64,000 nucleotides of DNA from Streptomyces sp. HUAS 15-9 (GTDB taxonomy: Bacteria; Actinomycetota; Actinomycetes; Streptomycetales; Streptomycetaceae), in the NCBI RefSeq assembly GCF_025642155.1, contig NZ_CP106798.1, positions 7,192,001-7,256,000 on the forward strand. Direction: 5' to 3'. A program made the translations under genes and the position numbers. This document shows, one piece after another, positions 1 to 64,000 of the stretch (position 1 is the stretch's first letter; each line of letters begins with the position of its first letter). The notes beneath the pieces were generated by a model. The model was given only the letters and a program-made list of their open reading frames with translations. It had not been told where the DNA came from and made no database searches.

Positions 1-142
1 GGGCGTGCAGTACAAGCCGGTGAGCGCGGACAAGATGCTCCGCCGCAACCTCACGATCTACGGCCTCGGCGGGCTGATCGCCCCCTTCATCGGCATCAAG
101 ATCATCGACCTGCTCATCTCGCTCATCCCCGGGATCGGGTGA
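1..142 (+). CDS. kdpB: KdpB C-terminal end (potassium-transporting ATPase, B subunit), partial
   Basis: Only the last 46 codons are present, read in frame from base 2 to the TGA at 140-142. The peptide carries the typical end of the Kdp P-type ATPase catalytic subunit: a basic turn ([10 protein letters not shown]) followed by a hydrophobic helix ending LISLIPGIG. In the family KdpB hydrolyses ATP and drives K+ uptake through KdpA. The assignment rests mainly on the kdpC, kdpE and kdpD genes that follow at once. The stop overlaps the GTG of kdpC. Confidence 0.88.
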
Positions 143-762
143 AGGACATGAACAACTCCTTTGTGAACTTCGGCCGTATGACGTGGGCCGCCCTGCGCAT
201 GCTGCTCGTCCTCACCGTCGTGACCGGCATCGTCTACCCCCTCGTCGTCACCGGCATCGGCCAGGCGGCCTTCCATGACGAGGCCAACGGCTCGATGGTG
301 AAGGTCGACGGCAAGGAGGTCGGCTCGAAGCTGATCGGCCAGAGCTGGAACCTGCCCGGCACCGACAAGCCGGACCCGAAGTGGTTCCAGCCTCGTCCGT
401 CCAACAGCAACTACGACCCGCTGACCACCGGTTCCAGCCAGCTCAGCGCCAGTAACCCCGAGCTGGTGCAGAGGGTGAAGGACGCGAAGAAGCAGGTCGC
501 CGAGTTCAACGGCGTACCGCAGTCCGAGGTGCCCAAGGACGCGGTGACCGGCTCGGCCTCCGCGATCGACCCGGACATCTCCCCGGCCTACGCCGACATC
601 CAGGTGGGCCGCGTGGCCAAGGCGAACGGACTGCCCGTCGCCCAGGTGCAGAAGCTGGTCGAGGAACACACCGACGGCCGCACCCTCGGCTTCATGGGCG
701 AGCCGCACGTCAACGTCCTGGCGCTCAACATCGCGCTCAAGGACCTTCTGGCGAAGCAGTGA
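139..762 (+). CDS. kdpC: KdpC, potassium-transporting ATPase subunit C
   Basis: KdpC is the small single-span subunit that stabilises the KdpFABC high-affinity K+ pump and helps ATP binding. The protein (207 aa) has one N-terminal membrane helix at about residues 14-38, then a periplasmic-type soluble domain with the family signature QSWNLPGT and the block [11 protein letters not shown]. The C-terminus ends in the usual LNIALKDL stretch. The GTG at 139 overlaps the kdpB stop, giving translational coupling; an ATG at 148 is an alternative start. It is followed after 94 bp by the sensor/regulator genes, an arrangement usual in actinobacteria. Confidence 0.95.
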
Positions 763-856
763 CGGGATTACCCGACATGCGCGGGAGTCGGCGGCCGGGG
801 GAAAGCCCCGGGTCCGTCGACTCCCGACGTCATGACGACAGGAGAGGCACACACCC

Positions 857-1540
857 ATGACCAGGGTGCTCGTGGTGGAGGACGACCCGCAGCTCGTACG
901 GGCCCTCGTGATCAACCTGCAGGCACGCAACTACGGCGTTGACGCAGCCCCCGACGGCGCCACCGCCCTCCGTCTCGCGGCGGCCCGCCAGCCCGACGTC
1001 GTTCTGCTCGACCTGGGCCTGCCCGACATGGACGGCGTCGACGTCATCAGGGCCCTGCGCGGCTGGACCCGCGTCCCGGTCATGGTCCTGTCCGCACGCC
1101 AGTCGTCCGACGAGAAGGTCGCGGCGCTCGACGCGGGCGCCGACGACTACGTCACCAAGCCGTTCAACATGAACGAGCTGCTGGCCCGGCTGCGGGCGGC
1201 CGTCCGCCGCACGGAGGACACCCCGCTCGTCCCAGAGACGACGCTGGTCGAGACGGAGCACTTCACCCTCGACCTGCTGGCCAAGAAGGCCGTACGGGAC
1301 GGTCGGGACGTGCGGCTGACCCCGACCGAGTGGCACCTGCTGGAGATACTGGTGACGAACCCCGGCCGGCTCATCACCCAGAAGCAGCTGCTCCAGGAAG
1401 TGTGGGGAGTCCCCCGGACCAACAAGACGAACTACCTTCGCGTCTACATGGCCCAGCTGCGACGCAAACTCGAAACCGACCCCTCCCACCCCCGCTATCT
1501 CATCACCGAGCCCGGCATGGGCTACCGCTTCGAAGGGTGA
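857..1540 (+). CDS. kdpE: KdpE, OmpR-family response regulator
   Basis: This is a 227-aa two-domain regulator. The receiver domain (about 1-120) has the acidic pair VEDD near the N-terminus, the phosphoacceptor Asp52 in LLDLGLPDMDG, and the conserved Lys in VTKPF. The C-terminal half is an OmpR/PhoB winged helix (LTPTEWHLLE, then the recognition region near LRVYMAQLRRKLE). It lies directly before kdpD with 2 bp between them, so both are on one mRNA. By family it is phosphorylated by KdpD and activates kdpFABC under K+ limitation. A GGAGAGG ribosome site precedes the ATG at 857. Confidence 0.95.
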   Translation: MTRVLVVEDDPQLVRALVINLQARNYGVDAAPDGATALRLAAARQPDVVLLDLGLPDMDGVDVIRALRGWTRVPVMVLSARQSSDEKVAALDAGADDYVTKPFNMNELLARLRAAVRRTEDTPLVPETTLVETEHFTLDLLAKKAVRDGRDVRLTPTEWHLLEILVTNPGRLITQKQLLQEVWGVPRTNKTNYLRVYMAQLRRKLETDPSHPRYLITEPGMGYRFEG

Positions 1541-1542
1541 AC

Positions 1543-4086
1543 ATGGCACGCGGCAAGCTCCGGATCTATCTCGGCGCGGCTCCCGGCGTCGGCAAGACCT
1601 ACGCGATGCTCTCCGAGGCGCACCGACGGGTGGAGCGGGGCACCGACTGCGTTGTCGCCTTCGTGGAGCACCACGGCCGGTCGCGCACCGAGGTGATGCT
1701 CCACGGCCTGGAACAAATGCCGCGCAAGGAGATCGAATACCGGGACAGCGTCTTCACCGAGATGGACGTCGACGCCGTCCTCGCCCGCCGCCCCCAGGTG
1801 GCCCTCGTCGACGAACTCGCGCACACCAACATCCCCGGCTGCCGGAACACCAAGCGCTGGCAAGACGTCGAGGAGCTGCTCGCGGCCGGCATCGACGTGA
1901 TCTCCACAGTGAACATCCAGCATCTGGAGTCACTCGGTGACGTCGTGGAGTCCATCACCGGGGTTCGGCAGCAGGAGACCGTACCCGACGAGGTCGTACG
2001 ACGGGCCGACCAGATCGAGCTGGTCGACATGTCCCCGGATGCGCTGCGCCGCCGGATGGCGCACGGCAACATCTACAAGCCGGACAAGGTCGACGCGGCC
2101 CTGTCCAACTACTTCCGGCCCGGTAACCTCACCGCCCTGCGCGAGCTGGCGCTGCTGTGGGTGGCCGACCGGGTCGACGAGTACCTGACCGAGTACCGAA
2201 GCGAGCACCGGGTCTCGAAGATCTGGGGCTCGCGCGAGCGGATCGTGGTCGGCCTCACCGGCGGCCCCGAGGGCCGTACGCTCATCCGGCGCGCCGCACG
2301 CCTGGCCGAGAAGGGCGCGGGCGGCGAGGTCCTGGCCGTCTACATAGCCCGCGGCGACGGCCTGACCTCCGCCTCACCGAAGGAACTGGCCGTCCAGCGC
2401 ACCCTGGTGGAGGATCTGGGCGGCACCTTCCACCACGTCGTCGGCGACGACATCCCGGCCGCGCTCCTCGACTTCGCCCGGGGCGTCAACGCCACCCAGA
2501 TCGTCCTCGGCGTCTCCCGGCGCAGGACCTGGCAGTACGTCTTCGGGCCGGGCGTCGGCGCCACGGTCGCCCGCGACTCCGGGCCCGACCTCGACGTCCA
2601 CCTCATCACCCACGACGAGGTGGGCAAGGGCCGAGGACTGCCCGCCGCCAGGGGCGCGCGCCTCGGCCGGGCCCGGCTCATCTGGGGCTGGCTGGCCGGA
2701 ATCGCCGGACCGCTGCTGCTGACGTGGCTACTGAGCAGTGTGCTTCCACAGGTCGGCCTGGCCAACGACATGCTGCTGTTCCTGACGATGACGGTGGCGG
2801 CGGCGCTGCTCGGCGGGCTCTTCCCCGCGTTGGCCTCGGCGGTGGTCGGATCCGCCCTGCTGAACTGGTATTTCACCCCGCCGGTCCACACCTGGACGAT
2901 CGCCGACCCGGAGAACATCGTCGCCATCGCGGTCTTCTTCGGCGTCGCCGTGTCGGTGGCCTCGGTGGTGGACCTGGCCGCCCGCCGCACCCACCAAGCA
3001 GCCCGGCTGCGTGCCGAGTCGGAGATCCTCTCCTTCCTCGCCGGCAACGTCCTGCGCGGCGAGACGACCCTGGAAGCACTGCTGGACCGGGTCCGTGAGA
3101 CCTTCGGCATGGAGTCGGCGGCCCTGCTCGAACGCGAGAACGACGTCGCCCCCTGGACCTGCGCCGGCAGCGTCGGCCCCCGCCCCTGCACCAGCCCCGA
3201 TGCAGCCGACGTGGACGTCCCGGTCGGTGACCACCTGACTCTGGCCCTCTCCGGCCGCGTCCTGCCCGCCGAGGACCGCCGGGTGCTGGCCGCCTTCGCC
3301 GCCCAGGCCGCCGTCGTCCTGGACCGCCAGCGCCTGCAGCAGAAGGCGGACGAGGCGAAGGAGCTGGCCGAGGGCAACCGCATCCGCACCGCCCTGCTCG
3401 CCGCCGTCAGCCACGACCTCCGCACGCCGCTCGCCGGCATCAAGGCCGCGGTCACGTCCCTGCGCTCGGACGACGTCGAATGGTCCGAGGCCGACCAGAC
3501 GGAGTTCCTGGCGGCCATCGAGGGGGGCGCCGACCGCCTGGACAACCTCGTGGGCAACCTGCTCGACATGTCCCGCCTCCAGACCGGCACCGTGACGCCG
3601 ATCATCCGCGAGACGGACCTGGACGAGGTGATCCCCATGGCGCTGGGCGGCGTACCCGAGGACAGCGTCGACCTGGACATCCCTGAAACGCTCCCGATGG
3701 TCGACGTCGACCGCGGCCTGCTGGAACGTGCGGTCGCCAACGTCGTCGAGAACGCGGTCAAGTACAGCCCGCCGGGGAAGCCGGTCCTGGTCTCGGCCAG
3801 CGCGATCGCCGACCGGTTGGAGGTCCGGGTCGTGGACCGCGGCCCAGGCGTCCCGGACGAGGCCAAGGACCGCATCTTCGAACCCTTCCAGCGCTACGGC
3901 GACGCCCCGCGCGGTGCCGGCGTCGGCCTCGGCCTCGCGGTGGCCCGCGGCTTCACGGAGGCCATCGGCGGCACCCTCAACGCCGAGGACACCCCCGGCG
4001 GCGGCCTCACCATGGTCCTCACCCTGCCGACGGCACCACAACGCCGCCCGGAAGAGCCCGAGCGCACATCCGCCGTCACGACATGA
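1543..4086 (+). CDS. kdpD: KdpD, K+-sensing sensor histidine kinase
   Basis: The 847-aa protein has the full KdpD order: an N-terminal KdpD domain with a P-loop (GAAPGVGKTYAML), a universal-stress-type domain at about 245-370, four membrane helices at about 380-490, a GAF-like region, then the kinase core. The phosphoacceptor His is in VSHDLRTPL near residue 625, and the ATP-binding N, G1 and G2 boxes are present (NVVENAVKYS, DRGPGVP, GVGLGLAVARG). The ATG at 1543 is chosen because it follows the kdpE stop by 2 bp and starts exactly at the family N-terminus; upstream in-frame codons lie inside kdpE. It is the sensor partner of KdpE. Confidence 0.95.
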   Translation: MARGKLRIYLGAAPGVGKTYAMLSEAHRRVERGTDCVVAFVEHHGRSRTEVMLHGLEQMPRKEIEYRDSVFTEMDVDAVLARRPQVALVDELAHTNIPGCRNTKRWQDVEELLAAGIDVISTVNIQHLESLGDVVESITGVRQQETVPDEVVRRADQIELVDMSPDALRRRMAHGNIYKPDKVDAALSNYFRPGNLTALRELALLWVADRVDEYLTEYRSEHRVSKIWGSRERIVVGLTGGPEGRTLIRRAARLAEKGAGGEVLAVYIARGDGLTSASPKELAVQRTLVEDLGGTFHHVVGDDIPAALLDFARGVNATQIVLGVSRRRTWQYVFGPGVGATVARDSGPDLDVHLITHDEVGKGRGLPAARGARLGRARLIWGWLAGIAGPLLLTWLLSSVLPQVGLANDMLLFLTMTVAAALLGGLFPALASAVVGSALLNWYFTPPVHTWTIADPENIVAIAVFFGVAVSVASVVDLAARRTHQAARLRAESEILSFLAGNVLRGETTLEALLDRVRETFGMESAALLERENDVAPWTCAGSVGPRPCTSPDAADVDVPVGDHLTLALSGRVLPAEDRRVLAAFAAQAAVVLDRQRLQQKADEAKELAEGNRIRTALLAAVSHDLRTPLAGIKAAVTSLRSDDVEWSEADQTEFLAAIEGGADRLDNLVGNLLDMSRLQTGTVTPIIRETDLDEVIPMALGGVPEDSVDLDIPETLPMVDVDRGLLERAVANVVENAVKYSPPGKPVLVSASAIADRLEVRVVDRGPGVPDEAKDRIFEPFQRYGDAPRGAGVGLGLAVARGFTEAIGGTLNAEDTPGGGLTMVLTLPTAPQRRPEEPERTSAVTT

Positions 4087-4244
4087 GCAGCCGGGCCCCC
4101 ACGCGCACAGGATCCCGGCGCAACTGTCTGGAACTCCTTCCACATCCGCCGCGTGTTGGTGACGAGCGGCGACCCGCACAACCTCATCGAGAGCCTGCGC
4201 GCGCAGATCCCCGCCGAGCACATCGCCTTCGTCGTCGGCGGCGT
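4087..4244 (+). other. Coding-like remnant between kdpD and the IS110 fragment
   Basis: After the kdpD stop the same reading frame stays open and spells a protein-like stretch from about 4123 (WNSFHIRRVLVTSGD, then IPAEHIAFVVGG) up to exactly where transposase homology begins at 4245, in another frame. No good start codon is seen. I read this as the stub of a former kdp-downstream gene cut by the insertion element. I cannot name the family. Confidence 0.4.
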
Positions 4245-5024
4245 GGCAAGTCGGATCCGCTCGATGCCCGGAACGCGGCGCGAGCCGTGTTGAGCGGGCG
4301 GGCCCGTGCCCGGGCCAAAACGGGCGACGGGCCGGTGCAGATCGCGAGAATGTACAAACTCACGAAAGTGTCGGCCGTCAAAGCCCGCACCCAGGCCATC
4401 AGCCAGCTCAAGGCCGTACTCGTCACTGCGGACCCCGTCTTGCGGGAGGAACTGGCCGGACTGGGCAATGCCGAACTCTTCCGTACCTGTGCACAGTTCA
4501 CCGATGCGCGTGGTTGCGAGGAGGGCGGCGCGGAGTCGGTGGTGCAGGCCACCCGGATCACGCTGGGCCTGCTGGCTCACCGGATCGGCCGGCTCTCCGA
4601 GGAGATCCGGGACGTGGAGGCTCGTCTGACCCGGCTTGTGGAACGGTATGCCCCGCAGCTGCTCGATGTGGTGGGGATCGGTCCGGACACGGCGGTCGCT
4701 CTGCTGATCACGGTGGGGGACGACCCGGAACGGTTGGACAGTGAGGCGTCGTTCGCCGCGCTGTGCGGTGTCAGCCCGGTTGAGCGTTCCTCGGGGCGTC
4801 GGCAGTTCCGCCGTCTCCACCGTGGCGGCGACCGGCAGGCCAATGCCGCGCTGCATCGCATCGTGTTCACCCGTCTGCGGGTCGACCCGCGTACCCAGGA
4901 CTACTACGAGCGGCGGATCAAGGAGGGCAGGACCCGGCGTGAAATCGTCCGCTGCCTCAAACGTGACGCGGCCCGGGAGGTCTTCCACCTGGTCAAACAG
5001 CTACAGCCAGCACCCCGCTCATAG
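4245..5024 (+). pseudogene. IS110-family transposase, 5'-truncated
   Basis: From GKSDPLDAR onward the translation follows the intact IS110 transposase at 43056-44153 almost codon by codon to the end. It keeps the second half of the RuvC-like DEDD region (KSDPLDA), the helical linker and the C-terminal Tnp domain (VVGIGPDTAVALL, GVSPVE, HRIVFTRLR). The first roughly 110 residues, with the catalytic Asp and Glu of the DEDD core, are missing, so it cannot be active. The element's right end seems to lie near 5041, where the similarity to the intact copy stops after ATAGGGGC and an ACGTGAG motif. Confidence 0.9.
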
Positions 5025-5039
5025 GGGCTGTGACACGTG

Positions 5040-5072
5040 AGGACCCCGTTGGCTCGTTTCGGCGGGGGTCCT
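5040..5072. terminator. Inverted repeat after the IS110 remnant
   Basis: The arms AGGACCCC (5040-5047) and GGGGTCCT (5065-5072) are perfect complements around a 17-nt loop. It sits just outside the IS110 right end. It may end transcription coming out of the kdp operon; no T-run follows, as is common in streptomycetes. Confidence 0.45.
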
Positions 5073-5109
5073 GCGTAGACCAGGGGCGCGGCCTGGCGAG
5101 GCTTCCGAG

Positions 5110-5282
5110 TGGGTGGTGTCTCGCCTGGTGCCGGCTCCTCCGCAGCGGTTTGGGCGTCCAGCTGCTACTGGCGGGCGACCTGTTCCGCGGCAGTGACGTG
5201 GTCGATCGGGGCCTGGGCGAGTGGTTCCCGGGAGCGGTGCAGGAACGCCTGCCCGAGCAGCCGACCCGCCGCACAATGGCAC
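5110..5282 (-). other. Possible minus-strand gene remnant
   Basis: The minus strand reads an Ala/Gln-rich helical-looking peptide (GRLLGQAFLHRSREPL, then IDHVTAAEQVARQ) interrupted by one TAG and continuing QLDAQTAAEEPAPGE. The look is that of a degraded coding region, but I cannot assign a family and chance is possible. Confidence 0.25.
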
Positions 5283-5306
5283 TCCCCGGTGCGAAATACT
5301 CTCCAG

Positions 5307-5795
5307 ATGGGTTCACGCACTTCCCCGATAAGTCAGCCGATCACGATACGGAGGGCAGTCGCGCGGGATGCCAAACGGCTCACGCGGCTCGTGCGTGGCT
5401 CAGGCGCCTACGAGGGTAAGTACGCAGCCGCAGTGGCGGGCTACCGGGTCGGTCCTGATTACATCGAGGCGCACCGCACCTTCGTGGCCGTCGGCGCCGA
5501 CGAGCATGGAGACCGGGTCCTCGGGTTCTATTCGCTCGTCCTCGCTCCACCGGAGCTCGACCTGCTGTTCGTCGCCGACGAAGCGCAAGGGCGGGGTATT
5601 GGACGGCTGCTCGTGGCGCACATGCAGTCCGAGGCCCGTGCCGCCGGGCTCGACCGTGTCAAGGTCGTGTCGCATGTTCCCGCCGAGGACTTCTACCACC
5701 GCGTGGGTGCGGTGCGGACCGGGGCCGCGTTTGCGAACCCGCCCGCCGTGCCGTGGGACCGTCCCGAATTCGAGTTTCGCATTCCTTCGGAATGA
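5307..5795 (+). CDS. GNAT-family N-acetyltransferase
   Basis: This 162-aa protein has the GNAT fold order: N-terminal beta strand (ITIRRAVARDAKRL), central strands (VLGFYSLV, ELDLLFVADEAQGRG) and the acetyl-CoA pyrophosphate loop QGRGIGRLLV. The C-terminal strands include VVSHVPAEDFYHRVGA. The substrate cannot be told from sequence. The ATG at 5307 fits the start of homology; the open frame upstream runs into IS-flank debris. It stands alone on its strand between the IS110 remnant and the cold-shock gene. Confidence 0.8.
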   Translation: MGSRTSPISQPITIRRAVARDAKRLTRLVRGSGAYEGKYAAAVAGYRVGPDYIEAHRTFVAVGADEHGDRVLGFYSLVLAPPELDLLFVADEAQGRGIGRLLVAHMQSEARAAGLDRVKVVSHVPAEDFYHRVGAVRTGAAFANPPAVPWDRPEFEFRIPSE

Positions 5796-6321
5796 CGCGG
5801 TGTGCCGGTTGGCAGGGCACCGGCTTCGCCTGCATGGCGCGCTCCGTGTGTACCGTCGTCTCTGCCCTGGCGGGGGATCGCGTGCGCCGGCGGCCCTTCC
5901 CCGCGTCAGGAGCGAGGCGAGGGTGCTGCTGGACGCCTTTCGAAGGCGTCTCACGGACAGCCGCTTACGTCGTCGCCCCCCGGGCGGTCAGGGTTGCACT
6001 TTGTGAGACCGCTCTTCCTGAAACGTAGCACTCCGAGTGGATCAATATCTGTGCTTGCGAAGTGAGTCTTTGGCGGACCGCGTAGTGAGAGTTTTTGTCG
6101 CACTGAGTGGAGCGGAATTACGTAATGTGTACAGGCCGTTCCAGTGTGCTACCGTCGATCTCGGTTGCAGTCGTGGTTCCCGAAACTTCGAGTGCCCCAC
6201 CCGGTTCTGTCGGTTGGGGGCGCTTCTGTATTTCCGGTCATTTCCGGGCGGGGTAATCATTGCGGCGACACGGTGTCCGCGCAGTGCGGATCCCGATGTA
6301 CTGCCCCGAAGGAGATATGAC
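5796..6321 (+). promoter_or_regulatory. Long upstream region of the first cold-shock gene
   Basis: No gene is seen in these 526 bp. A perfect 10-bp palindrome ATTACGTAAT lies at 6117-6126. Just after it is a possible promoter with -35 TGTACA and -10 TACCGT (about 6130-6157, 16-bp spacer). That would give an mRNA leader of about 160 nt, like the long 5' leaders of cspA-type genes. A strong ribosome site (AAGGAGAT) stands before the ATG at 6322. Promoter placement is inferred by eye. Confidence 0.4.
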
Positions 6322-6525
6322 ATGGCTACTGGTACCGTGAAGTGGTTCAACGCGGAAAAGGGCTTCGGCTTCATCGAGCAGGACGGTGGCGGCGCCGACG
6401 TGTTCGCCCACTACTCGAACATTGCCGCGCAGGGCTTCCGTGAGCTCCTCGAAGGTCAGAAGGTAACCTTCGACATCGCGCAGGGTCAGAAGGGCCCGAC
6501 GGCCGAGAACATCGTTCCGGCCTGA
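6322..6525 (+). CDS. Cold-shock protein (CspA family)
   Basis: The 67-aa protein is one complete cold-shock domain. It has both nucleic-acid-binding motifs, RNP1 (KGFGFI) and RNP2 (DVFAHYS), after the canonical start [10 protein letters not shown]. Such proteins bind single-stranded RNA and act as RNA chaperones. It is followed by a strong terminator, then by a DEAD-box helicase gene. A near-identical paralogue lies at 11166-11369. Confidence 0.95.
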
Positions 6526-6543
6526 CGCTGACGCACATTTTGT

Positions 6544-6581
6544 AGCTGTGGCCCGCATCCTTCGGGGTGCGGGCCCCAGCT
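6544..6581 (+). terminator. Terminator hairpin of the first cold-shock gene
   Basis: GCCCGCATCC (6551-6560), a TTCG tetraloop and GGGTGCGGGC form a 10-bp stem with one G-T pair, extended by outer arms AGCTG/CAGCT. It starts 18 nt after the stop codon. Confidence 0.8.
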
Positions 6582-6846
6582 GCACACATCCCCCGCAGCA
6601 ATTTCAACTATGGGGCGACTCGGAGGAATCCGTAGTCTCACCACGCGCGGCTCCTCCTGAAGAGCTGTGCTGCAGCCGACGCCCGGATCTTACGTCCCCA
6701 TCGCGTCACCCATTTCAGCACCTGTGCCCGGGGGTATTTCGCCTGGCCCAAATCTGTTTTTTGCCGCCGGTCCATACTTGTAATTCCCCATGCCGCTCAT
6801 TGCTGCGGGAATTCCTTGATATGCGCCACATCGAGGAAGGTTCCGC

Positions 6847-8340
6847 ATGAACCGCACACGCACGAACGATCGCTTCGACCGCTCCCGTAACGGCAGAGCC
6901 GCCGCCGGAAAGGGCGGCAGTCGCACGGGCTCGCAGGCACCGCGCCGTTCCGGCGGCCCTGCCCGTTCCGGCGGTTACGGCCGCCGGCCAGCCACAGTGC
7001 AAGGTGAGTTCGCGCTGCCCAGGACGATCACCCCCGCGCTGCCCCCCATTGAGGGCTTCGCCGAACTCGACATGCCCGAGCACCTGCTGACCGAACTCGG
7101 CAAGCAGGGTGTGACCGCACCGTTCCCGATCCAGGGAGCGACGCTGCCGAACTCCCTGGCGGGCCGTGACGTACTGGGCCGCGGGCGCACCGGTTCCGGC
7201 AAGACCCTCGCCTTCGGCCTCGCCCTGCTCGCCCGTACCGCTGGACAGCGTGCTGAACCCCGCCAGCCGCTTGGGCTGATCCTCGTGCCGACGCGTGAGC
7301 TGGCGCAGCAGGTGACCGACGCGCTCACACCGTACGCCCGTTCCGTCAGGCTGCGGCTGGCCACGGTGGTGGGCGGGATGTCGATCGGCCGGCAGGCCGG
7401 CGCGCTGCGGGGCGGGGCCGAGGTCGTCGTCGCGACGCCCGGACGGCTCAAGGACCTCATCGACCGTGGCGACTGCAGGCTGAACCACGTGAGCATCACG
7501 GTACTGGACGAGGCCGACCAGATGGCCGACATGGGTTTCATGCCGCAGGTCACCGCGCTGCTCGACCAGGTGCGTCCGGAGGGGCAGCGCATGCTGTTCT
7601 CCGCCACCTTGGACCGTAACGTCGACCTGCTGGTTCGCCGCTATCTGACCGACCCCGTCGTGCATTCGGTCGACTCGTCGGCCGGTACGGTCACGACGAT
7701 GGAGCACCACGTCCTGCACGTCCATGGCGCCGACAAGCACGCCGCCACGACCGAGATCGCCGCCCGCGACGGCCGCGTGATCATGTTCTTGGACACCAAG
7801 CACGCCGTCGACCGGCTGACCCAGGACCTGCTCAACAGCGGGGTACGCGCCGCCGCGCTGCACGGCGGCAAGTCGCAGCCACAACGCACCCGCACGATGG
7901 CGCAGTTCAAGACGGGGCACGTCACCGTGCTGGTGGCAACCAATGTCGCAGCGCGCGGCATCCACGTCGACAACCTCGACCTGGTCGTCAACGTCGATCC
8001 GCCGGCCGACCACAAGGACTACCTCCACCGCGGCGGCCGTACCGCCCGCGCCGGCGAGTCCGGCAGCGTCGTCACCCTCGTCACACCGAACCAGCGCCGC
8101 GGCATGGTCCGCCTCATGTCGGACGCCGGAATCCGGCCGCAGACCACCCAGATCCGCTCGGGAGACGAGGCCCTGAGCCGGATCACCGGCGCCCAGGCCC
8201 CGTCCGGCATCCCGGTCGTCATCACCGCACCGGTGGTCGAACGCCCCAAGCGCAGCGCCTTCTCCCGAGGCCGACGCCGCCCTTCCTCGGCGACCCGGCG
8301 CGCCCCCGTACGCCGGCCCGTCCTCGACGCGGTGGCCTAG
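6847..8340 (+). CDS. DEAD-box ATP-dependent RNA helicase
   Basis: The 497-aa protein carries all core helicase motifs in order: Q-motif region (APFPIQGATLP), Walker A (RTGSGKT), PTRELA, the DEAD box (VLDEADQMADMG), SAT, then in the second RecA domain VATNVAARGI and HRGGRTARAG. A basic, Gly/Arg-rich tail of about 45 residues precedes the core and a short Arg-rich tail follows it, as in cold-shock helicases that unwind structured RNA. A GAGGAAGG ribosome site precedes the ATG. Its place after a cold-shock protein gene suggests a joint role in RNA folding at low temperature (inference). Confidence 0.95.
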   Translation: MNRTRTNDRFDRSRNGRAAAGKGGSRTGSQAPRRSGGPARSGGYGRRPATVQGEFALPRTITPALPPIEGFAELDMPEHLLTELGKQGVTAPFPIQGATLPNSLAGRDVLGRGRTGSGKTLAFGLALLARTAGQRAEPRQPLGLILVPTRELAQQVTDALTPYARSVRLRLATVVGGMSIGRQAGALRGGAEVVVATPGRLKDLIDRGDCRLNHVSITVLDEADQMADMGFMPQVTALLDQVRPEGQRMLFSATLDRNVDLLVRRYLTDPVVHSVDSSAGTVTTMEHHVLHVHGADKHAATTEIAARDGRVIMFLDTKHAVDRLTQDLLNSGVRAAALHGGKSQPQRTRTMAQFKTGHVTVLVATNVAARGIHVDNLDLVVNVDPPADHKDYLHRGGRTARAGESGSVVTLVTPNQRRGMVRLMSDAGIRPQTTQIRSGDEALSRITGAQAPSGIPVVITAPVVERPKRSAFSRGRRRPSSATRRAPVRRPVLDAVA

Positions 8341-8386
8341 AACCTTCGTGATCGGAAAGTTGACCCATCTCTGCAGGAGGCACCCT

Positions 8387-8787
8387 TTGACGCTGATTCA
8401 GATGCAGCCCCTCTCGGCGGACGCCAACCCCGTGCACAGGGCGGCGGTGGAGGTCATGGACGCAGCCGGACCGCAGGTCTGTGACGACATGAGCGTCGAG
8501 GTGGCGCTGGCCGTCATGGCCGCCGCACGCACGGGCCGACTGGTCGTCTGCGACCAGGACGACCAGCGCATCGGCCTGGTGACCCGAACCGACCTCACGG
8601 CCGTCCGCGACAGCGGCGCTCACACGGACCGGGTCCGCCTGCGCGACATCCTCGGCGACCACGGATCGTACACCTCACCCGTGACCGCGATGGCGAAGCC
8701 AAGCACGCGATGCGCTCCCGTCGGCTCGGTGCTCTGCGAGTCGTAGACGAGCAAGGCAGCGCCCCGGGCATCCTCGCCACCCGCTGA
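8387..8787 (+). pseudogene. CBS-domain protein gene with a single-base frameshift
   Basis: A TTG at 8387 preceded by CAGGAGG (8374-8380) starts a protein with a CBS domain (MDAAGPQVCDDMSVEVALAV, then GRLVVCDQDDQRIGLVTR). After VTAMA at about 8695 the frame runs into a short nonsense tail that stops at 8746. Restoring one base near 8695 opens the neighbouring frame, which reads AKHAMRSRRLGALRVVDEQ and ends at a TGA (8785-8787). That is the expected second half of the CBS pair. Either the gene lost one G recently or the base call is wrong. It lies 46 bp after the helicase gene and probably belongs to the same operon. Confidence 0.8.
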
Positions 8788-8836
8788 AACGCGTCGCCCC
8801 GGGGCGGACCGTTCTTCCCTCTCCCTGTGAGGCCAC

Positions 8837-9145
8837 ATGCGCTGCGTCATCGCCCGCTTCCCCTTCGAGCTCACCAAGGGCGGAGTGCTGGAATCGATGA
8901 AGGGCATCAAGCCCGAACCGGTCACCGGAGAATCGGTGATCATCGGCCGCCGCCACTACCCCGTCAAGCAAGTCGGCCAAGTCATCACCCGCCAGGACCG
9001 CCGTGACTTCAGCGCTGCCGAAGTCCTCCGGGCCATGACTCAGCTCGGCTTCACCTGCCGAGCCCTCCCCAAGGCCGCGCCTCTGGGCATCCCCGGCTCG
9101 CTGCAGCACGCCTCCGCGATGCTCGGCACCCCCGTGACGGTCTGA
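8837..9145 (+). CDS. Small conserved protein of the cold-shock cluster, function unknown
   Basis: This 102-aa basic protein has no recognised domain by eye. Notable blocks are RFPFELTKGGVLESMKGI, GESVIIGRRHYPVKQ and ITRQDRRDFSAAEVLRAM. I recall similar small proteins beside actinobacterial cold-shock genes, but cannot verify this here. It is 49 bp after the CBS gene and is followed by a strong terminator, so it is the last gene of the helicase operon. No signal peptide or membrane span is seen. Confidence 0.75.
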   Translation: MRCVIARFPFELTKGGVLESMKGIKPEPVTGESVIIGRRHYPVKQVGQVITRQDRRDFSAAEVLRAMTQLGFTCRALPKAAPLGIPGSLQHASAMLGTPVTV

Positions 9146-9178
9146 CCGGGTAAACAGGCACGAGCCGACATCTGACCG

Positions 9179-9220
9179 GCAGTGTGGGCCCGACCGGTAC
9201 GCCGGTCGGGCCCACACTGC
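9179..9220 (+). terminator. Strong terminator closing the helicase operon
   Basis: The arms 9179-9197 and 9202-9220 are perfect 19-bp complements (core GTGTGGGCCCGACCGG) around the tetraloop TACG. It lies 33 bp after the last stop codon and would work in either direction. Confidence 0.9.
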
Positions 9221-9246
9221 GTGCAGCGGGTTCCCGTCGCCGTCGC

Positions 9247-9456
9247 TCAGTGGTCGGAATAGCTGAAGTCGCCCCCGGTCCAGGCGCTGACGTCCTCGAT
9301 CACAACCCGGTACATCCCACCCGTCTCCGGGCTCCCCAGGGTGCCCGCCAGGAGCCGGGCGACATGGAAGTGCAGACGCGTGGGCGGCCCGTCCTTCTTC
9401 GCGGTGAGTCGAAGACGGCGGCGAACTCGCCCAAGCGGGCGGAATCCGTCAGCACA
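9247..9456 (-). pseudogene. C-terminal remnant of an unknown minus-strand gene
   Basis: The minus strand is open for 69 codons to a TGA at 9247-9249 and reads like true protein at its end (LHFHVARLLAGTLGS, GGMYRVVIEDVSAW, DFSYSDH). There is no usable start, and an in-frame stop lies at 9457-9459. Just upstream another frame reads VLTDSARLGEFAAVFDS, which may be the continuation before a frameshift. The family is not recognised. Confidence 0.4.
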
Positions 9457-9870
9457 TCAGACACCCTCTGCCTCCGCGTGGCCGCGAGAACCAGTCGACC
9501 GGTGATGACAGCGCCACTGGTGACCACGGTCAGGGACTCTGATCGCTCTGGTCGGACTGCTCGATCATCCCGGGATCGTCGAGGGCGGCGCAGCCCCTCG
9601 TGCCGCGCCCGTCAACGGCCGACCTGCGAGGCGTCGCGGCTGGAAGTATCCGTCCCGGGCGGTGGTGTTCTTCGCGAGACGCAGTGTTGGCCGGTGCCCG
9701 CCGACGGTAGCCGCGGCGCAGTCGGCGACGCCACGCTCAGCCCGACGTGCTGCACGGCGGTGGGTGACTGTGAGCGCCGGACTGAGCCTAGGAGCTGCTT
9801 GAACCACCCATGGACCGGTCGAGGCGCATTACCTCATCTTTGAGAGCGCGAAAATCTATGCCAGCCGGAG

Positions 9871-9899
9871 TAGACATTGGGTGGCGGTGTGGTTATGGT
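9871..9899 (+). promoter_or_regulatory. Promoter candidate for the structured leader
   Basis: TAGACA (9871-9876) and TATGGT (9894-9899) are separated by 17 bp, close to the sigma-70-type consensus of streptomycetes. The predicted start, near 9906, falls at the beginning of a series of RNA hairpins. Confidence 0.5.
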
Positions 9900-9905
9900 T
9901 TCTCT

Positions 9906-10557
9906 CGTAGCCGAGATCGAGAGAGGCCCGGCAGAGATGAACTGCCGGGCAGCAGTAACGCAGTTGCAGTTCGCAGGACGGTGCGGTGGTGGAGTTCCGA
10001 AGCCAAGGCGGTTGCAGGACGGTGACGGGACTGACGGCCGGACCGGGTGGCCCGCAGTGATCAGGGGCCACCATGAGCAGTACCGCAGTGGCAGTACCCG
10101 TAAATGAAGGATCGCAGTACCCAGCAGTGAAGTCAGTGAGCAGTACCTCGGTGAAGGCGTCGGCTGCGGGCGCGCGCACCGGGAGGTTCGGCAGTGGGGT
10201 TCCAAGCCGGAGCAGACGCAGGACGGGCGACGGGGCTGGCTGCCGAAGAGTGGCGCTGTTCGAGGCCACCAGCAGTTTGCGGTATCAGCAGTTCGCAGTT
10301 TCCGTCAGTGAGTAGTTGATCAAGAGGGAAGAACGGAGGAGCCGAGCGCCATCAGGATCGCCCGGGCGGAAGTCTTGGACCCGGGTACCGCAGGACATCG
10401 ATAGTGAGGTGGTCTCCGGTCAAGCAACCGCGATCCCCGCGCCCCCGACAGTGTCTCGGTCGGGTCTGCGGAAACAGAGGGCCGGTGCAGTATCAGGGCC
10501 GGCAGATGGTGTAGTAGTTCCTTCGGGGCCCTGGTGCCAGTACGGCGCCAGGGCCCC
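9906..10557 (+). ncRNA. Structured, CAGT-rich leader or ncRNA upstream of the MerR-like gene
   Basis: No credible protein is coded here. The segment opens with two hairpins: CTCTCG/CGAGAG (9902-9924), then GCCCGGCAG/CTGCCGGGC (9926-9950, 9-bp perfect stem). It then holds many copies of GCAGT, including four of GCAGTACC between 10076 and 10148, and two imperfect direct copies of a roughly 55-bp unit (about 9985-10045 and 10190-10250). It closes with a 14-bp hairpin (10525-10538 with 10544-10557, one G-T pair, loop AGTAC) ending 25 nt before the next ATG. It is either a long regulatory leader or a free RNA with its own terminator. Confidence 0.5.
10525..10557 (+). terminator. Terminator or attenuator hairpin at the end of the leader
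   Basis: GGGGCCCTGGTGCC and GGCGCCAGGGCCCC pair over 14 positions with one G-T wobble. The hairpin sits just upstream of the ribosome site (GAGAGG) of the MerR-like gene, so its folding could decide whether that gene is transcribed. Confidence 0.65.
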
Positions 10558-10582
10558 TCAACGCGTTCCACAGAGAGGTGCA

Positions 10583-10921
10583 ATGACAGCAGACGACACG
10601 TTCGGCCGTCTCGACGACGACGATTACCCCGCGTACACCATGGGTCGGGCCGCCGAGTTGCTCGGCACTACCCCTGCCTTCCTCCGCGCCCTCGGCGAAG
10701 CCCGCCTGATCACCCCCCTGCGCTCCGAAGGCGGCCACCGCCGCTACTCCCGCTACCAACTGCGTATCGCCGCCCGCGCCCGGGAACTCGTCGATCGGGG
10801 CACCCCCATCGAGGCTGCCTGCCGGATCGTCATCCTCGAAGACCAGCTCGAGGAAGCCCAGCGCATCAACGCCGAATATCGCCGCGCCGCCGAATCAGTG
10901 AACCCGACGGCAGCAGAATGA
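10583..10921 (+). CDS. MerR-like helix-turn-helix regulator
   Basis: This is a 112-aa protein. After an acidic N-terminus it carries a MerR-type winged helix (YTMGRAAELLGTTPAFLRAL, then LRSEGGHRRYSRYQL at about 21-60). A short helical tail (EDQLEEAQRINAEYRRAA) probably mediates dimerisation. There is no metal- or drug-binding domain. The ATG at 10583 is chosen for its GAGAGG site and for the start of homology. A second cold-shock gene follows after 244 bp, so this small regulator may control it or be co-expressed with it (inference). Confidence 0.85.
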   Translation: MTADDTFGRLDDDDYPAYTMGRAAELLGTTPAFLRALGEARLITPLRSEGGHRRYSRYQLRIAARARELVDRGTPIEAACRIVILEDQLEEAQRINAEYRRAAESVNPTAAE

Positions 10922-11054
10922 GATGAGCGTGCTCGTCAGCGCCGGCGGGCATCGCACGCACGGTCTCGGTGTGCGGCGTGATCCTTTCCTATGGTGACGC
11001 GGTGTGTGGGCGTGTAACGTCTGTGTCAGCTGTCGTGGTTCGGAATTCCCTCTT

Positions 11055-11079
11055 GCCCACGCCTTTGGCGTGGGCGTTT
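11055..11079 (+). terminator. Intrinsic terminator or attenuator before the second cold-shock gene
   Basis: GCCCACGCC (11055-11063), loop TTT, GGCGTGGGC, then GTTTT: a classic hairpin plus T-run. It lies between the MerR-like gene and the cold-shock gene. A weak promoter (GGTGAC, 16 bp, TAACGT at about 11017-11022) may lie before it, in which case the hairpin would be inside the cold-shock leader. Confidence 0.75.
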
Positions 11080-11165
11080 TGCTGTGCTGTGCCGCAGGGA
11101 CCAGGGCGATCACCTCCGTCTGCCACATGGAGTGGGAGGCGTTCATCGACTGGAAGGCATAAGAC

Positions 11166-11369
11166 ATGGCAACGGGAACTGTGAAGTGGTTCAACGCGGA
11201 GAAGGGCTTCGGCTTCATCGCCCAGGACGGCGGCGGCCCGGATGTCTTCGCGCACTACTCCGCGATCAACTCCACCGGCTTTCGTGAGCTTCAGGAGGGC
11301 CAGGCCGTGACGTTTGACGTCACCCAGGGCCAGAAGGGTCCGCAGGCCGAGAACATCAACCCGGCCTGA
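11166..11369 (+). CDS. Cold-shock protein (CspA family), second copy
   Basis: This 67-aa single cold-shock domain has RNP1 (KGFGFI) and RNP2 (DVFAHYS). It differs from the copy at 6322-6525 at only a few surface positions. The family role is RNA chaperone or single-stranded nucleic-acid binding. It is preceded by a leader that contains a terminator-like hairpin and follows the MerR-like gene, whereas the first copy leads the helicase cluster. The two copies are therefore likely under different control. Confidence 0.95.
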
Positions 11370-11485
11370 CCTCGCAGACCTGCCCGAGGGATCGCGCACG
11401 CCGCGTCCGGGGCCGCCGCCCATGCGGGCCGAGCCGCCACCTGGACGAAGGCGCCCGCTCTCGTGCCGGGCCGGCGCAGGATCAG

Positions 11486-11513
11486 GGGCCGCGCAGCCAT
11501 TGCTGCGCGGCCC
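11486..11513 (+). terminator. Terminator hairpin downstream of the second cold-shock gene
   Basis: GGGCCGCGCAGC (11486-11497), loop CATT, GCTGCGCGGCCC: a perfect 12-bp stem about 115 bp after the stop codon. Confidence 0.7.
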
Positions 11514-11732
11514 TGCTGTTGCGGCGCGAAGGCCGGCGCGAGAGGGGTCCGGTGTTGCTCCGCGACGGGCGGGGCCGTCCCTTGGGTATCCCCCTGCTTG
11601 AAATCCGTCCGCCGTCCCGTCTGCAAGTCGGCTGTTCTCCGGGGTACGGCGCTCCGTGGGGCAGGTAGGGACAGAGGAGCGAGAGAAAGACGAGACAGCG
11701 GTCTTCAGCTGACCTGCGATGGAAGGCGCCCC

Positions 11733-11918
11733 GTGTTCGAGGCGGAAGACATGAGGGAATGGCGGGGCCACGACGTGCTCGACCATGAGCGGCACACGAC
11801 TGGCGTCCCGGTTTCGTCCTCCCCGGCCTGCGCCTGGGCCGCCGCCGCAGGCGCCTGCCCCGGTGACGCGGTCGCCTGGGGCAGAGCACACCGTTTCACC
11901 TGTCCGAGAGCCCGCTGA
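11733..11918 (+). pseudogene. Remnant of a PRC-barrel domain gene
   Basis: A GTG at 11733 begins FEAEDMREWRGHDVLD, the typical N-terminus of small streptomycete PRC-barrel proteins. After about 25 residues (near TGVP) the likeness is lost and the frame ends at a TGA (11916-11918) in low-complexity Ala/Arg sequence. I take it as the surviving 5' end of a deleted gene. The rest of the gap 11370-12175 holds the hairpin at 11486 and a second small one (CCACCCC/GGGGTGG, about 12078-12099), nothing else. Confidence 0.5.
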
Positions 11919-12175
11919 AGCGGGGTATCGGAGAACTTCCCGAGTCATCGCCCAGGAACGGTCCGCCCCGTCCGCCGGGCGGAGGCATCGGCGAGGTTGG
12001 CTCCGGTGTCGGCGTCCCGCTGGGATGGTCCGACACTTGGGATGTGTTCCCGATGAGTCATCATGTGGAGTGCGTTGCCACCCCGGCCTGCTGGGGTGGC
12101 TGCTGACTCCCGTGCCCGGCCTCGATGCCGGCGGGGCCGCGGCCGGAACCGGGGACTGTGCTGCCGGGCTGTGGT

Positions 12176-13861
12176 TCAGGCGTCGATGATGACGGGGATG
12201 ATGAGGGGTTTGCGGCGGTGGGTGCGGAACGCCCAGTTCGCGACGGCGCGGGCGACGAGTTGTTCGAGTTGGCGCGCGTCCCCGACACCTTCCTCGGCCG
12301 CGGTGGCCAGGGTCTTCTCGATGACGGGGATGACCGGCTCGAAGGTGGTGTCATCGTGGACGAAGCCCCGGGCCAGGAAGTCGGGGGCCTCGGCGAGGGC
12401 GCCTGTGTCCGCGTCGACGATCGCCACCACCGTGACCACGCCTTCGGCGGCGAGGGTGAGGCGGTCCTTGAGGGACGCTTCGGTGGCGCCGCCGACTTCC
12501 ATGCCGTCTACGTAGACGTTGTAGGCGGGGACCTTGCCGGTGATGGACGCGCGCCCGTCGACCAGGTCGACGACGACGCCGTCCTCGGCGATGACGACGC
12601 GGTCGGGGTCGACACCGGTGCGGATGGCGAGGTCGCCGTTGGCCCGCAGATGGCGCCATTCGCCGTGCACGGGCATGACGTTGCGGGGTTTGACGATGTT
12701 GTAGCAGTAGACGAGTTCGCCGGCGCTGGCGTGCCCGGAGACGTGCACCTTGGCGTTGCCCTTGTGGACCACGTGGGCGCCCCACCGGGTGAGTCCGTTG
12801 ATCACCCGGTAGATGGCGTTCTCGTTGCCGGGGATGAGGGAGCTGGCGAGCAGGACGGTGTCGTCCTTGCCGATGCGGATCATGTGGTCGCGGTTGGCCA
12901 TCCGTGACAACGCGGCCATCGGTTCGCCCTGGGAGCCGGTGCACACCAGAGTGATCTTGTGGTCCGGGAGCTTCTCCAGCTCCTTGGTGCTCACGACCAG
13001 ACCGGAGGGCACCTTCAGATAGCCCAGGTCACGGGCGATGCCCATGGTGCGGACCATCGACCGGCCGACGAAGGCGACCTTGCGGCCGTGCTGGTGGGCG
13101 GCGTCCAGGACCTGCTGGATACGGTGCACGTGGCTGGCGAAGCTGGAGACGATGACCCGGCGCGGCGCGGTGCGCATCACCTGCTCGATCGCCGGGTTCA
13201 GCTCACGCTCGGAGGTGGTGAAGCCAGGTACTTCGGCGTTGGTGGAGTCGGTGAGGAACAGGTCCACGCCCTCCTCGCCGAGGCGGGCGAAGGCGCGCAG
13301 ATCGGTGATGCGGTCGTCGAGAGGGAACTGGTCCATCTTGAAGTCGCCCGTGTGCAGCACCATCCCGGCCCGGGTGCGGATCGCGACCGCGAGGCTGTCG
13401 GGGATGGAATGGTTGACCGCCACGAACTCGCAGTCGAAGGGCCCGAAACCACGCCGGTCGCTCTCCCGCACCCGCACGGTGCGCGGCCGGATGCCGTGTT
13501 CCTTGAGCTTGGCCTCCAGGAACGCCAGCGTCAGCTTGGAGCCGACGACGGGAATGTCGGACCGCTCGCGCAGCAGGTACGGCACGCCGCCGATGTGGTC
13601 CTCGTGGCCGTGGGTGAGGACCACGGCCACGATGTCGTCCAGGCGGTCCCGGATCGAGGTGAAGTCCGGCAGGATCACGTCCACGCCGGGCTGGGTCTCC
13701 TCGGGGAACAGCACGCCGCAGTCGACGATGAGCAGCTTGCCCGCGTGCTCGAAGACGGTCATGTTGCGGCCGATCTCACCCAGGCCGCCCAGGGCGATGA
13801 CCCGCAGCCCTCCTTCGGGAAGGGGCGGGGCGGCTCTCAGCTCGGGGTGCGGATGACTCAT
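12176..13861 (-). CDS. rnj: Ribonuclease J (metallo-beta-lactamase RNase)
   Basis: RNase J is a zinc-dependent endo- and 5'-3' exoribonuclease in mRNA decay and rRNA maturation. The protein (561 aa) has the metallo-beta-lactamase core (LGGLGEIGRN, VLTHGHEDHIGG, VNHSIPDSLAV, TGDFKMDQ), the beta-CASP region (FASHVHRIQQV, GRSMVRTMGI, TGSQGEPMAALSRM, SGHASAGE) and a C-terminal dimerisation tail. The ATG at 13861 is chosen because MSHPHPEL is the usual family start; an upstream extension to 13981 lacks likeness. Two charged positions in the C-terminal third look unlike typical streptomycete RNase J, so it may be a second paralogue (inference). Other RNA-handling genes lie just upstream. Confidence 0.93.
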   Translation of the reverse strand: MSHPHPELRAAPPLPEGGLRVIALGGLGEIGRNMTVFEHAGKLLIVDCGVLFPEETQPGVDVILPDFTSIRDRLDDIVAVVLTHGHEDHIGGVPYLLRERSDIPVVGSKLTLAFLEAKLKEHGIRPRTVRVRESDRRGFGPFDCEFVAVNHSIPDSLAVAIRTRAGMVLHTGDFKMDQFPLDDRITDLRAFARLGEEGVDLFLTDSTNAEVPGFTTSERELNPAIEQVMRTAPRRVIVSSFASHVHRIQQVLDAAHQHGRKVAFVGRSMVRTMGIARDLGYLKVPSGLVVSTKELEKLPDHKITLVCTGSQGEPMAALSRMANRDHMIRIGKDDTVLLASSLIPGNENAIYRVINGLTRWGAHVVHKGNAKVHVSGHASAGELVYCYNIVKPRNVMPVHGEWRHLRANGDLAIRTGVDPDRVVIAEDGVVVDLVDGRASITGKVPAYNVYVDGMEVGGATEASLKDRLTLAAEGVVTVVAIVDADTGALAEAPDFLARGFVHDDTTFEPVIPVIEKTLATAAEEGVGDARQLEQLVARAVANWAFRTHRRKPLIIPVIIDA

Positions 13862-14103
13862 ACCCTGACGGTACCCGGAGAGCGGGACGGGGTGATCCAT
13901 TGCCTGTGCGATCCAACGAGCGCTCGATACGACCCGCCGCCGGCTCAGGTCGGCATCCGTCTCATCTGCCCGCTGCCCCAAGACAGGAGCGCAACCGCAG
14001 CCGCAGCGACCGCAGTGGCCGCGGTGTGTGCCGGGGTGGCGTCGCGCGTCGGGGGCCAGTGGCTGCGAGGTGATGTTGGGGTGTCAGGTCTCCCGGTGCC
14101 CGA

Positions 14104-15447
14104 TCAGAACAGTGCCAGGCCCTCGCCGCTGGTGTCCGCGATGATTGGCCGGGACTGGGTGGGGAGGTCGTCCAGGCGATCAGGACCGGCCGCGGCGGCC
14201 ACGGCAGGGGCCGTCTCGGCCAGCCAGATACGAAACCGCTCGGTGGCTGCACGGTAGGGGACTTGTGCCAGGACACGGTGCTCGCCGGAGGGGCAGAAGT
14301 CGACGGCGACTGTGAGCAAGCAGGAACGGGGGGCGTTCTGGCTTCCTGTCCAGGACACGCGCAGCATGCCGCAGGGCTTGCGCCCGCGGGGGGCGCGGTG
14401 GGTGGGGCGTAGCGATCGGCAGGCTATGTGGGCGGTCCATGCGGCGAGGTGCGGCAGGGGCAAGGTGGTGCGTGCGCGGCATCCGGGGCAGCGGTGCCAG
14501 TGGCGGAGCCAGTGGTCGGTGTCGGTGTGGAAGAGGCGTGTGTAGCGGTTCGCCACGCGGATGTCGTTGCTATACAGGTGGTCGGGGCGTTCCAGTGTGT
14601 TGCAGGACTGGCAGACGGGGGCGCGGACGTAGCCGTGTTCGTGGCAGTGGTCGAGTACGGTGGCGGGCGCGGTGCGGCAGACGGCGCACGCCCACCCGGT
14701 CACCCTGCGGGAGGTACCGGGCCTCCTGCTGAGCACTGAGTACCGCTGGCCTTCCAGCTCTCCGTTGTACGGGCGCAGCGAGGCGGTGGGGTCCCGGGGA
14801 CTCGTCGTTTGCCGGCTGTCGGCGTCTTTGGCCTGCCGGGGGCGGGAGGGCGGCTCGATGGCGGCTGCGCTTGGCTGGCGGGTCCGCGCGGCTTGCACCC
14901 ATTGCGTTTCGTTGTGCTCGGCCGCGTCGAGCAGCCTGACCACAGCGCGCGGCAGCCACCACGTCCGCTGCGTCCCGTCGCGGGTCTGCTCCACGAGTAT
15001 CTGTGGCCAGTCGATCCCCGCCAGATGGAACGGCCGACCGTCTTCACGTCGTGTTGCGCGCTGGGGGCCGCCCAGCTCCTGCAGTTCCCGCGTGATGCGC
15101 TGACGCCAACGCAGCGGCGTCTCCTCGTTGCACTCCCGCCTTGGCGCCCCACGAAACGGACCGATGCGGACCAGGTCCTGCCGATCCATCCCAACTGCTC
15201 TCAGTTCGGCGGCGGCCCGGCGCACCTCAACCTCCGGAACACTCCACTGACCGCCGCTCGCCCTCACCGTCGCCACCACATGGCCGCCGAGCAGGACGTA
15301 CCCCGCCCGGGCATGGGCAGGAGAGCAGGTGAATGCCCCAGAAGCCGTCGGCACAGCACCGTCGGCCGTCAAATCGACCCACAGAGCGTCCGCGGCACCC
15401 AGGGTGATCAGGCCGTCCGTGCGACCGGGCATGACACGCTCTGGCAT
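14104..15447 (-). CDS. Endonuclease VII-like HNH protein
   Basis: The 447-aa protein has a central recombination endonuclease VII-type zinc/HNH motif: CAVCRTAP, then LDHCHEHGYVRAPVCQSCNT at about residues 255-290. The paired Cys residues hold a zinc and the DH..H residues are the nuclease site. Further CxxC pairs follow (CPGCRA). The N-terminal half is an unrecognised domain with several Trp and Arg residues that may bind DNA. In phage T4 this fold resolves branched DNA; chromosomal copies in streptomycetes are common but little studied. It lies next to mobile-element debris, so a mobile origin is possible. Confidence 0.75.
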   Translation of the reverse strand: MPERVMPGRTDGLITLGAADALWVDLTADGAVPTASGAFTCSPAHARAGYVLLGGHVVATVRASGGQWSVPEVEVRRAAAELRAVGMDRQDLVRIGPFRGAPRRECNEETPLRWRQRITRELQELGGPQRATRREDGRPFHLAGIDWPQILVEQTRDGTQRTWWLPRAVVRLLDAAEHNETQWVQAARTRQPSAAAIEPPSRPRQAKDADSRQTTSPRDPTASLRPYNGELEGQRYSVLSRRPGTSRRVTGWACAVCRTAPATVLDHCHEHGYVRAPVCQSCNTLERPDHLYSNDIRVANRYTRLFHTDTDHWLRHWHRCPGCRARTTLPLPHLAAWTAHIACRSLRPTHRAPRGRKPCGMLRVSWTGSQNAPRSCLLTVAVDFCPSGEHRVLAQVPYRAATERFRIWLAETAPAVAAAAGPDRLDDLPTQSRPIIADTSGEGLALF

Positions 15448-15585
15448 GCCGACAGGCTAGCGGCCTACCACGCGGCAACGGGACTACAAGCGCCTCGATC
15501 AGCTGCGTTGGCCGCCCCCCACTCTTTATGCCTGAGCATCTGGTTCGTCAGCGCCTCCCGTGCCCGCAGTCTCACGATCAGTACG

Positions 15586-15914
15586 TCAAGAATCGGGGAA
15601 GGCACCCTCGCGCATCAGCGGTCCCCGCGTCAGGACGAATTGAGCACCAGAGTCTTTCAGGTTCGTGATTCTGCCCTCGGCGACGTCCGAGCTGTAGGGC
15701 AGAGTCACGGCGGCGTGCACCGCGTCGAGGCCGTCCAGCAGGCCAGCGGCGAAGCGGACGGGCGGGGCGAGGCCGCTGGCGGCCGCTCGTGATCCAGCGG
15801 TCCATCAGGACTGCGCCTTGTTGAAGATTTCCGGGAAGGAACCCACGAGGCCGTGGAGAGTTGGAGTTGCGGGCAGCGTTCCAGTAGATGCTTGACGAAG
15901 AGGCGTTGGTCCAC
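15586..15914 (-). pseudogene. ISL3-type transposase remnant, frameshifted
   Basis: On the minus strand one frame reads QRLFVKHLLERCPQL. A neighbouring frame continues GLVGSFPEIFNKAQS, and after a stop RFAAGLLDGLDAVHAAVTLPYSSDVAEGRITNLK. The last block matches the region around the third catalytic residue of ISL3-family (DDE) transposases, usually LPYSSGxVEGHxNRIK. The fragment has a stop and a frameshift and lacks the rest of the gene, so it is dead. The tail ends at a TGA (15586-15588). Confidence 0.65.
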
Positions 15915-16092
15915 CTTCAGGATCAGGAGTTCGCTCCGCAGAGGAGGGAGTCTGCCTCAACGCACGTCACTGCTGCGTCTCTCTTGAACACATCCCTGTC
16001 ATCAACGAACGCCCGCTATCGCATAGTTCCGGTCAGCGGTCGAGTTGGAGCACAGAGGGTTCGGGTGTTGCGAGGGGCGGGAGGATGAGTGG

Positions 16093-16280
16093 GTGCTATC
16101 CCGGGCCCAGGGTCTGACTCATGATATTTCTGACCGAAATGTCCTGCTGTCACAGTGTCGGCCGGTGGTCGGGGTGGTGCGTTGTCGGTGCCGAACTGGC
16201 AGGGCGTGTCTCGATAGGGGCCTACCGATTGTTGTGGCGTCCTCACGATTCTGACCGTCTGACGCGGTCCGGTACCGGCA
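16093..16280 (+). mobile_element. IS110 left-end relic without its transposase
   Basis: From GTGCTATCCCGG at 16093 to about 16280 the sequence aligns with the non-coding left end of the complete IS110 element (42836 onward). Shared blocks are GGTCTGACTCATGA, TGACCGAA, CAGGGCGTGTC, ATAGGGG and CACG-TTC-GACCG. The blocks are separated by variable stretches of matching length. The transposase is absent; sequence of an unrelated gene follows at once. So only the non-coding end has survived. Confidence 0.75.
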
Positions 16281-16578
16281 ACTGGGCATGTTGAGGTAGT
16301 TGGTTTGGACTGACCCGCTGGGTATTGTCCCGAATGATCTGACCTGGAAGGTAGAGATCGACCACGACTTCGAGCGCGGCTGGCACCTTCCGGTAAGAGG
16401 GCAGCTCATCGGACGCCGCGTACCCCTCCAGCTCTTTCAGCGCCCATGCGCGCAGCTCCTCATGGCGCGCGTAGCCGGCCAACATGAGGCACTGCCGGAG
16501 CGCAGTGGCGAGAGAGGCAGCGTCGTCTAGGACGGCGCGCTCAAGCTGCTCTAGTCCTCGGACGTCGGGTGTCGTCAC
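16243..16578 (-). pseudogene. Truncated AbiTii-domain gene
   Basis: A GTG at 16578 (or a longer frame to 16611) starts a protein with the features of an AbiTii N-terminal domain: LEQLERAVLDDAASLATALR, then LRAWALKELEGYAASDELPSYRKVP. AbiTii domains are found in abortive-infection and other phage-defence proteins. The frame continues PNQLPQHAQ and then enters the IS110 left-end relic, ending at 16243 in junk. The C-terminal domain, which would carry the effector, is missing. The remnant is therefore probably inactive. The domain call is by memory of the family pattern. Confidence 0.6.
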
Positions 16579-16835
16579 GGCATCCAGTTTGCATGGCCCC
16601 ACTGACAACACCGGTCGGATTCGTTGCCCTGGTGCGAGGATGCAGCCTGGCGCAGTGGAACCGGGCGTTCACCGGAGACCGCACCCGGGCCCTCGGCCGG
16701 CCCGCCCTCGACTACCAGCAAACAAAGGGGCCCCCGACTCCGTCGGCGGCCCATCGCGAAAGATCGAGGCTGGCGGGCAGCGGTATTTCCGGCGGGGCCG
16801 GGATGACCTCGCGTATCCCGCTGCCGGTCACGAGG

Positions 16836-17255
16836 TCACGCTTCCCGCTTGGCGTCAATCTCGGCGATCAGGGCCTCGATGCGGGTCTTGATCTCGTCGC
16901 GGATCGGGCGGACAGCCTCCACGCCCTTGCCGGCCGGGTCCTCCAGGGCCCAGTCGAGGTACTTCTTGCCGGGGAAGATCGGGCAGGCGTCGCCGCAGCC
17001 CATGGTGATGACGTAGTCGGACGCCTGGACGGCCTCGGTGGTCAGGATCTTCGGCTTCGCCTCGGAGATGTCGATGCCGACCTCCTTCATGGCCTCCACC
17101 GCGGCGGGGTTGACCTGCTCGCCCGGGATGGAGCCGGCGGAGCGGACCTCGATCCGGTCACCCGCGAGGCGGGAGAGGAATCCGGCGGCCATCTGCGAAC
17201 GCCCGGCGTTGTGGACGCAGACGAACAGCACGGAGGCGAGCGGGCTGGAGGACAT
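16836..17255 (-). CDS. arsC: ArsC arsenate reductase (low-molecular-weight phosphatase type)
   Basis: ArsC reduces arsenate to arsenite using thiol relay. The 139-aa protein has the phosphatase-like active loop CVHNAGRSQMA near residue 13, and the redox Cys in MGCGDACP. The DP of ALEDPAG gives the general-acid region. This is the thioredoxin- or mycothiol-linked class. It lies 48 bp after a second, longer ArsC on the same strand, so both are in one operon divergent from arsR at 18042. Confidence 0.93.
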   Translation of the reverse strand: MSSSPLASVLFVCVHNAGRSQMAAGFLSRLAGDRIEVRSAGSIPGEQVNPAAVEAMKEVGIDISEAKPKILTTEAVQASDYVITMGCGDACPIFPGKKYLDWALEDPAGKGVEAVRPIRDEIKTRIEALIAEIDAKREA

Positions 17256-17303
17256 TGGTTCTTCCTTCGTAAGTGGATCAAGAGGGTGATGGAGGAGTCG
17301 GTT

Positions 17304-17939
17304 TCAGGTGCTCGGCAGCGAGTCGAGCAGCTGGGTGATGTGGGCGTCGATCTCGTCGCGGATGCTGCGGACGACGGCGATCGGGGCGCCCTCGGGATCG
17401 GTGACGGGCCAGTCCAGGTAGCGGCGGCCGGGGACGATCGGGCAGGCGTCGCCACAGCCCATCGTGATGACGATGTCGGCGGCCTGCACGACCTCGTCGG
17501 TCAGCGGCTTGGGGAATGCGTCCGTCAGGTCCACTCCGGCCTCGGTCAGTACCTGCGCGACGACCGGTTCGACCGCGGCCGCCGGGTGCGTGCCCGCCGA
17601 GGAGACGACCATGCTGCCGTTCACCCGGTGGGCGAGGAGGGCGGCGGCCGTCTGGGAGCGGCCGGCGTTGTGGCTGCACACGAACAGCACCCGCGGCAGG
17701 CCACTGCCCGGTGCCCCCTGAACATGCGCGAACGCGTCCAGCCGCTCCGTGGCCAGGTGCTCCGCCAGCACCACCAGGTGGGTACGGATGCGGGCGTGCT
17801 CGGCGAGCCGTTCGTAGGAGTCGATGATCAGGCGCTGGATGGTCTCCGGGGAGAAGTGCCCGCGGTAGCGGACGGCGAGGCGGGCGATGCCGGCCGCGAG
17901 GCGTTCGTCGGGCAGGACAGGGGGCGGGGATGCGGTCAT
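17304..17939 (-). CDS. arsC: ArsC arsenate reductase with N-terminal helical domain
   Basis: This is a 211-aa fusion. Residues 1-75 form an all-helical region (RLAVRYRGHFSPETIQRLI, AEHLATERLDAF) of the kind found in front of actinobacterial ArsC proteins. Residues 80-211 are a complete ArsC with CSHNAGRSQTA and MGCGDACP. It is the first gene of the arsC pair and starts 102 bp from the divergent arsR. In front of it, at 17962-17979, is a small hairpin (TCCCCAC/GTGGGGA). Two ArsC proteins side by side suggest different reductants or expression ranges. Confidence 0.92.
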   Translation of the reverse strand: MTASPPPVLPDERLAAGIARLAVRYRGHFSPETIQRLIIDSYERLAEHARIRTHLVVLAEHLATERLDAFAHVQGAPGSGLPRVLFVCSHNAGRSQTAAALLAHRVNGSMVVSSAGTHPAAAVEPVVAQVLTEAGVDLTDAFPKPLTDEVVQAADIVITMGCGDACPIVPGRRYLDWPVTDPEGAPIAVVRSIRDEIDAHITQLLDSLPST

Positions 17940-18041
17940 GGGAACCCCTTCGGGGCGTGGGTCCCCACAGGTGTGGGGATGCGGGTCCCAGGGATCAGCT
18001 CAGGCTGGTATCAGCCCGGAGTGATGTGAGAGTATCAGTCC

Positions 18042-18356
18042 ATGCTGACGTCAGTCGACACTGATCTGTTGCGGGTCCTGGCGGACCCGCTCCGCCTCCA
18101 GATCGTCACCCTGCTCGCCAAGGAGACGCTCTGCAGCACCCACCTGATCGAGGAGACGGGGGCCAGACAGACCAACCTCTCCAACCACCTGAAGGTGCTG
18201 CGCGAGGCGGGGGTCGTGGAGACGGAGCCATGCGGCCGGTTCACCTACTACCGCCTCAAGCCCGACGTCATCGCCTCGCTTGCCGGTCAGTTCGCCGACC
18301 TCGCGGAGACCGCGCGTGCCACCGCCGAGAACAACGTCAAGCGGTCCTGCCCCTGA
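18042..18356 (+). CDS. arsR: ArsR-family metalloregulator
   Basis: This 104-aa winged-helix repressor reads DPLRLQIVTLLAKETLCSTHL, then the recognition helix QTNLSNHLKVLREAGVV. Cys residues at 31, 64 and near the C-terminus (KRSCP) are candidate As(III)/Sb(III) ligands. Such repressors leave DNA when arsenite binds. The gene is divergent from the arsC pair and leads the aquaporin and monooxygenase genes. Repeated TATCA motifs at about 18009 and 18034, and a CTGACGTCAG palindrome at 18045-18054, lie at its start and may be operator elements. Confidence 0.9.
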   Translation: MLTSVDTDLLRVLADPLRLQIVTLLAKETLCSTHLIEETGARQTNLSNHLKVLREAGVVETEPCGRFTYYRLKPDVIASLAGQFADLAETARATAENNVKRSCP

Positions 18357-18394
18357 TCACCCGCCTTTACGGCGACCCGCACCGAGGAGACCTG

Positions 18395-19183
18395 TTGACC
18401 ACCACCGAGGCCACCGAGCACGACAGAGCTGGCCAGTCGCCCATAGCCCCGGCCGCTGAGCCGCAGTCGGCCCCGGGCGCCACCCCGCCGCAGGCGCCTC
18501 CGCTGCTCGCCAAGGCCGCAGCCGAACTGGTCGGCACGGCGGCTCTGGTCGCGGTCGTGGTCGGCTCCGGCATCCAGGCCACCGAACTGACCAAGGACGT
18601 CGGCCTCCAGCTGCTGGCCAATTCCACGGCCACCGTCTTCGGCCTCGGCGTCCTGATCGCCCTGCTCGGCCCGGTCTCCGGCGCGCACTTCAACCCGGCC
18701 GTCACCCTGGCCGAGTGGTGGACTGCCCGCCGCGGCGGCGCCGGAGTCACCCTGCGCGAGACGGCCGTGTACGTCCCCTCGCAGATCGTCGGGGCGATCG
18801 CGGGCTCGGTCCTGGCCGATGCGATGTTCGGCGAGCCGCTGGTGAAGTGGTCCACCCATGACCGGTCGGCAGGGCACCTGCTGCTCGGCGAGGTCGTCGC
18901 GACCGCCGGCCTGATCCTGCTGATCTTCGGCCTGGCCCGCACCGACCGCCTCCGCTTCGCTCCTGTCGCGGTCGCCTCCTACATCGGCGCCGCGTACTGG
19001 TTCACCTCGTCCACGTCCTTCGCCAACCCGGCGGTGACCATCGGCCGCGCCTTCACCGACACCTTCGCTGGCATCGCGCCCAGCTCGGTCGCAGGGTTCA
19101 TCGGCATGCAGCTGATCGGCACCGTGGTCGGCCTGGCGCTGGTGGCCCTCATCTTCATGCCCGGCCGGGAAGCCGCCGAGTGA
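18395..19183 (+). CDS. MIP-family aquaporin, probable arsenite channel
   Basis: The 262-aa protein has six membrane helices and both half-helix NPA motifs (SGAHFNPAVTL and TSFANPAVTI). A disordered Pro/Ala-rich N-terminus of about 45 residues comes first. The TTG at 18395 is chosen for its GAGGAGA ribosome site at 18384-18390. In Sinorhizobium an aquaporin (AqpS) replaces ArsB and lets arsenite made by ArsC leave down its gradient. The same role is likely here since it lies between arsR and a monooxygenase gene and no ArsB or Acr3 is visible. Its stop overlaps the next start. Confidence 0.9.
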   Translation: MTTTEATEHDRAGQSPIAPAAEPQSAPGATPPQAPPLLAKAAAELVGTAALVAVVVGSGIQATELTKDVGLQLLANSTATVFGLGVLIALLGPVSGAHFNPAVTLAEWWTARRGGAGVTLRETAVYVPSQIVGAIAGSVLADAMFGEPLVKWSTHDRSAGHLLLGEVVATAGLILLIFGLARTDRLRFAPVAVASYIGAAYWFTSSTSFANPAVTIGRAFTDTFAGIAPSSVAGFIGMQLIGTVVGLALVALIFMPGREAAE

Positions 19184-20247
19184 CGCGCACGTCCCAGGTA
19201 GTGGTGGTCGGCGGCGGCCAGTCCGGGCTCGCCGCCGGATACCACCTGCGCCGCCTAGGTCTCGACTTCGTCATCCTCGACGCCCAGACCACGCCGGGCG
19301 GCGCCTGGCAGCACCCCTGGGACTCCCTGCGCCTGTTCTCCCCGGCCTCGTACTCCTCACTGCCCGGCCGCCTCATGCCGCCGCAGACCGGCGCCACCTA
19401 CCCCGACGCGCAGCACGTGGTGGAGTACCTGGCCGACTACGAGAAGCGGTACGAGCTGCCCGTCGAACGGCCCGTGTACGTCCACGGCGTCCACCGGGAC
19501 GGCCAACTCCTGCGCGTCGAGACCGACTCGGGCACCTGGCATGCGCGAGCCGTGATCAGCGCGACCGGTACCTGGTGGCGCCCGTTCCTCCCCGCCGTCC
19601 CAGGCCGCGGGGACTTCGGCGGTCGCCAGCTGCACACCGTCGAATACCGGCGGCCGCAGGAATTCTCCGGCGGTCGCGTGATCGTGGTGGGCGGCGGCAA
19701 CTCCGGCGCGCAGATCACCGCCGACCTCGCATACGACACCGAGCTGACCTGGGTCACCCAGCGCCCGCCCCGCTTCCTGGCCGACGACATCGGCGGCCGC
19801 GCCCTGTTCGACGCGGCCACCGCCCGCCGCCGCGCCCTCGACGAAGGCCGCACCGACACCGGTGGCGTGGCCTCCCTCGGTGACATCGTCGCCGTCCCGC
19901 CCGTCCGCGAAGCCCGCGACCGCGGCCTGCTCAAGGCCAGCCCGATCTTCACCCGCCTGGTCCCCGGCGGCGTTGAATGGTCCGACGGCACCCGCGCCGG
20001 GGCCGACGCCATCATCTGGTGCACCGGGTTCCGGCCCGCTCTCTCCCACCTCGCACCGCTTCAGCTCCGGGGCCGACGTGGCCACATCGCCACCGTCGGC
20101 ACGCGCGCGGCGGACGAGCCGCGCCTGCATCTGCTCGGCTACGGCGACTGGACCGGCCCCGCGTCCGCCACCCTCATCGGGGTCGGCCGCCCCGCGCGCG
20201 ATGCCGCCCGTGAGATCAGTGCGCTGCTTGCGGCCGGAACGGCGTAA
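19180..20247 (+). CDS. ArsO-like flavin-dependent monooxygenase
   Basis: The 355-aa protein has an FAD-binding Rossmann motif at the N-terminus (VVVGGGQSGLAAGYHL), a second dinucleotide motif for NADPH (VVGGGNSGAQ), the ATGTW block, and GFRP near the C-terminus. This order is that of flavin monooxygenases called ArsO in ars operons of streptomycetes. The substrate is not firmly known; oxidation of trivalent or organic arsenicals is one idea. The GTG at 19180 overlaps the aquaporin stop (GTGA). Confidence 0.85.
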   Translation: MTRTSQVVVVGGGQSGLAAGYHLRRLGLDFVILDAQTTPGGAWQHPWDSLRLFSPASYSSLPGRLMPPQTGATYPDAQHVVEYLADYEKRYELPVERPVYVHGVHRDGQLLRVETDSGTWHARAVISATGTWWRPFLPAVPGRGDFGGRQLHTVEYRRPQEFSGGRVIVVGGGNSGAQITADLAYDTELTWVTQRPPRFLADDIGGRALFDAATARRRALDEGRTDTGGVASLGDIVAVPPVREARDRGLLKASPIFTRLVPGGVEWSDGTRAGADAIIWCTGFRPALSHLAPLQLRGRRGHIATVGTRAADEPRLHLLGYGDWTGPASATLIGVGRPARDAAREISALLAAGTA

Positions 20248-20314
20248 GAGCAGCGGCACAATCGTGTCTTCCTCCAGTGCCGTGCCTTCCAGCGGGTAAG
20301 GGAGACTGCCGATC

Positions 20315-21553
20315 GTGACGACGACTCCCGCCTCCGACCTCTCCTCGAGGCCTGAACAGGAACGATGGCTGACCCCTGGAGTGCGGGGGATCGGAGCCGC
20401 CAGCTTCCTGGCCGATGTCGGCCACGAGATCCCCACGGCCCTGCTTCCGTCCCTGCTGACCTCCACGCTCGGCGCGCCAGCTGCCGCACTGGGCGCGATC
20501 GAGGGCGTCTCGGACGCGCTCGCCGGAGCCGCCCGCTTCGGTGGCGGCGTCCTGGCCGACGACCCGGCACGGCGGCGCAGGGTCGCCGTCGGCGGCTACA
20601 CCACCACCGCCGTGCTCGGCGCCGCCACCGCTGCCGCGAGCTCGGTGTGGCAGGTCGGCGTGCTGCGGGCAGCGGCCTGGACGGCGCGTGGGCTTCGGGT
20701 TCCCGCTCGCAACGCGCTGCTGGCGGACATCGTCCCGGCGGGCGCCTACGGGCGGGCGTACGGCTTCGAGCGGATGATGGACAACCTCGGCGCCATCTTC
20801 GGACCGCTCCTCGCCCTCGGCCTGGTCGCCTGGTTGGGCGTGCAGTGGGCGATCGGGCTGTCCGTGATCCCGGGCCTGCTGGCGGCTGCCGCGATCATCT
20901 ACGCCATCCGCCACACGCCCGAGCCGACCAGCCGGGACAAGGTGCCGCTGCGGATCCGCGTACGCCCCGTACTGCGCGGCGAACTGGGGCGGCTGATGGC
21001 CGCGGTCGCCGCCTTCGAGGTCGGCAACGTCGCCGCAACCCTGCTGATCCTGCGCGCGACCGACCTGCTCACTCCCGGACACGGCACGCAGACGGCGACG
21101 ACCATCGCGCTCGGCCTCTACACCGCGTACAACGTCGCCGCGACCGCCGCCTCGATCCCGGCAGGACGCCTGGCCGACCGGCTCGGTGTGCGCGGTCCGG
21201 TGCTCGTGCTGACAGGCGGTGTTGCGGCGTTCGCCGTCTCCTACGGCCTGTTCGCGGTCACCGGCGCTGCCCTGATCGTCCTGGCGATCCCCTTCATCCT
21301 TGCCGGGGCCGGCATCGGCGCGGTGGAGACGGCCCAGCACTCGGCCGTCGCCGCACTCGCCCCGAAGGAACTGCGCGGCTCGGCATTCGGACTGCTGGCC
21401 ACCGTTCAGTCCTTGGGCAACCTCGCCGCGTCGACCCTGGTGGGCGTCCTGTGGTCCGTGTTCTCCCCGGCGGTCGCCTTCGCCTACCTCACGGCGTGGA
21501 TGCTCCTCGCCCTGGCAGGGCTGCTGTTCACGGCCGCCCGCCCCACCGGCTGA
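20315..21553 (+). CDS. MFS transporter of the ars island
   Basis: The 412-aa protein has about twelve membrane helices and a degenerate MFS motif A (GGVLADDPARRRR) in the first cytoplasmic loop. The segment LLTSTLGAPAAALGAIEGV is closely mirrored in the MFS protein at 30034-31236 (LTTVLGAPPAVVGAIEGL), so both belong to one subfamily. It is 67 bp after the ArsO-like gene on the same strand, so it may export arsenite or an oxidised organoarsenical. It converges on the acetyltransferase gene with 7 bp between stops. Confidence 0.85.
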   Translation: MTTTPASDLSSRPEQERWLTPGVRGIGAASFLADVGHEIPTALLPSLLTSTLGAPAAALGAIEGVSDALAGAARFGGGVLADDPARRRRVAVGGYTTTAVLGAATAAASSVWQVGVLRAAAWTARGLRVPARNALLADIVPAGAYGRAYGFERMMDNLGAIFGPLLALGLVAWLGVQWAIGLSVIPGLLAAAAIIYAIRHTPEPTSRDKVPLRIRVRPVLRGELGRLMAAVAAFEVGNVAATLLILRATDLLTPGHGTQTATTIALGLYTAYNVAATAASIPAGRLADRLGVRGPVLVLTGGVAAFAVSYGLFAVTGAALIVLAIPFILAGAGIGAVETAQHSAVAALAPKELRGSAFGLLATVQSLGNLAASTLVGVLWSVFSPAVAFAYLTAWMLLALAGLLFTAARPTG

Positions 21554-21560
21554 CCATTGC

Positions 21561-22067
21561 TCAGTCGACCAGCGGGCTGCGACGTTCGACGAGGACGACA
21601 TCCCGCCAGCGCCCGTGGTGGCGGCCGATGCGCTCGCGGGTGCCGATGATGCGGAACCCGGCCCGCTGGTGCAGTGCGATGCTGGCGGTGTTCTCGGGGA
21701 AGATGCCGGACTGGATAGTCCAGACACCCGCCGCCTCGGTGGAGTCGATCAGCGCCTTGAGTAGGGCAGAGGCCACTCCGCGGCCCCGGGCGTCGGGATC
21801 GACGTAGACGGAGTGCTCGATGACACCGGCGTAGGCGCAGCGGTCGGAGACCGTGGTGGCGGCGACCCAGCCGAGCACTGCCTCGTCCTCGGCGAGGGCG
21901 ACGAAGCGGTGCTCGGGCAGCTTCGCGGAGTCGAACGCCTGCCAGGTTGGGGCCGTCGTCTCGAAGGTGGCGTTGCCCTCATCGATCCCTGCCTGGTAGA
22001 TCGTCAGAACCTCGTCGGCATGCGCAGCGGCCATTGGCGTGATGGTCACACTGGTCGGGCTAGACAT
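21561..22067 (-). CDS. ArsN1-like GNAT acetyltransferase
   Basis: The 168-aa GNAT protein has the acetyl-CoA loop RGRGVASALLKAL and the C-terminal signature NTASIALHQRAGF of the phosphinothricin-acetyltransferase group. The N-terminal FETTAPTWQAF block is also typical. Relatives in ars operons, named ArsN1, acetylate the antibiotic arsinothricin and related amino acids. The ars context supports that role over phosphinothricin or methionine sulfoximine, though all remain possible. It lies 30 bp after the second arsR on the same strand. Confidence 0.8.
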   Translation of the reverse strand: MSSPTSVTITPMAAAHADEVLTIYQAGIDEGNATFETTAPTWQAFDSAKLPEHRFVALAEDEAVLGWVAATTVSDRCAYAGVIEHSVYVDPDARGRGVASALLKALIDSTEAAGVWTIQSGIFPENTASIALHQRAGFRIIGTRERIGRHHGRWRDVVLVERRSPLVD

Positions 22068-22097
22068 GGCGGCGTACCTCTCGTCCCCGTTCGCTGG

Positions 22098-22475
22098 TCA
22101 GGCTGCGGCCGGCGCGATAGTCAGCAGCTTGCCCATGGCGGCCAGTACGGACGGCTCGACCCGGTAGTACACCCAGGTGCCGCGCCGCTCGGAAGTCAGC
22201 AGCCCAGCCTCCTTCAGCTTTTTCAGGTGGTGGGAGACGGTCGGCTGGGAGACGCCGACGTCCGAGATGTCGCACACGCACGCCTCGCCGCCCTCGTGCG
22301 AGGCCACCGCCGAGAACAGCCGCAGCCGCACCGGGTCGCCCAACGCCTTGAACATCCGCGCGGCCGTCTCGGCCTCCTCCGCCGTGAACGGGCGCTCGGT
22401 GAGCGGCGGGCAGCACGGCGCCACAGCGTCGGCGGCTTCGGGCTCTATCAGCGGGAGCAGCTTCGTATTCGACAT
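22098..22475 (-). CDS. arsR: ArsR-family metalloregulator, second copy
   Basis: The 125-aa winged-helix repressor has the classical metal site CVCD (Cys66 and Cys68) at the start of the recognition region, followed by QPTVSHHLKKLKEAGLL. An extra CC pair at 21-22 could add a ligand. The ATG at 22475 is chosen since homology starts there; an upstream ATG at 22493 would add six residues. A perfect palindrome covers its start region. It is divergent from the large flavoprotein gene, and probably represses both. Confidence 0.9.
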   Translation of the reverse strand: MSNTKLLPLIEPEAADAVAPCCPPLTERPFTAEEAETAARMFKALGDPVRLRLFSAVASHEGGEACVCDISDVGVSQPTVSHHLKKLKEAGLLTSERRGTWVYYRVEPSVLAAMGKLLTIAPAAA

Positions 22476-22499
22476 GCGTCTATGTTGACACATGTCGAA
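22468..22499. promoter_or_regulatory. ArsR operator candidate between the divergent genes
   Basis: TTCGACATG (22468-22476) and CATGTCGAA (22491-22499) are perfect 9-bp inverted arms with a 14-nt spacer holding TCTATGTTGAC. Both TCTATGTTGAC and GTCGAATCAA recur in front of the flavoprotein gene (about 22650 and 22709), so the same repressor could bind both promoters. Confidence 0.6.
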
Positions 22500-22729
22500 T
22501 CAAGTGGGCGAGGGGTGAATGGTTCACCGATGAGTGAGGTGACCTGTTGGGCGCCATGCGACGCGGGCGTCACCGCCAGCCTCGACCGGCCACCCTCGCT
22601 CGCCGCCGCATCGGTCCGTAACGTCCCCCGTCCGCTGATTCGGTGAATGTCTATGTTGACGCTCATCGATGCAGATGCCATGCTGGGCGCCGCAAGACAT
22701 CGACAGACGTCGAATCAAAGGGGGATCCC

Positions 22730-24109
22730 GTGGCTGTGTCCACCAACAGCGTGCCCACCACCGGCCAGCTGCCCGTCATCGTCATCGGCGCCGGCCCGGT
22801 AGGCCTGGCAGCCGCCGCCCACCTCGTCGAGCGTGGGATCGAACCGCTGGTCCTGGAGGCCGGCCCCTCCGCCGGAACCGCCGTACGCGACTGGACGCAC
22901 GTCCGCCTGTTCTCCCCGTGGGCCGAGGTCACCGACCCGGCCGCCGAGAAGCTGCTAGCTCCCACCGGCTGGGTCCGCCCCGACGGCGCCACTTACCCCA
23001 CCGGCGGAGACTGGGCCGTGCAGTACCTCCAGCCGCTCGCCGACGCCCTCGGCGACAAGGTCCGCTACGGCACCACGGTCACCGGGGTGGCCCGGGCGGG
23101 CCGTGACCGGATCGTCGACGCCGACCGCGACGAGCAGCCCTTCACCGTGCACATCGAGCTCGCCGACGGTGGCGAGGAGCGCATCAGCGCCCGCGTCGTC
23201 ATCGACGCCTCCGGCACCTGGTTCATCCCCAGCCCGATGGGCGCCGACGGCCTGCCCGCGCTCGGCGAGAAGTCGGCAGCCGGCCGTGTCTCCTATCGTG
23301 TCCCCGACCTGAGGGACCCCGCTGTTCGCGCCCGGTACGCGGGCAAGCGCACCGCCGTCATCGGCTCCGGAGCTTCCGCCTTCACCGCGCTCGCCTACCT
23401 CGCCGACCTGGCCAAGGACGAGCCCGGCACGCACGCAGCATGGGTCCTGCGGCGCGGCATCGGAGCGAACACCTTCGGCGGCGGCGAGGCCGACCAGCTC
23501 CCCGCCCGAGGCGCCCTGGGCCTGCGCGCCAAGGCCGCCGTCGAGGCCGGCCACGCCTCCGCGGTAACCGGATTCCGTACCCACGCCGTGGAACGCGACG
23601 GCGACCAGTTGGTACTTGTCGCCGAGGACGGCCGTCGCCTGGACCCGGTGGACGAGGTGATCGTGCTGACCGGCTTCCGGCCCGACCTGTCCTTCCTCTC
23701 CGAGGTCCGCCTGGGCCTCGACGAGCGCCTCCAGGCCCCGACCGCGCTGGCCCCGCTCATCGACCCGAACATGCACTCCTGCGGCACGGTCTACCCGCAC
23801 GGCGTGAACGAACTGTCCCACCCGGAGAAGGACATCTATCTGGTCGGCATGAAGTCCTACGGCCGCGCCCCCACGTTCCTGGCGATGACCGGCTACGAGC
23901 AGGTCCGTTCCATCACCGCCGCCCTCGCCGGTGACCGGGAGGCCGCCGAGCGCGTCGAACTGACCCTGCCGGAGACCGGTGTGTGCGGCGGCGCCGGCCT
24001 GTACGACGACCCCGACGCCGCCCAGGGCGGCGAAGGCGGAGGCTGCTGCGCCGCCCCGGCCACCCTTCAGATCGGCCTCAGCGCCCCCGCCTCCTCGGGC
24101 GGCTGCTGA
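22730..24109 (+). CDS. FAD-dependent flavoprotein of the ars island
   Basis: The 459-aa protein has FAD motif VIGAGPVGLAAAAHL, a second nucleotide motif (VIGSGASAFTALAYL) and GFRPDLSFL, so it is of the flavin monooxygenase / thioredoxin-reductase-like kind and related to the ArsO-like protein. The C-terminus is unusual: it has a Cys-rich tail with GVCGGAG, GGGCCAAP and a final GGC, which could bind As(III) or pass it to the flavin. The GTG at 22730 follows AAAGGGGGA with good spacing. The stop is 7 bp from the next MFS gene. Confidence 0.82.
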   Translation: MAVSTNSVPTTGQLPVIVIGAGPVGLAAAAHLVERGIEPLVLEAGPSAGTAVRDWTHVRLFSPWAEVTDPAAEKLLAPTGWVRPDGATYPTGGDWAVQYLQPLADALGDKVRYGTTVTGVARAGRDRIVDADRDEQPFTVHIELADGGEERISARVVIDASGTWFIPSPMGADGLPALGEKSAAGRVSYRVPDLRDPAVRARYAGKRTAVIGSGASAFTALAYLADLAKDEPGTHAAWVLRRGIGANTFGGGEADQLPARGALGLRAKAAVEAGHASAVTGFRTHAVERDGDQLVLVAEDGRRLDPVDEVIVLTGFRPDLSFLSEVRLGLDERLQAPTALAPLIDPNMHSCGTVYPHGVNELSHPEKDIYLVGMKSYGRAPTFLAMTGYEQVRSITAALAGDREAAERVELTLPETGVCGGAGLYDDPDAAQGGEGGGCCAAPATLQIGLSAPASSGGC

Positions 24110-24116
24110 CCCGCCG

Positions 24117-25367
24117 ATGGACAACCTCCAGACCAGCGAGGCCGTGATCGGTACGGGGGACCGATCACGGCCTCGTGCCGCCCTGCCCGCGCTCTGCGCC
24201 ACGCAGATCACCAGCTGGGGGATCGTCTACTACGCATTCCCCGTCCTGAACCCCCAGATCGCCGCCGCCACCGGATGGTCGACGACCGCAACAACCGCTG
24301 CTTTCTCCGGCGCCCTCCTCATTTCCGCCCTCACCGGCATTCCGGTCGGCCGTATTCTCGACCGCCGCGGGCCGCGCGCCGTCATGACCACTGGATCTGT
24401 GCTCGGAGCCGTCGCGTTGCTGGCGATCGCCCACGCGCCCAATCTCTTGACCTTCACCGTCGCCTGGCTGCTGGCGGGAATGTCCATGGCCGCGACCTTC
24501 TACCAGCCCGCCTTCGCCGCCGTGACGCGTTGGTGGGGCGAACAGCGTGTACGCGCCTTGACCGTCGTCACGCTTGCGGGCGGCCTGGCCTCCACCGCCT
24601 TCGCACCCCTGACCGCCGCACTCTCAGAGCACCTCAACTGGCGTACCACGTACACGCTGTTGGCTGCACTTCTCGCCTCGGTCACCATCCCCGCTCACGC
24701 CCTCGCGCTGCGGGCTCCATGGCCACCAGCGCCCACGCCACACGTCCGCACGGCCGATGGCAACCGGTCAGTGGTTCGCAGCCGGCCGTTCCTGCTTCTC
24801 GCCGCAGCGCTGACGCTGAACAGTTTCGCCATGTACGCCGTCGTCATCGCCCTCGTTCCGCTGCTCATCGTCCGCGGCTTCAGCCCGACCGCCGCTGCGT
24901 GGGCCCTCGGTCTCGGCGGTGCGGGCCAGACTCTCGGCCGTACGCTCTACGCCTCTCTGGCCCGATGTACGAGCGTCACCAGCCGCACGGTGCTGCTGAT
25001 CAGCGCGGGAGGAGCCACCACGGTGGCGTTCGCACTCGTGCCAGGTCCCTATCCGCTGCTGCTTGCCCTTGCCATCGGCGCGGGCATGGTGCGGGGCAAT
25101 CTCACCTTGCTCCAGGCCACCGCAGTAACCGACCGCTGGGGCGCGACTCATTACGGCAGGCTCTCGGCTGTCCTGGCGGCACCTGCCACCATCGCCGGCG
25201 CACTGGCTCCCTTTGCCGGGGCCGCACTTGCGCGCGAACTGGGCGGTTACGCCTCTCTGTTCGCAGTGCTTGCGGTGACCTCGTTCGCCGCTGCCGTATT
25301 GGCCGCTGGATCGGGGCACGGACTTGCTCAGGCCAAAGCGAAGCAGCGGAATGCGTTGCGGCTGTGA
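24117..25367 (+). CDS. MFS transporter paired with the flavoprotein
   Basis: The 416-aa protein has about twelve membrane helices, with a clear MFS motif A (GRILDRRGPRAV) after helix 2. Pairing with the Cys-tailed flavoprotein and ArsR suggests it exports the flavoprotein's product. It is not of the same subfamily as the MFS proteins at 20315 and 30034. At 25378-25402 an inverted repeat (TCACGTC/GACGTGA) containing two tandem copies of CGTCCGACGT may end the transcript. Confidence 0.85.
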   Translation: MDNLQTSEAVIGTGDRSRPRAALPALCATQITSWGIVYYAFPVLNPQIAAATGWSTTATTAAFSGALLISALTGIPVGRILDRRGPRAVMTTGSVLGAVALLAIAHAPNLLTFTVAWLLAGMSMAATFYQPAFAAVTRWWGEQRVRALTVVTLAGGLASTAFAPLTAALSEHLNWRTTYTLLAALLASVTIPAHALALRAPWPPAPTPHVRTADGNRSVVRSRPFLLLAAALTLNSFAMYAVVIALVPLLIVRGFSPTAAAWALGLGGAGQTLGRTLYASLARCTSVTSRTVLLISAGGATTVAFALVPGPYPLLLALAIGAGMVRGNLTLLQATAVTDRWGATHYGRLSAVLAAPATIAGALAPFAGAALARELGGYASLFAVLAVTSFAAAVLAAGSGHGLAQAKAKQRNALRL

Positions 25368-25377
25368 GGGGCTCGGC

Positions 25378-25402
25378 TCACGTCCGACGTCGTCCGACGT
25401 GA
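25378..25402. repeat. Tandem CGTCCGACGT pair inside an inverted repeat
   Basis: Two adjacent copies of the 10-mer CGTCCGACGT are enclosed by TCACGTC and GACGTGA arms, 10 bp after the MFS stop. It may be a weak terminator. Confidence 0.45.
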
Positions 25403-25445
25403 ATGGCGGCCTACGACGTTTCCTGCATGCGGCCACACGCACTGC

Positions 25446-25979
25446 TTACATGAAGGCGAGTTCACGGAAGGCGTTGCGGACATCGGTCAGTGGTCCGCGG
25501 TCGCGGGTGTAGTAGAGCTTGTTGGTCAGGAGCACTGCCCGCAGGCCCCTGGTGGGTGAGGCTCCTGTTCCCGTGAAGCCGTAGTGGACCCATGTGTCCT
25601 GTTCGGCGGTGGTGCCAGGGGCGGGATGCCAGAACATGCCTTGGCGCGGTGTCGGTCCCAATGTTCAGCATGTAGCGCAGGAAGGCAGCAAGGTCGTCGA
25701 GGACGGTGAAGACGCCGGCGATGCCGCAGACGCCGCCCAGGAGGCGTGCGGAGAAGTCGTGGGCTGTTCCCTTGAGGTGGCTGTCGGTGTCGTGAGGCTG
25801 GCGTCGAAGACGGTGTCGGCACGCATCGGGATGTCCGGCTCGTCGGGGTCGAGGACGCCGGTGGCGCCCTGGGCTCGGACGCCAGTGGTGTCGCCGACGG
25901 CCCCCACCGTGCCGGGGTACACCTTGTCACGGACGCCTTCGTCGAGCAGGGCTTCGATGCGGTCGCTGTCGTACGTCAT
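25446..25979 (-). pseudogene. Decayed serine hydrolase (beta-lactamase class C type) gene
   Basis: The 5' part (ATG at 25979) reads IEALLDEGVRDKVYPG and ADTVFDAS, the normal lead to the SxxK nucleophile of such hydrolases, but the nucleophile and the long central domain are missing. Sequence jumps directly to C-terminal blocks in other frames (SARLLGGVCGIAGVF, LDDLAAFLRYML, then WVHYGFTGTG and AVLLTNKLYY). So a deletion of several hundred bases and at least two frameshifts have destroyed it. It stands just downstream of the ars island. The gap 25980-26333 holds nothing I can support. Confidence 0.75.
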
Positions 25980-26333
25980 GGTCTCCCTCTTCGCCGGGGC
26001 ATCCCGCCGGTCAGCGTAGTGAGATTCGCCGCGGGGGCCGGGTAGTGACGTGCCGGACCGGCCGGAACGCGGTTCAGGTGGGCCGAGATCGGTGACCGCT
26101 CGTGCGGTCGCCGAGATGGGGTAGCGCGTTGCGTTGGCGTACGCCGCCTGCCGCAGGGCATGGGCAGTCGGGGCTGGGAACCGCTCGGGAGAACGGCGCT
26201 TGAATCGAGCGGGGTTCCCGGATTGGGCGGGCGGCAGGAACGAGTTGGAGATTGCTGCCCGAGGTGCGACGGTCACGGATGTGGCTGACGTCGCTTGCCT
26301 CGGGCTCGCTGTCTGTGCAGTCGGCATGGCCTC

Positions 26334-27575
26334 TCAGGCGGCTCGGCGGCGACTCGGGATGGCGGCCAGGGGGTGGCCGATCCGGTCGTGGTAGTCGAGC
26401 AGGGTGCGGGGGGAGTCCAGGGCGACCGTACCCACCAGGACGGGGGTGCCGTCGGGGCCTGGGCGGGTGTACCCCGCCACCAGGCGTCGCTTGGCGGGGT
26501 CGCCGTCGAGGATCGTCATGTCGGTGCCGAGTCCGGGCATGCCGGCGGACTGGATGCGTACGCCGTGCTGGTGGGACCAGAAGCGGGGCACCGGGGTGAA
26601 GGGTGCGGCGTCCTGGGGGCCTTGGAGGAGGGCGTCGGCGGCGTGGCGGCCCATTTCGATGGTGTTGATCCAGTGTTCGACGCGGCGCGGGGTGTCGTCG
26701 AAGCGGAGGTTGGGCCAGCGGGCTACGTCTCCGGCGGCGACGATGCCGTCGACCGGGTAGCCGTCCGCTCCGAGGGCATGTGTTGTGGGGGCGCACAGGA
26801 CGCCGTCGGTGATGTCGAGGCCGGTGTGCCAGAGCCAGTCGGTGCGGGGCATGGTGCCCACGCCGACCACGGCGGCGTCGGCGCGGACGGTCTCGCCATT
26901 GTCCAGCAGTACGGTCACGCCTCGGTTGTCCTCGGACCAGCCGTGCACGCCTTCCCCGAGGTGGAGGCGCACTCCGTGGTCGCGGTGCAGGTCGCCGACG
27001 ACGGTGCCGAGGGCGGGGCCGAGGGAGCGGTGGAGCAGGGTGGGGCTGACGTCGATGATCGTGACGTCGACGGCGCGGGTGCGGGCGGTGCAGGCGATCT
27101 CGCAGCCGATGAAGCCGCCGCCGATCACCGCCACGTGCCGGGCCTTGGCGAGGGCGGCGTCGATGTTGCGCGCGTCAGCCAGGGTGCGCAGCATCCAGAC
27201 CCGGTCGGAGTGCAGAGGGGTGCCGGGCAGGTGGCGGGCGTCGACGCCGGAGGCGATGACCAGGCCGTCGAAGGGGAGCTGTTCGCCGCCTGGCAGGAGT
27301 AGTTCCCGCCGGTCGATGTCCAGGCCGAGGGCGCGGGTGCCCAGGCGCCAGGAGGCGTCCAGTTCGGTGTGGGTGACCAGGGCCAGGTCCGGGGGTTGGC
27401 GATCGCCGGTGAGGAGCTGCTTGGACAGCGGGGTGCGGTTGTAGGGGCGGTGGGGTTCCTCGCCGATCATGGTGATCTCGCCGCGCCAGCCGAGTTCGCG
27501 GAGGCGTTCAGCGGCGGACAGGCCGGCGAGGCCGGTGCCGACGACGGCGATGCGGTTGGTGGCCGCGCTCGTCAC
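26334..27575 (-). CDS. FAD/NAD(P)H-dependent ferredoxin reductase
   Basis: The 413-aa protein has the FAD motif VVGTGLAGLSAAERL, the NAD-binding motif VIGGGFIGCEIA and the second FAD block GIVAAGDVARW. This is the order of putidaredoxin-reductase-like enzymes that pass electrons from NADH to a ferredoxin. The GTG at 27575 overlaps the ferredoxin stop by 4 bp, so the two are coupled. It is the last gene of the cytochrome-ferredoxin-reductase operon. Confidence 0.9.
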   Translation of the reverse strand: MTSAATNRIAVVGTGLAGLSAAERLRELGWRGEITMIGEEPHRPYNRTPLSKQLLTGDRQPPDLALVTHTELDASWRLGTRALGLDIDRRELLLPGGEQLPFDGLVIASGVDARHLPGTPLHSDRVWMLRTLADARNIDAALAKARHVAVIGGGFIGCEIACTARTRAVDVTIIDVSPTLLHRSLGPALGTVVGDLHRDHGVRLHLGEGVHGWSEDNRGVTVLLDNGETVRADAAVVGVGTMPRTDWLWHTGLDITDGVLCAPTTHALGADGYPVDGIVAAGDVARWPNLRFDDTPRRVEHWINTIEMGRHAADALLQGPQDAAPFTPVPRFWSHQHGVRIQSAGMPGLGTDMTILDGDPAKRRLVAGYTRPGPDGTPVLVGTVALDSPRTLLDYHDRIGHPLAAIPSRRRAA

Positions 27576-27856
27576 TGCTTCTCCCGGGTGGTGAGGGTGA
27601 TGGCCTGCATGGGGCAGCAGCGGGCGGCCTGACGGACCGCCGGGGTGTGGGAGGCGTCGGGGGCGGCGTCGTAGCGCAGACGGCCGTCGGGGCCGAGGTC
27701 GAAGACCTGTGGCGCTTCCTGCTGGCAGATGCCGTACAGCTCGCAGTGGTTGTTGTCGACGCTGACCTTCACCGCTGGCGCCGCAGCGGCAGGGGCTGCG
27801 GTGGGGACGGTGACGTGCGGGCCGAAGGCGTTGACCGCGGTGTGGGATGAGGACAC
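27572..27856 (-). CDS. Small ferredoxin (3Fe-4S or 4Fe-4S type)
   Basis: The 94-aa protein has an Ala/Pro-rich N-terminus and a single-cluster ferredoxin domain: CELYGICQQEAPQVF, and near the end ARCCPMQAI. The spacing C-x5-C and a final CP is that of the ferredoxins that serve reductases of the putidaredoxin-reductase type and cytochromes P450. The GTG at 27856 has an AGGAGG site 10 nt upstream; a GTG at 27865 overlapping the previous stop is also possible. The partner reductase is coupled downstream, the membrane cytochrome upstream. Confidence 0.85.
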   Translation of the reverse strand: MSSSHTAVNAFGPHVTVPTAAPAAAAPAVKVSVDNNHCELYGICQQEAPQVFDLGPDGRLRYDAAPDASHTPAVRQAARCCPMQAITLTTREKQ

Positions 27857-27861
27857 CGGCG

Positions 27862-28545
27862 TCACACCTCCTGCGGGGCGATACGGGTGGCGACCGCAGT
27901 GGTGGCCGGCAGCAGCCGCAGCACGAACAGCAGGATGGGAGCGGCGGCGATGCCGAGCACGAAGATGCCGAGCAGGCCGAGAGCCTGGACCTCGGCGGAG
28001 GCGGTGATGGTGTGCAGCAGCGACAGGCCGAAGGCGGGATAGGCGAGGTAGTGCACCAGGTGCCAGCGGCGGTAGCCCAGCTTGCGCTGGACCCAGATCG
28101 AGACGGCGACCGCGAGGCCGAGCTCCAGACCGATGATGCCGAAGGCGACCTCCGGCTCGCCGCCGTTGACGAACGGGATGACCACGTTGACGTACGAGAA
28201 GTGCTGGCCGGTCTGGAAGGCGTAGGCGATGCCGTGGATGCAGCCGAAGGCCAGGCAGATCACCGCGAGCATCATGTGCCCGCCGTAGAGGGTCTCGCGT
28301 CGCACGCTGCGGCGGGCCCATCCGGTGGTGGTCAGGATGCCGAAGCACACCGCCAGCGCCATCAGCCCGTAGGAGAGGTACCCGGCGAGGGTGGCGACGT
28401 GCCGTACGCCCTGGTCGTAGGGGGTGTAGGGGCCCTCGGCGAGGGTGTCGGCGTGGGCGGCGGGCATCGCGGCCAGTGACAGGGCGAGGGGCAGGGCCAG
28501 TATGGTGGCCCGCGCCGGCCACCGGGTCGTTGCGGTCGAAGCCAA
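27862..28545 (-). CDS. Membrane b-type cytochrome / ferric reductase-like protein
   Basis: The 227-aa protein begins with a signal peptide (ATILALPLALSLAAMPAAHA) and has about five further membrane helices. Two His pairs, each about 14 residues apart, stand in neighbouring helices (GGHMML with CIHGIAYAF, and WHLVHYLAY with LLHTI); these would bind two hemes as in ferric reductase-like transmembrane proteins. The TTG at 28545 is chosen for its AAGGAG site 7 nt upstream. With the ferredoxin and reductase it forms an electron route from NADH into or across the membrane. The final acceptor is unknown. Confidence 0.78.
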   Translation of the reverse strand: MASTATTRWPARATILALPLALSLAAMPAAHADTLAEGPYTPYDQGVRHVATLAGYLSYGLMALAVCFGILTTTGWARRSVRRETLYGGHMMLAVICLAFGCIHGIAYAFQTGQHFSYVNVVIPFVNGGEPEVAFGIIGLELGLAVAVSIWVQRKLGYRRWHLVHYLAYPAFGLSLLHTITASAEVQALGLLGIFVLGIAAAPILLFVLRLLPATTAVATRIAPQEV

Positions 28546-28615
28546 GGTCGTTCTCCTTGCACGGGTGGCGCTGTGCGCGACGAACTGCTCCGCCGAAGCA
28601 GCACGGCTCCGCGAA

Positions 28616-28661
28616 GTCTTACATGCTGTGAGACTAGCCTGAGTCTTACAGGATGTGCGAC
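28616..28661. promoter_or_regulatory. Two BlaI/CopY-type operators between divergent genes
   Basis: GTCTTACA-TGC-TGTGAGAC (28616-28634, one mismatch) and GTCTTACA-GGA-TGTGCGAC (28643-28661, two mismatches) are imperfect 8-3-8 inverted repeats, 27 bp centre to centre. The core TTACA-n3-TGT resembles operators of BlaI/MecI repressors. They stand between the cytochrome operon and the blaI-like gene, so one repressor would control both. Confidence 0.65.
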
Positions 28662-28721
28662 AAAGGAGTGTCCCCGCCCTCGGAACGACGGACGGCGGAC
28701 GGGAAGGAAAGGGAGCTGACC

Positions 28722-29114
28722 ATGCCGAGCCCACGCGATCGGGCCGACGCTGTGGAGGCGGGTGCCCGGCGTCCGGCCGGGGCGCTGGAGGCGGAGATCA
28801 TGGCCGCGCTGTGGGCCGGCGACGGGCCGATGACCGCCGCTGAGGTTCACCAGCAGCTCGGCGACGGTCTGGTCTACAAGACCGTGCTGACCGTACTCGG
28901 CCGCCTCCGCGCCAAGGGTCTGGTGGATCGAGAGCCCGTGGGCCGTGCGTACGCCTATACGCCCAGCCGGGCAGCGGCGGAGGTGGCCGCCCAGGAGATG
29001 AACGCCGCGCTGCGCCGCACCGGCCACCGCGCCGAGGTGCTCCAGCACTTCGTGGACACCCTGGACGCCGACCAGCAGACCGCCCTGCGCGCCCTGCTCG
29101 ACTCCACGGACTGA
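28722..29114 (+). CDS. BlaI/MecI/CopY-family repressor
   Basis: The 130-aa winged-helix protein reads LEAEIMAALWAGDGPMTAAEV, then VYKTVLTVLGRLRAKGLVDRE, then a dimerisation helix region (LQHFVDTLDADQQTALRALL). In BlaI/MecI systems a membrane protease sensor triggers cleavage of the repressor between the DNA-binding and dimerisation parts. Such a protease gene follows after 26 bp. The ATG at 28722 has an AAAGGGAG site at proper distance. Confidence 0.92.
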   Translation: MPSPRDRADAVEAGARRPAGALEAEIMAALWAGDGPMTAAEVHQQLGDGLVYKTVLTVLGRLRAKGLVDREPVGRAYAYTPSRAAAEVAAQEMNAALRRTGHRAEVLQHFVDTLDADQQTALRALLDSTD

Positions 29115-29140
29115 GCGGGTCCGGAAAGGCGACGACGTTC

Positions 29141-30037
29141 GTGTACCTGACCGTGTACCTCCTGCTTCTGGTGCCCGCCGTGCTGGCTGCCGTCGGCCCT
29201 CGTCTGGCCCGGCAGCTCGCACCGGCTGCCGCGGCCCGCATGCTGGCGGCCATCTCGGCGGTGGCGGCGCTGTCCACGGTCTGGGGTCTGCTGGTCCTGG
29301 CGGCCGGTGGCCTGGGCCGCATCGGCGAGGTCATCGCCTATACACGTCCTGACCCCGCCGCGCTCGCCGCCGCCGACCCGGTGCCGCGCACGCTCGGGGT
29401 GCTGGCTGCCGCTCTGCTGTCCTGCGGCCTGTTCAGGCTTGCGCGCACTGTGTGGCGGCGCCGCCGTGAGATGCGGGCACTGGCCGGTCTGCGGCGCCTG
29501 CCTGCGGCCGGCGACCTGATCGTGCTGGCCGACGACCAGCCGGACGCCTACGCCCTGCCCGGCCGGCCCCGGCGGATCGTGGTCACCTCCGGCATGCTGC
29601 GTGCGCTGCCTGTCGACGAACGGGCGGTGCTGCTGGCACACGAGCATGCCCACCTGGCTCACCGACACCACCATTACGCGGCCCTGGGCGAGATGGCCTC
29701 TGCGCTCAACCCCATCCTGAGGCGTCTGCGCGGCGAACTCGGCTTCGCACTGGAGCGTTGGGCCGACGAGGACGCCGCCCACGCGGTGGCCAGCCGGCCG
29801 CTCGCGGCCCGTTCCCTGGCCCGAGCCGCCCTCGCCGGCACCGGCCGGGGACCCGCCACGGCGCTGGCCTACCTGAGCCACCAGGTGACCGAGCGGGTCC
29901 GTGCCCTGCAGGGCGCTCGCCCGGAAAGCCGCCGAAGCGCCGCGCTGCTGGCTGCGTCCCTGGTCACCGCGACGGCACTCGCGCTGGCCGACGCCACCTC
30001 GGCGCTCGGCCGGTTCCTGGAGATCTTGCACCCGTGA
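29141..30037 (+). CDS. M56-family membrane metalloprotease (BlaR1-like)
   Basis: The 298-aa protein has three or four membrane helices and the zinc-protease motif HEHAH at about 166-170, preceded by the M56 block YALPGRPRRIVVTSGML. The downstream Glu ligand region is ALERWADEDAA. There is no extracellular penicillin-binding domain, so it senses something other than beta-lactams, or is driven by another protein. It would cleave the adjacent BlaI-type repressor. Its GTG follows the repressor gene by 26 bp and its stop overlaps the MFS start. Confidence 0.9.
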   Translation: MYLTVYLLLLVPAVLAAVGPRLARQLAPAAAARMLAAISAVAALSTVWGLLVLAAGGLGRIGEVIAYTRPDPAALAAADPVPRTLGVLAAALLSCGLFRLARTVWRRRREMRALAGLRRLPAAGDLIVLADDQPDAYALPGRPRRIVVTSGMLRALPVDERAVLLAHEHAHLAHRHHHYAALGEMASALNPILRRLRGELGFALERWADEDAAHAVASRPLAARSLARAALAGTGRGPATALAYLSHQVTERVRALQGARPESRRSAALLAASLVTATALALADATSALGRFLEILHP

Positions 30038-31236
30038 ACGGGCCCCCAACGCCAACGCGTTCATCGGCAGCACGTCCGGCGTGGCTGACCCACAACGTGA
30101 AAGTGCTGTGCGGGGTCTCATTCCTTCAGGACGCCGCCAGTGAGCTCCTCTATCCGATCCTGCCGATCTTCCTGACCACCGTGCTCGGCGCCCCGCCCGC
30201 CGTGGTCGGCGCGATCGAAGGTCTCGCTGAGGGCGCCGCGTCGGTCACCAAGGTCGCCTCGGGGCGCCTGGCCGACCGATTCGCCCGCCGCCCGCTGATC
30301 GGAGCCGGATACGGGCTGGCCGCCCTGGGGAAGCTGCTCATCGCCCTTGCCACTGTGTGGCCGTTGGTGCTGGTGGCGCGGGTGGTCGACCGGCTCGGCA
30401 AGGGGGTGCGGGGCGCCCCGCGCGATGCCCTCCTCGTCGACGGCGTGCCGCACCGGCAGCGCGGCAGGGTGTTCGGGCTGCACCGGGCGGCCGACACCGC
30501 CGGAGCCGTGGTCGGGCCGCTGGCGGGTCTCGCGCTGTACGAGGGCCTCGACCACCGTCTGCGGCCGTTGTTCTGGGTCGCGGTGATCCCGGCTGTCGCC
30601 TCGGTCGCCCTGGTCGCCGTGGTCCGCGACCCCGGCCGGGAGAACGGCGCTTCGGCGAAGGCCGTACGTACACGGTGGAGAGCTCTGCCCCGCCCGTACT
30701 GGCGCGTTCTGGCGGCGCTGATCGCCTTCAACCTGATCAATTTCCCCGACGCGCTGCTCCTGCTGCGCGCCCACGAGTTGGGCCTGTCCACGGCCGGAGT
30801 CGTCGGCGCCTACGCGGTCTACAACCTCGCTTACGCCGCCCTGTCCTACCCCGCCGGAGCCCTGTCCGACCGTTTGCCGCGCCCGCTCGTGTTCGCGGCG
30901 GGCCTGGTCTTCTTCGCCGTCGGATACCTGGGCCTCGGACTCATCCATGCGCCCTGGCTGGTCTTCGTCGTCCTGCCGCTGTACGGCGGATTCGCCGCCT
31001 GCACCGACGGGGTCGGCAAAGCCTGGATCTCCACCCTCGTTCCTGACCGCCAGCAGGGCACGGCCCAGGGCCTCTACCAGGGTGCCACCGGCGCCGCCGT
31101 CCTCTTCGCCGGGCTGTGGGCCGGGCTTGCCTGGGGTCCCGACGGGCATGCCCCGCTTCTGATTTCCGGCGCTGTTGCCCTCGTCCTGGCCGCCGCGCTG
31201 TCCGTCCTCGGCCGCAACCGGCAAGCCAACGGCTGA
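30034..31236 (+). CDS. MFS transporter of the BlaI-M56 unit
   Basis: The 400-aa protein has about twelve membrane helices, motif A (GRLADRFARRPLI) and the block LTTVLGAPPAVVGAIEGL shared with the ars-island MFS protein at 20315. The GTG at 30034 overlaps the M56 stop (GTGA), so it is coupled to it. The shared subfamily hints that this unit may also answer a toxic metal(loid) or related compound (inference). Confidence 0.87.
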   Translation: MNGPPTPTRSSAARPAWLTHNVKVLCGVSFLQDAASELLYPILPIFLTTVLGAPPAVVGAIEGLAEGAASVTKVASGRLADRFARRPLIGAGYGLAALGKLLIALATVWPLVLVARVVDRLGKGVRGAPRDALLVDGVPHRQRGRVFGLHRAADTAGAVVGPLAGLALYEGLDHRLRPLFWVAVIPAVASVALVAVVRDPGRENGASAKAVRTRWRALPRPYWRVLAALIAFNLINFPDALLLLRAHELGLSTAGVVGAYAVYNLAYAALSYPAGALSDRLPRPLVFAAGLVFFAVGYLGLGLIHAPWLVFVVLPLYGGFAACTDGVGKAWISTLVPDRQQGTAQGLYQGATGAAVLFAGLWAGLAWGPDGHAPLLISGAVALVLAAALSVLGRNRQANG

Positions 31237-31404
31237 CCAACACCGGCAAACCAATATTGACGTGTCCTTGACCGCTTCTTCCAACTCCGGTCACACAACG
31301 CAGGGCTAGGCTCACCGGGCGACTCACGTCCCGGCGACGCCGGGACCGTACCTGCGCCAGCACAGCCCGAGACGAACCGTCATCGCGGAGTTGGGGGAAT
31401 CGCC

Positions 31405-32979
31405 ATGCGCACACGTACAAGAGCGTCTCTCGTGGCCACCGCCGCTACGTTACTGCTCGTCGCCACAGTGGGCAGTTCCGCAGCCTCGAGCGACAGCCAG
31501 CCGGTCCACCTGGTCTCACCCACCGACCCTTACGCCGCCTGCGACATCAGCGGCGACGGGACCGGCACCAACTACCTGTCCGCAGAGGACGAACCGTACG
31601 TCACCGCAAGCCCCCGCGACCCGCACAACGCGGTCGGCATCTTCCAGCAGGACCGCTGGTCCAACGGCGGCGCCCGGGGTCTGACCGCGACATACACCCA
31701 TGACGGGCGGCACTTCACCGAGACGCCGCTGCCGTTCTCGCACTGCGCGCCGGGCGGGCTCAACTACCAGCGGGCCTCCGATGGCTGGGTGAGTACCGGC
31801 CCTGACGGCACGGTCTACGCCAGCGGTCTGGTGTTCGACGCCACCGACGCACGGAACGGAGTGGCCGCCTCGACGTCGTACGACGGCGGACGCACCTGGA
31901 AGCACACCACCCCCCTGATCGACGACACACAGGCCCAGTTCACCGACGACAAGAACGCCGTCACCGCCGACCCCTTCCACCCCGGCGTCGCCTACCAGGT
32001 CTGGGACCGCATCGACGAGGACGACTCCACCAAGGTCTACGACGGACCCGCCTACATCTCCATCACCCGCGACGGCGGCCGGCACTGGACCAAGGCACGC
32101 CCGTTCGTGGACACCTCGGTCGTCCCGCACTCGCAGACCATCGGCAACGTCATCGTCGTCGACCCGCGCACCGACACCCTCTACGACGTCTTCGACTGGC
32201 AGACGTACGACATCGACTACGCGACCGGCACCTTCACGCCCACCGACCTGCATTTCGCCATGGTCAAGTCGACCGACCAGGGACGCACGTGGAGCAAGCC
32301 GGTCACCATCGCCAAGGACACGTCCGTACCCGAAGTCGATCCCAACGCCCCCACCGACGCGAGCAAAGCCCTGCGTGCGGGCGGCGACCTGCCGAACGTC
32401 GCCATCGACCCGCGCACCGGTGAGCTGTACGTCGCCTATGAGGGCTCGGACTTCAGCAGTGGCGGCTACAACTCCGTGGAACTGATCCACTCCACCGACG
32501 GCGGCCGCACCTGGTCGGCACCGAAGCGGGTCAATACTGTCGCCTCCGCACCTGCGTTCACGCCCTCCATCAGTGTGGACGCCCGTGGCACGGTCGCGAT
32601 CACCTACTACGACCTGCGCTACCTCACCGCGAGCAACGCCACGACCCTGCCCACTGCCGCCTGGCTGGTCACCTTCCGCCGCGGTGCGGAAAGCCGTGCC
32701 ACCGAGCGCCGTATCTCCCGCGTCTTCGACTGGCTCCAGGCCCCCTACGCCGGTGGCCACTTCCTCGGCGACTACGAGGGCCTCGCCACGGACGGCCGCT
32801 CCGCTGTACGGCCGCTGTTCGTCGAGACCAACGCCAACGCGGCGCAGGACTCCACCGACGCCTACAGCGGGCTGTTCCACACCGGCACGCAGAACGGACC
32901 CTTTGTCGAGGCCACGGCCACAGCCCCAGCGCGCACCGCAGGAACGCTGGGAGCCCGGCCGCACAGGCTCGTCCGATGA
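31405..32979 (+). CDS. Secreted BNR/sialidase-like protein
   Basis: The 524-aa protein has a signal peptide of about 27 residues. It has repeated Asp-box (BNR) motifs: STSYDGGRTWK, SITRDGGRHWTK, KSTDQGRTWSK and HSTDGGRTWSA, spread through a beta-propeller. The fold is that of sialidases, but the catalytic Arg triad and Tyr/Glu cannot be confirmed, so it may bind or cleave another glycan. It heads the cluster of secreted proteins. Confidence 0.82.
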   Translation: MRTRTRASLVATAATLLLVATVGSSAASSDSQPVHLVSPTDPYAACDISGDGTGTNYLSAEDEPYVTASPRDPHNAVGIFQQDRWSNGGARGLTATYTHDGRHFTETPLPFSHCAPGGLNYQRASDGWVSTGPDGTVYASGLVFDATDARNGVAASTSYDGGRTWKHTTPLIDDTQAQFTDDKNAVTADPFHPGVAYQVWDRIDEDDSTKVYDGPAYISITRDGGRHWTKARPFVDTSVVPHSQTIGNVIVVDPRTDTLYDVFDWQTYDIDYATGTFTPTDLHFAMVKSTDQGRTWSKPVTIAKDTSVPEVDPNAPTDASKALRAGGDLPNVAIDPRTGELYVAYEGSDFSSGGYNSVELIHSTDGGRTWSAPKRVNTVASAPAFTPSISVDARGTVAITYYDLRYLTASNATTLPTAAWLVTFRRGAESRATERRISRVFDWLQAPYAGGHFLGDYEGLATDGRSAVRPLFVETNANAAQDSTDAYSGLFHTGTQNGPFVEATATAPARTAGTLGARPHRLVR

Positions 32980-33152
32980 TCGAAGAGGCGTCGCAAAGCG
33001 GCTGCAGCTTCCGGAACTTCGGGTTCATGTGAGGCGCAAGGTAAACAGAGCGCCATTTTTCCTGTGAGCCCTTTGTGTGACTGTTGTGGTCACGCCAAGA
33101 TCCCCTCTGCGCCCGGGACACCCCCATGCTCCCGGCGCAGGGAGGAGCGGGC

Positions 33153-35828
33153 ATGTTGCCCCCGAAGCACCAGCGACGGTTCATAACCTGCACCGTCGTA
33201 GCGGCCGCGCTCGGACTGGTAAGCACCCAGTCTTTCGCGGCGCCCAACAACGCAAGACCCCGCCCCTGGCAGGCACGCCACCAGGCCGCCATCGGCCGGC
33301 AGCACATCAAGGCAGTGCACGCGGGACACGGCTTGTCCGCGTTCGCCGCAGAAGGCGGCGATGACGACGGGGCCGACGAGGCGGAGAACTCCGCCGAGGC
33401 CACGGCCCAGTTCACCGAGGCCCGCACCGCGCCCGGCGTGGTCGCGCCCGGCGCCTACGGGGCGGCCTGGCAACAGCTGCAGTCGATGAGGCACACGAGC
33501 GGCAGCTGGGACCACGTCACCAAGAAGGCGTACAACGCCGACGACCCCCGCTACCGCGATGTGAACTCCAACTCCAGCGGCGGCGCGGGCGACGTCACGG
33601 GCCGGATCACCGGCATCGCGGCCGACGACCACGGTGACGTGTACGCGGGCGGCGCGAACGGCGGCGTCTTCCGCTCCACCACGGGCGGCGGGCACTGGAA
33701 GCCGATCTCCGACAAGCTCCCGTCCCTGTCGACGGGCACCCTCTCGCTGGACGGGCAGAACCGGCTCTGGTACGCCACGGGCGAGTCCAACACCGGCGCG
33801 ACGTCCTTCGTGGGCACGGGCGTGTACGTCCTGAAGGACCCGCGCCACGGACAGTTCCAGCCCGGCGACCGCGTGGGCGGCGCCGAGCTGGAGTCCACCG
33901 TGATCCACGCGCTGCGTTTCGCCGGCACCAAGGTATGGGCGGCGACCAGCACCGGCGTCTGGTCGCACTCCACGACCACCCTGTCGGGGCCGTGGAAGCA
34001 AGAGTTCGTCCCCAACCCGGACTATCTGCCGGGTGGTTCGAAGGCGTCCGACCCGAGCGCGCCGTACAAGAACATCGCCAACGACATCGCGGTGGACCCG
34101 AAGGACCCCTCCAAGGTTCTCCTTGCGGTGGGCTGGCGTGGTGGCGACACGTACAACGGGCTGTACGCGAAGGCGGACGACGGCAGTTGGAAGCCGGTCA
34201 GCGGACTGGGTGACCTGCCGACCAGCAGTGACGACGTCGGCAACATGACGTTCGCCGCGGCGGCGGACGGCTCGCGTCTGTACGCCATCGACCAGTCGCC
34301 GGCGCAGATGGCCGCCAACCCGGACAGCGGGCTGAAGGGCGTGTACGTGTCGAAGAACGGCTCGCCGTTCGGGCCGTGGACGCTGATCGCGGACTACACC
34401 AAGCTGAAGGCGTCCGGATCCGCGCTGCAAAGTGCGGGCTACATGCCCGGCATCCAGTCCTGGTACAACCAGTTCCTCCAGGTCGACCCGGCCAACGCCG
34501 ATCACGTCTACCTCGGCCTGGAAGAGGTCTTCGAGACCAAGAACGGCGGCCAGAGCTGGACCGTTCCCGGCCCGTACTGGAACTTCCCCTTCCCCTGCTG
34601 GAGCATCGACCCGGCCAAGCAGACCGGTGACTGCTCGCCCACGACCCACTCCGACCAGCACGCGGTCGCGATCGGCAGCTACAAGGGCAAGACCTGGGCG
34701 TATGTCGGCAACGACGGCGGCATCTACCGCCGTCCGCTGAACGGCGCGGTCGACTCCGGTGGCCACGCCAAGGACTGGCAGTCCCTGAGCGACGGCACCC
34801 TGGACACCCTCCAGTACTACTCGGTGGGTGTCGGCAAGGACCTCACCAACGGTGGTGTCTCGGTGACCGGCGGTCTGCAGGACAACGGTCAGTCGATCCT
34901 GCGCGGTCACGACAAGGTGATGGGTTCGAACTTCGGCGGCGACGGCGGCGACACCATCACCGACCCCGCCAACGGTTGCAACGTTGCCGCCGAGTATGTC
35001 TACCTGGACATGTGGGTGACACAGAACTGCGGTGTCAACGACGGTTCCTGGTCGACGGACCCGTCCAAGGCCACCGAGTACGAGGTCGCCCCGCCGGATA
35101 AGGACCAGGGCGGCGCGGGCGCCCGCTTCATCGCGCCGATCGCCGCCGACGCCAAGGACACCCACACCTGGGTGGCCGGTGGCCGGCACGTGTGGGTGAA
35201 CACGAAGGGCTTCGCGATCCGCTCCGGCAAGGAGTGGACGAACGCGTTCGACCTCGGTGAGGGCCACGTGGCCACGGCGGTGGCGTCCTCCGGCGGCACG
35301 GTCTACGTCGGCTGGTGCGGCCCCTGCAACAACCAGGGCTTCACCCGGGGCATCGCGGTCGGCAACGCCGACGGCACCGGCTGGCACCAGCTCACCCTCC
35401 CGGTCGACGGCACCATCCCGAACCGCTACGTCTCCGGCTTCGAGATCGACCCGGCCCACGCCCAGCACGTCTACGTGGCGATCAACGGCTTCTCCCGCCG
35501 CTTCACCGAGGGTCCGGGCGCGGGCGTCGGCCACGTCTTCGAGTCCAAGGACGGCGGCGCGAGCTGGACGGACATCTCCGCCAACCTGCCCGACGTCCCC
35601 GCCGACACGGTCAAGCTCCTCCCGAACGGCGGCCTCGCCCTCGGCACCGACCTGGCCACCTTCTACCGCCCCGCCGGCGCCACCAAGTGGCTGGTCCTGG
35701 GCCACGACCTGCCCACCACGGCCGTGATGCAGCTGCGCCTCGGTCCCGACGGCAAGCTGTACGCCGCCACCCACGGTCGCGGCATCTGGTCCTTCGACGT
35801 ACGGCGCTTCAAGGGCCGCAAGGACTGA
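33153..35828 (+). CDS. Large secreted beta-propeller glycosyl hydrolase-like protein
   Basis: The 891-aa protein has a signal peptide (TCTVVAAALGLVSTQSFA), a linker of about 90 acidic and Ala-rich residues, then many beta-propeller blades. The blades carry Asp-box or GGVFRST-like motifs (GGANGGVFRSTTGGGHW, VFETKNGGQSW, VFESKDGGASWTD) and a C-terminal GRGIWSFDV blade. This layout is seen in GH74-type and Vps10/sortilin-like propellers. The substrate is unknown. The ATG at 33153 has a GGAGGAG site. It ends 28 bp before a strong two-way terminator. Confidence 0.82.
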   Translation: MLPPKHQRRFITCTVVAAALGLVSTQSFAAPNNARPRPWQARHQAAIGRQHIKAVHAGHGLSAFAAEGGDDDGADEAENSAEATAQFTEARTAPGVVAPGAYGAAWQQLQSMRHTSGSWDHVTKKAYNADDPRYRDVNSNSSGGAGDVTGRITGIAADDHGDVYAGGANGGVFRSTTGGGHWKPISDKLPSLSTGTLSLDGQNRLWYATGESNTGATSFVGTGVYVLKDPRHGQFQPGDRVGGAELESTVIHALRFAGTKVWAATSTGVWSHSTTTLSGPWKQEFVPNPDYLPGGSKASDPSAPYKNIANDIAVDPKDPSKVLLAVGWRGGDTYNGLYAKADDGSWKPVSGLGDLPTSSDDVGNMTFAAAADGSRLYAIDQSPAQMAANPDSGLKGVYVSKNGSPFGPWTLIADYTKLKASGSALQSAGYMPGIQSWYNQFLQVDPANADHVYLGLEEVFETKNGGQSWTVPGPYWNFPFPCWSIDPAKQTGDCSPTTHSDQHAVAIGSYKGKTWAYVGNDGGIYRRPLNGAVDSGGHAKDWQSLSDGTLDTLQYYSVGVGKDLTNGGVSVTGGLQDNGQSILRGHDKVMGSNFGGDGGDTITDPANGCNVAAEYVYLDMWVTQNCGVNDGSWSTDPSKATEYEVAPPDKDQGGAGARFIAPIAADAKDTHTWVAGGRHVWVNTKGFAIRSGKEWTNAFDLGEGHVATAVASSGGTVYVGWCGPCNNQGFTRGIAVGNADGTGWHQLTLPVDGTIPNRYVSGFEIDPAHAQHVYVAINGFSRRFTEGPGAGVGHVFESKDGGASWTDISANLPDVPADTVKLLPNGGLALGTDLATFYRPAGATKWLVLGHDLPTTAVMQLRLGPDGKLYAATHGRGIWSFDVRRFKGRKD

Positions 35829-35856
35829 TCGCCACCCGTACGCTACGTAGCACGAC

Positions 35857-35897
35857 GACGGCCGGTGCGGCCCCGCTCATGGGGCCCACCGGCCGTC
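35857..35897. terminator. Two-way terminator between convergent genes
   Basis: GACGGCCGGTG (35857-35867) pairs perfectly with CACCGGCCGTC (35887-35897), and inner GGCCCC with GGGGCC. It serves the propeller gene on the plus strand and the lipoprotein gene on the minus strand. Confidence 0.85.
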
Positions 35898-35908
35898 CGG
35901 CGTTCGGG

Positions 35909-36514
35909 TCACTGCACCGGATATGCCGCCACACTCAGCTGGAGCGTGAAGAGCGGCGCGCCCTCGGGACCCCAGGTCACGGACGCCGATCCGATGCGCG
36001 CGGCACGCACCGTGACCCGGGTGGCGCCCTTGCCGTCGGTGGCGGAGGAGGTCACCAGCGCCAGCATCGGGTTGCTGCCTCGCGGCTGCGGCCAGGGGCC
36101 TTGGGCGCGGGGTTCCAGGACGACGGTCACCGTCGTGCCGGATCGCACACACAGGGTTCGGATCGAGGCATCCCCGGCGCTGTGGGTGATCGTGGCAGAG
36201 CCTGCCAGGCAGCCTGACGACGCGGAGGCCGTAGGGCGGGGCTTGGCGGTGTCCCTGGGTGGCGACGACGGAGTCTCGGGAGGTGCTGTCGCCGACGACG
36301 TAGCGGGCGAGGCTGGGTGACTTACCCTCCCTGTACTGCTTGGCGACGGCGTTGTGGCGCGTGGGTCGGCGGAAGAGCGCGGTGGTGTGGAGCCGGAGTG
36401 GGCGCTATTGCCGCTGCTTCCGCAGGCGGTCAGCAGACAGCCGACCGCAACGACGGCGGCCCCGAAGCACGACCCTCTGAGCACCGGCCTGCGTCTTTGC
36501 TGCTCCAGCGCCAC
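35909..36514 (-). CDS. Lipoprotein with C-terminal Ig-like domain
   Basis: The GTG at 36514 (GAGGAGG site) starts a 201-aa protein with a lipobox (CLLTACGSSG), so it is anchored outside the membrane. A Ser/Thr/Pro-rich spacer of about 70 residues follows. The last 90 residues form a beta-rich domain (SGTTVTVVLEPR, ATRVTVRAARIGSASV, LFTLQLSV) similar to those of the proteins at 41403 and 41917. Its weak match to chagasin-type inhibitors is discussed under findings. Function unknown. Confidence 0.75.
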   Translation of the reverse strand: MALEQQRRRPVLRGSCFGAAVVAVGCLLTACGSSGNSAHSGSTPPRSSADPRATTPSPSSTGRVSHPASPATSSATAPPETPSSPPRDTAKPRPTASASSGCLAGSATITHSAGDASIRTLCVRSGTTVTVVLEPRAQGPWPQPRGSNPMLALVTSSATDGKGATRVTVRAARIGSASVTWGPEGAPLFTLQLSVAAYPVQ

Positions 36515-36648
36515 AACTGCCTCCTCACGTCGCCGCACGCCACTGTGACGTCCGGGTCCGGCGCCCGGTTCCTGCGCCCATAGTCCCGTGCTCATACACA
36601 AGGTGCGCCCCGGCGTCGTCGCCGGGGCGCACCATGTGTCTTCTCGGG

Positions 36649-38553
36649 TCAGTGCTGGACCGGCAGCGGCCTGGTGAGATGCGGTGAGGGGACGGTCGCC
36701 GCGCCGTGGGTCGTGGAGCGGGCGCTGCCTCCGGTGACGGTGAGCGGGCCGGCGGTGTAGAGGGCCTCGTCGAAGGCTTGCCCGTTGGTCGGGGCCTTGC
36801 CGACGGCGAAGACGGAGACCGCCTTGCCGCTGACGACGGAGGTGGAGATGTAGTCGCCGACCATGCTGCCCTGGGTGGAGCCGGCGATCTGTGAGAGGGA
36901 CATGGGGCCGGCGACCGTGGCCGGGGCGCTCCAGGTGCTGCCGCCGTTGGCGGAGGAGATGTAGCCGACCTCCAGCTGGCACGTGGGCGTGGTGCAGTTG
37001 GCGTTCGGGTAGAAGTAGTAGTACAGGCCGATCTTCGCCGTCGTGCCGGAGGTGGCGGGGTCGATGCCGATGCCGGGGATGAAGTGGTCGACGCCGCTGG
37101 TGGTGGCGTCGATCGGGACCCGCGTCACCGACGACCAGCTGGTGCCGTTGGTCGAGGTGGCGTAGACGATGTCGTTGGCCGGGCAGCCGGAGCGGAAGCG
37201 GCAGTCCTGCCAGGCGACGTAGACCTTGCCCGAGCCGTCGATCTCGGCGGACGGCAGGCCCTCACCGTCACGCAGGTTGCCGGCCACGCCGTGGCTGGAG
37301 ACGTTGGCGACGAGTGTGCTGGAGGACCAGCTGGAGCCGCCGTTGGTCGAGTTGAAGGCGCGGATCGAGGACCCGTTGGCGGAGTAGGGGACCACGACCG
37401 TGCCGTTCGGCTGGACGAGGGGCTGGCCGCCCAGGCCGCTCGGGCCTCCGGACGGTGCCACGGGCGCCGACCAGGTGGCGCCGCCGTCGGTGGAGCGGCT
37501 CATCACCACCGCGTTGCCCGAGGACGTGACGTCCACCTCGACGTAGCAGGTGCCGTAGTACGGGCTGGAGGTGGAGTTGTCGCAGACGATCCACTCCTTG
37601 TCGTAGCCCTGGCCGTCGTTGCCGACAGCGATCACCGGGTTCTGCCAGCTGGTGCCGTTAGTGGAGCGGCTGACGCTGACGCCGGCGCCGTTGACGTTGG
37701 AGTCGATGACCAGTCCGGCGACCATCCAGGTGCCGTGCTTGGCGTCGTAGGCGACGGCCGGGTCGGAGACGCGGGCCCAGGTGCCACCCTGGTAGGTGGT
37801 GATGCCGGGGAGCATGCCGTGCTGCCAGGTGGTGCCGCCGTCGGTGGAGGTGTTCCAGCCGATGTCGGAGGAGCCGCCGTCGGTGAACCGGCCGACCTGC
37901 GAGGAGGCGACGATCGTGTTGCCGTACGCGAAGGTGTCCGGTTCGAGCTCGGTGGCGTGCTGGCTGGAGGAGTTGGTGAACGGATCCGTGCTGACCTGGG
38001 TCAGACCGGGCGGCGGGGTGGCGGTGGTGAAGGAGACGTCGTCGTAGAGGGTGTAGCTGGCGTCGCCCGCGTAGTTGTCGTCGTGGCTGACGAGTTTGAG
38101 GGTGTAGCTGTGACCGGCGGTCACGGACGACGTGACCTGCTTCCAGCCCTGGCCGTTGGTGCAGGTCTTGGCCAGCGCGGTCGTCGTGGTGCCGGTCGTG
38201 GCGTCGGTCAGGGTGGCCGTGGCCCAGTCGTACGTGACCGTGTCGGGACAGGTGACGCTGTACCAGAACGACAGCTGAGTAGCGCCGGTCGGCGCGGTGA
38301 AGGTCTGGGCGATCGAGGAGTCGCCGTTGGTGGGTGAGGTGCCGCCAACGCGGCCGGCGTACGTACCCGTGTGGGCGCCGGAGCCGACCACGGACGTGGT
38401 CCCGGCGGAGGTCCAGCCGGTCAGGCTGCCGGATTCGAAGCCGCCGTTGGAGACGTCGGCCAGGGCCGGGTGCGAGGCGAGAAGGAGGCCGCCTAAAGAG
38501 AGCAGGGCGGTGGTGGCGGTCGCCACGGATCTACGGACAGCAGTGCGCGACAT
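36649..38553 (-). CDS. Secreted BNR-repeat protein with N-terminal beta module
   Basis: The 634-aa protein has a signal peptide ending HPALA, then a module of about 140 residues (NGGFESGSLTGWTSAGTTSV to YTLYDDVSF). That module resembles galactose-binding or carbohydrate-binding beta sandwiches. A sialidase-like propeller follows, with Asp boxes (NTSTDGGTTWQ, SRSTDGGATWSA, NSTNGGSSWSS, SSANGGSTWSA). The same module stands at the C-terminus of the next protein. No sialidase catalytic set was confirmed, so the role may be binding. Confidence 0.8.
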   Translation of the reverse strand: MSRTAVRRSVATATTALLSLGGLLLASHPALADVSNGGFESGSLTGWTSAGTTSVVGSGAHTGTYAGRVGGTSPTNGDSSIAQTFTAPTGATQLSFWYSVTCPDTVTYDWATATLTDATTGTTTTALAKTCTNGQGWKQVTSSVTAGHSYTLKLVSHDDNYAGDASYTLYDDVSFTTATPPPGLTQVSTDPFTNSSSQHATELEPDTFAYGNTIVASSQVGRFTDGGSSDIGWNTSTDGGTTWQHGMLPGITTYQGGTWARVSDPAVAYDAKHGTWMVAGLVIDSNVNGAGVSVSRSTNGTSWQNPVIAVGNDGQGYDKEWIVCDNSTSSPYYGTCYVEVDVTSSGNAVVMSRSTDGGATWSAPVAPSGGPSGLGGQPLVQPNGTVVVPYSANGSSIRAFNSTNGGSSWSSSTLVANVSSHGVAGNLRDGEGLPSAEIDGSGKVYVAWQDCRFRSGCPANDIVYATSTNGTSWSSVTRVPIDATTSGVDHFIPGIGIDPATSGTTAKIGLYYYFYPNANCTTPTCQLEVGYISSANGGSTWSAPATVAGPMSLSQIAGSTQGSMVGDYISTSVVSGKAVSVFAVGKAPTNGQAFDEALYTAGPLTVTGGSARSTTHGAATVPSPHLTRPLPVQH

Positions 38554-38687
38554 GAGGAGACCCCTTGTCGTCGATGGGGGGTGTGCCCTCAAGCGAGGGC
38601 GTTCGAGGTGGGGCGGACCACCGGCGCAGGTTCGCTGGTCCGCCCCGGGCACGACGTTTCAGGAACCGATCTCTGGCCCGACGCCGG

Positions 38688-41072
38688 TCAGGACAGGGTC
38701 ACGTCGTCGTAGCGGGTGTAGGTGGCGTCACCCGTGTAGTTGTCGTCGTGGCTGATGAGCGTGAGCGTGTAGCTGTGCCCGGCCGTGACCGGGGCGGTCT
38801 TCTGGATCCAGCCGGAGGAGGACACACAGGTCTTGGCCAGAACGGTGGTCGTGGTGCCGGTGGTGTTGTCCTTGAGCGTGGCCGTGGCCCAGTCGTAGGT
38901 GAGCGTGTCCGGGCAGGTCACGTTGTAGTAGAAGCCGAGCGTGCTGGTCCCGGACGGTGCCGTGAACGTCTGGGCGATGGAGGAGTCGCCGTTGGTCGGC
39001 GACGTGCTGCCGACCCGGGCGGCGTAGGTGCCGCTGTGCGCCCCGGAACTGACCACGGACGTGGTCGCGGCCGAGGTCCAGCCGGACAGGCTGCCCGTCT
39101 CGAAGCCTCCGTTGGTGATCCCACCGCCGCCGCTGCCCGAGGTGACGGTCAGCGTGTAGGTCGCCGTGTGGGTGGCGGAGGCGCCCGTGCCGGTGACCGT
39201 GATGTTGTACGTCCCCGCCGGCGTCGACGACGCCGTGGCCACCGTCAGAGTCGACGAACCGCCCGCGGTCACCGAGGCCGGGTTGAAGCTTGCCGTCGCC
39301 CCGCTCGGCAGCCCGGATGCCGACAGGCTCACCGACTGAGCCGAACCGGAGGTCACGGCGGTCGAGACGGTGGTGTTCGCCGACGAACCGGCGGCGACAG
39401 TGGACGAAGCCGGGCTGACGCCGATCGAGAAGTCGTTGCTCGCGGTGGAGCCGCAGTTGGGCAGGGTGAACGAGGCCAGCCTGGTGTGCCAGTTGAAGTT
39501 GCCGTTGGCGGGGATGTACTCGTTCGTGTACCAGAACGTGCAGTCGTCCGTCGGGTCCACGGACATCGAGGTGTAGTCGCCCCAGCGGCTGTACGTGGTC
39601 TGGGACCCACCACCAGTTATTGCGGTGACCTCGCCCTGCGTCATCGTGCCGAGTGTGTCGCCGGCCAGTCGGCCGGTGTAGCGGATCGACGGGTGTACGG
39701 AGGAGGAGGACTGGGAGTAGCCGAGGGCGATGTTGCCGACCTTGTCCTCGGCGATCGAGCCCATCCAGCGGTAGGTGGAGTCGGGGGCGTACGTCCCCTG
39801 CTGGTACACGGTCGGGTTGCCGCCGGACATGCGCAGCTCGTACCAGCGCACGCCCACGGAACTGCCTGCTGTCACCGCGTGATTGACCACGAGCGACTCG
39901 TGGTCGCCGAAGTTGCGGTAGGCCAGGCGGAACATCAGCCGGTCGGATAGCGAGTCGAGCTGCTGACTGGTCCCGGTCTGCGGGATGCAGGTGCCGGAGC
40001 TGCCGCAGGCGGTGGTGTACGACGCCACGGTCAGCGTCGACGGGCCGGTGAAGGTCGAGTTGGCGGTCGTCGTCCAGTCGACGTGGAACTTCCAGTACGC
40101 CAGCGTCGTACTCGTCGTGCCCAGGCCCACCATCAGCTCCGGCTCACCGGACGGCGGTGCAGCCGAGCCGTCCAGGTCCGCGCCGAGGAGGCCGCCGTAG
40201 GAGGACGAGGTGGTGAAGCACTGCTGGGCGGCGCTCGCGCCGGTGAGCATGGCCGACCGATTCATGGCGCACGCCTCAGCGTTCAGGAAGCTGCCGGAGG
40301 CGGTGAACATGTTGTAGGTGACGTAGTACGCGTCCGGCCACACCGACAGCTTCGGGTAGTCCGGGAAGTTCGCGTACTGGAACGAGTAGCGGTAGTAGCT
40401 GCCCGTCGCGTCCGAACTGCTGGAGACGGCCACGCACTCGTAGTACGGGCCGGAGGACGAGGAGACGTTGGCGAACTGCGTCACCACCCAGCGGCTTGCG
40501 AGGGTGTCCCAGCGTACGACCGCGTCACCGTCGTTGGTGGACTGACAGGATCCGCCGAAGCCGGACCACAGGGTGCTGGTGTCGGTCGGGGCGAGGACCG
40601 TTGCCCCGGACCTGGAGTACACCGCGTAGGCGGTGTTCACGGTCTCGACGATCTGGCTGGAGCCTACGGCGGCGTTCGGGTCCGGCGGGACACCCGTGAT
40701 CGAGTAGTTTCCTGCGCCGATGCCCTCGAAGTTCGTGCCCGTCGAAGGGGCGGACGGCCCGCCGGGGCTGGACTGCACGACCGGGTCCGGGATGTGGGAC
40801 GCGGGCGGGTGCGGGAGGCGCGCCTCGCCGGGGTCGTCATCCTGCTGCTTCTTGCCGTGGTGTTCGTGGTGGGCGTGGGCGGCCATGGAACGCAGGGTGG
40901 GGGAGGTGTCGTGGCGGACGGCGGGCCCGGTGTCGGCCGAGTGGTGGGCCGCCGCGGTGTGGGGTGCGGGGTCGGCCTGGGCCGCGGGGGCGGCGAGCCA
41001 GAGTGCGGGGACTGCGGTCAGGATCGCGGTGAGCGCGGCTATCCGGCCGCGTCTGCGTCTGGATCGGGACAC
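38688..41072 (-). CDS. Large secreted protein with Ig-like and C-terminal beta module
   Basis: The GTG at 41072 (AAAGGA site) starts a 794-aa protein with a signal peptide ending AAQA, then a His-rich stretch (AHAHHEHHGKKQ). A large unrecognised domain of about 430 residues begins with the block PPDPNAAVGSSQIVETVN. It is followed by an Ig/BACON-like repeat (FSIGVSPASSTVAAGSS to TATYTLTV) and the roughly 140-residue module NGGFETGSLSGWTSAATTSV, near-identical to that of the BNR protein next to it. It is probably exported and acts on or binds polymers; no catalytic residues are recognised. Confidence 0.78.
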   Translation of the reverse strand: MSRSRRRRGRIAALTAILTAVPALWLAAPAAQADPAPHTAAAHHSADTGPAVRHDTSPTLRSMAAHAHHEHHGKKQQDDDPGEARLPHPPASHIPDPVVQSSPGGPSAPSTGTNFEGIGAGNYSITGVPPDPNAAVGSSQIVETVNTAYAVYSRSGATVLAPTDTSTLWSGFGGSCQSTNDGDAVVRWDTLASRWVVTQFANVSSSSGPYYECVAVSSSSDATGSYYRYSFQYANFPDYPKLSVWPDAYYVTYNMFTASGSFLNAEACAMNRSAMLTGASAAQQCFTTSSSYGGLLGADLDGSAAPPSGEPELMVGLGTTSTTLAYWKFHVDWTTTANSTFTGPSTLTVASYTTACGSSGTCIPQTGTSQQLDSLSDRLMFRLAYRNFGDHESLVVNHAVTAGSSVGVRWYELRMSGGNPTVYQQGTYAPDSTYRWMGSIAEDKVGNIALGYSQSSSSVHPSIRYTGRLAGDTLGTMTQGEVTAITGGGSQTTYSRWGDYTSMSVDPTDDCTFWYTNEYIPANGNFNWHTRLASFTLPNCGSTASNDFSIGVSPASSTVAAGSSANTTVSTAVTSGSAQSVSLSASGLPSGATASFNPASVTAGGSSTLTVATASSTPAGTYNITVTGTGASATHTATYTLTVTSGSGGGGITNGGFETGSLSGWTSAATTSVVSSGAHSGTYAARVGSTSPTNGDSSIAQTFTAPSGTSTLGFYYNVTCPDTLTYDWATATLKDNTTGTTTTVLAKTCVSSSGWIQKTAPVTAGHSYTLTLISHDDNYTGDATYTRYDDVTLS

Positions 41073-41258
41073 GGAACATCCTTTCGAGCAGCCGGAGATC
41101 GCCCGGCATGTGGGGAGAAGAAGGACGTTCACGCCGATGGAGCGCGTGTTCGCAATCCGGGATGGTTGCACCGGACATGTCACGCAACAAGAGAGATGCA
41201 GCCTGCGTGGCGCGAAGCAACCGAGAATTTACAGACTTCAGCCAACTCACAGTAAAAA

Positions 41259-41304
41259 CAGAGGGTTTCCTCTGTATCGGCACAAGGGATTTCCCTGTAT
41301 CGCC
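41259..41304. repeat. Two tandem small hairpins in an AT-richer promoter region
   Basis: CAGAGGGTTTCCTCTG and, 9 bp later, AGGGATTTCCCT are small palindromes, each followed by TGTATCG and then a C/G-rich triplet. They repeat at about 25-bp spacing between the divergent genes at 41072 and 41403. They may be operators. The rest of the gap 41073-41402 is AT-richer than its surroundings and holds only promoters. Confidence 0.45.
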
Positions 41305-41402
41305 CGTAGCGGGGAGGCGCGAATCCCTGCCGGATCACGGAACGGATCCAGCCTCAGCCGCGTCCCACCATCGGACTCTCCCGACTCCACCCTGGGGGCA
41401 TC

Positions 41403-41906
41403 GTGAGACACCGCTGCACCGGCGCTCGTTCACTCGCCGTGCTCGCCCTCATTGTTTCAGCCGCCGCCTGCGCGTCCGGCACCGGGGCCACCGCGCCCGC
41501 CAAGAACAGCCCGTCGGCCCCCGCCTCGACCCGGTCGTCCCACGGGACCCCGGCCCCTGCAGGCTCGTCGGCCTCCAGCTCCACCCGACCGTGCCTCAGC
41601 GGCACCGTCACGGTCCTGTACCCGTCGGCCGACAATCCCTTGCGTAGCGCCTGCCTGCAGGTCGGCACGACGATCCACCTCACCCTCAAGTCGCCGGCCA
41701 ACTACGGCTGGGCACCGGTCAGGAGCTCCAACCCGAACACCGTCACGTTGCTCGACGACCACACCGCATCCGACGGCACTCGGTCCGCCACCGCGCGCGC
41801 CGCCTCTGCGGGGACCGCGACGCTCAGCTCGGCCGACACCTACACGCCGGACTCACACGGTCCGCCCTCAAGGGCCTGGCAACTGACCCTCACTGTGGTC
41901 CCGTGA
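41403..41906 (+). CDS. Lipoprotein with Ig-like (I42-like) domain
   Basis: The GTG at 41403 starts a 167-aa protein with a lipobox (VSAAACASG) and a Ser/Pro-rich spacer. The beta domain of about 100 residues reads VGTTIHLTLKSPANYGW, then ATARAASAGTATL and RAWQLTLTV. The three blocks fall where chagasin-family cysteine-protease inhibitors carry their three loops. It ends 10 bp before the stop of a convergent paralogue. Confidence 0.78.
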   Translation: MRHRCTGARSLAVLALIVSAAACASGTGATAPAKNSPSAPASTRSSHGTPAPAGSSASSSTRPCLSGTVTVLYPSADNPLRSACLQVGTTIHLTLKSPANYGWAPVRSSNPNTVTLLDDHTASDGTRSATARAASAGTATLSSADTYTPDSHGPPSRAWQLTLTVVP

Positions 41907-41916
41907 CAGTCGTGCG

Positions 41917-42237
41917 CTACGACGGTTCGACGTGGACCAGCAGCCGCCAGAGCCGCGTCTGCGGCCCGAACCGATCTCCGCGAAACGACGACGTCGATCG
42001 CAGCTCCGCCTCACCGACACCCACAGCCCTGACCGTGGCCCGTACGGTTCCGTCTGTTGTTTCCGCCGCGATCACCGCCAAGGGCCCTGTGACCACTTCG
42101 ACCGGCATCCACCCATAGGCGGCTGATCCGTACAGGGTGATCGCGACCTCGTCGCCCACTTGTATATGCAGCGGCGGTGCCGGCGGATCCCCGGGACGGT
42201 GGACGACCTCCAGCTGCCTTGCCTCATCGTGCGCCAC
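41917..42237 (-). CDS. Small Ig-like domain protein without signal peptide
   Basis: The 106-aa protein consists of the same domain as the two neighbouring lipoproteins: VGDEVAITLYGSAAYGWMPV, then VRATVRAVGVGEAEL and RLWRLLVHV. It has no signal peptide or lipobox, so it is either cytoplasmic or its true start lies elsewhere. It faces the gene at 41403 tail to tail. The pair looks like a local duplication with inversion (inference). Confidence 0.72.
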   Translation of the reverse strand: MAHDEARQLEVVHRPGDPPAPPLHIQVGDEVAITLYGSAAYGWMPVEVVTGPLAVIAAETTDGTVRATVRAVGVGEAELRSTSSFRGDRFGPQTRLWRLLVHVEPS

Positions 42238-42265
42238 GTCCGAAAGCTAACGCGAAACCCCGTGA

Positions 42266-42616
42266 CCTGACGGCGCCAGCCAGGAAGGCGCTCCGGCCCC
42301 GACGAAGCCCCGCAGGCACGGCCGGGTCACCCTGATCGCCGAACACCACCCCCGCGCCGTACGCCTCTCCATCCATCCCCAGCCCGTCGGCGCCCCGAAG
42401 TTCGGCATCCGCCTCCTCGACGCCCCCGACGCCTGGACGACCCCCTGGCACTCCGTCGCCTTGCGCCGTAGCGACGGTAGGTGGACTCTCATGCCCAGAG
42501 CCGAAGCCGCCCGGATGGTCGACTGGTGCGGCAAGGCGGCAGAGACAGTCACTTCGACCAGAACCGGTCAGCTTGCCTGCCTGGGGCTCAGTGAGAGTGC
42601 GCCAACGCGACCCTGA
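42266..42616 (+). pseudogene. Fragment of an unknown gene next to the IS110 element
   Basis: The frame is open from a TGA (42263-42265) to a TGA (42614-42616) with no start codon before the protein-like part: GRVTLIAEHHPRAVRLSIHP, then KFGIRLLDAPDAWTTPW, SVALRRSDGRW and EAARMVDWCGK. Codon use is normal for the genome. It looks like the C-terminal half of a small soluble protein whose 5' end was lost. Past 42616 up to 42835 nothing is supported. Confidence 0.5.
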
Positions 42617-42835
42617 AGAGGCGGGGCCCGCCGCGTCCGAGTCCGTTCGTGCCGTGGTCGATGAAGGACTGCCGGTAAGGCAGGCCACAGGCTGTCCGTC
42701 AATTCCGGTCGCGAGGAAACGAAGACTCAACGCGTTGTCAGCCCGTCCAGGCCAGATTGAGCACCGGTTCGGACGAAGCCATCCGGCAGTGATCGAGTCA
42801 TGCCGTTGCGCCGGGATCAATGGGACGGTTGCGCA

Positions 42836-43055
42836 GTGCTGTCCCGGACGCGGGTCTGACTCATGAGATCTATGACCGAAGTGTCCAGTCACAGGCGTGT
42901 CGACTGTCGTTGCGGGATGGCGCCTGCTGTCACCGAGCCACAGGGCGTGTCCCAATAGGGGGCCTTGCCAACGATCAGGCGCCATCACGGTTCAGACCGC
43001 CCGAGCGGGCCGGTGCCACCCACTCAGTACGTCACCACGCGGGAGGCGGACCACC
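42836..43055 (+). ncRNA. Candidate bridge RNA gene in the IS110 left end
   Basis: In the IS110 group the non-coding left end encodes a bridge RNA that pairs with donor and target DNA (established for IS621 and relatives). Here a perfect 10-bp inverted repeat (ATGGCGCCTG 42917-42926, CAGGCGCCAT 42976-42985) encloses a loop with the conserved CAGGGCGTGTC and ATAGGGG. Comparison with the relic at 16093-16280 shows conserved blocks alternating with variable stretches, as expected for a fixed scaffold with changing guide loops. No promoter was identified with confidence. Confidence 0.5.
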
Positions 43056-44153
43056 ATGACGACCAGACAGCGCAGCACATACTCCAGTACCGATCCTCCC
43101 GTGCGGAAAGAGGTCGTACTGGGCGTGGACACGCACGGTGAGGTGCACGTCGCCGCCGTGGTGTCCCCGCTGGGCAAGATCCTGGGCACCGAGTCCTTTC
43201 CGGCGACGGTGGCCGGCTACCAGCGGCTGCTCATGTGGGCCCGCAAGCGGGGGACGGTGCGCCGGGCCGGTGTAGAGGGCACCGGCACCTTCGGCGCGGG
43301 CCTGTCCCGCTACCTGCTGGCGCAGCAGGTCGAGGTGTACGAAGTGAACCGCCCCGACCGCTCGGCCCGCCGGCTGCTGGGGAAGTCGGACCTGCTCGAC
43401 GCGCAGGCCGCCGCGCGGGCCGTGCTCAGTGGCCGCGCCCGGGCCCGGGCCAAGTCCGGCGACGGTCCGGTGCACAGCGCCCGGATGTTCAAGCTCGCCA
43501 AGGACTCCGCGGTCAAGGCCCGCACCCAGGCGATCAACCAGCTCAAAGCCGTCCTGGTCATCGCCGATCCCGCACTGCGGGAACGACTGTCCAGCCTGGG
43601 CAACCGCGAGCTGTTCCGCACCTGCGCACGCCTCGGCCCAGGCGCCGGCGAGGACGGCGAGAACGCGGTGGCCCAGGCCACCCACATGACCCTGAGAATG
43701 CTCGCCGAGCGCATCGAACAGCTCACCGTGCAGATCAATGAGCTGAACCAACGCCTGACCCAGCTCGTCGAACACCACGCCCCACAGCTGCTCGTACCGG
43801 TGGGCATCGGCCCGGACAGCGCAGTCACCTTGCTGATCACCATGGGAGACAACCCCGAGCGGCTGAACACTGAGGCATCCTTTGCTGCCCTTTGCGGAGT
43901 CAGCCCCGTCGAGTACTCGTCGGGCCGGCGGCGTACGCGCCGCCTCAACCACGGCGGCGACCGGCAGGCGAACGCGGCCCTGCACCGCATCGTGTTCACC
44001 CGGCTGCGCCACGACCCCCGCACTCAGGCGTACTACGAACGCCGCACGAAGGAGGGCAAGACGCGACCTGAGATCATCCGATGCCTCAAACGGTATGCCG
44101 CCCGCGAGGTCTTTAACCTGGTCAGACCGGTGCCCAGCACCCCCGCGTTATAG
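43056..44153 (+). CDS. IS110-family transposase (DEDD recombinase)
   Basis: The 365-aa protein has the N-terminal RuvC-like DEDD core (LGVDTHGEVHVAAVV, AGVEGTGTFG, KSDLLDAQAAARAV), a coiled helical middle (LAERIEQLTVQINELNQRL) and the C-terminal Tnp domain (VPVGIGPDSAVTLL, GVSPVEYSSGRR with the candidate catalytic Ser, HRIVFTRLR). Length and motifs are complete, so it is likely active. The ATG at 43056 has a GGAGGCGG-type site. It is the only intact copy of the family in the window. Confidence 0.95.
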   Translation: MTTRQRSTYSSTDPPVRKEVVLGVDTHGEVHVAAVVSPLGKILGTESFPATVAGYQRLLMWARKRGTVRRAGVEGTGTFGAGLSRYLLAQQVEVYEVNRPDRSARRLLGKSDLLDAQAAARAVLSGRARARAKSGDGPVHSARMFKLAKDSAVKARTQAINQLKAVLVIADPALRERLSSLGNRELFRTCARLGPGAGEDGENAVAQATHMTLRMLAERIEQLTVQINELNQRLTQLVEHHAPQLLVPVGIGPDSAVTLLITMGDNPERLNTEASFAALCGVSPVEYSSGRRRTRRLNHGGDRQANAALHRIVFTRLRHDPRTQAYYERRTKEGKTRPEIIRCLKRYAAREVFNLVRPVPSTPAL

Positions 44154-44185
44154 GGGCGTCCGTGAGACGTGAGAGGGTCTGAGGC

Positions 44186-45496
44186 GTGAGTGAGACACCG
44201 TCGAACACCCTGCAATACCGCTTTGACGGGCCAGAAGAGGCTCCCGTCCTGATCTTGGGCCCCTCACTGGGTACCACATGGCACATGTGGGACCGTCAGA
44301 TCCCTGAACTGACCAAGCAGTGGCGGATCTTCCGGTTCGATCTGCCCGGGCACGGCGGCGCCCCCGCGTACCCGGCCGGCTCGGTGACCGAGCTGGCCGC
44401 CAGGCTGCTCGTCACGCTCGACGGGCTCGGCGTACAGCGGTTCGGCTACGCCGGCTGTGCGCTTGGCGGAGGGCTCGGCATCGAACTGGCCCTGCGCTGC
44501 CCCGAGCGCGTCGCCTCGCTCGCGCTGGTCGCCACCTCCCCGCGGTTCGGGTCCGCGGACGAGTTCCGGCAGCGCGGGGTGATCGTGCGCACGAACGGGC
44601 TCGACCCGATCGCCCGGACCGCGCCGGACCGCTGGTTCACCGACGGCTTCGCGGCCGCTCAGCCCGCGATCACCGAGTGGGCCGTGCAGATGGTGCGCAC
44701 CACAGACCCGGGCTGCTACATCGCCGCCTGCGAGGCGCTGGCCGGGTTCGACGTACGGGCCGAGCTGGCCCGTGTCGGCGTGCCGACCCTCGTGCTCGTC
44801 GGCTCGGAGGACCAGGTCACCGGCCCGGCCGAGGCCCGCACCCTGGTCGCCGGCATTCCGGACGCCCGGCTCGCTGTCGTCCCCGGCGCCTCCCACCTCG
44901 TGCCGGTCGAGCAGCCCGCAGCCGTCACCGAGCTCCTGGTCCGGCACTTCTCCACCGCCTGGCAGCCCGCCTTCGACTCGTCCACCGGCCAGATGGCCAT
45001 CGTGGCGGCCACGGCCAAGCCGGCCGTCCTGGCCGCGGCGCCGCTCGTCGCTCCGCAGGCCGCGCCCATCGCCGAGATCGCCCCGGCCGTCGTACCACCG
45101 CAGCCCGCGGGGTGGCCGGATCAGTACGACGCGGGGCTCAAGATCCGCCGGGAGGTCCTCGGCGACGCGCACGTCGACCAGGCGCTGACCCAGGCCGACG
45201 ACTTCTCCGGGGAGTTCCAGGAGTTCATCACCCGGTACGCCTGGGGCGAGATCTGGAGCCGGCCGGGCCTCGACCGGCGCTCGCGCAGCTGCGTCACGCT
45301 CACCGCTCTGATCGCGGGCGGCCACCTGGAGGAACTCGCCGTCCACACCCGGGCCGCGCTGCGCAACGGGCTGACCCCGGACGAGATCAAGGAAGTCCTG
45401 CTCCAGGCGGCCGTGTACTGCGGGGTGCCCGCGGCGAACAGCGCGTTCCGGGTGGCCCAGCAGGTCATCCGCGAGGAGACCACGCTCGCGGAGTGA
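44186..45496 (+). CDS. pcaL: PcaL-like fusion: enol-lactonase-type hydrolase plus carboxymuconolactone decarboxylase
   Basis: The 436-aa protein joins an alpha/beta hydrolase (1-255, beta-ketoadipate enol-lactonase type) to a carboxymuconolactone decarboxylase (310-430, with DRRSRSCVTLTALIAGG and YCGVPAANSAF) through an Ala/Pro linker. PcaL does the last two ring-opening steps of the protocatechuate branch. Oddly, the nucleophile motif GxSxGG is GCALGG: Ala92 replaces Ser. The acid (SEDQ) and His (GASHLVP) remain. The lactonase half may be inactive or act otherwise. No other pca genes are adjacent; the IS110 right end is 12 bp upstream of the GTG. Confidence 0.82.
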   Translation: MSETPSNTLQYRFDGPEEAPVLILGPSLGTTWHMWDRQIPELTKQWRIFRFDLPGHGGAPAYPAGSVTELAARLLVTLDGLGVQRFGYAGCALGGGLGIELALRCPERVASLALVATSPRFGSADEFRQRGVIVRTNGLDPIARTAPDRWFTDGFAAAQPAITEWAVQMVRTTDPGCYIAACEALAGFDVRAELARVGVPTLVLVGSEDQVTGPAEARTLVAGIPDARLAVVPGASHLVPVEQPAAVTELLVRHFSTAWQPAFDSSTGQMAIVAATAKPAVLAAAPLVAPQAAPIAEIAPAVVPPQPAGWPDQYDAGLKIRREVLGDAHVDQALTQADDFSGEFQEFITRYAWGEIWSRPGLDRRSRSCVTLTALIAGGHLEELAVHTRAALRNGLTPDEIKEVLLQAAVYCGVPAANSAFRVAQQVIREETTLAE

Positions 45497-45570
45497 GCGG
45501 TGGAGAGCGGCAGAGGACGGCGAAGAGCGGCGGAGAGCGACCGCGTGCGGCGGGGGAGAGGATGGGATCC

Positions 45571-46206
45571 ATGAAGCTCACGAAGAAGTCGCATGCCTGT
45601 GTCCGGCTGGAGAAGGACGGGCGGACGCTCGTCCTGGACCCCGGAGGGTTCAGCGAGCAGGACGCCGCGGTCGGCGCGGACGCCATCCTGGTCACGCACG
45701 AGCACCCGGACCACTTCGACGAGGGGCGGCTGCGGGCGGCTCTGGAGGCCGACCCGGCCGCCGAGATCTGGACCCTGAAGTCGGTCGCCGAGCAGCTCAC
45801 GGCCGCCTTCCCGGGCCGGGTGCACACCGTCGGCCACGGCGACACCTTCACCGCGGCGGGCTTCGACGTCCAGGTCCACGGCGAGCTGCACGCGGTCATC
45901 CACCCGGACATCCCGCGCATCACCAACGTCGGCTATCTGATCGACGGCGGCCGCGTCTTCCATCCGGGCGACGCGCTCACCGTCCCCGACCACCCGGTCG
46001 AGACGCTGATGCTCCCGGTGATGGCCCCCTGGAACAAGATCGCCGAGGTCATCGACTACGTCCGCGAGGTCGAGCCGCAGCGTGCCTACGACATCCACGA
46101 CGCGCTCCTCACCGACCTCGCCCGCCCGATCTACGACCGCCAGATCGGCGCCCTGGGCGGCTCCGAGCATCTGCGGCTCGCGCCGGGGGACTCCGCCGAG
46201 GTCTGA
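45571..46206 (+). CDS. MBL-fold metal-dependent hydrolase (UlaG-like)
   Basis: The 211-aa protein has a short metallo-beta-lactamase fold: SHACVRLEKDG, THEHPDHFD for the metal site, GELHAVIHP, NVGYLIDGGRVFHPGD and a late His (DIHDALL). It is close to the UlaG/RomA-like group that acts on small phosphoesters or lactones. The ATG at 45571 is preferred; one at 45562 is possible. It follows the PcaL-like gene on the same strand after 74 bp. Confidence 0.87.
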   Translation: MKLTKKSHACVRLEKDGRTLVLDPGGFSEQDAAVGADAILVTHEHPDHFDEGRLRAALEADPAAEIWTLKSVAEQLTAAFPGRVHTVGHGDTFTAAGFDVQVHGELHAVIHPDIPRITNVGYLIDGGRVFHPGDALTVPDHPVETLMLPVMAPWNKIAEVIDYVREVEPQRAYDIHDALLTDLARPIYDRQIGALGGSEHLRLAPGDSAEV

Positions 46207-46259
46207 GCCCGGAACCGGGCGGGGCGGCGTTGTCGGTCCCGCCCGGTAGGTTGTGAGGC

Positions 46260-47039
46260 ATGCGCATCGCGACCTGGAACGTGAACTCGATCACCGCCCG
46301 CCTGCCGAGGCTGCTCGCCTGGCTGGAGAGCAGCGGCACGGACGTGCTCTGCCTGCAGGAGGCCAAGCTCGCCGAGGCGCAGTTCCCGTTCGACCAGCTG
46401 CGCGAGCTGGGCTACGAGGCGGCGGTGAACGCCACGGGCCGGTGGAACGGGGTGGCGGTGATCTCCCGCGTCGGCCTGGCGGACGTCGTCAAGGGCCTGC
46501 CCGGCGACCCCGGCTACGAGGGCCTGGAGGAGCCCCGCGCGATCTCCGCGACCTGCGGCCCGGTCCGCGTCTGGTCGGTGTACGTGCCCAACGGGCGCGA
46601 GGTGGACCACCCGCACTACGCCTACAAGCTCCAGTGGTTCGAGGCCCTGAAGGCTGCTGTTGCGGGCGACGCGACGGGCAGCCGCCCCTTCGCGGTCCTG
46701 GGCGACTACAACGTGGCACCGACGGACGACGACGTCCACGACGTGGCCGCCTTCGAGGGCCTCACCCATGTCACCCCCGCCGAGCGCGCCGCCCTCGCCT
46801 CCCTGCGCGAGGCGGGCCTGTCCGACGTGGTCCCGCGCCCGCTGAAGTACGACCACCCCTTCACGTACTGGGACTACCGCCAGCTCTGCTTCCCGAAGAA
46901 CCGCGGCATGCGCATCGACCTGGTGTACGGCAACGAGCCGTTCGCCAAGGCCGTCAAGGACGCCTACGTCGACCGCGAGGAGCGCAAGGGCAAGGGTGCC
47001 TCGGACCACGCGCCGGTGGTCGTCGACCTGGACGTGTAG
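46260..47039 (+). CDS. xthA: Exodeoxyribonuclease III (AP endonuclease)
   Basis: The 259-aa protein has the ExoIII core: MRIATWNVNSITARL, the metal-binding Glu in LCLQEAKL, WNGVAVISR, DYNVAPTDDDVHD and the final KGKGASDHAPVVVDLDV. It cuts at abasic sites and removes blocked 3' ends in base-excision repair. The length is normal. It starts 53 bp after the MBL gene and may share its mRNA. Confidence 0.95.
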   Translation: MRIATWNVNSITARLPRLLAWLESSGTDVLCLQEAKLAEAQFPFDQLRELGYEAAVNATGRWNGVAVISRVGLADVVKGLPGDPGYEGLEEPRAISATCGPVRVWSVYVPNGREVDHPHYAYKLQWFEALKAAVAGDATGSRPFAVLGDYNVAPTDDDVHDVAAFEGLTHVTPAERAALASLREAGLSDVVPRPLKYDHPFTYWDYRQLCFPKNRGMRIDLVYGNEPFAKAVKDAYVDREERKGKGASDHAPVVVDLDV

Positions 47040-47099
47040 AGCGCGACACCCGCGCCGGGGCTGTGGTGCGCACGGTGGTGCGAATGTCACGCTGGGCTT

Positions 47100-47519
47100 A
47101 TGAACATCCCGTTCCTGGGCAGTCGGCACAAGAAACACGATGAGGCGGTGCTCGCGCTCGACCCCGAGGGCGTCGCCGAGCTTCTCTCCGAATGTGAGCT
47201 GTTGCGCGCGCAGGCGTCCCAGGAGGGCGTCCTGCTCGACGACTCCGCGGCCTCGCTGGAGGCGCTCGACCAGCTGCTGCCGCGCTGGCGCGACGACGAG
47301 GAGAGCCTGCCCTGGCTGGGCAACGACGCGGGGCTGTATCTGGGCACGGTCATCGTGCGCACGGTGCCGGGTGCGCGCTGGGACCTCAGACCTGGCGGGC
47401 ATGCCGTCGTACGGCTGGCGTCGGGCCGTGAGTTCGACGTCGTCGAGACCGGCCGGGAGTGGGCCGCGAGCGGTGCGCCCGAGCTGTCGCAGCTCTACGC
47501 CGAGGTCGCCGAGAACTGA
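47100..47519 (+). CDS. Conserved small protein (DUF6278-like)
   Basis: The 139-aa protein begins MNIPFLGSRHKKHDEAV and has an acidic helical first half (SLEALDQLLPRW) and a beta-rich second half (LGTVIVRTVPGARWDL, VVRLASGREFDVVETG). No signal or membrane segment. The family name is from memory; function unknown. It follows exonuclease III after 60 bp. Confidence 0.75.
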   Translation: MNIPFLGSRHKKHDEAVLALDPEGVAELLSECELLRAQASQEGVLLDDSAASLEALDQLLPRWRDDEESLPWLGNDAGLYLGTVIVRTVPGARWDLRPGGHAVVRLASGREFDVVETGREWAASGAPELSQLYAEVAEN

Positions 47520-47673
47520 AGCGAGCCCTGACGCTCGGCCTGAAGAATGCGTCGCGACCTAAAGACGGTGTAAATACGGCTTATGCCCGATAAGTGCGTG
47601 TCGTGTGTCGAGTCCCCTGCCGTCTGGATAGTTTGCGGATCCACGACACGGCAGAGAGTGAGTAGGGCTGCGG

Positions 47674-47745
47674 ATGGCCGTCGATCCTTTGATCGAGCTG
47701 CGTGACGTCGACAAGTACGGCCGCGTCATCGAGCCCGCGTACTGA
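47674..47745 (+). CDS. Possible 23-residue peptide gene
   Basis: An ATG at 47674 gives a short frame that starts PLIELRDVDKYG, like the N-terminus of amino-acid ABC transporter ATPases (usually followed by a Walker A domain), then RVIEPAY and a stop. It is either a true small gene before the lipoprotein at 47760 or the stub of an ABC ATPase gene. A weak ribosome site and a possible promoter at about 47600-47630 precede it. Confidence 0.3.
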   Translation: MAVDPLIELRDVDKYGRVIEPAY

Positions 47746-47759
47746 GCGGGGGTGCGACC

Positions 47760-47960
47760 ATGATCCGTACCACACGTGTGTCCATCGCCCCGGCGGCGCT
47801 CGCCATCGCGCTCGTCGCGGCCGCCTGCGGCAAGCACGGCGGCCCGCCCGCCGAGGGCCCGGCGCCCGACGGACTCCCCAACCACCGGGTGGCGCACGGC
47901 ATCCGGCCGCCGGCCCCCCCGAATTCCCTTGAGGCGACGCTCGGCCGGGCCGGCTCATGA
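47760..47960 (+). CDS. Small lipoprotein
   Basis: The 66-aa protein has a signal peptide with lipobox (ALVAAACGKHG), followed by about 40 Pro- and His-containing residues with no known domain. It is probably attached to the outer face of the membrane. A small hairpin (TCATCCC/GGGATGA, about 47982-48001) follows. The gap 47961-48189 holds nothing else I can support. Confidence 0.55.
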   Translation: MIRTTRVSIAPAALAIALVAAACGKHGGPPAEGPAPDGLPNHRVAHGIRPPAPPNSLEATLGRAGS

Positions 47961-48189
47961 ACGTCGACTACGATGGGCCGTTCATCCCGCATCGGGATGA
48001 GCGCGCTGCTTTCGTGGTTCACCGGCCGGGTGTCCCACCGTGAGTGGCGCAGTCCCGAGACCCGGGCCGTGGCGGTTGCCGCGGCCGAACCAGGGGCGCT
48101 GCTGCCGGGTGGGAACCCCCCTCACGGCCCCGAGACCATAAGGGGGGCGGCAGTTCACAGGGCCAGGCCCGGCCGGCGGCAGCCGGAGA

Positions 48190-49755
48190 TCACTGCTCGC
48201 GCAGCGGAACGGACACGTATGACGGGTCGTCCGCGGGTGAGGAGAAGGTCAGCTGCGCGCCGGACGGGTTGTGCTCGGTGTAGAGCGGGTCGACCGTGTC
48301 GACGACCAGGGCGAGCCGGTGCCCGGCCGGCACGTCGTAGGCGGTCGAGAACAGGTCCAGGTCGACGTCGAACGACTGGCCGGGCGTTCGGTTGTACCAG
48401 GTGTACGGCGCGTTGGTGACCAGCTTGCCGAAGCCGAGCGGGCCCACGTCGTAGAGGTAGGCGACGAGGGTGCCGCTCTCCCGGGTCGGGGTGAGGGTGG
48501 TGTGCAACTTCGCGGTGCCGCGCACCTGCTGGGCGGTGCCGTACTTCTCCGACTGCCAGACCGCGGCCCAGCGGCGGGGGAGCAGTGGGATCGAGGCGAT
48601 CGGCGGGATCTGCGCGACCTGGTCGAGGATGCTGGAGAGGAAGACGATTCCGCCGTCGGCGCCCGAGTCCACGTTCGCGTGGATCGTGGTGGCGCCCCCG
48701 AGGGCGAGCTTCCTGCGGGTGGCGCCGACCGACTTCCAGTCCGGGTAGGCCTCGTAGCCGCCGGAGGTACGGGACTTGAGCTGTACCGGCTGCTCGTGGT
48801 CGATGCCGTTGTCCGCGCCCTTGAGATAGTGGTCGAGCCAGCGCTCGGTGTCGGTCCACACGTCGTTGGGCAGCCCGAACAGGCCGGTCAGTTCGGCGGT
48901 CCCGTGGTCGCCGGGGCGGAACTCCAGCCGCTTCGGGACGGTGAGCTTCTCGTAGAAGTCGGCGTACTGGTTGGCCGGGAAGATGGTGTCGCCCCAGGCG
49001 TTGGCCATCATCACGGCCGGGGCGTTCTCGTTGAGCTGGTCGACGTAGGTCGCGACCGAACGTTTCTTCCCCCAGTCGATCATCTCCTGTTCCTTGGCGA
49101 GGTTGGAGGCGTAGAAGTCGTCGAAGACCTGCCGTGTCTCGGGGCTCTCGCGGCCCGTGATGACACCCGCGCCGTCAAGGAAGGCGGCGGCCTCGACGTG
49201 CTGGGTGCGGCCGGAGTAGATGGAGCTGATCAGGTCCGCCCAGCCGCTGAGCGCGGCGACCGCCTTGATCCGCTTGTCGTGGGCGGCGGCGAGCAGGCTG
49301 ATCCCGGCGCCGTAGGAGACGCCCGCCATGCCGATGTGCCGGGGGTCGGCGGGGGTGTTGGCGAGAGCCCAGTCGATCACTTTGGAGGCGTCCGCTATGT
49401 CGGGCGGACCGGCCACTTCTATCTGTCCGCCGGACTGCCAGAAGCCGCGCACGTTGTAAGTGAGCACGATGTACCCGGAGTTCGCGAGCTTCTGGGCCTG
49501 GACCAGATACTCCGCCTGGGGAAGGCCCCAGCTCGTGGGCAGCACGATGAGCGGGTAGCTGTGCGAGGCGTCGGCGTCCGCGGGGGTGACGACGTTCGCC
49601 TTGAGGATCGTGCCGCCGTCGCCGGTGATGTCGACGAAGCGGATGCCGGTGGCGGCCTGCGCGGCCGGAGCCAGGCCCACGACGCTGCCGGCGATCAGCG
49701 CCGCGGAGACGGCTCCGACGGCGGAGGTGCGCAAGGTGGTGCGACCGTGTCCCAT
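48190..49755 (-). CDS. Secreted CocE/S15-type alpha/beta hydrolase
   Basis: The 521-aa protein has a signal peptide (about 1-34, ending AAQA), an alpha/beta hydrolase domain with nucleophile motif GVSYGAG and Asp/His partners (ANAWGDTIFP, FRPGDHG), and a C-terminal jelly-roll domain of the X-Pro dipeptidyl-peptidase kind. Families with this layout include peptidases S15 and cocaine esterase-like acyl hydrolases. Two operator-like repeats stand in front of the gene, of a type I associate with lipid-related TetR regulators, which favours an ester or lipid substrate (inference). Confidence 0.85.
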   Translation of the reverse strand: MGHGRTTLRTSAVGAVSAALIAGSVVGLAPAAQAATGIRFVDITGDGGTILKANVVTPADADASHSYPLIVLPTSWGLPQAEYLVQAQKLANSGYIVLTYNVRGFWQSGGQIEVAGPPDIADASKVIDWALANTPADPRHIGMAGVSYGAGISLLAAAHDKRIKAVAALSGWADLISSIYSGRTQHVEAAAFLDGAGVITGRESPETRQVFDDFYASNLAKEQEMIDWGKKRSVATYVDQLNENAPAVMMANAWGDTIFPANQYADFYEKLTVPKRLEFRPGDHGTAELTGLFGLPNDVWTDTERWLDHYLKGADNGIDHEQPVQLKSRTSGGYEAYPDWKSVGATRRKLALGGATTIHANVDSGADGGIVFLSSILDQVAQIPPIASIPLLPRRWAAVWQSEKYGTAQQVRGTAKLHTTLTPTRESGTLVAYLYDVGPLGFGKLVTNAPYTWYNRTPGQSFDVDLDLFSTAYDVPAGHRLALVVDTVDPLYTEHNPSGAQLTFSSPADDPSYVSVPLREQ

Positions 49756-49782
49756 GGGTCACTCCTCACTCGTGTCAGTGCA

Positions 49783-49833
49783 AAGTGACCCGACGGTAAC
49801 CTTGACGCCTTACCCTAAGTAACCCGTCGGTAA
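49783..49833. promoter_or_regulatory. Pair of repressor-site-like repeats before the secreted hydrolase gene
   Basis: AAGTGACCCGACGGTAA (49783-49799) and AAGTAACCCGTCGGTAA (49817-49833) agree at 15 of 17 positions and lie 34 bp apart, about three helical turns. Read on the minus strand the core is TTACCG-n-CGGGT-n-AC, a partly symmetric TetR-like operator. They cover the promoter of the hydrolase gene whose start is at 49755. Confidence 0.6.
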
Positions 49834-49871
49834 GTTACGTGCCGGTAAAGTTATTTGGAGTGTGTCGTTCC

Positions 49872-50630
49872 CTAGGAGGCCCGGTGTGAGGCGCGTGGAG
49901 CCTCCAGCTTCGGCAGCGGCGCCTGCGCGGTCCGCGTCACGTCCGCGACCAGCTCGACCACGTCGGGGCCGTACGCCTGCGAATTGACCACCTTCAGCAG
50001 GAGGACGAAGGTGTTGTCACCGTGCTTGCGGGCCAGCCGCTCGTGGTTGCGGGCGAGATAGCGGGTCGCGGCCTGGTTGGTGATGGCGCGCTGGCCGCAG
50101 AAGAGGAACACCGGGCGGGCGTCACCCCGCTGGCCCGCGGTGAGCCGCGCGAGCAGCACGTACTCGCTCTTGCCGGACTCCAGCCGGTAGCGCTCGCTGC
50201 CGATCTGGAAGGCGCCGCGGTCCGGGCCGGGCTCCGCGTTCACGTTGACACGCACGCCGGGAAGCAGGGAGGCGAGGTGTGCGGCCATACGGCGGTTGGA
50301 GGCGGGGCCGCCCACACAGAACTCGGTGCGCTCGCCGAAGCCCTGCTGAGCCGTGTCGTGGGCGATGACCTGCGCGTTGGCGTTGCAGTCCTTGATGAGC
50401 GCGGCGAGCTCCAGGAGCGCGAACACGTCGTGCCGCATCACCGTCAGCTCGGGCCCGCCCGCCTCGCGGTTCACCACGAGCAGCGACTCGGAGTTGTCGG
50501 GCAGACCGAAGAAGGCCTGCTTCCGCCGGAGCTTGCGCTTCCACAGGTAGGTGCGGGCCAGCCAGCCGAGACCGGCGCTGACACCGGCGGCTATCAGGCC
50601 CAGGACGATGTTGCGGACGTCGTCATTCAT
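49872..50630 (-). CDS. Membrane-anchored conserved protein, function unknown
   Basis: The 252-aa protein has one N-terminal membrane helix (VLGLIAAGVSAGLGWLA) followed by a basic patch (WKRKLRRKQ). A soluble domain of about 210 residues follows, with alternating beta and helix blocks (SLLVVNREAGGPELTVM, AQVIAHDTAQQGFGERTEF, EYVLLARLTAGQ). A strong repeated R/G pattern around FCGQRAITNQAATRYLARNHERL could bind nucleotides or anions. I do not recognise the family. It stands alone on the minus strand. Confidence 0.75.
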   Translation of the reverse strand: MNDDVRNIVLGLIAAGVSAGLGWLARTYLWKRKLRRKQAFFGLPDNSESLLVVNREAGGPELTVMRHDVFALLELAALIKDCNANAQVIAHDTAQQGFGERTEFCVGGPASNRRMAAHLASLLPGVRVNVNAEPGPDRGAFQIGSERYRLESGKSEYVLLARLTAGQRGDARPVFLFCGQRAITNQAATRYLARNHERLARKHGDNTFVLLLKVVNSQAYGPDVVELVADVTRTAQAPLPKLEAPRASHRAS

Positions 50631-50774
50631 GGGCGCGCATGGTAGCGGGCCCGGGTGGCCGGAACGTACCCGTGTTCGATGTGTGATGTTCGCGTGACAA
50701 TTGCCTTGAATGAGCCTGTCGAGGCGGGGTCCATGTGGCTACGCTGCGCGGACTGTCCTGGACTGGAGGTACGG

Positions 50775-52574
50775 ATGCGTCGCTCTGCCGCGCGGAAACT
50801 GACGGTTCTGGCGGTTTCGGCCGCCGTGGTGTCGGTGGGGGCGGCGGCGCCACCGGCTCCGGTGGCCGGGACGGTGGCGAAGGTTCCGGTGGCTGTCGGC
50901 TACGGCGGCGCGGTCGCCAGCGTCGACGCGGACGCCTCCGCCGCCGGCATCGAGGTCCTGAGGAAGGGCGGCAACGCCGTCGACGCAGCCGTCGCCACGG
51001 CCGCCGCGCTCGGCGTCACCGAGCCCTACTCCTCCGGTATCGGCGGAGGCGGCTACTTCGTCTACTACGACGCCAAGTCCCGCACGGTCCACACCATCGA
51101 CGGCCGGGAGACCGCGCCGCTGACCGCCGGCTCCGACCTCTTCCTGGAGAACGGCAAGCCCCTCGCCTTCGCCGACGCCGTCACCAGCGGCCTGAGCGTC
51201 GGCACCCCGGGCACGCCCGCCACCTGGCAGACGGCCCTGGACGAATGGGGCAGCAGACACCTCGGTACGGTCCTCGAACCCGCCGAGCGCATCGCCCGCG
51301 ACGGCTTCACCGTGGACGACACCTTCCGCAGCCAGACCGCGTCCAACGAGACCCGTTTCCGCTACTTTCCGGCCACCGCGAAGCTGTTCCTGCCCGACGG
51401 CCGGCTCCCGGTCGTCGGCTCGACCTTCAAGAACCCCGACCTCGCCCGCACCTACGAGGAACTGGCCAGAAAGGGAGTCGGCGCGATCTACGACGGCGCG
51501 CTCGGCGAGGACGTCGTCCACACCGTGAACAACCCCCCGGTGGACCCGGGTTCCGGCTGGAACGCCCGCCCCGGCAAGCTCTCCGCCGCGGACCTGGCCG
51601 CCTACCGCGCCAAGCCGCAGGCGCCCACGAAGACGTCGTACCGCGGACTGAAGGTCTACTCGATCGCGCCCTCCTCCTCGGGCGGCACCACGGTCGGCGA
51701 AGCCCTCAACATCCTTGAGAAGACCGACCTTTCGAAGGCCTCCGAGACGCAGTACCTGCACCACTTCATCGAGGCGAGCCGGATCGCCTTCGCGGACCGC
51801 GGGCGCTGGGTCGGCGACCCGGCCTTCGAGGACGTACCGACGAAGGAACTGCTCTCGCAGAAGTACGCCGACTCGCGCGCCTGCCTGATCAAGGACGACG
51901 CCGTCCTCACCAGCCCGCTCGCGCCCGGCGACCCGCGCCACCCGGCGGCCTGCTCCACCGCGGGCACGGCGGCCCCGACGACCTACGAAGGCGAGAACAC
52001 CACCCACCTCACGGTCGCCGACAAGTGGGGCAACGTCGTCTCCTACACCCTCACCATCGAGCAGACCGGCGGCAGCGCGATCACCGTCCCCGGCCGTGGC
52101 TTCCTGCTCAACAACGAGCTGACGGACTTCTCCTTCGCCCCGGCCAACCCGGCCGTGCACGACCCGAACCTGCCCGGTCCCGGCAAGCGGCCGCGCTCCT
52201 CGATCTCCCCGACGATCGTGCTCGACCGGCACAACCGGCCCGTCGTGGCCCTCGGTTCGCCCGGCGGCGCGACCATCATCACCACCGTGCTGCAGACCCT
52301 CACGGAGTTCCTCGACCGCCGGCTCCCGCTGGTCGACGCGATCGCCGCGCCGCGCGCCAGCCAGCGCAACGCCGCCCAGACCGAACTCGAACCCGCGCTC
52401 TACGACAGCGACCTGAGGACCCGGCTGGAGGCCATCGGCCACAGCTTCAAACCGAACCCCGAAATCGGTGCGGCCACCGGCGTCCAGCGCCTCCCGGACG
52501 GCAGATGGCTGGCCGCGGCGGAGAAGGTACGCCGGGGCGGCGGTTCGGCGATGGTGGTGCGACCGGCGAGGTAG
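50775..52574 (+). CDS. ggt: Gamma-glutamyltransferase, secreted
   Basis: The 599-aa precursor has a signal peptide (about 1-28), the large-subunit blocks GGNAVDAAVA and SGIGGGGYFVYYDA, the substrate Arg in DGRETAP, and the autocatalytic cleavage site NTTHLTVADKWGN near residue 400. After cleavage the Thr becomes the N-terminal nucleophile of the small subunit. PGKRPRSSISPTIV and GSPGGATIITTVL are typical of it. The enzyme cleaves glutathione and other gamma-glutamyl compounds outside the cell. Confidence 0.93.
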   Translation: MRRSAARKLTVLAVSAAVVSVGAAAPPAPVAGTVAKVPVAVGYGGAVASVDADASAAGIEVLRKGGNAVDAAVATAAALGVTEPYSSGIGGGGYFVYYDAKSRTVHTIDGRETAPLTAGSDLFLENGKPLAFADAVTSGLSVGTPGTPATWQTALDEWGSRHLGTVLEPAERIARDGFTVDDTFRSQTASNETRFRYFPATAKLFLPDGRLPVVGSTFKNPDLARTYEELARKGVGAIYDGALGEDVVHTVNNPPVDPGSGWNARPGKLSAADLAAYRAKPQAPTKTSYRGLKVYSIAPSSSGGTTVGEALNILEKTDLSKASETQYLHHFIEASRIAFADRGRWVGDPAFEDVPTKELLSQKYADSRACLIKDDAVLTSPLAPGDPRHPAACSTAGTAAPTTYEGENTTHLTVADKWGNVVSYTLTIEQTGGSAITVPGRGFLLNNELTDFSFAPANPAVHDPNLPGPGKRPRSSISPTIVLDRHNRPVVALGSPGGATIITTVLQTLTEFLDRRLPLVDAIAAPRASQRNAAQTELEPALYDSDLRTRLEAIGHSFKPNPEIGAATGVQRLPDGRWLAAAEKVRRGGGSAMVVRPAR

Positions 52575-52788
52575 GGGGCGGGGCCCGGGAAGCACGGGCG
52601 GTTCCGGGGTACGTTCCGCCTGCGCGTCCGCCGCGGACACCCCGGCTCACGCGTCGGGAGCATCTGGCGTGGCTCGCGCTGGGCGCACGCCGCCTGGGGG
52701 ACCGGCGCGCGCGGCTTGGCCGGGGCGTCCGGCGCGTGCGGCCCGACTTGGGTGTGCGAGGGCCCCCGGGGTGCCTGTGCCCTGGTGG

Positions 52789-55413
<2,625 letters not shown>

Positions 55414-55475
55414 GACGTTCCGTTCCTTTGGTGCTCGTTCATAACACCTTGGCACGGATGGGGACGGAGGGCACC

Positions 55476-56267
55476 TTACGGGTGGGCCCTTCCGCCGGCC
55501 CGCCGCTCGGTGAGAATCCGGGGGCCGCTCCGGGTGATCGCCACCGTGTGTTCCACGTGCGCCGCGCGCGAGCCGTCGTTCGTGCGCAGCGTCCAGCCGT
55601 CCGATGCCGTGAAGTAGGCGTCCCTGCCGCTCGCGATCAGCATGGGCTCGATCGCCAGGACCATGCCGTGCCGCAGCGGAAGGCCCCGGCCGGGCCGGCC
55701 CTCGTTCGGCACCTCGGGCTCCTCGTGCATACGGCGGCCCACGCCGTGGCCCCCGAAGCCCTGCGGTACGCCGTATCCCGCCGTCCGGCACACCGAGCCG
55801 ACGGCATGGGCGATGTCGCCGATGCGGTTGCCGACGACGGCCGCCGCGATGCCCGCGGTCAGCGCCCGCTCGGCGGTGTCGATCAGTCGTACGTCCGTCG
55901 GGCGCGGTCTGCCCACGACGAAGCTGATCGCCGAGTCGCCGGTCCAGCCGTTCAGTTGGGCGCCGCAGTCGATGGAGACGAGGTCGCCGTCGCGCAGCCG
56001 GTAGCGGCTCGGGATGCCGTGGACGATCGCGTCGTTGACGGAGGCGCAGATCACGGCGGGGAAGGGGGTGGGGGCGAAGGAGGGGCGGTAGCCGAGGAAC
56101 GGCGAGGAGGCACCGGCCTCGCGCAGCACCTCGTGCGCCACGTCGTCCAGTTCCTTCAGTGAGACGCCGACGGCCGCGGCCGCCCGTACGGCTGTCAGGG
56201 CCCGGCCGACGACCTGGCCGGCCGTATGCATCGCGTTGATCGACGTGTCCGTCTTCAGCTCCACCAT
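55476..56267 (-). CDS. map: Methionine aminopeptidase type I
   Basis: The 263-aa protein has the pita-bread metal ligands: Asp in LVSIDCGA, Asp in GWTGDSAISF, His in FGGHGVGRRMHEEP, Glu in LAIEPM and Glu in VEHTVAI. It removes the first Met from nascent proteins. It appears to be an extra copy, not in a ribosomal or secY context, and is divergent from a small XRE regulator with 32 bp between starts. A -10 (TATAGT on the minus strand) lies 7 nt before the ATG, so the mRNA may be leaderless. Confidence 0.93.
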   Translation of the reverse strand: MVELKTDTSINAMHTAGQVVGRALTAVRAAAAVGVSLKELDDVAHEVLREAGASSPFLGYRPSFAPTPFPAVICASVNDAIVHGIPSRYRLRDGDLVSIDCGAQLNGWTGDSAISFVVGRPRPTDVRLIDTAERALTAGIAAAVVGNRIGDIAHAVGSVCRTAGYGVPQGFGGHGVGRRMHEEPEVPNEGRPGRGLPLRHGMVLAIEPMLIASGRDAYFTASDGWTLRTNDGSRAAHVEHTVAITRSGPRILTERRAGGRAHP

Positions 56268-56299
56268 GCCAATTACTATACCGGTATTAGAATGACGGC
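56268..56299. promoter_or_regulatory. Divergent, probably leaderless promoters around a palindrome
   Basis: ATACCGGTAT (56278-56287) is a perfect palindrome. Read to the left it gives -10 TATAGT, 7 nt before the ATG of map; to the right it gives -10 TAGAAT, 6 nt before the ATG of the XRE gene. Both starts would put the transcript end at the start codon. The palindrome overlaps both -10 regions and may be the operator of the XRE protein. Confidence 0.65.
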
Positions 56300-56551
56300 A
56301 TGGTGCGCACCCCTCTCACCCCCGAAGAACGCGAACGCGGCGAGCGGTTCGGACGGCTGCTGCGCGAGGCCCGCGGCGACCGGAGCATGGCGGACGTCGC
56401 GGCCGAGGCGGGGGTCTCCGCCGAGACCCTCCGCAAGATCGAGACCGGCCGGGCTCCGACCCCGGCGTTCTTCACCGTCGCCGCCCTGGCCCGCGCGCTC
56501 GACCTGTCCATGGACGAGCTGGCGGACCGGTGCGTGCCACTGGAGGTCTGA
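56300..56551 (+). CDS. Small XRE-family helix-turn-helix regulator
   Basis: The 83-aa protein is one HTH domain: GRLLREARGDRSMADVAAEA, then GVSAETLRKIETGRAPTPAFF and a last helix. It has no sensing domain. Being divergent from map with a shared palindromic promoter, it probably controls itself and map (inference). Confidence 0.88.
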   Translation: MVRTPLTPEERERGERFGRLLREARGDRSMADVAAEAGVSAETLRKIETGRAPTPAFFTVAALARALDLSMDELADRCVPLEV

Positions 56552-56737
56552 GCGGACCCACCCGCCTCGTCGGCCGTCGGCACCCTGCGTGGCCGTCGCG
56601 GTGCCGGTCGTCATCACCGAAGTGTCGCCGGGGAGAGAGATCGGTGCACTCGCGCGGAAAACTCCCCGTAGCCGTCCCGTAACACAACTCGTGTTTTCTA
56701 CAGAGCCGGAGTGCTCCGGTCTGGCGGGAGTTGGGCG

Positions 56738-58111
56738 ATGGATGTGGATCAACTCCCCCGGCGGGTAGGGGAGTTCGTGAACTACCTGGACGGCCTGCTG
56801 GCGCGCCTGGACCAGCGTGACGGCTGGTGCGGAGTGTTCTGGCAGCGCGATCCGGACGGTATGCAGGCCTGTCTCGAGGGGCGTGAGGTGCCCCCGTGGG
56901 ACGTGGTGGACGCGCTGCTGCGGGACCTCGCGGCGGCGCACGGCACCGTGGCCGCCGGGCTGGAGGCGGAGCGGGCGCGGGCGTTGCACACGGCCGCGCT
57001 CACCGCGTACGACGCCCGGCCGGGCGGTCGCGACGCCCTGGGGGACCGGCTCGACGTCATGCTCCGCGAGCGGCGGTACGCGGCCGAACGGCAGGCGGAG
57101 CTGGGCCGGTTGCTGGCGTCCGCGACCAGCCCGGAGGAGGCCGACGCCATCCGGTTCGACCTGGCCTGGGCCCGCGACGACCATGAACGGGCGACCGCCC
57201 GGTGCGCGGAACTCCGGTCCCGCATGGCCGAGTCGGACCGGCGGGCAGCCGACGGGGGACCGGCCCCGTACGGCGACGCGGCCCCCGCACCGGCTCCGCC
57301 CCCCGAGACCGTGCCGACGCCCGCCCCCACTCCCACCCCGCCCCCCGAGACCGCGCCGGCACCCGTCCCTGCCCCCGCCAAACAGCGCAAGCGCCGCCGC
57401 GGCAGTGCCCGCTTCGCCGGGATGGCCGAGGACGAGGCCGCGCCCGCCGTCGTACCGCAGACCCCCGTGCCGGTGCCGTCCGCACCGGATGCCACCGGGG
57501 GCCGTACCCTGCGAGGGGCCCGGTTCGCCGGGGCCGCCGAGCCGGCGGACCGGAGGCGGCCGAAGGCGGAGCCGCCGGACGCGGAGGCCGGACGGGCCGT
57601 CGCCGGGGCCGTGGCGACGCTCGAGCGGCTGCGCGGCGAGGGCCGTACCGGCGAGGCGCACGCCCTGCTGGTCGAGATCGCCCACTGGCCCGCCGCCCGC
57701 CTCCCGCTGCTCGCCGCGGAGCTGCAGCGCACCGGGCTCGGCGCCGACTGGGCGACCCTGCTCTGGGAGGCCGCCTCGCTGCCCGCCGGCCGACTGGTCG
57801 CGGCCGCCGACGCACTGGTCGCGGCCGGTCGCGGCGGAGACGGAGAGCAGATCCTGCGCCAGGGTGTCGTACGGCCCGCCACGGAGGTGGGCGAGGCCGT
57901 GCTGGAGCTGGCCGACGAGGGGCGCACCCGCGAGGTGCGTGCCCTGCTCGACGCGTACGTCCGTATGCGCACCCCGGAGGAGGCGGCCCGCAGCGTCGCC
58001 CCCGACCCCCAGCGGCTCGTGCCGCTGCTGCTGGAGGCCGCCCGGGGCGTCTCCGACGAGCGCAACTGGGACCTGGTCCACGCCCTCCGTGTGGCCGGTC
58101 ACTCCGCCTGA
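56738..58111 (+). CDS. Large Ala/Pro/Arg-rich protein, function unknown
   Basis: The 457-aa protein has a helical N-terminal domain of about 160 residues (VNYLDGLLARLDQRDGW, then Arg/Glu-rich coiled helices), a disordered Pro-rich middle (about 180-215), two repeats RGSARFAGMAED and RGARFAGAAEPA, and a C-terminal helical repeat domain of about 170 residues (LERLRGEGRTGEAHALL, LVEIAHWPAARLPLLAAEL) like alpha-solenoids. No signal peptide. Similar proteins occur in streptomycetes; the function is unknown. Confidence 0.72.
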   Translation: MDVDQLPRRVGEFVNYLDGLLARLDQRDGWCGVFWQRDPDGMQACLEGREVPPWDVVDALLRDLAAAHGTVAAGLEAERARALHTAALTAYDARPGGRDALGDRLDVMLRERRYAAERQAELGRLLASATSPEEADAIRFDLAWARDDHERATARCAELRSRMAESDRRAADGGPAPYGDAAPAPAPPPETVPTPAPTPTPPPETAPAPVPAPAKQRKRRRGSARFAGMAEDEAAPAVVPQTPVPVPSAPDATGGRTLRGARFAGAAEPADRRRPKAEPPDAEAGRAVAGAVATLERLRGEGRTGEAHALLVEIAHWPAARLPLLAAELQRTGLGADWATLLWEAASLPAGRLVAAADALVAAGRGGDGEQILRQGVVRPATEVGEAVLELADEGRTREVRALLDAYVRMRTPEEAARSVAPDPQRLVPLLLEAARGVSDERNWDLVHALRVAGHSA

Positions 58112-58210
58112 ACGGGCCCGCGACTCACCCACTGGAGTGTGAAACGTGATCGACTCCGCGGGTTAACGGCAATGGTCTTGGCAAGGCTCTCCCCGAGGCT
58201 TACGTTCGTC

Positions 58211-58241
58211 CCTCTACGGCCTGCGTCTACGGGCGTAGAGG
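58211..58241. promoter_or_regulatory. Inverted repeat before the pyrimidine catabolism cluster
   Basis: CCTCTACG (58211-58218) and CGTAGAGG (58234-58241) are perfect 8-bp arms with a 15-nt spacer, 29 bp before the ATG at 58270. A CTTTCTACGCTCC block before the second nitrilase gene (about 62118) shares the TCTACG half. It is a candidate PucR site. Confidence 0.45.
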
Positions 58242-58269
58242 CTCTGACGACCCGCCGAAGGAGCAGCTC

Positions 58270-59112
58270 ATGGCCAACGTCGTACGTGCCGCCCTGGTCC
58301 AGGCCACCTGGACCGGCGACACCGAGTCCATGGTGGCGAAACACGAGGAGCACGCCCGCGAGGCGGCCCGCCGGGGCGCGAGGATCATCGGGTTCCAGGA
58401 AGTCTTCAACGCCCCCTACTTCTGCCAGGTCCAGGAGCCGGAGCACTACCGCTGGGCCGAGCCGGTGCCCGACGGCCCGACCGTGCGCCGTATGCGGGAG
58501 CTCGCCCGCGAGACCGGCATGGTGATCGTGGTCCCCGTCTTCGAGGTCGAGCAGTCCGGCTTCTACTACAACACCGCGGCCGTGATCGACGCCGACGGAA
58601 CCTTCCTCGGCAAGTACCGCAAGCACCACATCCCGCAGGTCAAGGGCTTCTGGGAGAAGTACTACTTCAAGCCGGGCAACGTCGGCTGGCCCGTCTTCGA
58701 CACCGCCGTCGGCAAGGTCGGCGTCTACATCTGCTACGACCGGCACTTTCCGGAGGGCTGGCGGCAACTCGGACTGAACGGCGCGCAGTTGGTCTACAAC
58801 CCGTCCGCCACCTCCCGCGGTCTGTCCGCCTATCTGTGGCAGTTGGAGCAGCCCGCGGCCGCCGTCGCCAACGAGTACTTCGTCGCCGCCATCAACCGGG
58901 TCGGGCAGGAGGAGTACGGGGACAACGACTTCTACGGCACGAGCTACTTCGTCGACCCGCGCGGGCAGTTCGTGGGCGAGACCGCCAGCGACAAGGCCGA
59001 GGAACTCGTCGTCCGCGACCTCGACTTCGACCTGATCGAGGAAGTCCGGCAGCAGTGGGCGTTCTACCGCGACCGGCGACCCGACGCGTACGAAGGGCTG
59101 GTGCAGCCATGA
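58270..59112 (+). CDS. Nitrilase-superfamily amidohydrolase (beta-ureidopropionase-like), first copy
   Basis: The 280-aa enzyme has the Glu-Lys-Cys triad of the family: Glu in IIGFQEVFNAPY, Lys in GKYRKHHIPQ, and Cys in CYDRHFPEGW. It is closest to N-carbamoyl-beta-alanine or N-carbamoylputrescine amidohydrolases. Given the dihydropyrimidinase gene nearby, cleavage of N-carbamoyl-beta-alanine (or the beta-aminoisobutyrate analogue) to beta-amino acid, CO2 and ammonia fits best. It overlaps the aminotransferase start by 4 bp and has a full-length paralogue at 62159. Confidence 0.9.
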   Translation: MANVVRAALVQATWTGDTESMVAKHEEHAREAARRGARIIGFQEVFNAPYFCQVQEPEHYRWAEPVPDGPTVRRMRELARETGMVIVVPVFEVEQSGFYYNTAAVIDADGTFLGKYRKHHIPQVKGFWEKYYFKPGNVGWPVFDTAVGKVGVYICYDRHFPEGWRQLGLNGAQLVYNPSATSRGLSAYLWQLEQPAAAVANEYFVAAINRVGQEEYGDNDFYGTSYFVDPRGQFVGETASDKAEELVVRDLDFDLIEEVRQQWAFYRDRRPDAYEGLVQP

Positions 59113-60392
59113 GCGACCTCTACGACCGCCACCGCAACGTCCTCCCCGACTGGCTCGCCCTCTACTACGAGGACCCGCTCGAACTCACCCACGGCGAGGG
59201 CCGGTACGTCTGGGACGCCGACGGCAACCGGTACCTCGACTTCTTCGGCGGCATCCTCACCACGATGACCGCGCACGCGCTGCCCGAAGTGACCAAGGCG
59301 GTGAGCGAGCAGGCCGGGCGGATCCTGCACTCCTCGACCCTCTACCTCAACCGGCCGATGGTCGAACTCGCCGAGCGCATCGCCCAGTTGAGCGGAATCC
59401 CGAACGCCCGCGTCTTCTTCACCACCTCCGGCACCGAGGCCAACGACGCCGCCCTGCTGCTCGCCACCACCTACCGGCGGAGCAACACGATCCTGGCGAT
59501 GCGCAACAGCTACCACGGCCGCTCCTTCAGCGCGGTCGGCATCACCGGCAACCGCGGCTGGTCCCCGACCTCGCTGTCCCCGCTGCAGACGCTGTACGTC
59601 CACGGAGGCGTGCGCACACGCGGCCCGTTCGCCGAGCTGAGCGACCCCGAGTTCATCTCGGCCTGTGTGGCGGACCTCAGGGACCTGCTCGGCCACACCC
59701 GTGCGCCGGCGGCGCTGATCGCCGAGCCCATCCAGGGCGTCGGCGGCTTCACCTCGCCGCCCGACGGGCTCTACGCGGCCTTCCGGCAGGTGCTCCAGGA
59801 GCAGGACATCCTGTGGATCGCCGACGAGGTGCAGACCGGCTGGGGACGCACCGGCGAGCACTTCTGGGGCTGGCAGGCACACGGCCGGAGCGGGCCGCCG
59901 GACATGCTCACCTTCGCCAAGGGCATCGGCAACGGCGCGTCCATCGGCGGGGTCGTCGCCCGCGCCGAGATCATGAACTGCCTCGACGCCAACAGCATCT
60001 CCACCTTCGGCGGCACCCAGATCACCATGGCCGCCGGGCTCGCCAACCTCAACTACCTGCTGGAACACGACCTCCAGGGCAACGCCCGGCGTGTCGGCGG
60101 ACTGCTCATCGAGCGGCTGCGGACCGTCGCCGCGCAACTGCCCGGCGTACGGGAGGTGCGCGGACGAGGGCTGATGATCGGCGTCGAGCTGGTGCGGCCG
60201 GGTACCGACGAGGCCGACCCGCGAGCCGCCTCCGCGGTCCTGGAGGCGGCCCGTGAGGGCGGGCTGCTCATCGGCAAGGGCGGCGGGCACAACACCAGCG
60301 CGCTGCGCGTCGCACCGCCGCTGTCGCTGACCGTCGCGGAGGCCGAAGAAGGCGCCGCGATCCTCGAACGCGCTCTGAGGAGCACCTTCTAG
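59109..60392 (+). CDS. Class III PLP aminotransferase
   Basis: The 427-aa enzyme has the class III layout: FTTSGTEANDAALLLAT for phosphate and PLP contacts, IADEVQTGWGRTG with the ring-stacking Asp, and the PLP Lys in LTFAKGIGNG. Relatives include beta-alanine-pyruvate and 4-aminobutyrate transaminases. In this operon it would take the amino group from beta-alanine or beta-aminoisobutyrate produced by the coupled nitrilase. The ATG at 59109 overlaps the previous stop (ATGA). Confidence 0.92.
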   Translation: MSDLYDRHRNVLPDWLALYYEDPLELTHGEGRYVWDADGNRYLDFFGGILTTMTAHALPEVTKAVSEQAGRILHSSTLYLNRPMVELAERIAQLSGIPNARVFFTTSGTEANDAALLLATTYRRSNTILAMRNSYHGRSFSAVGITGNRGWSPTSLSPLQTLYVHGGVRTRGPFAELSDPEFISACVADLRDLLGHTRAPAALIAEPIQGVGGFTSPPDGLYAAFRQVLQEQDILWIADEVQTGWGRTGEHFWGWQAHGRSGPPDMLTFAKGIGNGASIGGVVARAEIMNCLDANSISTFGGTQITMAAGLANLNYLLEHDLQGNARRVGGLLIERLRTVAAQLPGVREVRGRGLMIGVELVRPGTDEADPRAASAVLEAAREGGLLIGKGGGHNTSALRVAPPLSLTVAEAEEGAAILERALRSTF

Positions 60393-60419
60393 CCCCGACC
60401 CGGACAAGGGAAGACCGGC

Positions 60420-62003
60420 ATGACCACCACCTTGGAGCCCTGGGGAACCGCAGAGGTACCGGAACCCGTCCTGTCGGTCCGTCAGGTCCTCGGCCTGGAA
60501 CGGGTCCTGGCCGGAGAGCCCGAGGTGGTGGCCGGCGCCGGTCAGCTGGACCGGCCCGTGCGCTGGGTGCACGTGGCCGAGGCCGCCGATGTCGGCGTGA
60601 TGCTCACCGGTGGCGAGATGGTGCTCACCACCGGGGTGCTGCTCGCCGGTGACGAGGCCAAGCAGGCCGAGTACATCCAGTCGCTGCACCGCGCGGAGGC
60701 CGCGGCCGTGGTGCTCGGGCTCGGCCGGGCGTTTCCGGCCCCGCCGGACGTGATGCGCCGGGCCGCCGAGCGGTGCGGGCTGCCCATGATCGTCCTCCAC
60801 CGGCCCTTCCCCTTCGCCGAGCTGACGGAGGAGGTCCAGTCCCGCCTGGTCCGGCGGAAGTTCGCGGCCGTCAGCCTCTCGGAGTCCGTACGGACGGCCC
60901 TGACCGCGCTCATCACCGCGGGCGCTCCGCTGCAACACCTGCTCGACGAGGTGGCCCAGCACAGCGGCTGTCCGGTCGTCGCCACCAACCTCGCCCATCG
61001 CGTCCTGGCCACCGCGGGCGAGCGGTCCGCCGTGGACGACGTGCTGCGCGACTGGGAGCGCATCGCCCGGCAGGCGGGCGGCAGCGAGGGCGACGGCTGG
61101 ATCCGGGCGGAGCTCGGCGGACGCGGAGAGCGCTGGGGGTGGATCGTGCTGTGCGGGTACCGGGGCGACACGGCCACCGGGCGACTGCTCGCCGACCGGG
61201 CCGCCGAGGCGCTCGTCCTGCACCGCATGCTCGGTGACGGCTCCGCCCACACCTGGGAGGAGCAGTCGGCGCAGAGCCTGCTCACCGACCTGGTCTCCGG
61301 TGTCGTACCGGCCCGGCAACTGCTGCCACGGGCCCGCGCCGCCGGACTGCCGGTCAACCGGCGGGCCTTCGTACCCCTGGTCGTACGGGACGGTGAACCC
61401 GCCCGACTCGACCGTGTGCTGCGGATGCTGGGGCTTCCGGGGCTCGTCGCCGAACTCGCCGACGGTGCCACCGCCGTACTGCTCAGCCTCGCCCGGGACC
61501 AGGACGCCGGGGCCCTCGCGGCGCACTTCGCGGCGCGGCTGCGCACCGAGTCCGATCAGGCCCGTACGGTCGTCGCCGCGGCCGGCCCGCGCACCGTCTG
61601 GGACGACGTCCCCGCCGGGCTGCGCGAGGCCCAGCATGTCGCCGACGCCGTCGCCGACTCCTCACACGCCCTGGACCTCCCGGCCGTCGTTCGCCTCAAG
61701 GACGTCCATCTGCGCGGTCTGATACGGCTGTTGCGGGACGACCCGCATGTACAGTCCTTCGCGGAGCGGGAACTGGACGGGCTGCTGTGCGATCCCGGCC
61801 AGGAACTGCTCGACGTGCTGCGGACGTACCTCGCCACGGGCCGCAACAAGTCCCGCACCGCCCAGCTCCACCATGTCTCCCGGCCCGCGCTCTACCGCCG
61901 TCTGGAGGCGATACAGACGCGGCTGGGCGTCGACCTCGACGACTTCGAGCAGGCGGCGTCGGTGCACATCGCGCTGCTCGCACATGACGCGCAACAGGGC
62001 TGA
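60420..62003 (+). CDS. PucR-family transcriptional regulator
   Basis: The 527-aa protein has an N-terminal PucR domain (about 20-140, ending near the RPFPFAELTEEV block), a GGDEF-like degenerate centre and a C-terminal HTH (LATGRNKSRTAQLHH, SRPALYRRLEAIQTRLG). Such regulators control purine and pyrimidine catabolism and answer pathway intermediates. It stands between the two nitrilase genes, 27 bp after the aminotransferase, so it is likely the cluster regulator. Confidence 0.88.
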   Translation: MTTTLEPWGTAEVPEPVLSVRQVLGLERVLAGEPEVVAGAGQLDRPVRWVHVAEAADVGVMLTGGEMVLTTGVLLAGDEAKQAEYIQSLHRAEAAAVVLGLGRAFPAPPDVMRRAAERCGLPMIVLHRPFPFAELTEEVQSRLVRRKFAAVSLSESVRTALTALITAGAPLQHLLDEVAQHSGCPVVATNLAHRVLATAGERSAVDDVLRDWERIARQAGGSEGDGWIRAELGGRGERWGWIVLCGYRGDTATGRLLADRAAEALVLHRMLGDGSAHTWEEQSAQSLLTDLVSGVVPARQLLPRARAAGLPVNRRAFVPLVVRDGEPARLDRVLRMLGLPGLVAELADGATAVLLSLARDQDAGALAAHFAARLRTESDQARTVVAAAGPRTVWDDVPAGLREAQHVADAVADSSHALDLPAVVRLKDVHLRGLIRLLRDDPHVQSFAERELDGLLCDPGQELLDVLRTYLATGRNKSRTAQLHHVSRPALYRRLEAIQTRLGVDLDDFEQAASVHIALLAHDAQQG

Positions 62004-62158
62004 AACAAACGATGACCTGGGAAAACGGCGGTGAAACATGGGTCGAGGAAGTCGTGACACCGTGACACGCCGAACGCCCGCAGACGTGACACGCTGCAAC
62101 TCAAAGCCCGCTTCCGGTCTTTCTACGCTCCTCAGACACCGAGCGACCGGAGGTCCCG

Positions 62159-63001
62159 ATGAGCAGAGTGATCCGTGCCGCCCTCTTCCAGACCGCCTGG
62201 ACCGGCGACAAGGAATCGATGATCCAGGTACACGAGCAGGCGGCCCGCGACGCGGCCGCGCAGGGTGCTCAGGTCCTGTGCTTCCAGGAGCTGTTCTACG
62301 GACCCTACTTCTGCCAGGTGCAGGACAAGGCCTTCTACGAGTACGCCGAGCGGATCCCCGACGGGCCGATCGTCAAGCGTTTCCAGGCGCTGGCCAGGGA
62401 ACTGGGCATCGTCCTCGTCCTGCCCATGTACGAGGAGGAGCAGCCGGGCGTCCTCTACAACACCGCGGCCGTGATCGACGCGGACGGCTCGTACCTCGGC
62501 AAGTACCGCAAGCACCACATCCCGCAGGTCCCCGGCTTCTGGGAGAAGTTCTACTTCCGTCCCGGGAACAGCGGCTGGCCGGTCTTCGACACCGCCGTCG
62601 GCCGGATCGGCGTCTACATCTGCTACGACCGCCACTTCCCGGAGGGCTGGCGCGCCCTGGGCCTCGCGGGCGCCGAGATCGTCTTCAACCCGTCGGCCAC
62701 CTCGCGCGGACTGTCCCGCTATCTGTGGCAGCTGGAGCAGCCCGCGGCGGCCGTGGCCAACGAGTACTTCGTCGGCGCGATCAACCGGGTCGGTGTGGAG
62801 GACCTGGGCGACAACGACTTCTACGGCACGACCTACTTCGTCGACCCGGAGGCCCAGTTCGTCGGCGAGGTGGCGAGCGACAAGGAGACCGAACTCGTCG
62901 TCCGCGACCTGGACCTGGCCAAGCTCCGCGAGGTCCGCGACCGCTGGCAGTTCTACCGGGACCGCCGTCCCGACGCGTACGGCCCGCTGACCGCTCCGTA
63001 A
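62159..63001 (+). CDS. Nitrilase-superfamily amidohydrolase (beta-ureidopropionase-like), second copy
   Basis: The 280-aa enzyme has the same triad as the first copy: Glu in VLCFQELFYGPY, Lys in GKYRKHHIPQ, Cys in CYDRHFPEGW, with equal length and end (FYRDRRPDAY). Differences cluster in the N-terminal half and near residue 85-95, where substrate contacts lie. The pair may split the substrates of uracil and thymine breakdown, or add dosage. It starts a second transcript, with its own upstream region of 155 bp, and precedes dihydropyrimidinase by 98 bp. Confidence 0.9.
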   Translation: MSRVIRAALFQTAWTGDKESMIQVHEQAARDAAAQGAQVLCFQELFYGPYFCQVQDKAFYEYAERIPDGPIVKRFQALARELGIVLVLPMYEEEQPGVLYNTAAVIDADGSYLGKYRKHHIPQVPGFWEKFYFRPGNSGWPVFDTAVGRIGVYICYDRHFPEGWRALGLAGAEIVFNPSATSRGLSRYLWQLEQPAAAVANEYFVGAINRVGVEDLGDNDFYGTTYFVDPEAQFVGEVASDKETELVVRDLDLAKLREVRDRWQFYRDRRPDAYGPLTAP

Positions 63002-63099
63002 CCGGCCCGCACGGCCGTCGGTCCGGTGCACGGGGGGGCCGGACCGGCGGGACCGACCTGCACCACACCACCAGTGTCGAACACGGCAGGAGAGGGACA

Positions 63100-64000
63100 A
63101 TGAGCAGCCGTACCGTCATCCGAGGCGGTCTCGTCATCACCGCGTCCGACGAGATCCACGCCGACGTCCTGATCGAGGACGGCCGCATCGCCGCCCTCGC
63201 CGTCTCCGGCACCCCGGCCGCCGAGGCGTTCGGCGACGAGAGGGTCATCGACGCCACCGGGAAGTATGTGATCCCGGGCGGGGTCGACGCCCACACCCAT
63301 ATGGAGCTGCCGTTCGGCGGCACCTTCGCCTCCGACACCTTCGAGACCGGCACCCGGGCGGCCGCCTGGGGCGGTACGACCACGATCGTCGACTTCGCCG
63401 TGCAGAGCGTCGGCCACACCCTGCGCGAGGGCCTGGACACCTGGCACGCCAAGGCCGAGGGCAACTGCGCGATCGACTACGGCTTCCACATGATCGTCTC
63501 CGACGTGAACCAGGAGACGCTCAAGGAGATGGACCTCCTCGTCGAGGAGGGGGTGACCAGCTTCAAGCAGTTCATGGCCTACCCGGGCGTCTTCTACTCC
63601 GACGACGGCCAGATCCTGCGCGCCATGCAGCGCTCCGCCGAGAACGGCGGACTGATCATGATGCACGCCGAGAACGGCATCGCGATCGACGTCCTGGTCG
63701 AACAGGCCCTCGCCCGTGGCGAGACCGACCCGCGCTACCACGGCGAGGTCCGCAAGGCCCTCCTGGAGGCGGAGGCCACCCACCGTGCGATCAGGCTCGC
63801 CCAGGTCGCCGGGGCGCCCCTGTACGTCGTCCACGTCTCGGCGACGGAGGCGGTCGCCGAGCTGGCCCGGGCGCGTGACGAGGGGCTGAACGTCTTCGGC
63901 GAGACGTGCCCGCAGTATCTGTTCCTGTCCACGGACAACCTGGCCGAACCCGACTTCGCGGGCGCCAAGTACGTGTGCAGCACCCCGCTGCGGCCCAAGG
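63100..64000 (+). CDS. hydA: Dihydropyrimidinase / hydantoinase, partial
   Basis: The first 300 residues are present. They carry the two-metal amidohydrolase motifs: His pair in GVDAHTHMELPFGG, the carboxylated Lys in TSFKQFMAYPG, His in MMHAENG and His in YVVHVSA. The enzyme opens dihydrouracil and dihydrothymine (or hydantoins) to N-carbamoyl amino acids, the substrates of the neighbouring nitrilases. The gene runs off the end of the window. The ATG at 63100 has an AGGAGAGG site. Confidence 0.93.
   Translation, partial: MSSRTVIRGGLVITASDEIHADVLIEDGRIAALAVSGTPAAEAFGDERVIDATGKYVIPGGVDAHTHMELPFGGTFASDTFETGTRAAAWGGTTTIVDFAVQSVGHTLREGLDTWHAKAEGNCAIDYGFHMIVSDVNQETLKEMDLLVEEGVTSFKQFMAYPGVFYSDDGQILRAMQRSAENGGLIMMHAENGIAIDVLVEQALARGETDPRYHGEVRKALLEAEATHRAIRLAQVAGAPLYVVHVSATEAVAELARARDEGLNVFGETCPQYLFLSTDNLAEPDFAGAKYVCSTPLRPK

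Follow-up and report, generated by a model that had tools for sequence, protein, structure and literature searches.

A bridge RNA gene predicted in the left non-coding end of an IS110-group element of Streptomyces sp. HUAS 15-9

Our comparisons indicate that positions 42836 to 43005 of the window (the whole 64,000-nucleotide stretch of DNA that was analysed) very probably encode the bridge RNA of an IS110-group element. An earlier note on this DNA had proposed such a gene in the left non-coding end of the element, and the proposal was borne out by a covariance model match, by covariation in the scaffold and by guide-target matches in relatives. Since the homology is strong but the fit of the window copy is partial, we regard the RNA gene as near certain as a homologue and the activity of this particular copy as a separate question. 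From sequence we infer that the gene would be transcribed, that its RNA would be bound and direct recombination, and that the window copy could still be working, but this copy may be impaired. The features of the window on which the analysis rests are as follows.

16093-16263, + strand: orphan relic of the bridge RNA, without an adjoining recombinase (model R1, 73.2 bits, E 2.2e-14)
42811-42821, + strand: predicted left target with core CCGGGATCAAT, placed by homology to the left ends of relatives and by the left-guide fit, which has a small margin
42836-43005, + strand: predicted bridge RNA gene, delimited by its match to covariance model R1 (96.9 bits, E 1.7e-19)
42863-42873, + strand: left target guide ATGAGATCTAT, its last two bases at the core position (homologous columns in relatives)
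42888-42896, + strand: right target guide GTCACAGGC (homologous columns in relatives)
42916-42986, + strand: 11-bp inverted repeat, arms at 42916-42926 and 42976-42986
42955-42963, + strand: left donor guide ATAGGGGGC; most copies have ATAGGGGC here and at the right end
42985-42990, + strand: right donor guide TCACGG, homologous to the TCACAG of relatives
43056-44153, + strand: IS110-family recombinase, 365 aa (Pfam DEDD_Tnp_IS110 and Transposase_20; NCBIfam)
44150-44160, + strand: element right end (ATAGGGGC followed by GTC), which overlaps the stop codon (flank switch among copies)
44161-44170, + strand: right target side, CGTGAGACGT, lying before the pcaL-like gene; identical or near-identical letters stand at element-free sites of other genomes
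44186-45496: gene that we take to be pcaL-like; its start is the right flank of the element

The recombinase gene and the RNA before it

The product of the gene at 43056-44153 matches the NCBIfam entry 'IS110 family RNA-guided transposase' with 174 bits (cut-off 140) and has the architecture of the IS110 group, a DEDD recombinase with a C-terminal Transposase_20 domain. Its frame is open and the invariant columns of the family are retained. Whole-element DNA matches, many of them weak, were found in 305 of the 392 Streptomyces genomes searched. In the genome of origin the full element occurs once; besides it there are a truncated relative (window 4233-5041), the relic at 16093-16276 and, elsewhere, three weak protein matches. 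In the truncated relative the right end is followed by GTGACACGTGAGG island-type sequence.

Copies were oriented and aligned over 48 distinct 5' regions, which fall into group A (n=33, genes approximately 83-100% identical in DNA to that of the window) and group B (n=15, 72-76%). The non-coding stretch before the gene is conserved among them, and across all 48 copies conserved blocks alternate with variable ones, a pattern the earlier note had described from its comparison with the relic. Relatives with recombinases 56-60% identical to that of the window were designated group C. A scan of genome contigs matched at least 594 stretches, at least 231 of which encode a relative, and 80 loci were kept. 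Among the matches listed, which include group A and B copies, are Streptomyces, Amycolatopsis, Kribbella, Actinokineospora, Catellatospora, Microlunatus, Jiangella, Streptosporangium, Actinomadura, Hamadaea, Parafrankia and Streptantibioticus.

The covariance model, R1, has 37 pairs and was built from 36 of the 39 group C sequences listed (L226, L307 and L310 were left out of the alignment), with none from groups A or B. In the 64-kb window it matches at E<=1 only the stretch before the recombinase gene and the relic at 16093-16263. Run over 60 loci, it yielded 51 matches: the 48 group A and B sources, which had been picked for holding the stretch, were positive, two of them twice, and L116, which overlaps L047, matched as well, while the other 11 sources had no match. 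One of the double matches, at 2159-2323 of L046, lies in the same locus as the first. The relic, which the earlier note had given as 16093-16280, can be followed to 16276, has no recombinase beside it and is 72% identical to the stretch before the recombinase gene over 191 aligned bases. Such an orphan RNA copy could in principle act in trans.

Covariation, which the earlier note had named as a check, was found both in the relatives and in the copies. In the 36 group C sequences, 105 cells changed on both sides of a pair compared with 35.3 when shuffled; counted by pairs, 16 showed two-sided change compared with 13.4, a value reached by 44 of 500 shuffles. The 47 distinct group A and B matches, in an alignment fitted to the model, gave 43 two-sided changes compared with 10.6. 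An independent alignment of 37 group A and B sequences gave 16 compared with 6.0, but 17 were obtained with the partners shifted by one column, so that this figure is weak when taken alone. A structured RNA region upstream of the recombinase gene, as is characteristic of the IS110 group, is thus indicated by the R1 match and the covariation. The fold of the single sequence is not unusually stable (z -0.23, with 80 of 200 shuffles equal or better), and the evidence for an RNA is therefore comparative. Rfam 15 had no entry matching 42836-43005 at E<=5, with two irrelevant matches nearby, and no Rfam match at E<=0.01 was found in the four loci scanned.

The perfect inverted repeat to which the earlier note drew attention is present, with arms of 11 bp where 10 bp had been given. 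Across 37 sequences 88.7% of its cells pair, compared with 27-52% in slid versions; the value is the same with shuffled columns (88.7%), zero pairs are changed on both sides, and the covarying fold gives these bases other partners. The repeat was ruled out as the core structure of the RNA, since covariation is absent.

Guides and insertion sites in the relatives

Group C elements lie inside other genes, which makes both of their junctions readable. The last letters of the left flank recur in a variable loop of the stretch upstream of the gene; after them come, mostly, core CT and a left end like GTGAG. The right flank is complementary to a second variable loop. The right donor guide of these relatives, TCACAG, is complementary to their left junction, CT followed by GTGA. 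On average the left guide matches its own flank at 6.93 of 9 bases (core excluded) compared with 4.05 when flanks are shuffled, and the outer five bases of the right guide match at 3.63 compared with 2.02; none of 50,000 shuffles reached either value (30 unique pairs each, the shuffles leaving relatedness in). The count keeps L216, L225, L246 and L252, whose left ends are wrong, which biases it against a match; L241 enters without a left end and L248 and L251 without a right end. As there are several distinct target types, shared descent alone does not easily explain the agreement. In the relatives the variable stretches match the insertion site of each element, as is expected for target guides of the IS110 group.

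Individual loci illustrate the range of these fits. The left guide is identical to the flank in L299 (GTGCGACAACT in both) and in L238 (GAGGTACGACT in both), and the right guide pairs at 9 of 9 positions in L244 (GTGTTTGAT with ATCAAACAC) and L253 (CGTGATGAC with GTCATCACG). Poorer fits were seen for the left guide of L253 (6/11) and the right guides of L234 (5/9), L233 and L224 (6/9 each). In L276, from Streptomyces longwoodensis, the block containing the left target guide is present twice in tandem.

Donor guides and right ends were parsed in 69 of the 80 loci, the 11 on contigs already sampled being left out; L247, L280, L283 and L303 gave no left donor guide, and L248, L251 and L286 no right end. 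In most copies of groups A, B and C the left donor guide and the right end are both ATAGGGGC, and in groups A and B a second, equally oriented block of this sequence stands at the stop codon, where the element ends on the right. Examples in which it is altered on one side only are L025, L040, L049 and L311. In L307, from Parafrankia colletiae, ACAGGGGC replaces ATAGGGGC in the left donor guide and at the right end alike, so that the change is paired.

The bridge RNA of IS621 has four guides in a defined 5' to 3' order. For the window element, the recombinase encoded at 43056-44153 would bind the RNA encoded at 42836-43005. Its first loop, with the left guide at 42863-42873 and the right guide at 42888-42896, would pair with the two strands of the target, and its second loop, with the left guide at 42955-42963 and the right guide at 42985-42990, would pair with the element's own joined ends. 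Target and element would then be recombined at a dinucleotide core.

The genes interrupted by the relatives, or their flanks, were scanned with Pfam (30 pieces from 25 loci). In 9 of the 25 loci the relatives lie in or beside genes with transposase domains from six Pfam entries, at sites that match their guides: DDE_Tnp_1 (L236, L245), DUF4096 of IS4/5 type (L237), OrfB_IS605 (L242), Transposase_mut (L256), DDE_3 (L229, L239) and DDE_Tnp_4 (L244, L249). L298, L300 and L308 have helix-turn-helix domains by Pfam and have a target motif in common with L229. Taking the nine by domain and these three by motif, 12 of the 25 scanned relatives appear to lie in transposase genes of other elements, a habit that offers a test case for RNA-guided parasitism of one mobile element on another. 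L250 gave a beta-helix protein, and the remaining 12 loci gave no Pfam domain, in part probably from a wrong frame having been taken.

The window copy, its pcaL flank and island arrays

The right end of the element had been put at 44172, which we correct to ATAGGGGC at 44150-44157 plus three bases. Right flanks differ in 7 of 11 compared copy pairs and switch immediately after this point: in those seven pairs the last 50 bases up to the right end are 82-98% alike and the next 50 only 26-40%. The start at 42836 given in the earlier note is right for the RNA model match; for the left end of the element itself 42822 is the most likely position, although many group A copies remain conserved for roughly 130-190 bp beyond it to the left. 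G141 has two near-identical copies, L042 and L045, whose flanks differ on either side, which probably reflects a recent move; the stretch that they have in common begins some 40 bases before the predicted left end.

Guide fits of the window copy are partial. The left target guide is identical to the predicted left target at 7 of 11 positions, the end itself being predicted by homology, and the right target guide pairs with 44158-44166 at 6 of 9 positions by Watson-Crick rules and at 7 of 9 with wobble. The left donor guide has one extra G, seen in the window copy alone among the 48 aligned copies (1/48). The right donor guide needs CCGTGA and meets ATGGGA at 42820-42825. The predicted junction cores are AT on the left and CC on the right, compared with CT at the left junctions of most relatives.

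Fits within the groups were examined by an offset scan on the model alignment, with 30 distinct group A and 15 group B copies (L032, without a right end, the duplicates L014, L003 and L045, the second match of L046, and L116 were left out). The right target guide of group A fits best exactly at the right junction, with 6.57 of 9 bases (rank 1 of 100 offsets; runner-up 4.60, mean 2.48), and the left guide at the predicted left end, with 4.90 of 11 (rank 1 of 110 offsets; runner-up 4.50, mean 2.52). In group B neither target guide is best at the predicted place, each ranking 10. Pairing of the variable stretches with the flanks, another check that the earlier note had proposed, is therefore strong in the relatives and places the group A guides as predicted, but not those of group B. 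In 20 unique pairs from group A the right guide and its flank do not covary (6.60 compared with 6.65 shuffled), and most group A flanks there are GTGA sites. A search of 384 genomes for an uninterrupted group A target, using the predicted-site pattern, gave no match at fewer than two mismatches. The right-junction core is T in 5 of 5 group A copies with right donor guide TCACAG and in 6 of 26 with TCACGG (19 C, 1 G), two group A copies not having been parsed. In L050 (G294) two elements stand in tandem, the right end of the first running straight into the RNA gene of the next at its middle (..CATAGGGGCTGTGACCGAAG..).

The features of the window copy raise the prospect that it descends from a bridge RNA element but is now a passenger, immobile on its own and spread by the islands that host it. 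We give this almost as much credence as not. The extra G in the left donor guide, the misfit between the left end and the right donor guide, and the conservation continuing to the left of the predicted left end would all be expected of a passenger, as would the same pcaL-side position in many genomes. Against this, the recombinase frame is open and keeps the invariant columns of the family, and among copies the right flank changes precisely where the element ends, which needs exact recombination at that end in the family.

The pcaL side was examined in other genomes. No trace of the recombinase gene was found at 12 of the 30 pcaL loci fetched, and eight of these 12 read GTGTGAGATTTCGTGA within two mismatches. 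In many genomes the element adjoins pcaL at the same place. A plain insertion at pcaL, with both flanks of the empty site, was considered and rejected, as the right flank fits and the left was not found; islands were considered for this reason. Element-bearing genomes contain repeated units made of the right end, the start of pcaL and a common left-end sequence (AGGTTGTAG..), and the window element stands at the right end of such arrays, beside the pcaL-like gene. The duplicated pcaL start at the left edges is broken off after ..ATGGCAC, 33 codons into the gene. A tyrosine integrase (67-100% identity) was found close upstream of pcaL in G109, G196, G375, G013, G007, G063 and G245, and fragments of this integrase in G077 and G080. 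The pcaL-like gene (44186-45496; L090, L130, L146 and L219) is a recurrent integration place: islands with a tyrosine integrase end there, as do those bearing the IS110, and the first 33 codons of the gene are duplicated. Immediately before pcaL, G061 has DNA resembling window 10380-11513.

The genome of origin has a second pcaL start at C1:7138627 (L323), 97 kb to the left of pcaL and an 82% match. It follows a GTGA-type left part, and the interruption at ATGGCAC was not found there by pattern search. Should C1:7138627 mark the left edge, a single large insertion may include the window as far as 44.2 kb.

These arrays suggest a further reading, in which the recombinase and its RNA form the right-end module of large pcaL islands and join islands at GTGA sites. 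We consider it improbable. The array units themselves (four matches on one G147 contig, of which the three internal ones were confirmed by sequence), the pairs L015/L038, L058/L059 and L047/L049, which have the same left and different right flanks with the switch at the right end, and the GTGA at many right junctions are consistent with it. The tyrosine integrases close upstream of pcaL at IS110-free sites point the other way, since the islands may move by integrase, with the crossover in pcaL at ..ATGGCAC. It is more doubtful still that the RNA-guided recombinase also joins or rearranges islands of tens of kb at pcaL, beyond its own 1.3 kb. Both right guides contain TCAC, which would pair with GTGA sites, and GTGA recurs in island left ends, so that the element end would be joinable to many sites; the associated idea of a core at GTGA, with the far end of the island serving as left end, is given the same low credence. 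If true, this would be a natural RNA-guided assembly of large island arrays. The pcaL crossover at ..ATGGCAC was also considered as the core of the recombinase itself and rejected, as no resembling guide was found by eye and tyrosine integrases explain it better.

That the conserved stretch is a DNA site, for end recognition or as a recombinase leader, instead of an RNA is very improbable: it lies directly before the gene and its single-sequence folding is ordinary, but its paired columns covary, and its left guide matches as top strand and its right guide as the complement of the top strand.

Relation to known systems

The bridge RNA reading places the window element within a recently described kind. 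For IS110 elements, bridge RNAs and the layout of their guides have been known from 2024 (PMC11208160, PMC11187229), and RNAs have been predicted in 85.7% of catalogued IS110 elements (PMC11208160). Set beside IS621 (PMC11208160), the present family is alike in having a DEDD recombinase with the RNA encoded before its gene, two loops with left and right target and donor guides, and the CT core, here at the left junctions of relatives. It differs in its scaffold, which has no Rfam match, in the right target guide of about 9 bases in relatives, and, for the window group, in having GTGA as right target and a left end that is less firmly placed. The seekRNA of ISEc21, of IS110 type, likewise comes from a non-coding region upstream of the gene, and in the seekRNAs of PMC11187229 the top-strand match also lies 5' of the bottom-strand match; the elements and hosts there are others, and the RNA was co-purified with its transposase, an association that would be expected here by homology. 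The bridge RNA family may be a new branch of this kind and may be among the genome-wide predictions of PMC11208160.

Elements of the IS1111 group have recombinases of the same superfamily, but their RNA follows the gene. Membership of that group was rejected, as an RNA-bearing non-coding end after the gene is absent here: the right end, ATAGGGGC, overlaps the stop codon and approximately 7 bases follow.

The family adds actinobacterial bridge RNAs whose guides can be set against natural targets in many genomes; it is suited to tests of programmability in high-GC hosts, and R1 finds further members. By sequence at E<=0.01, the only solved relative of the recombinase is the ISCro4 transposase (E 4.6e-07).
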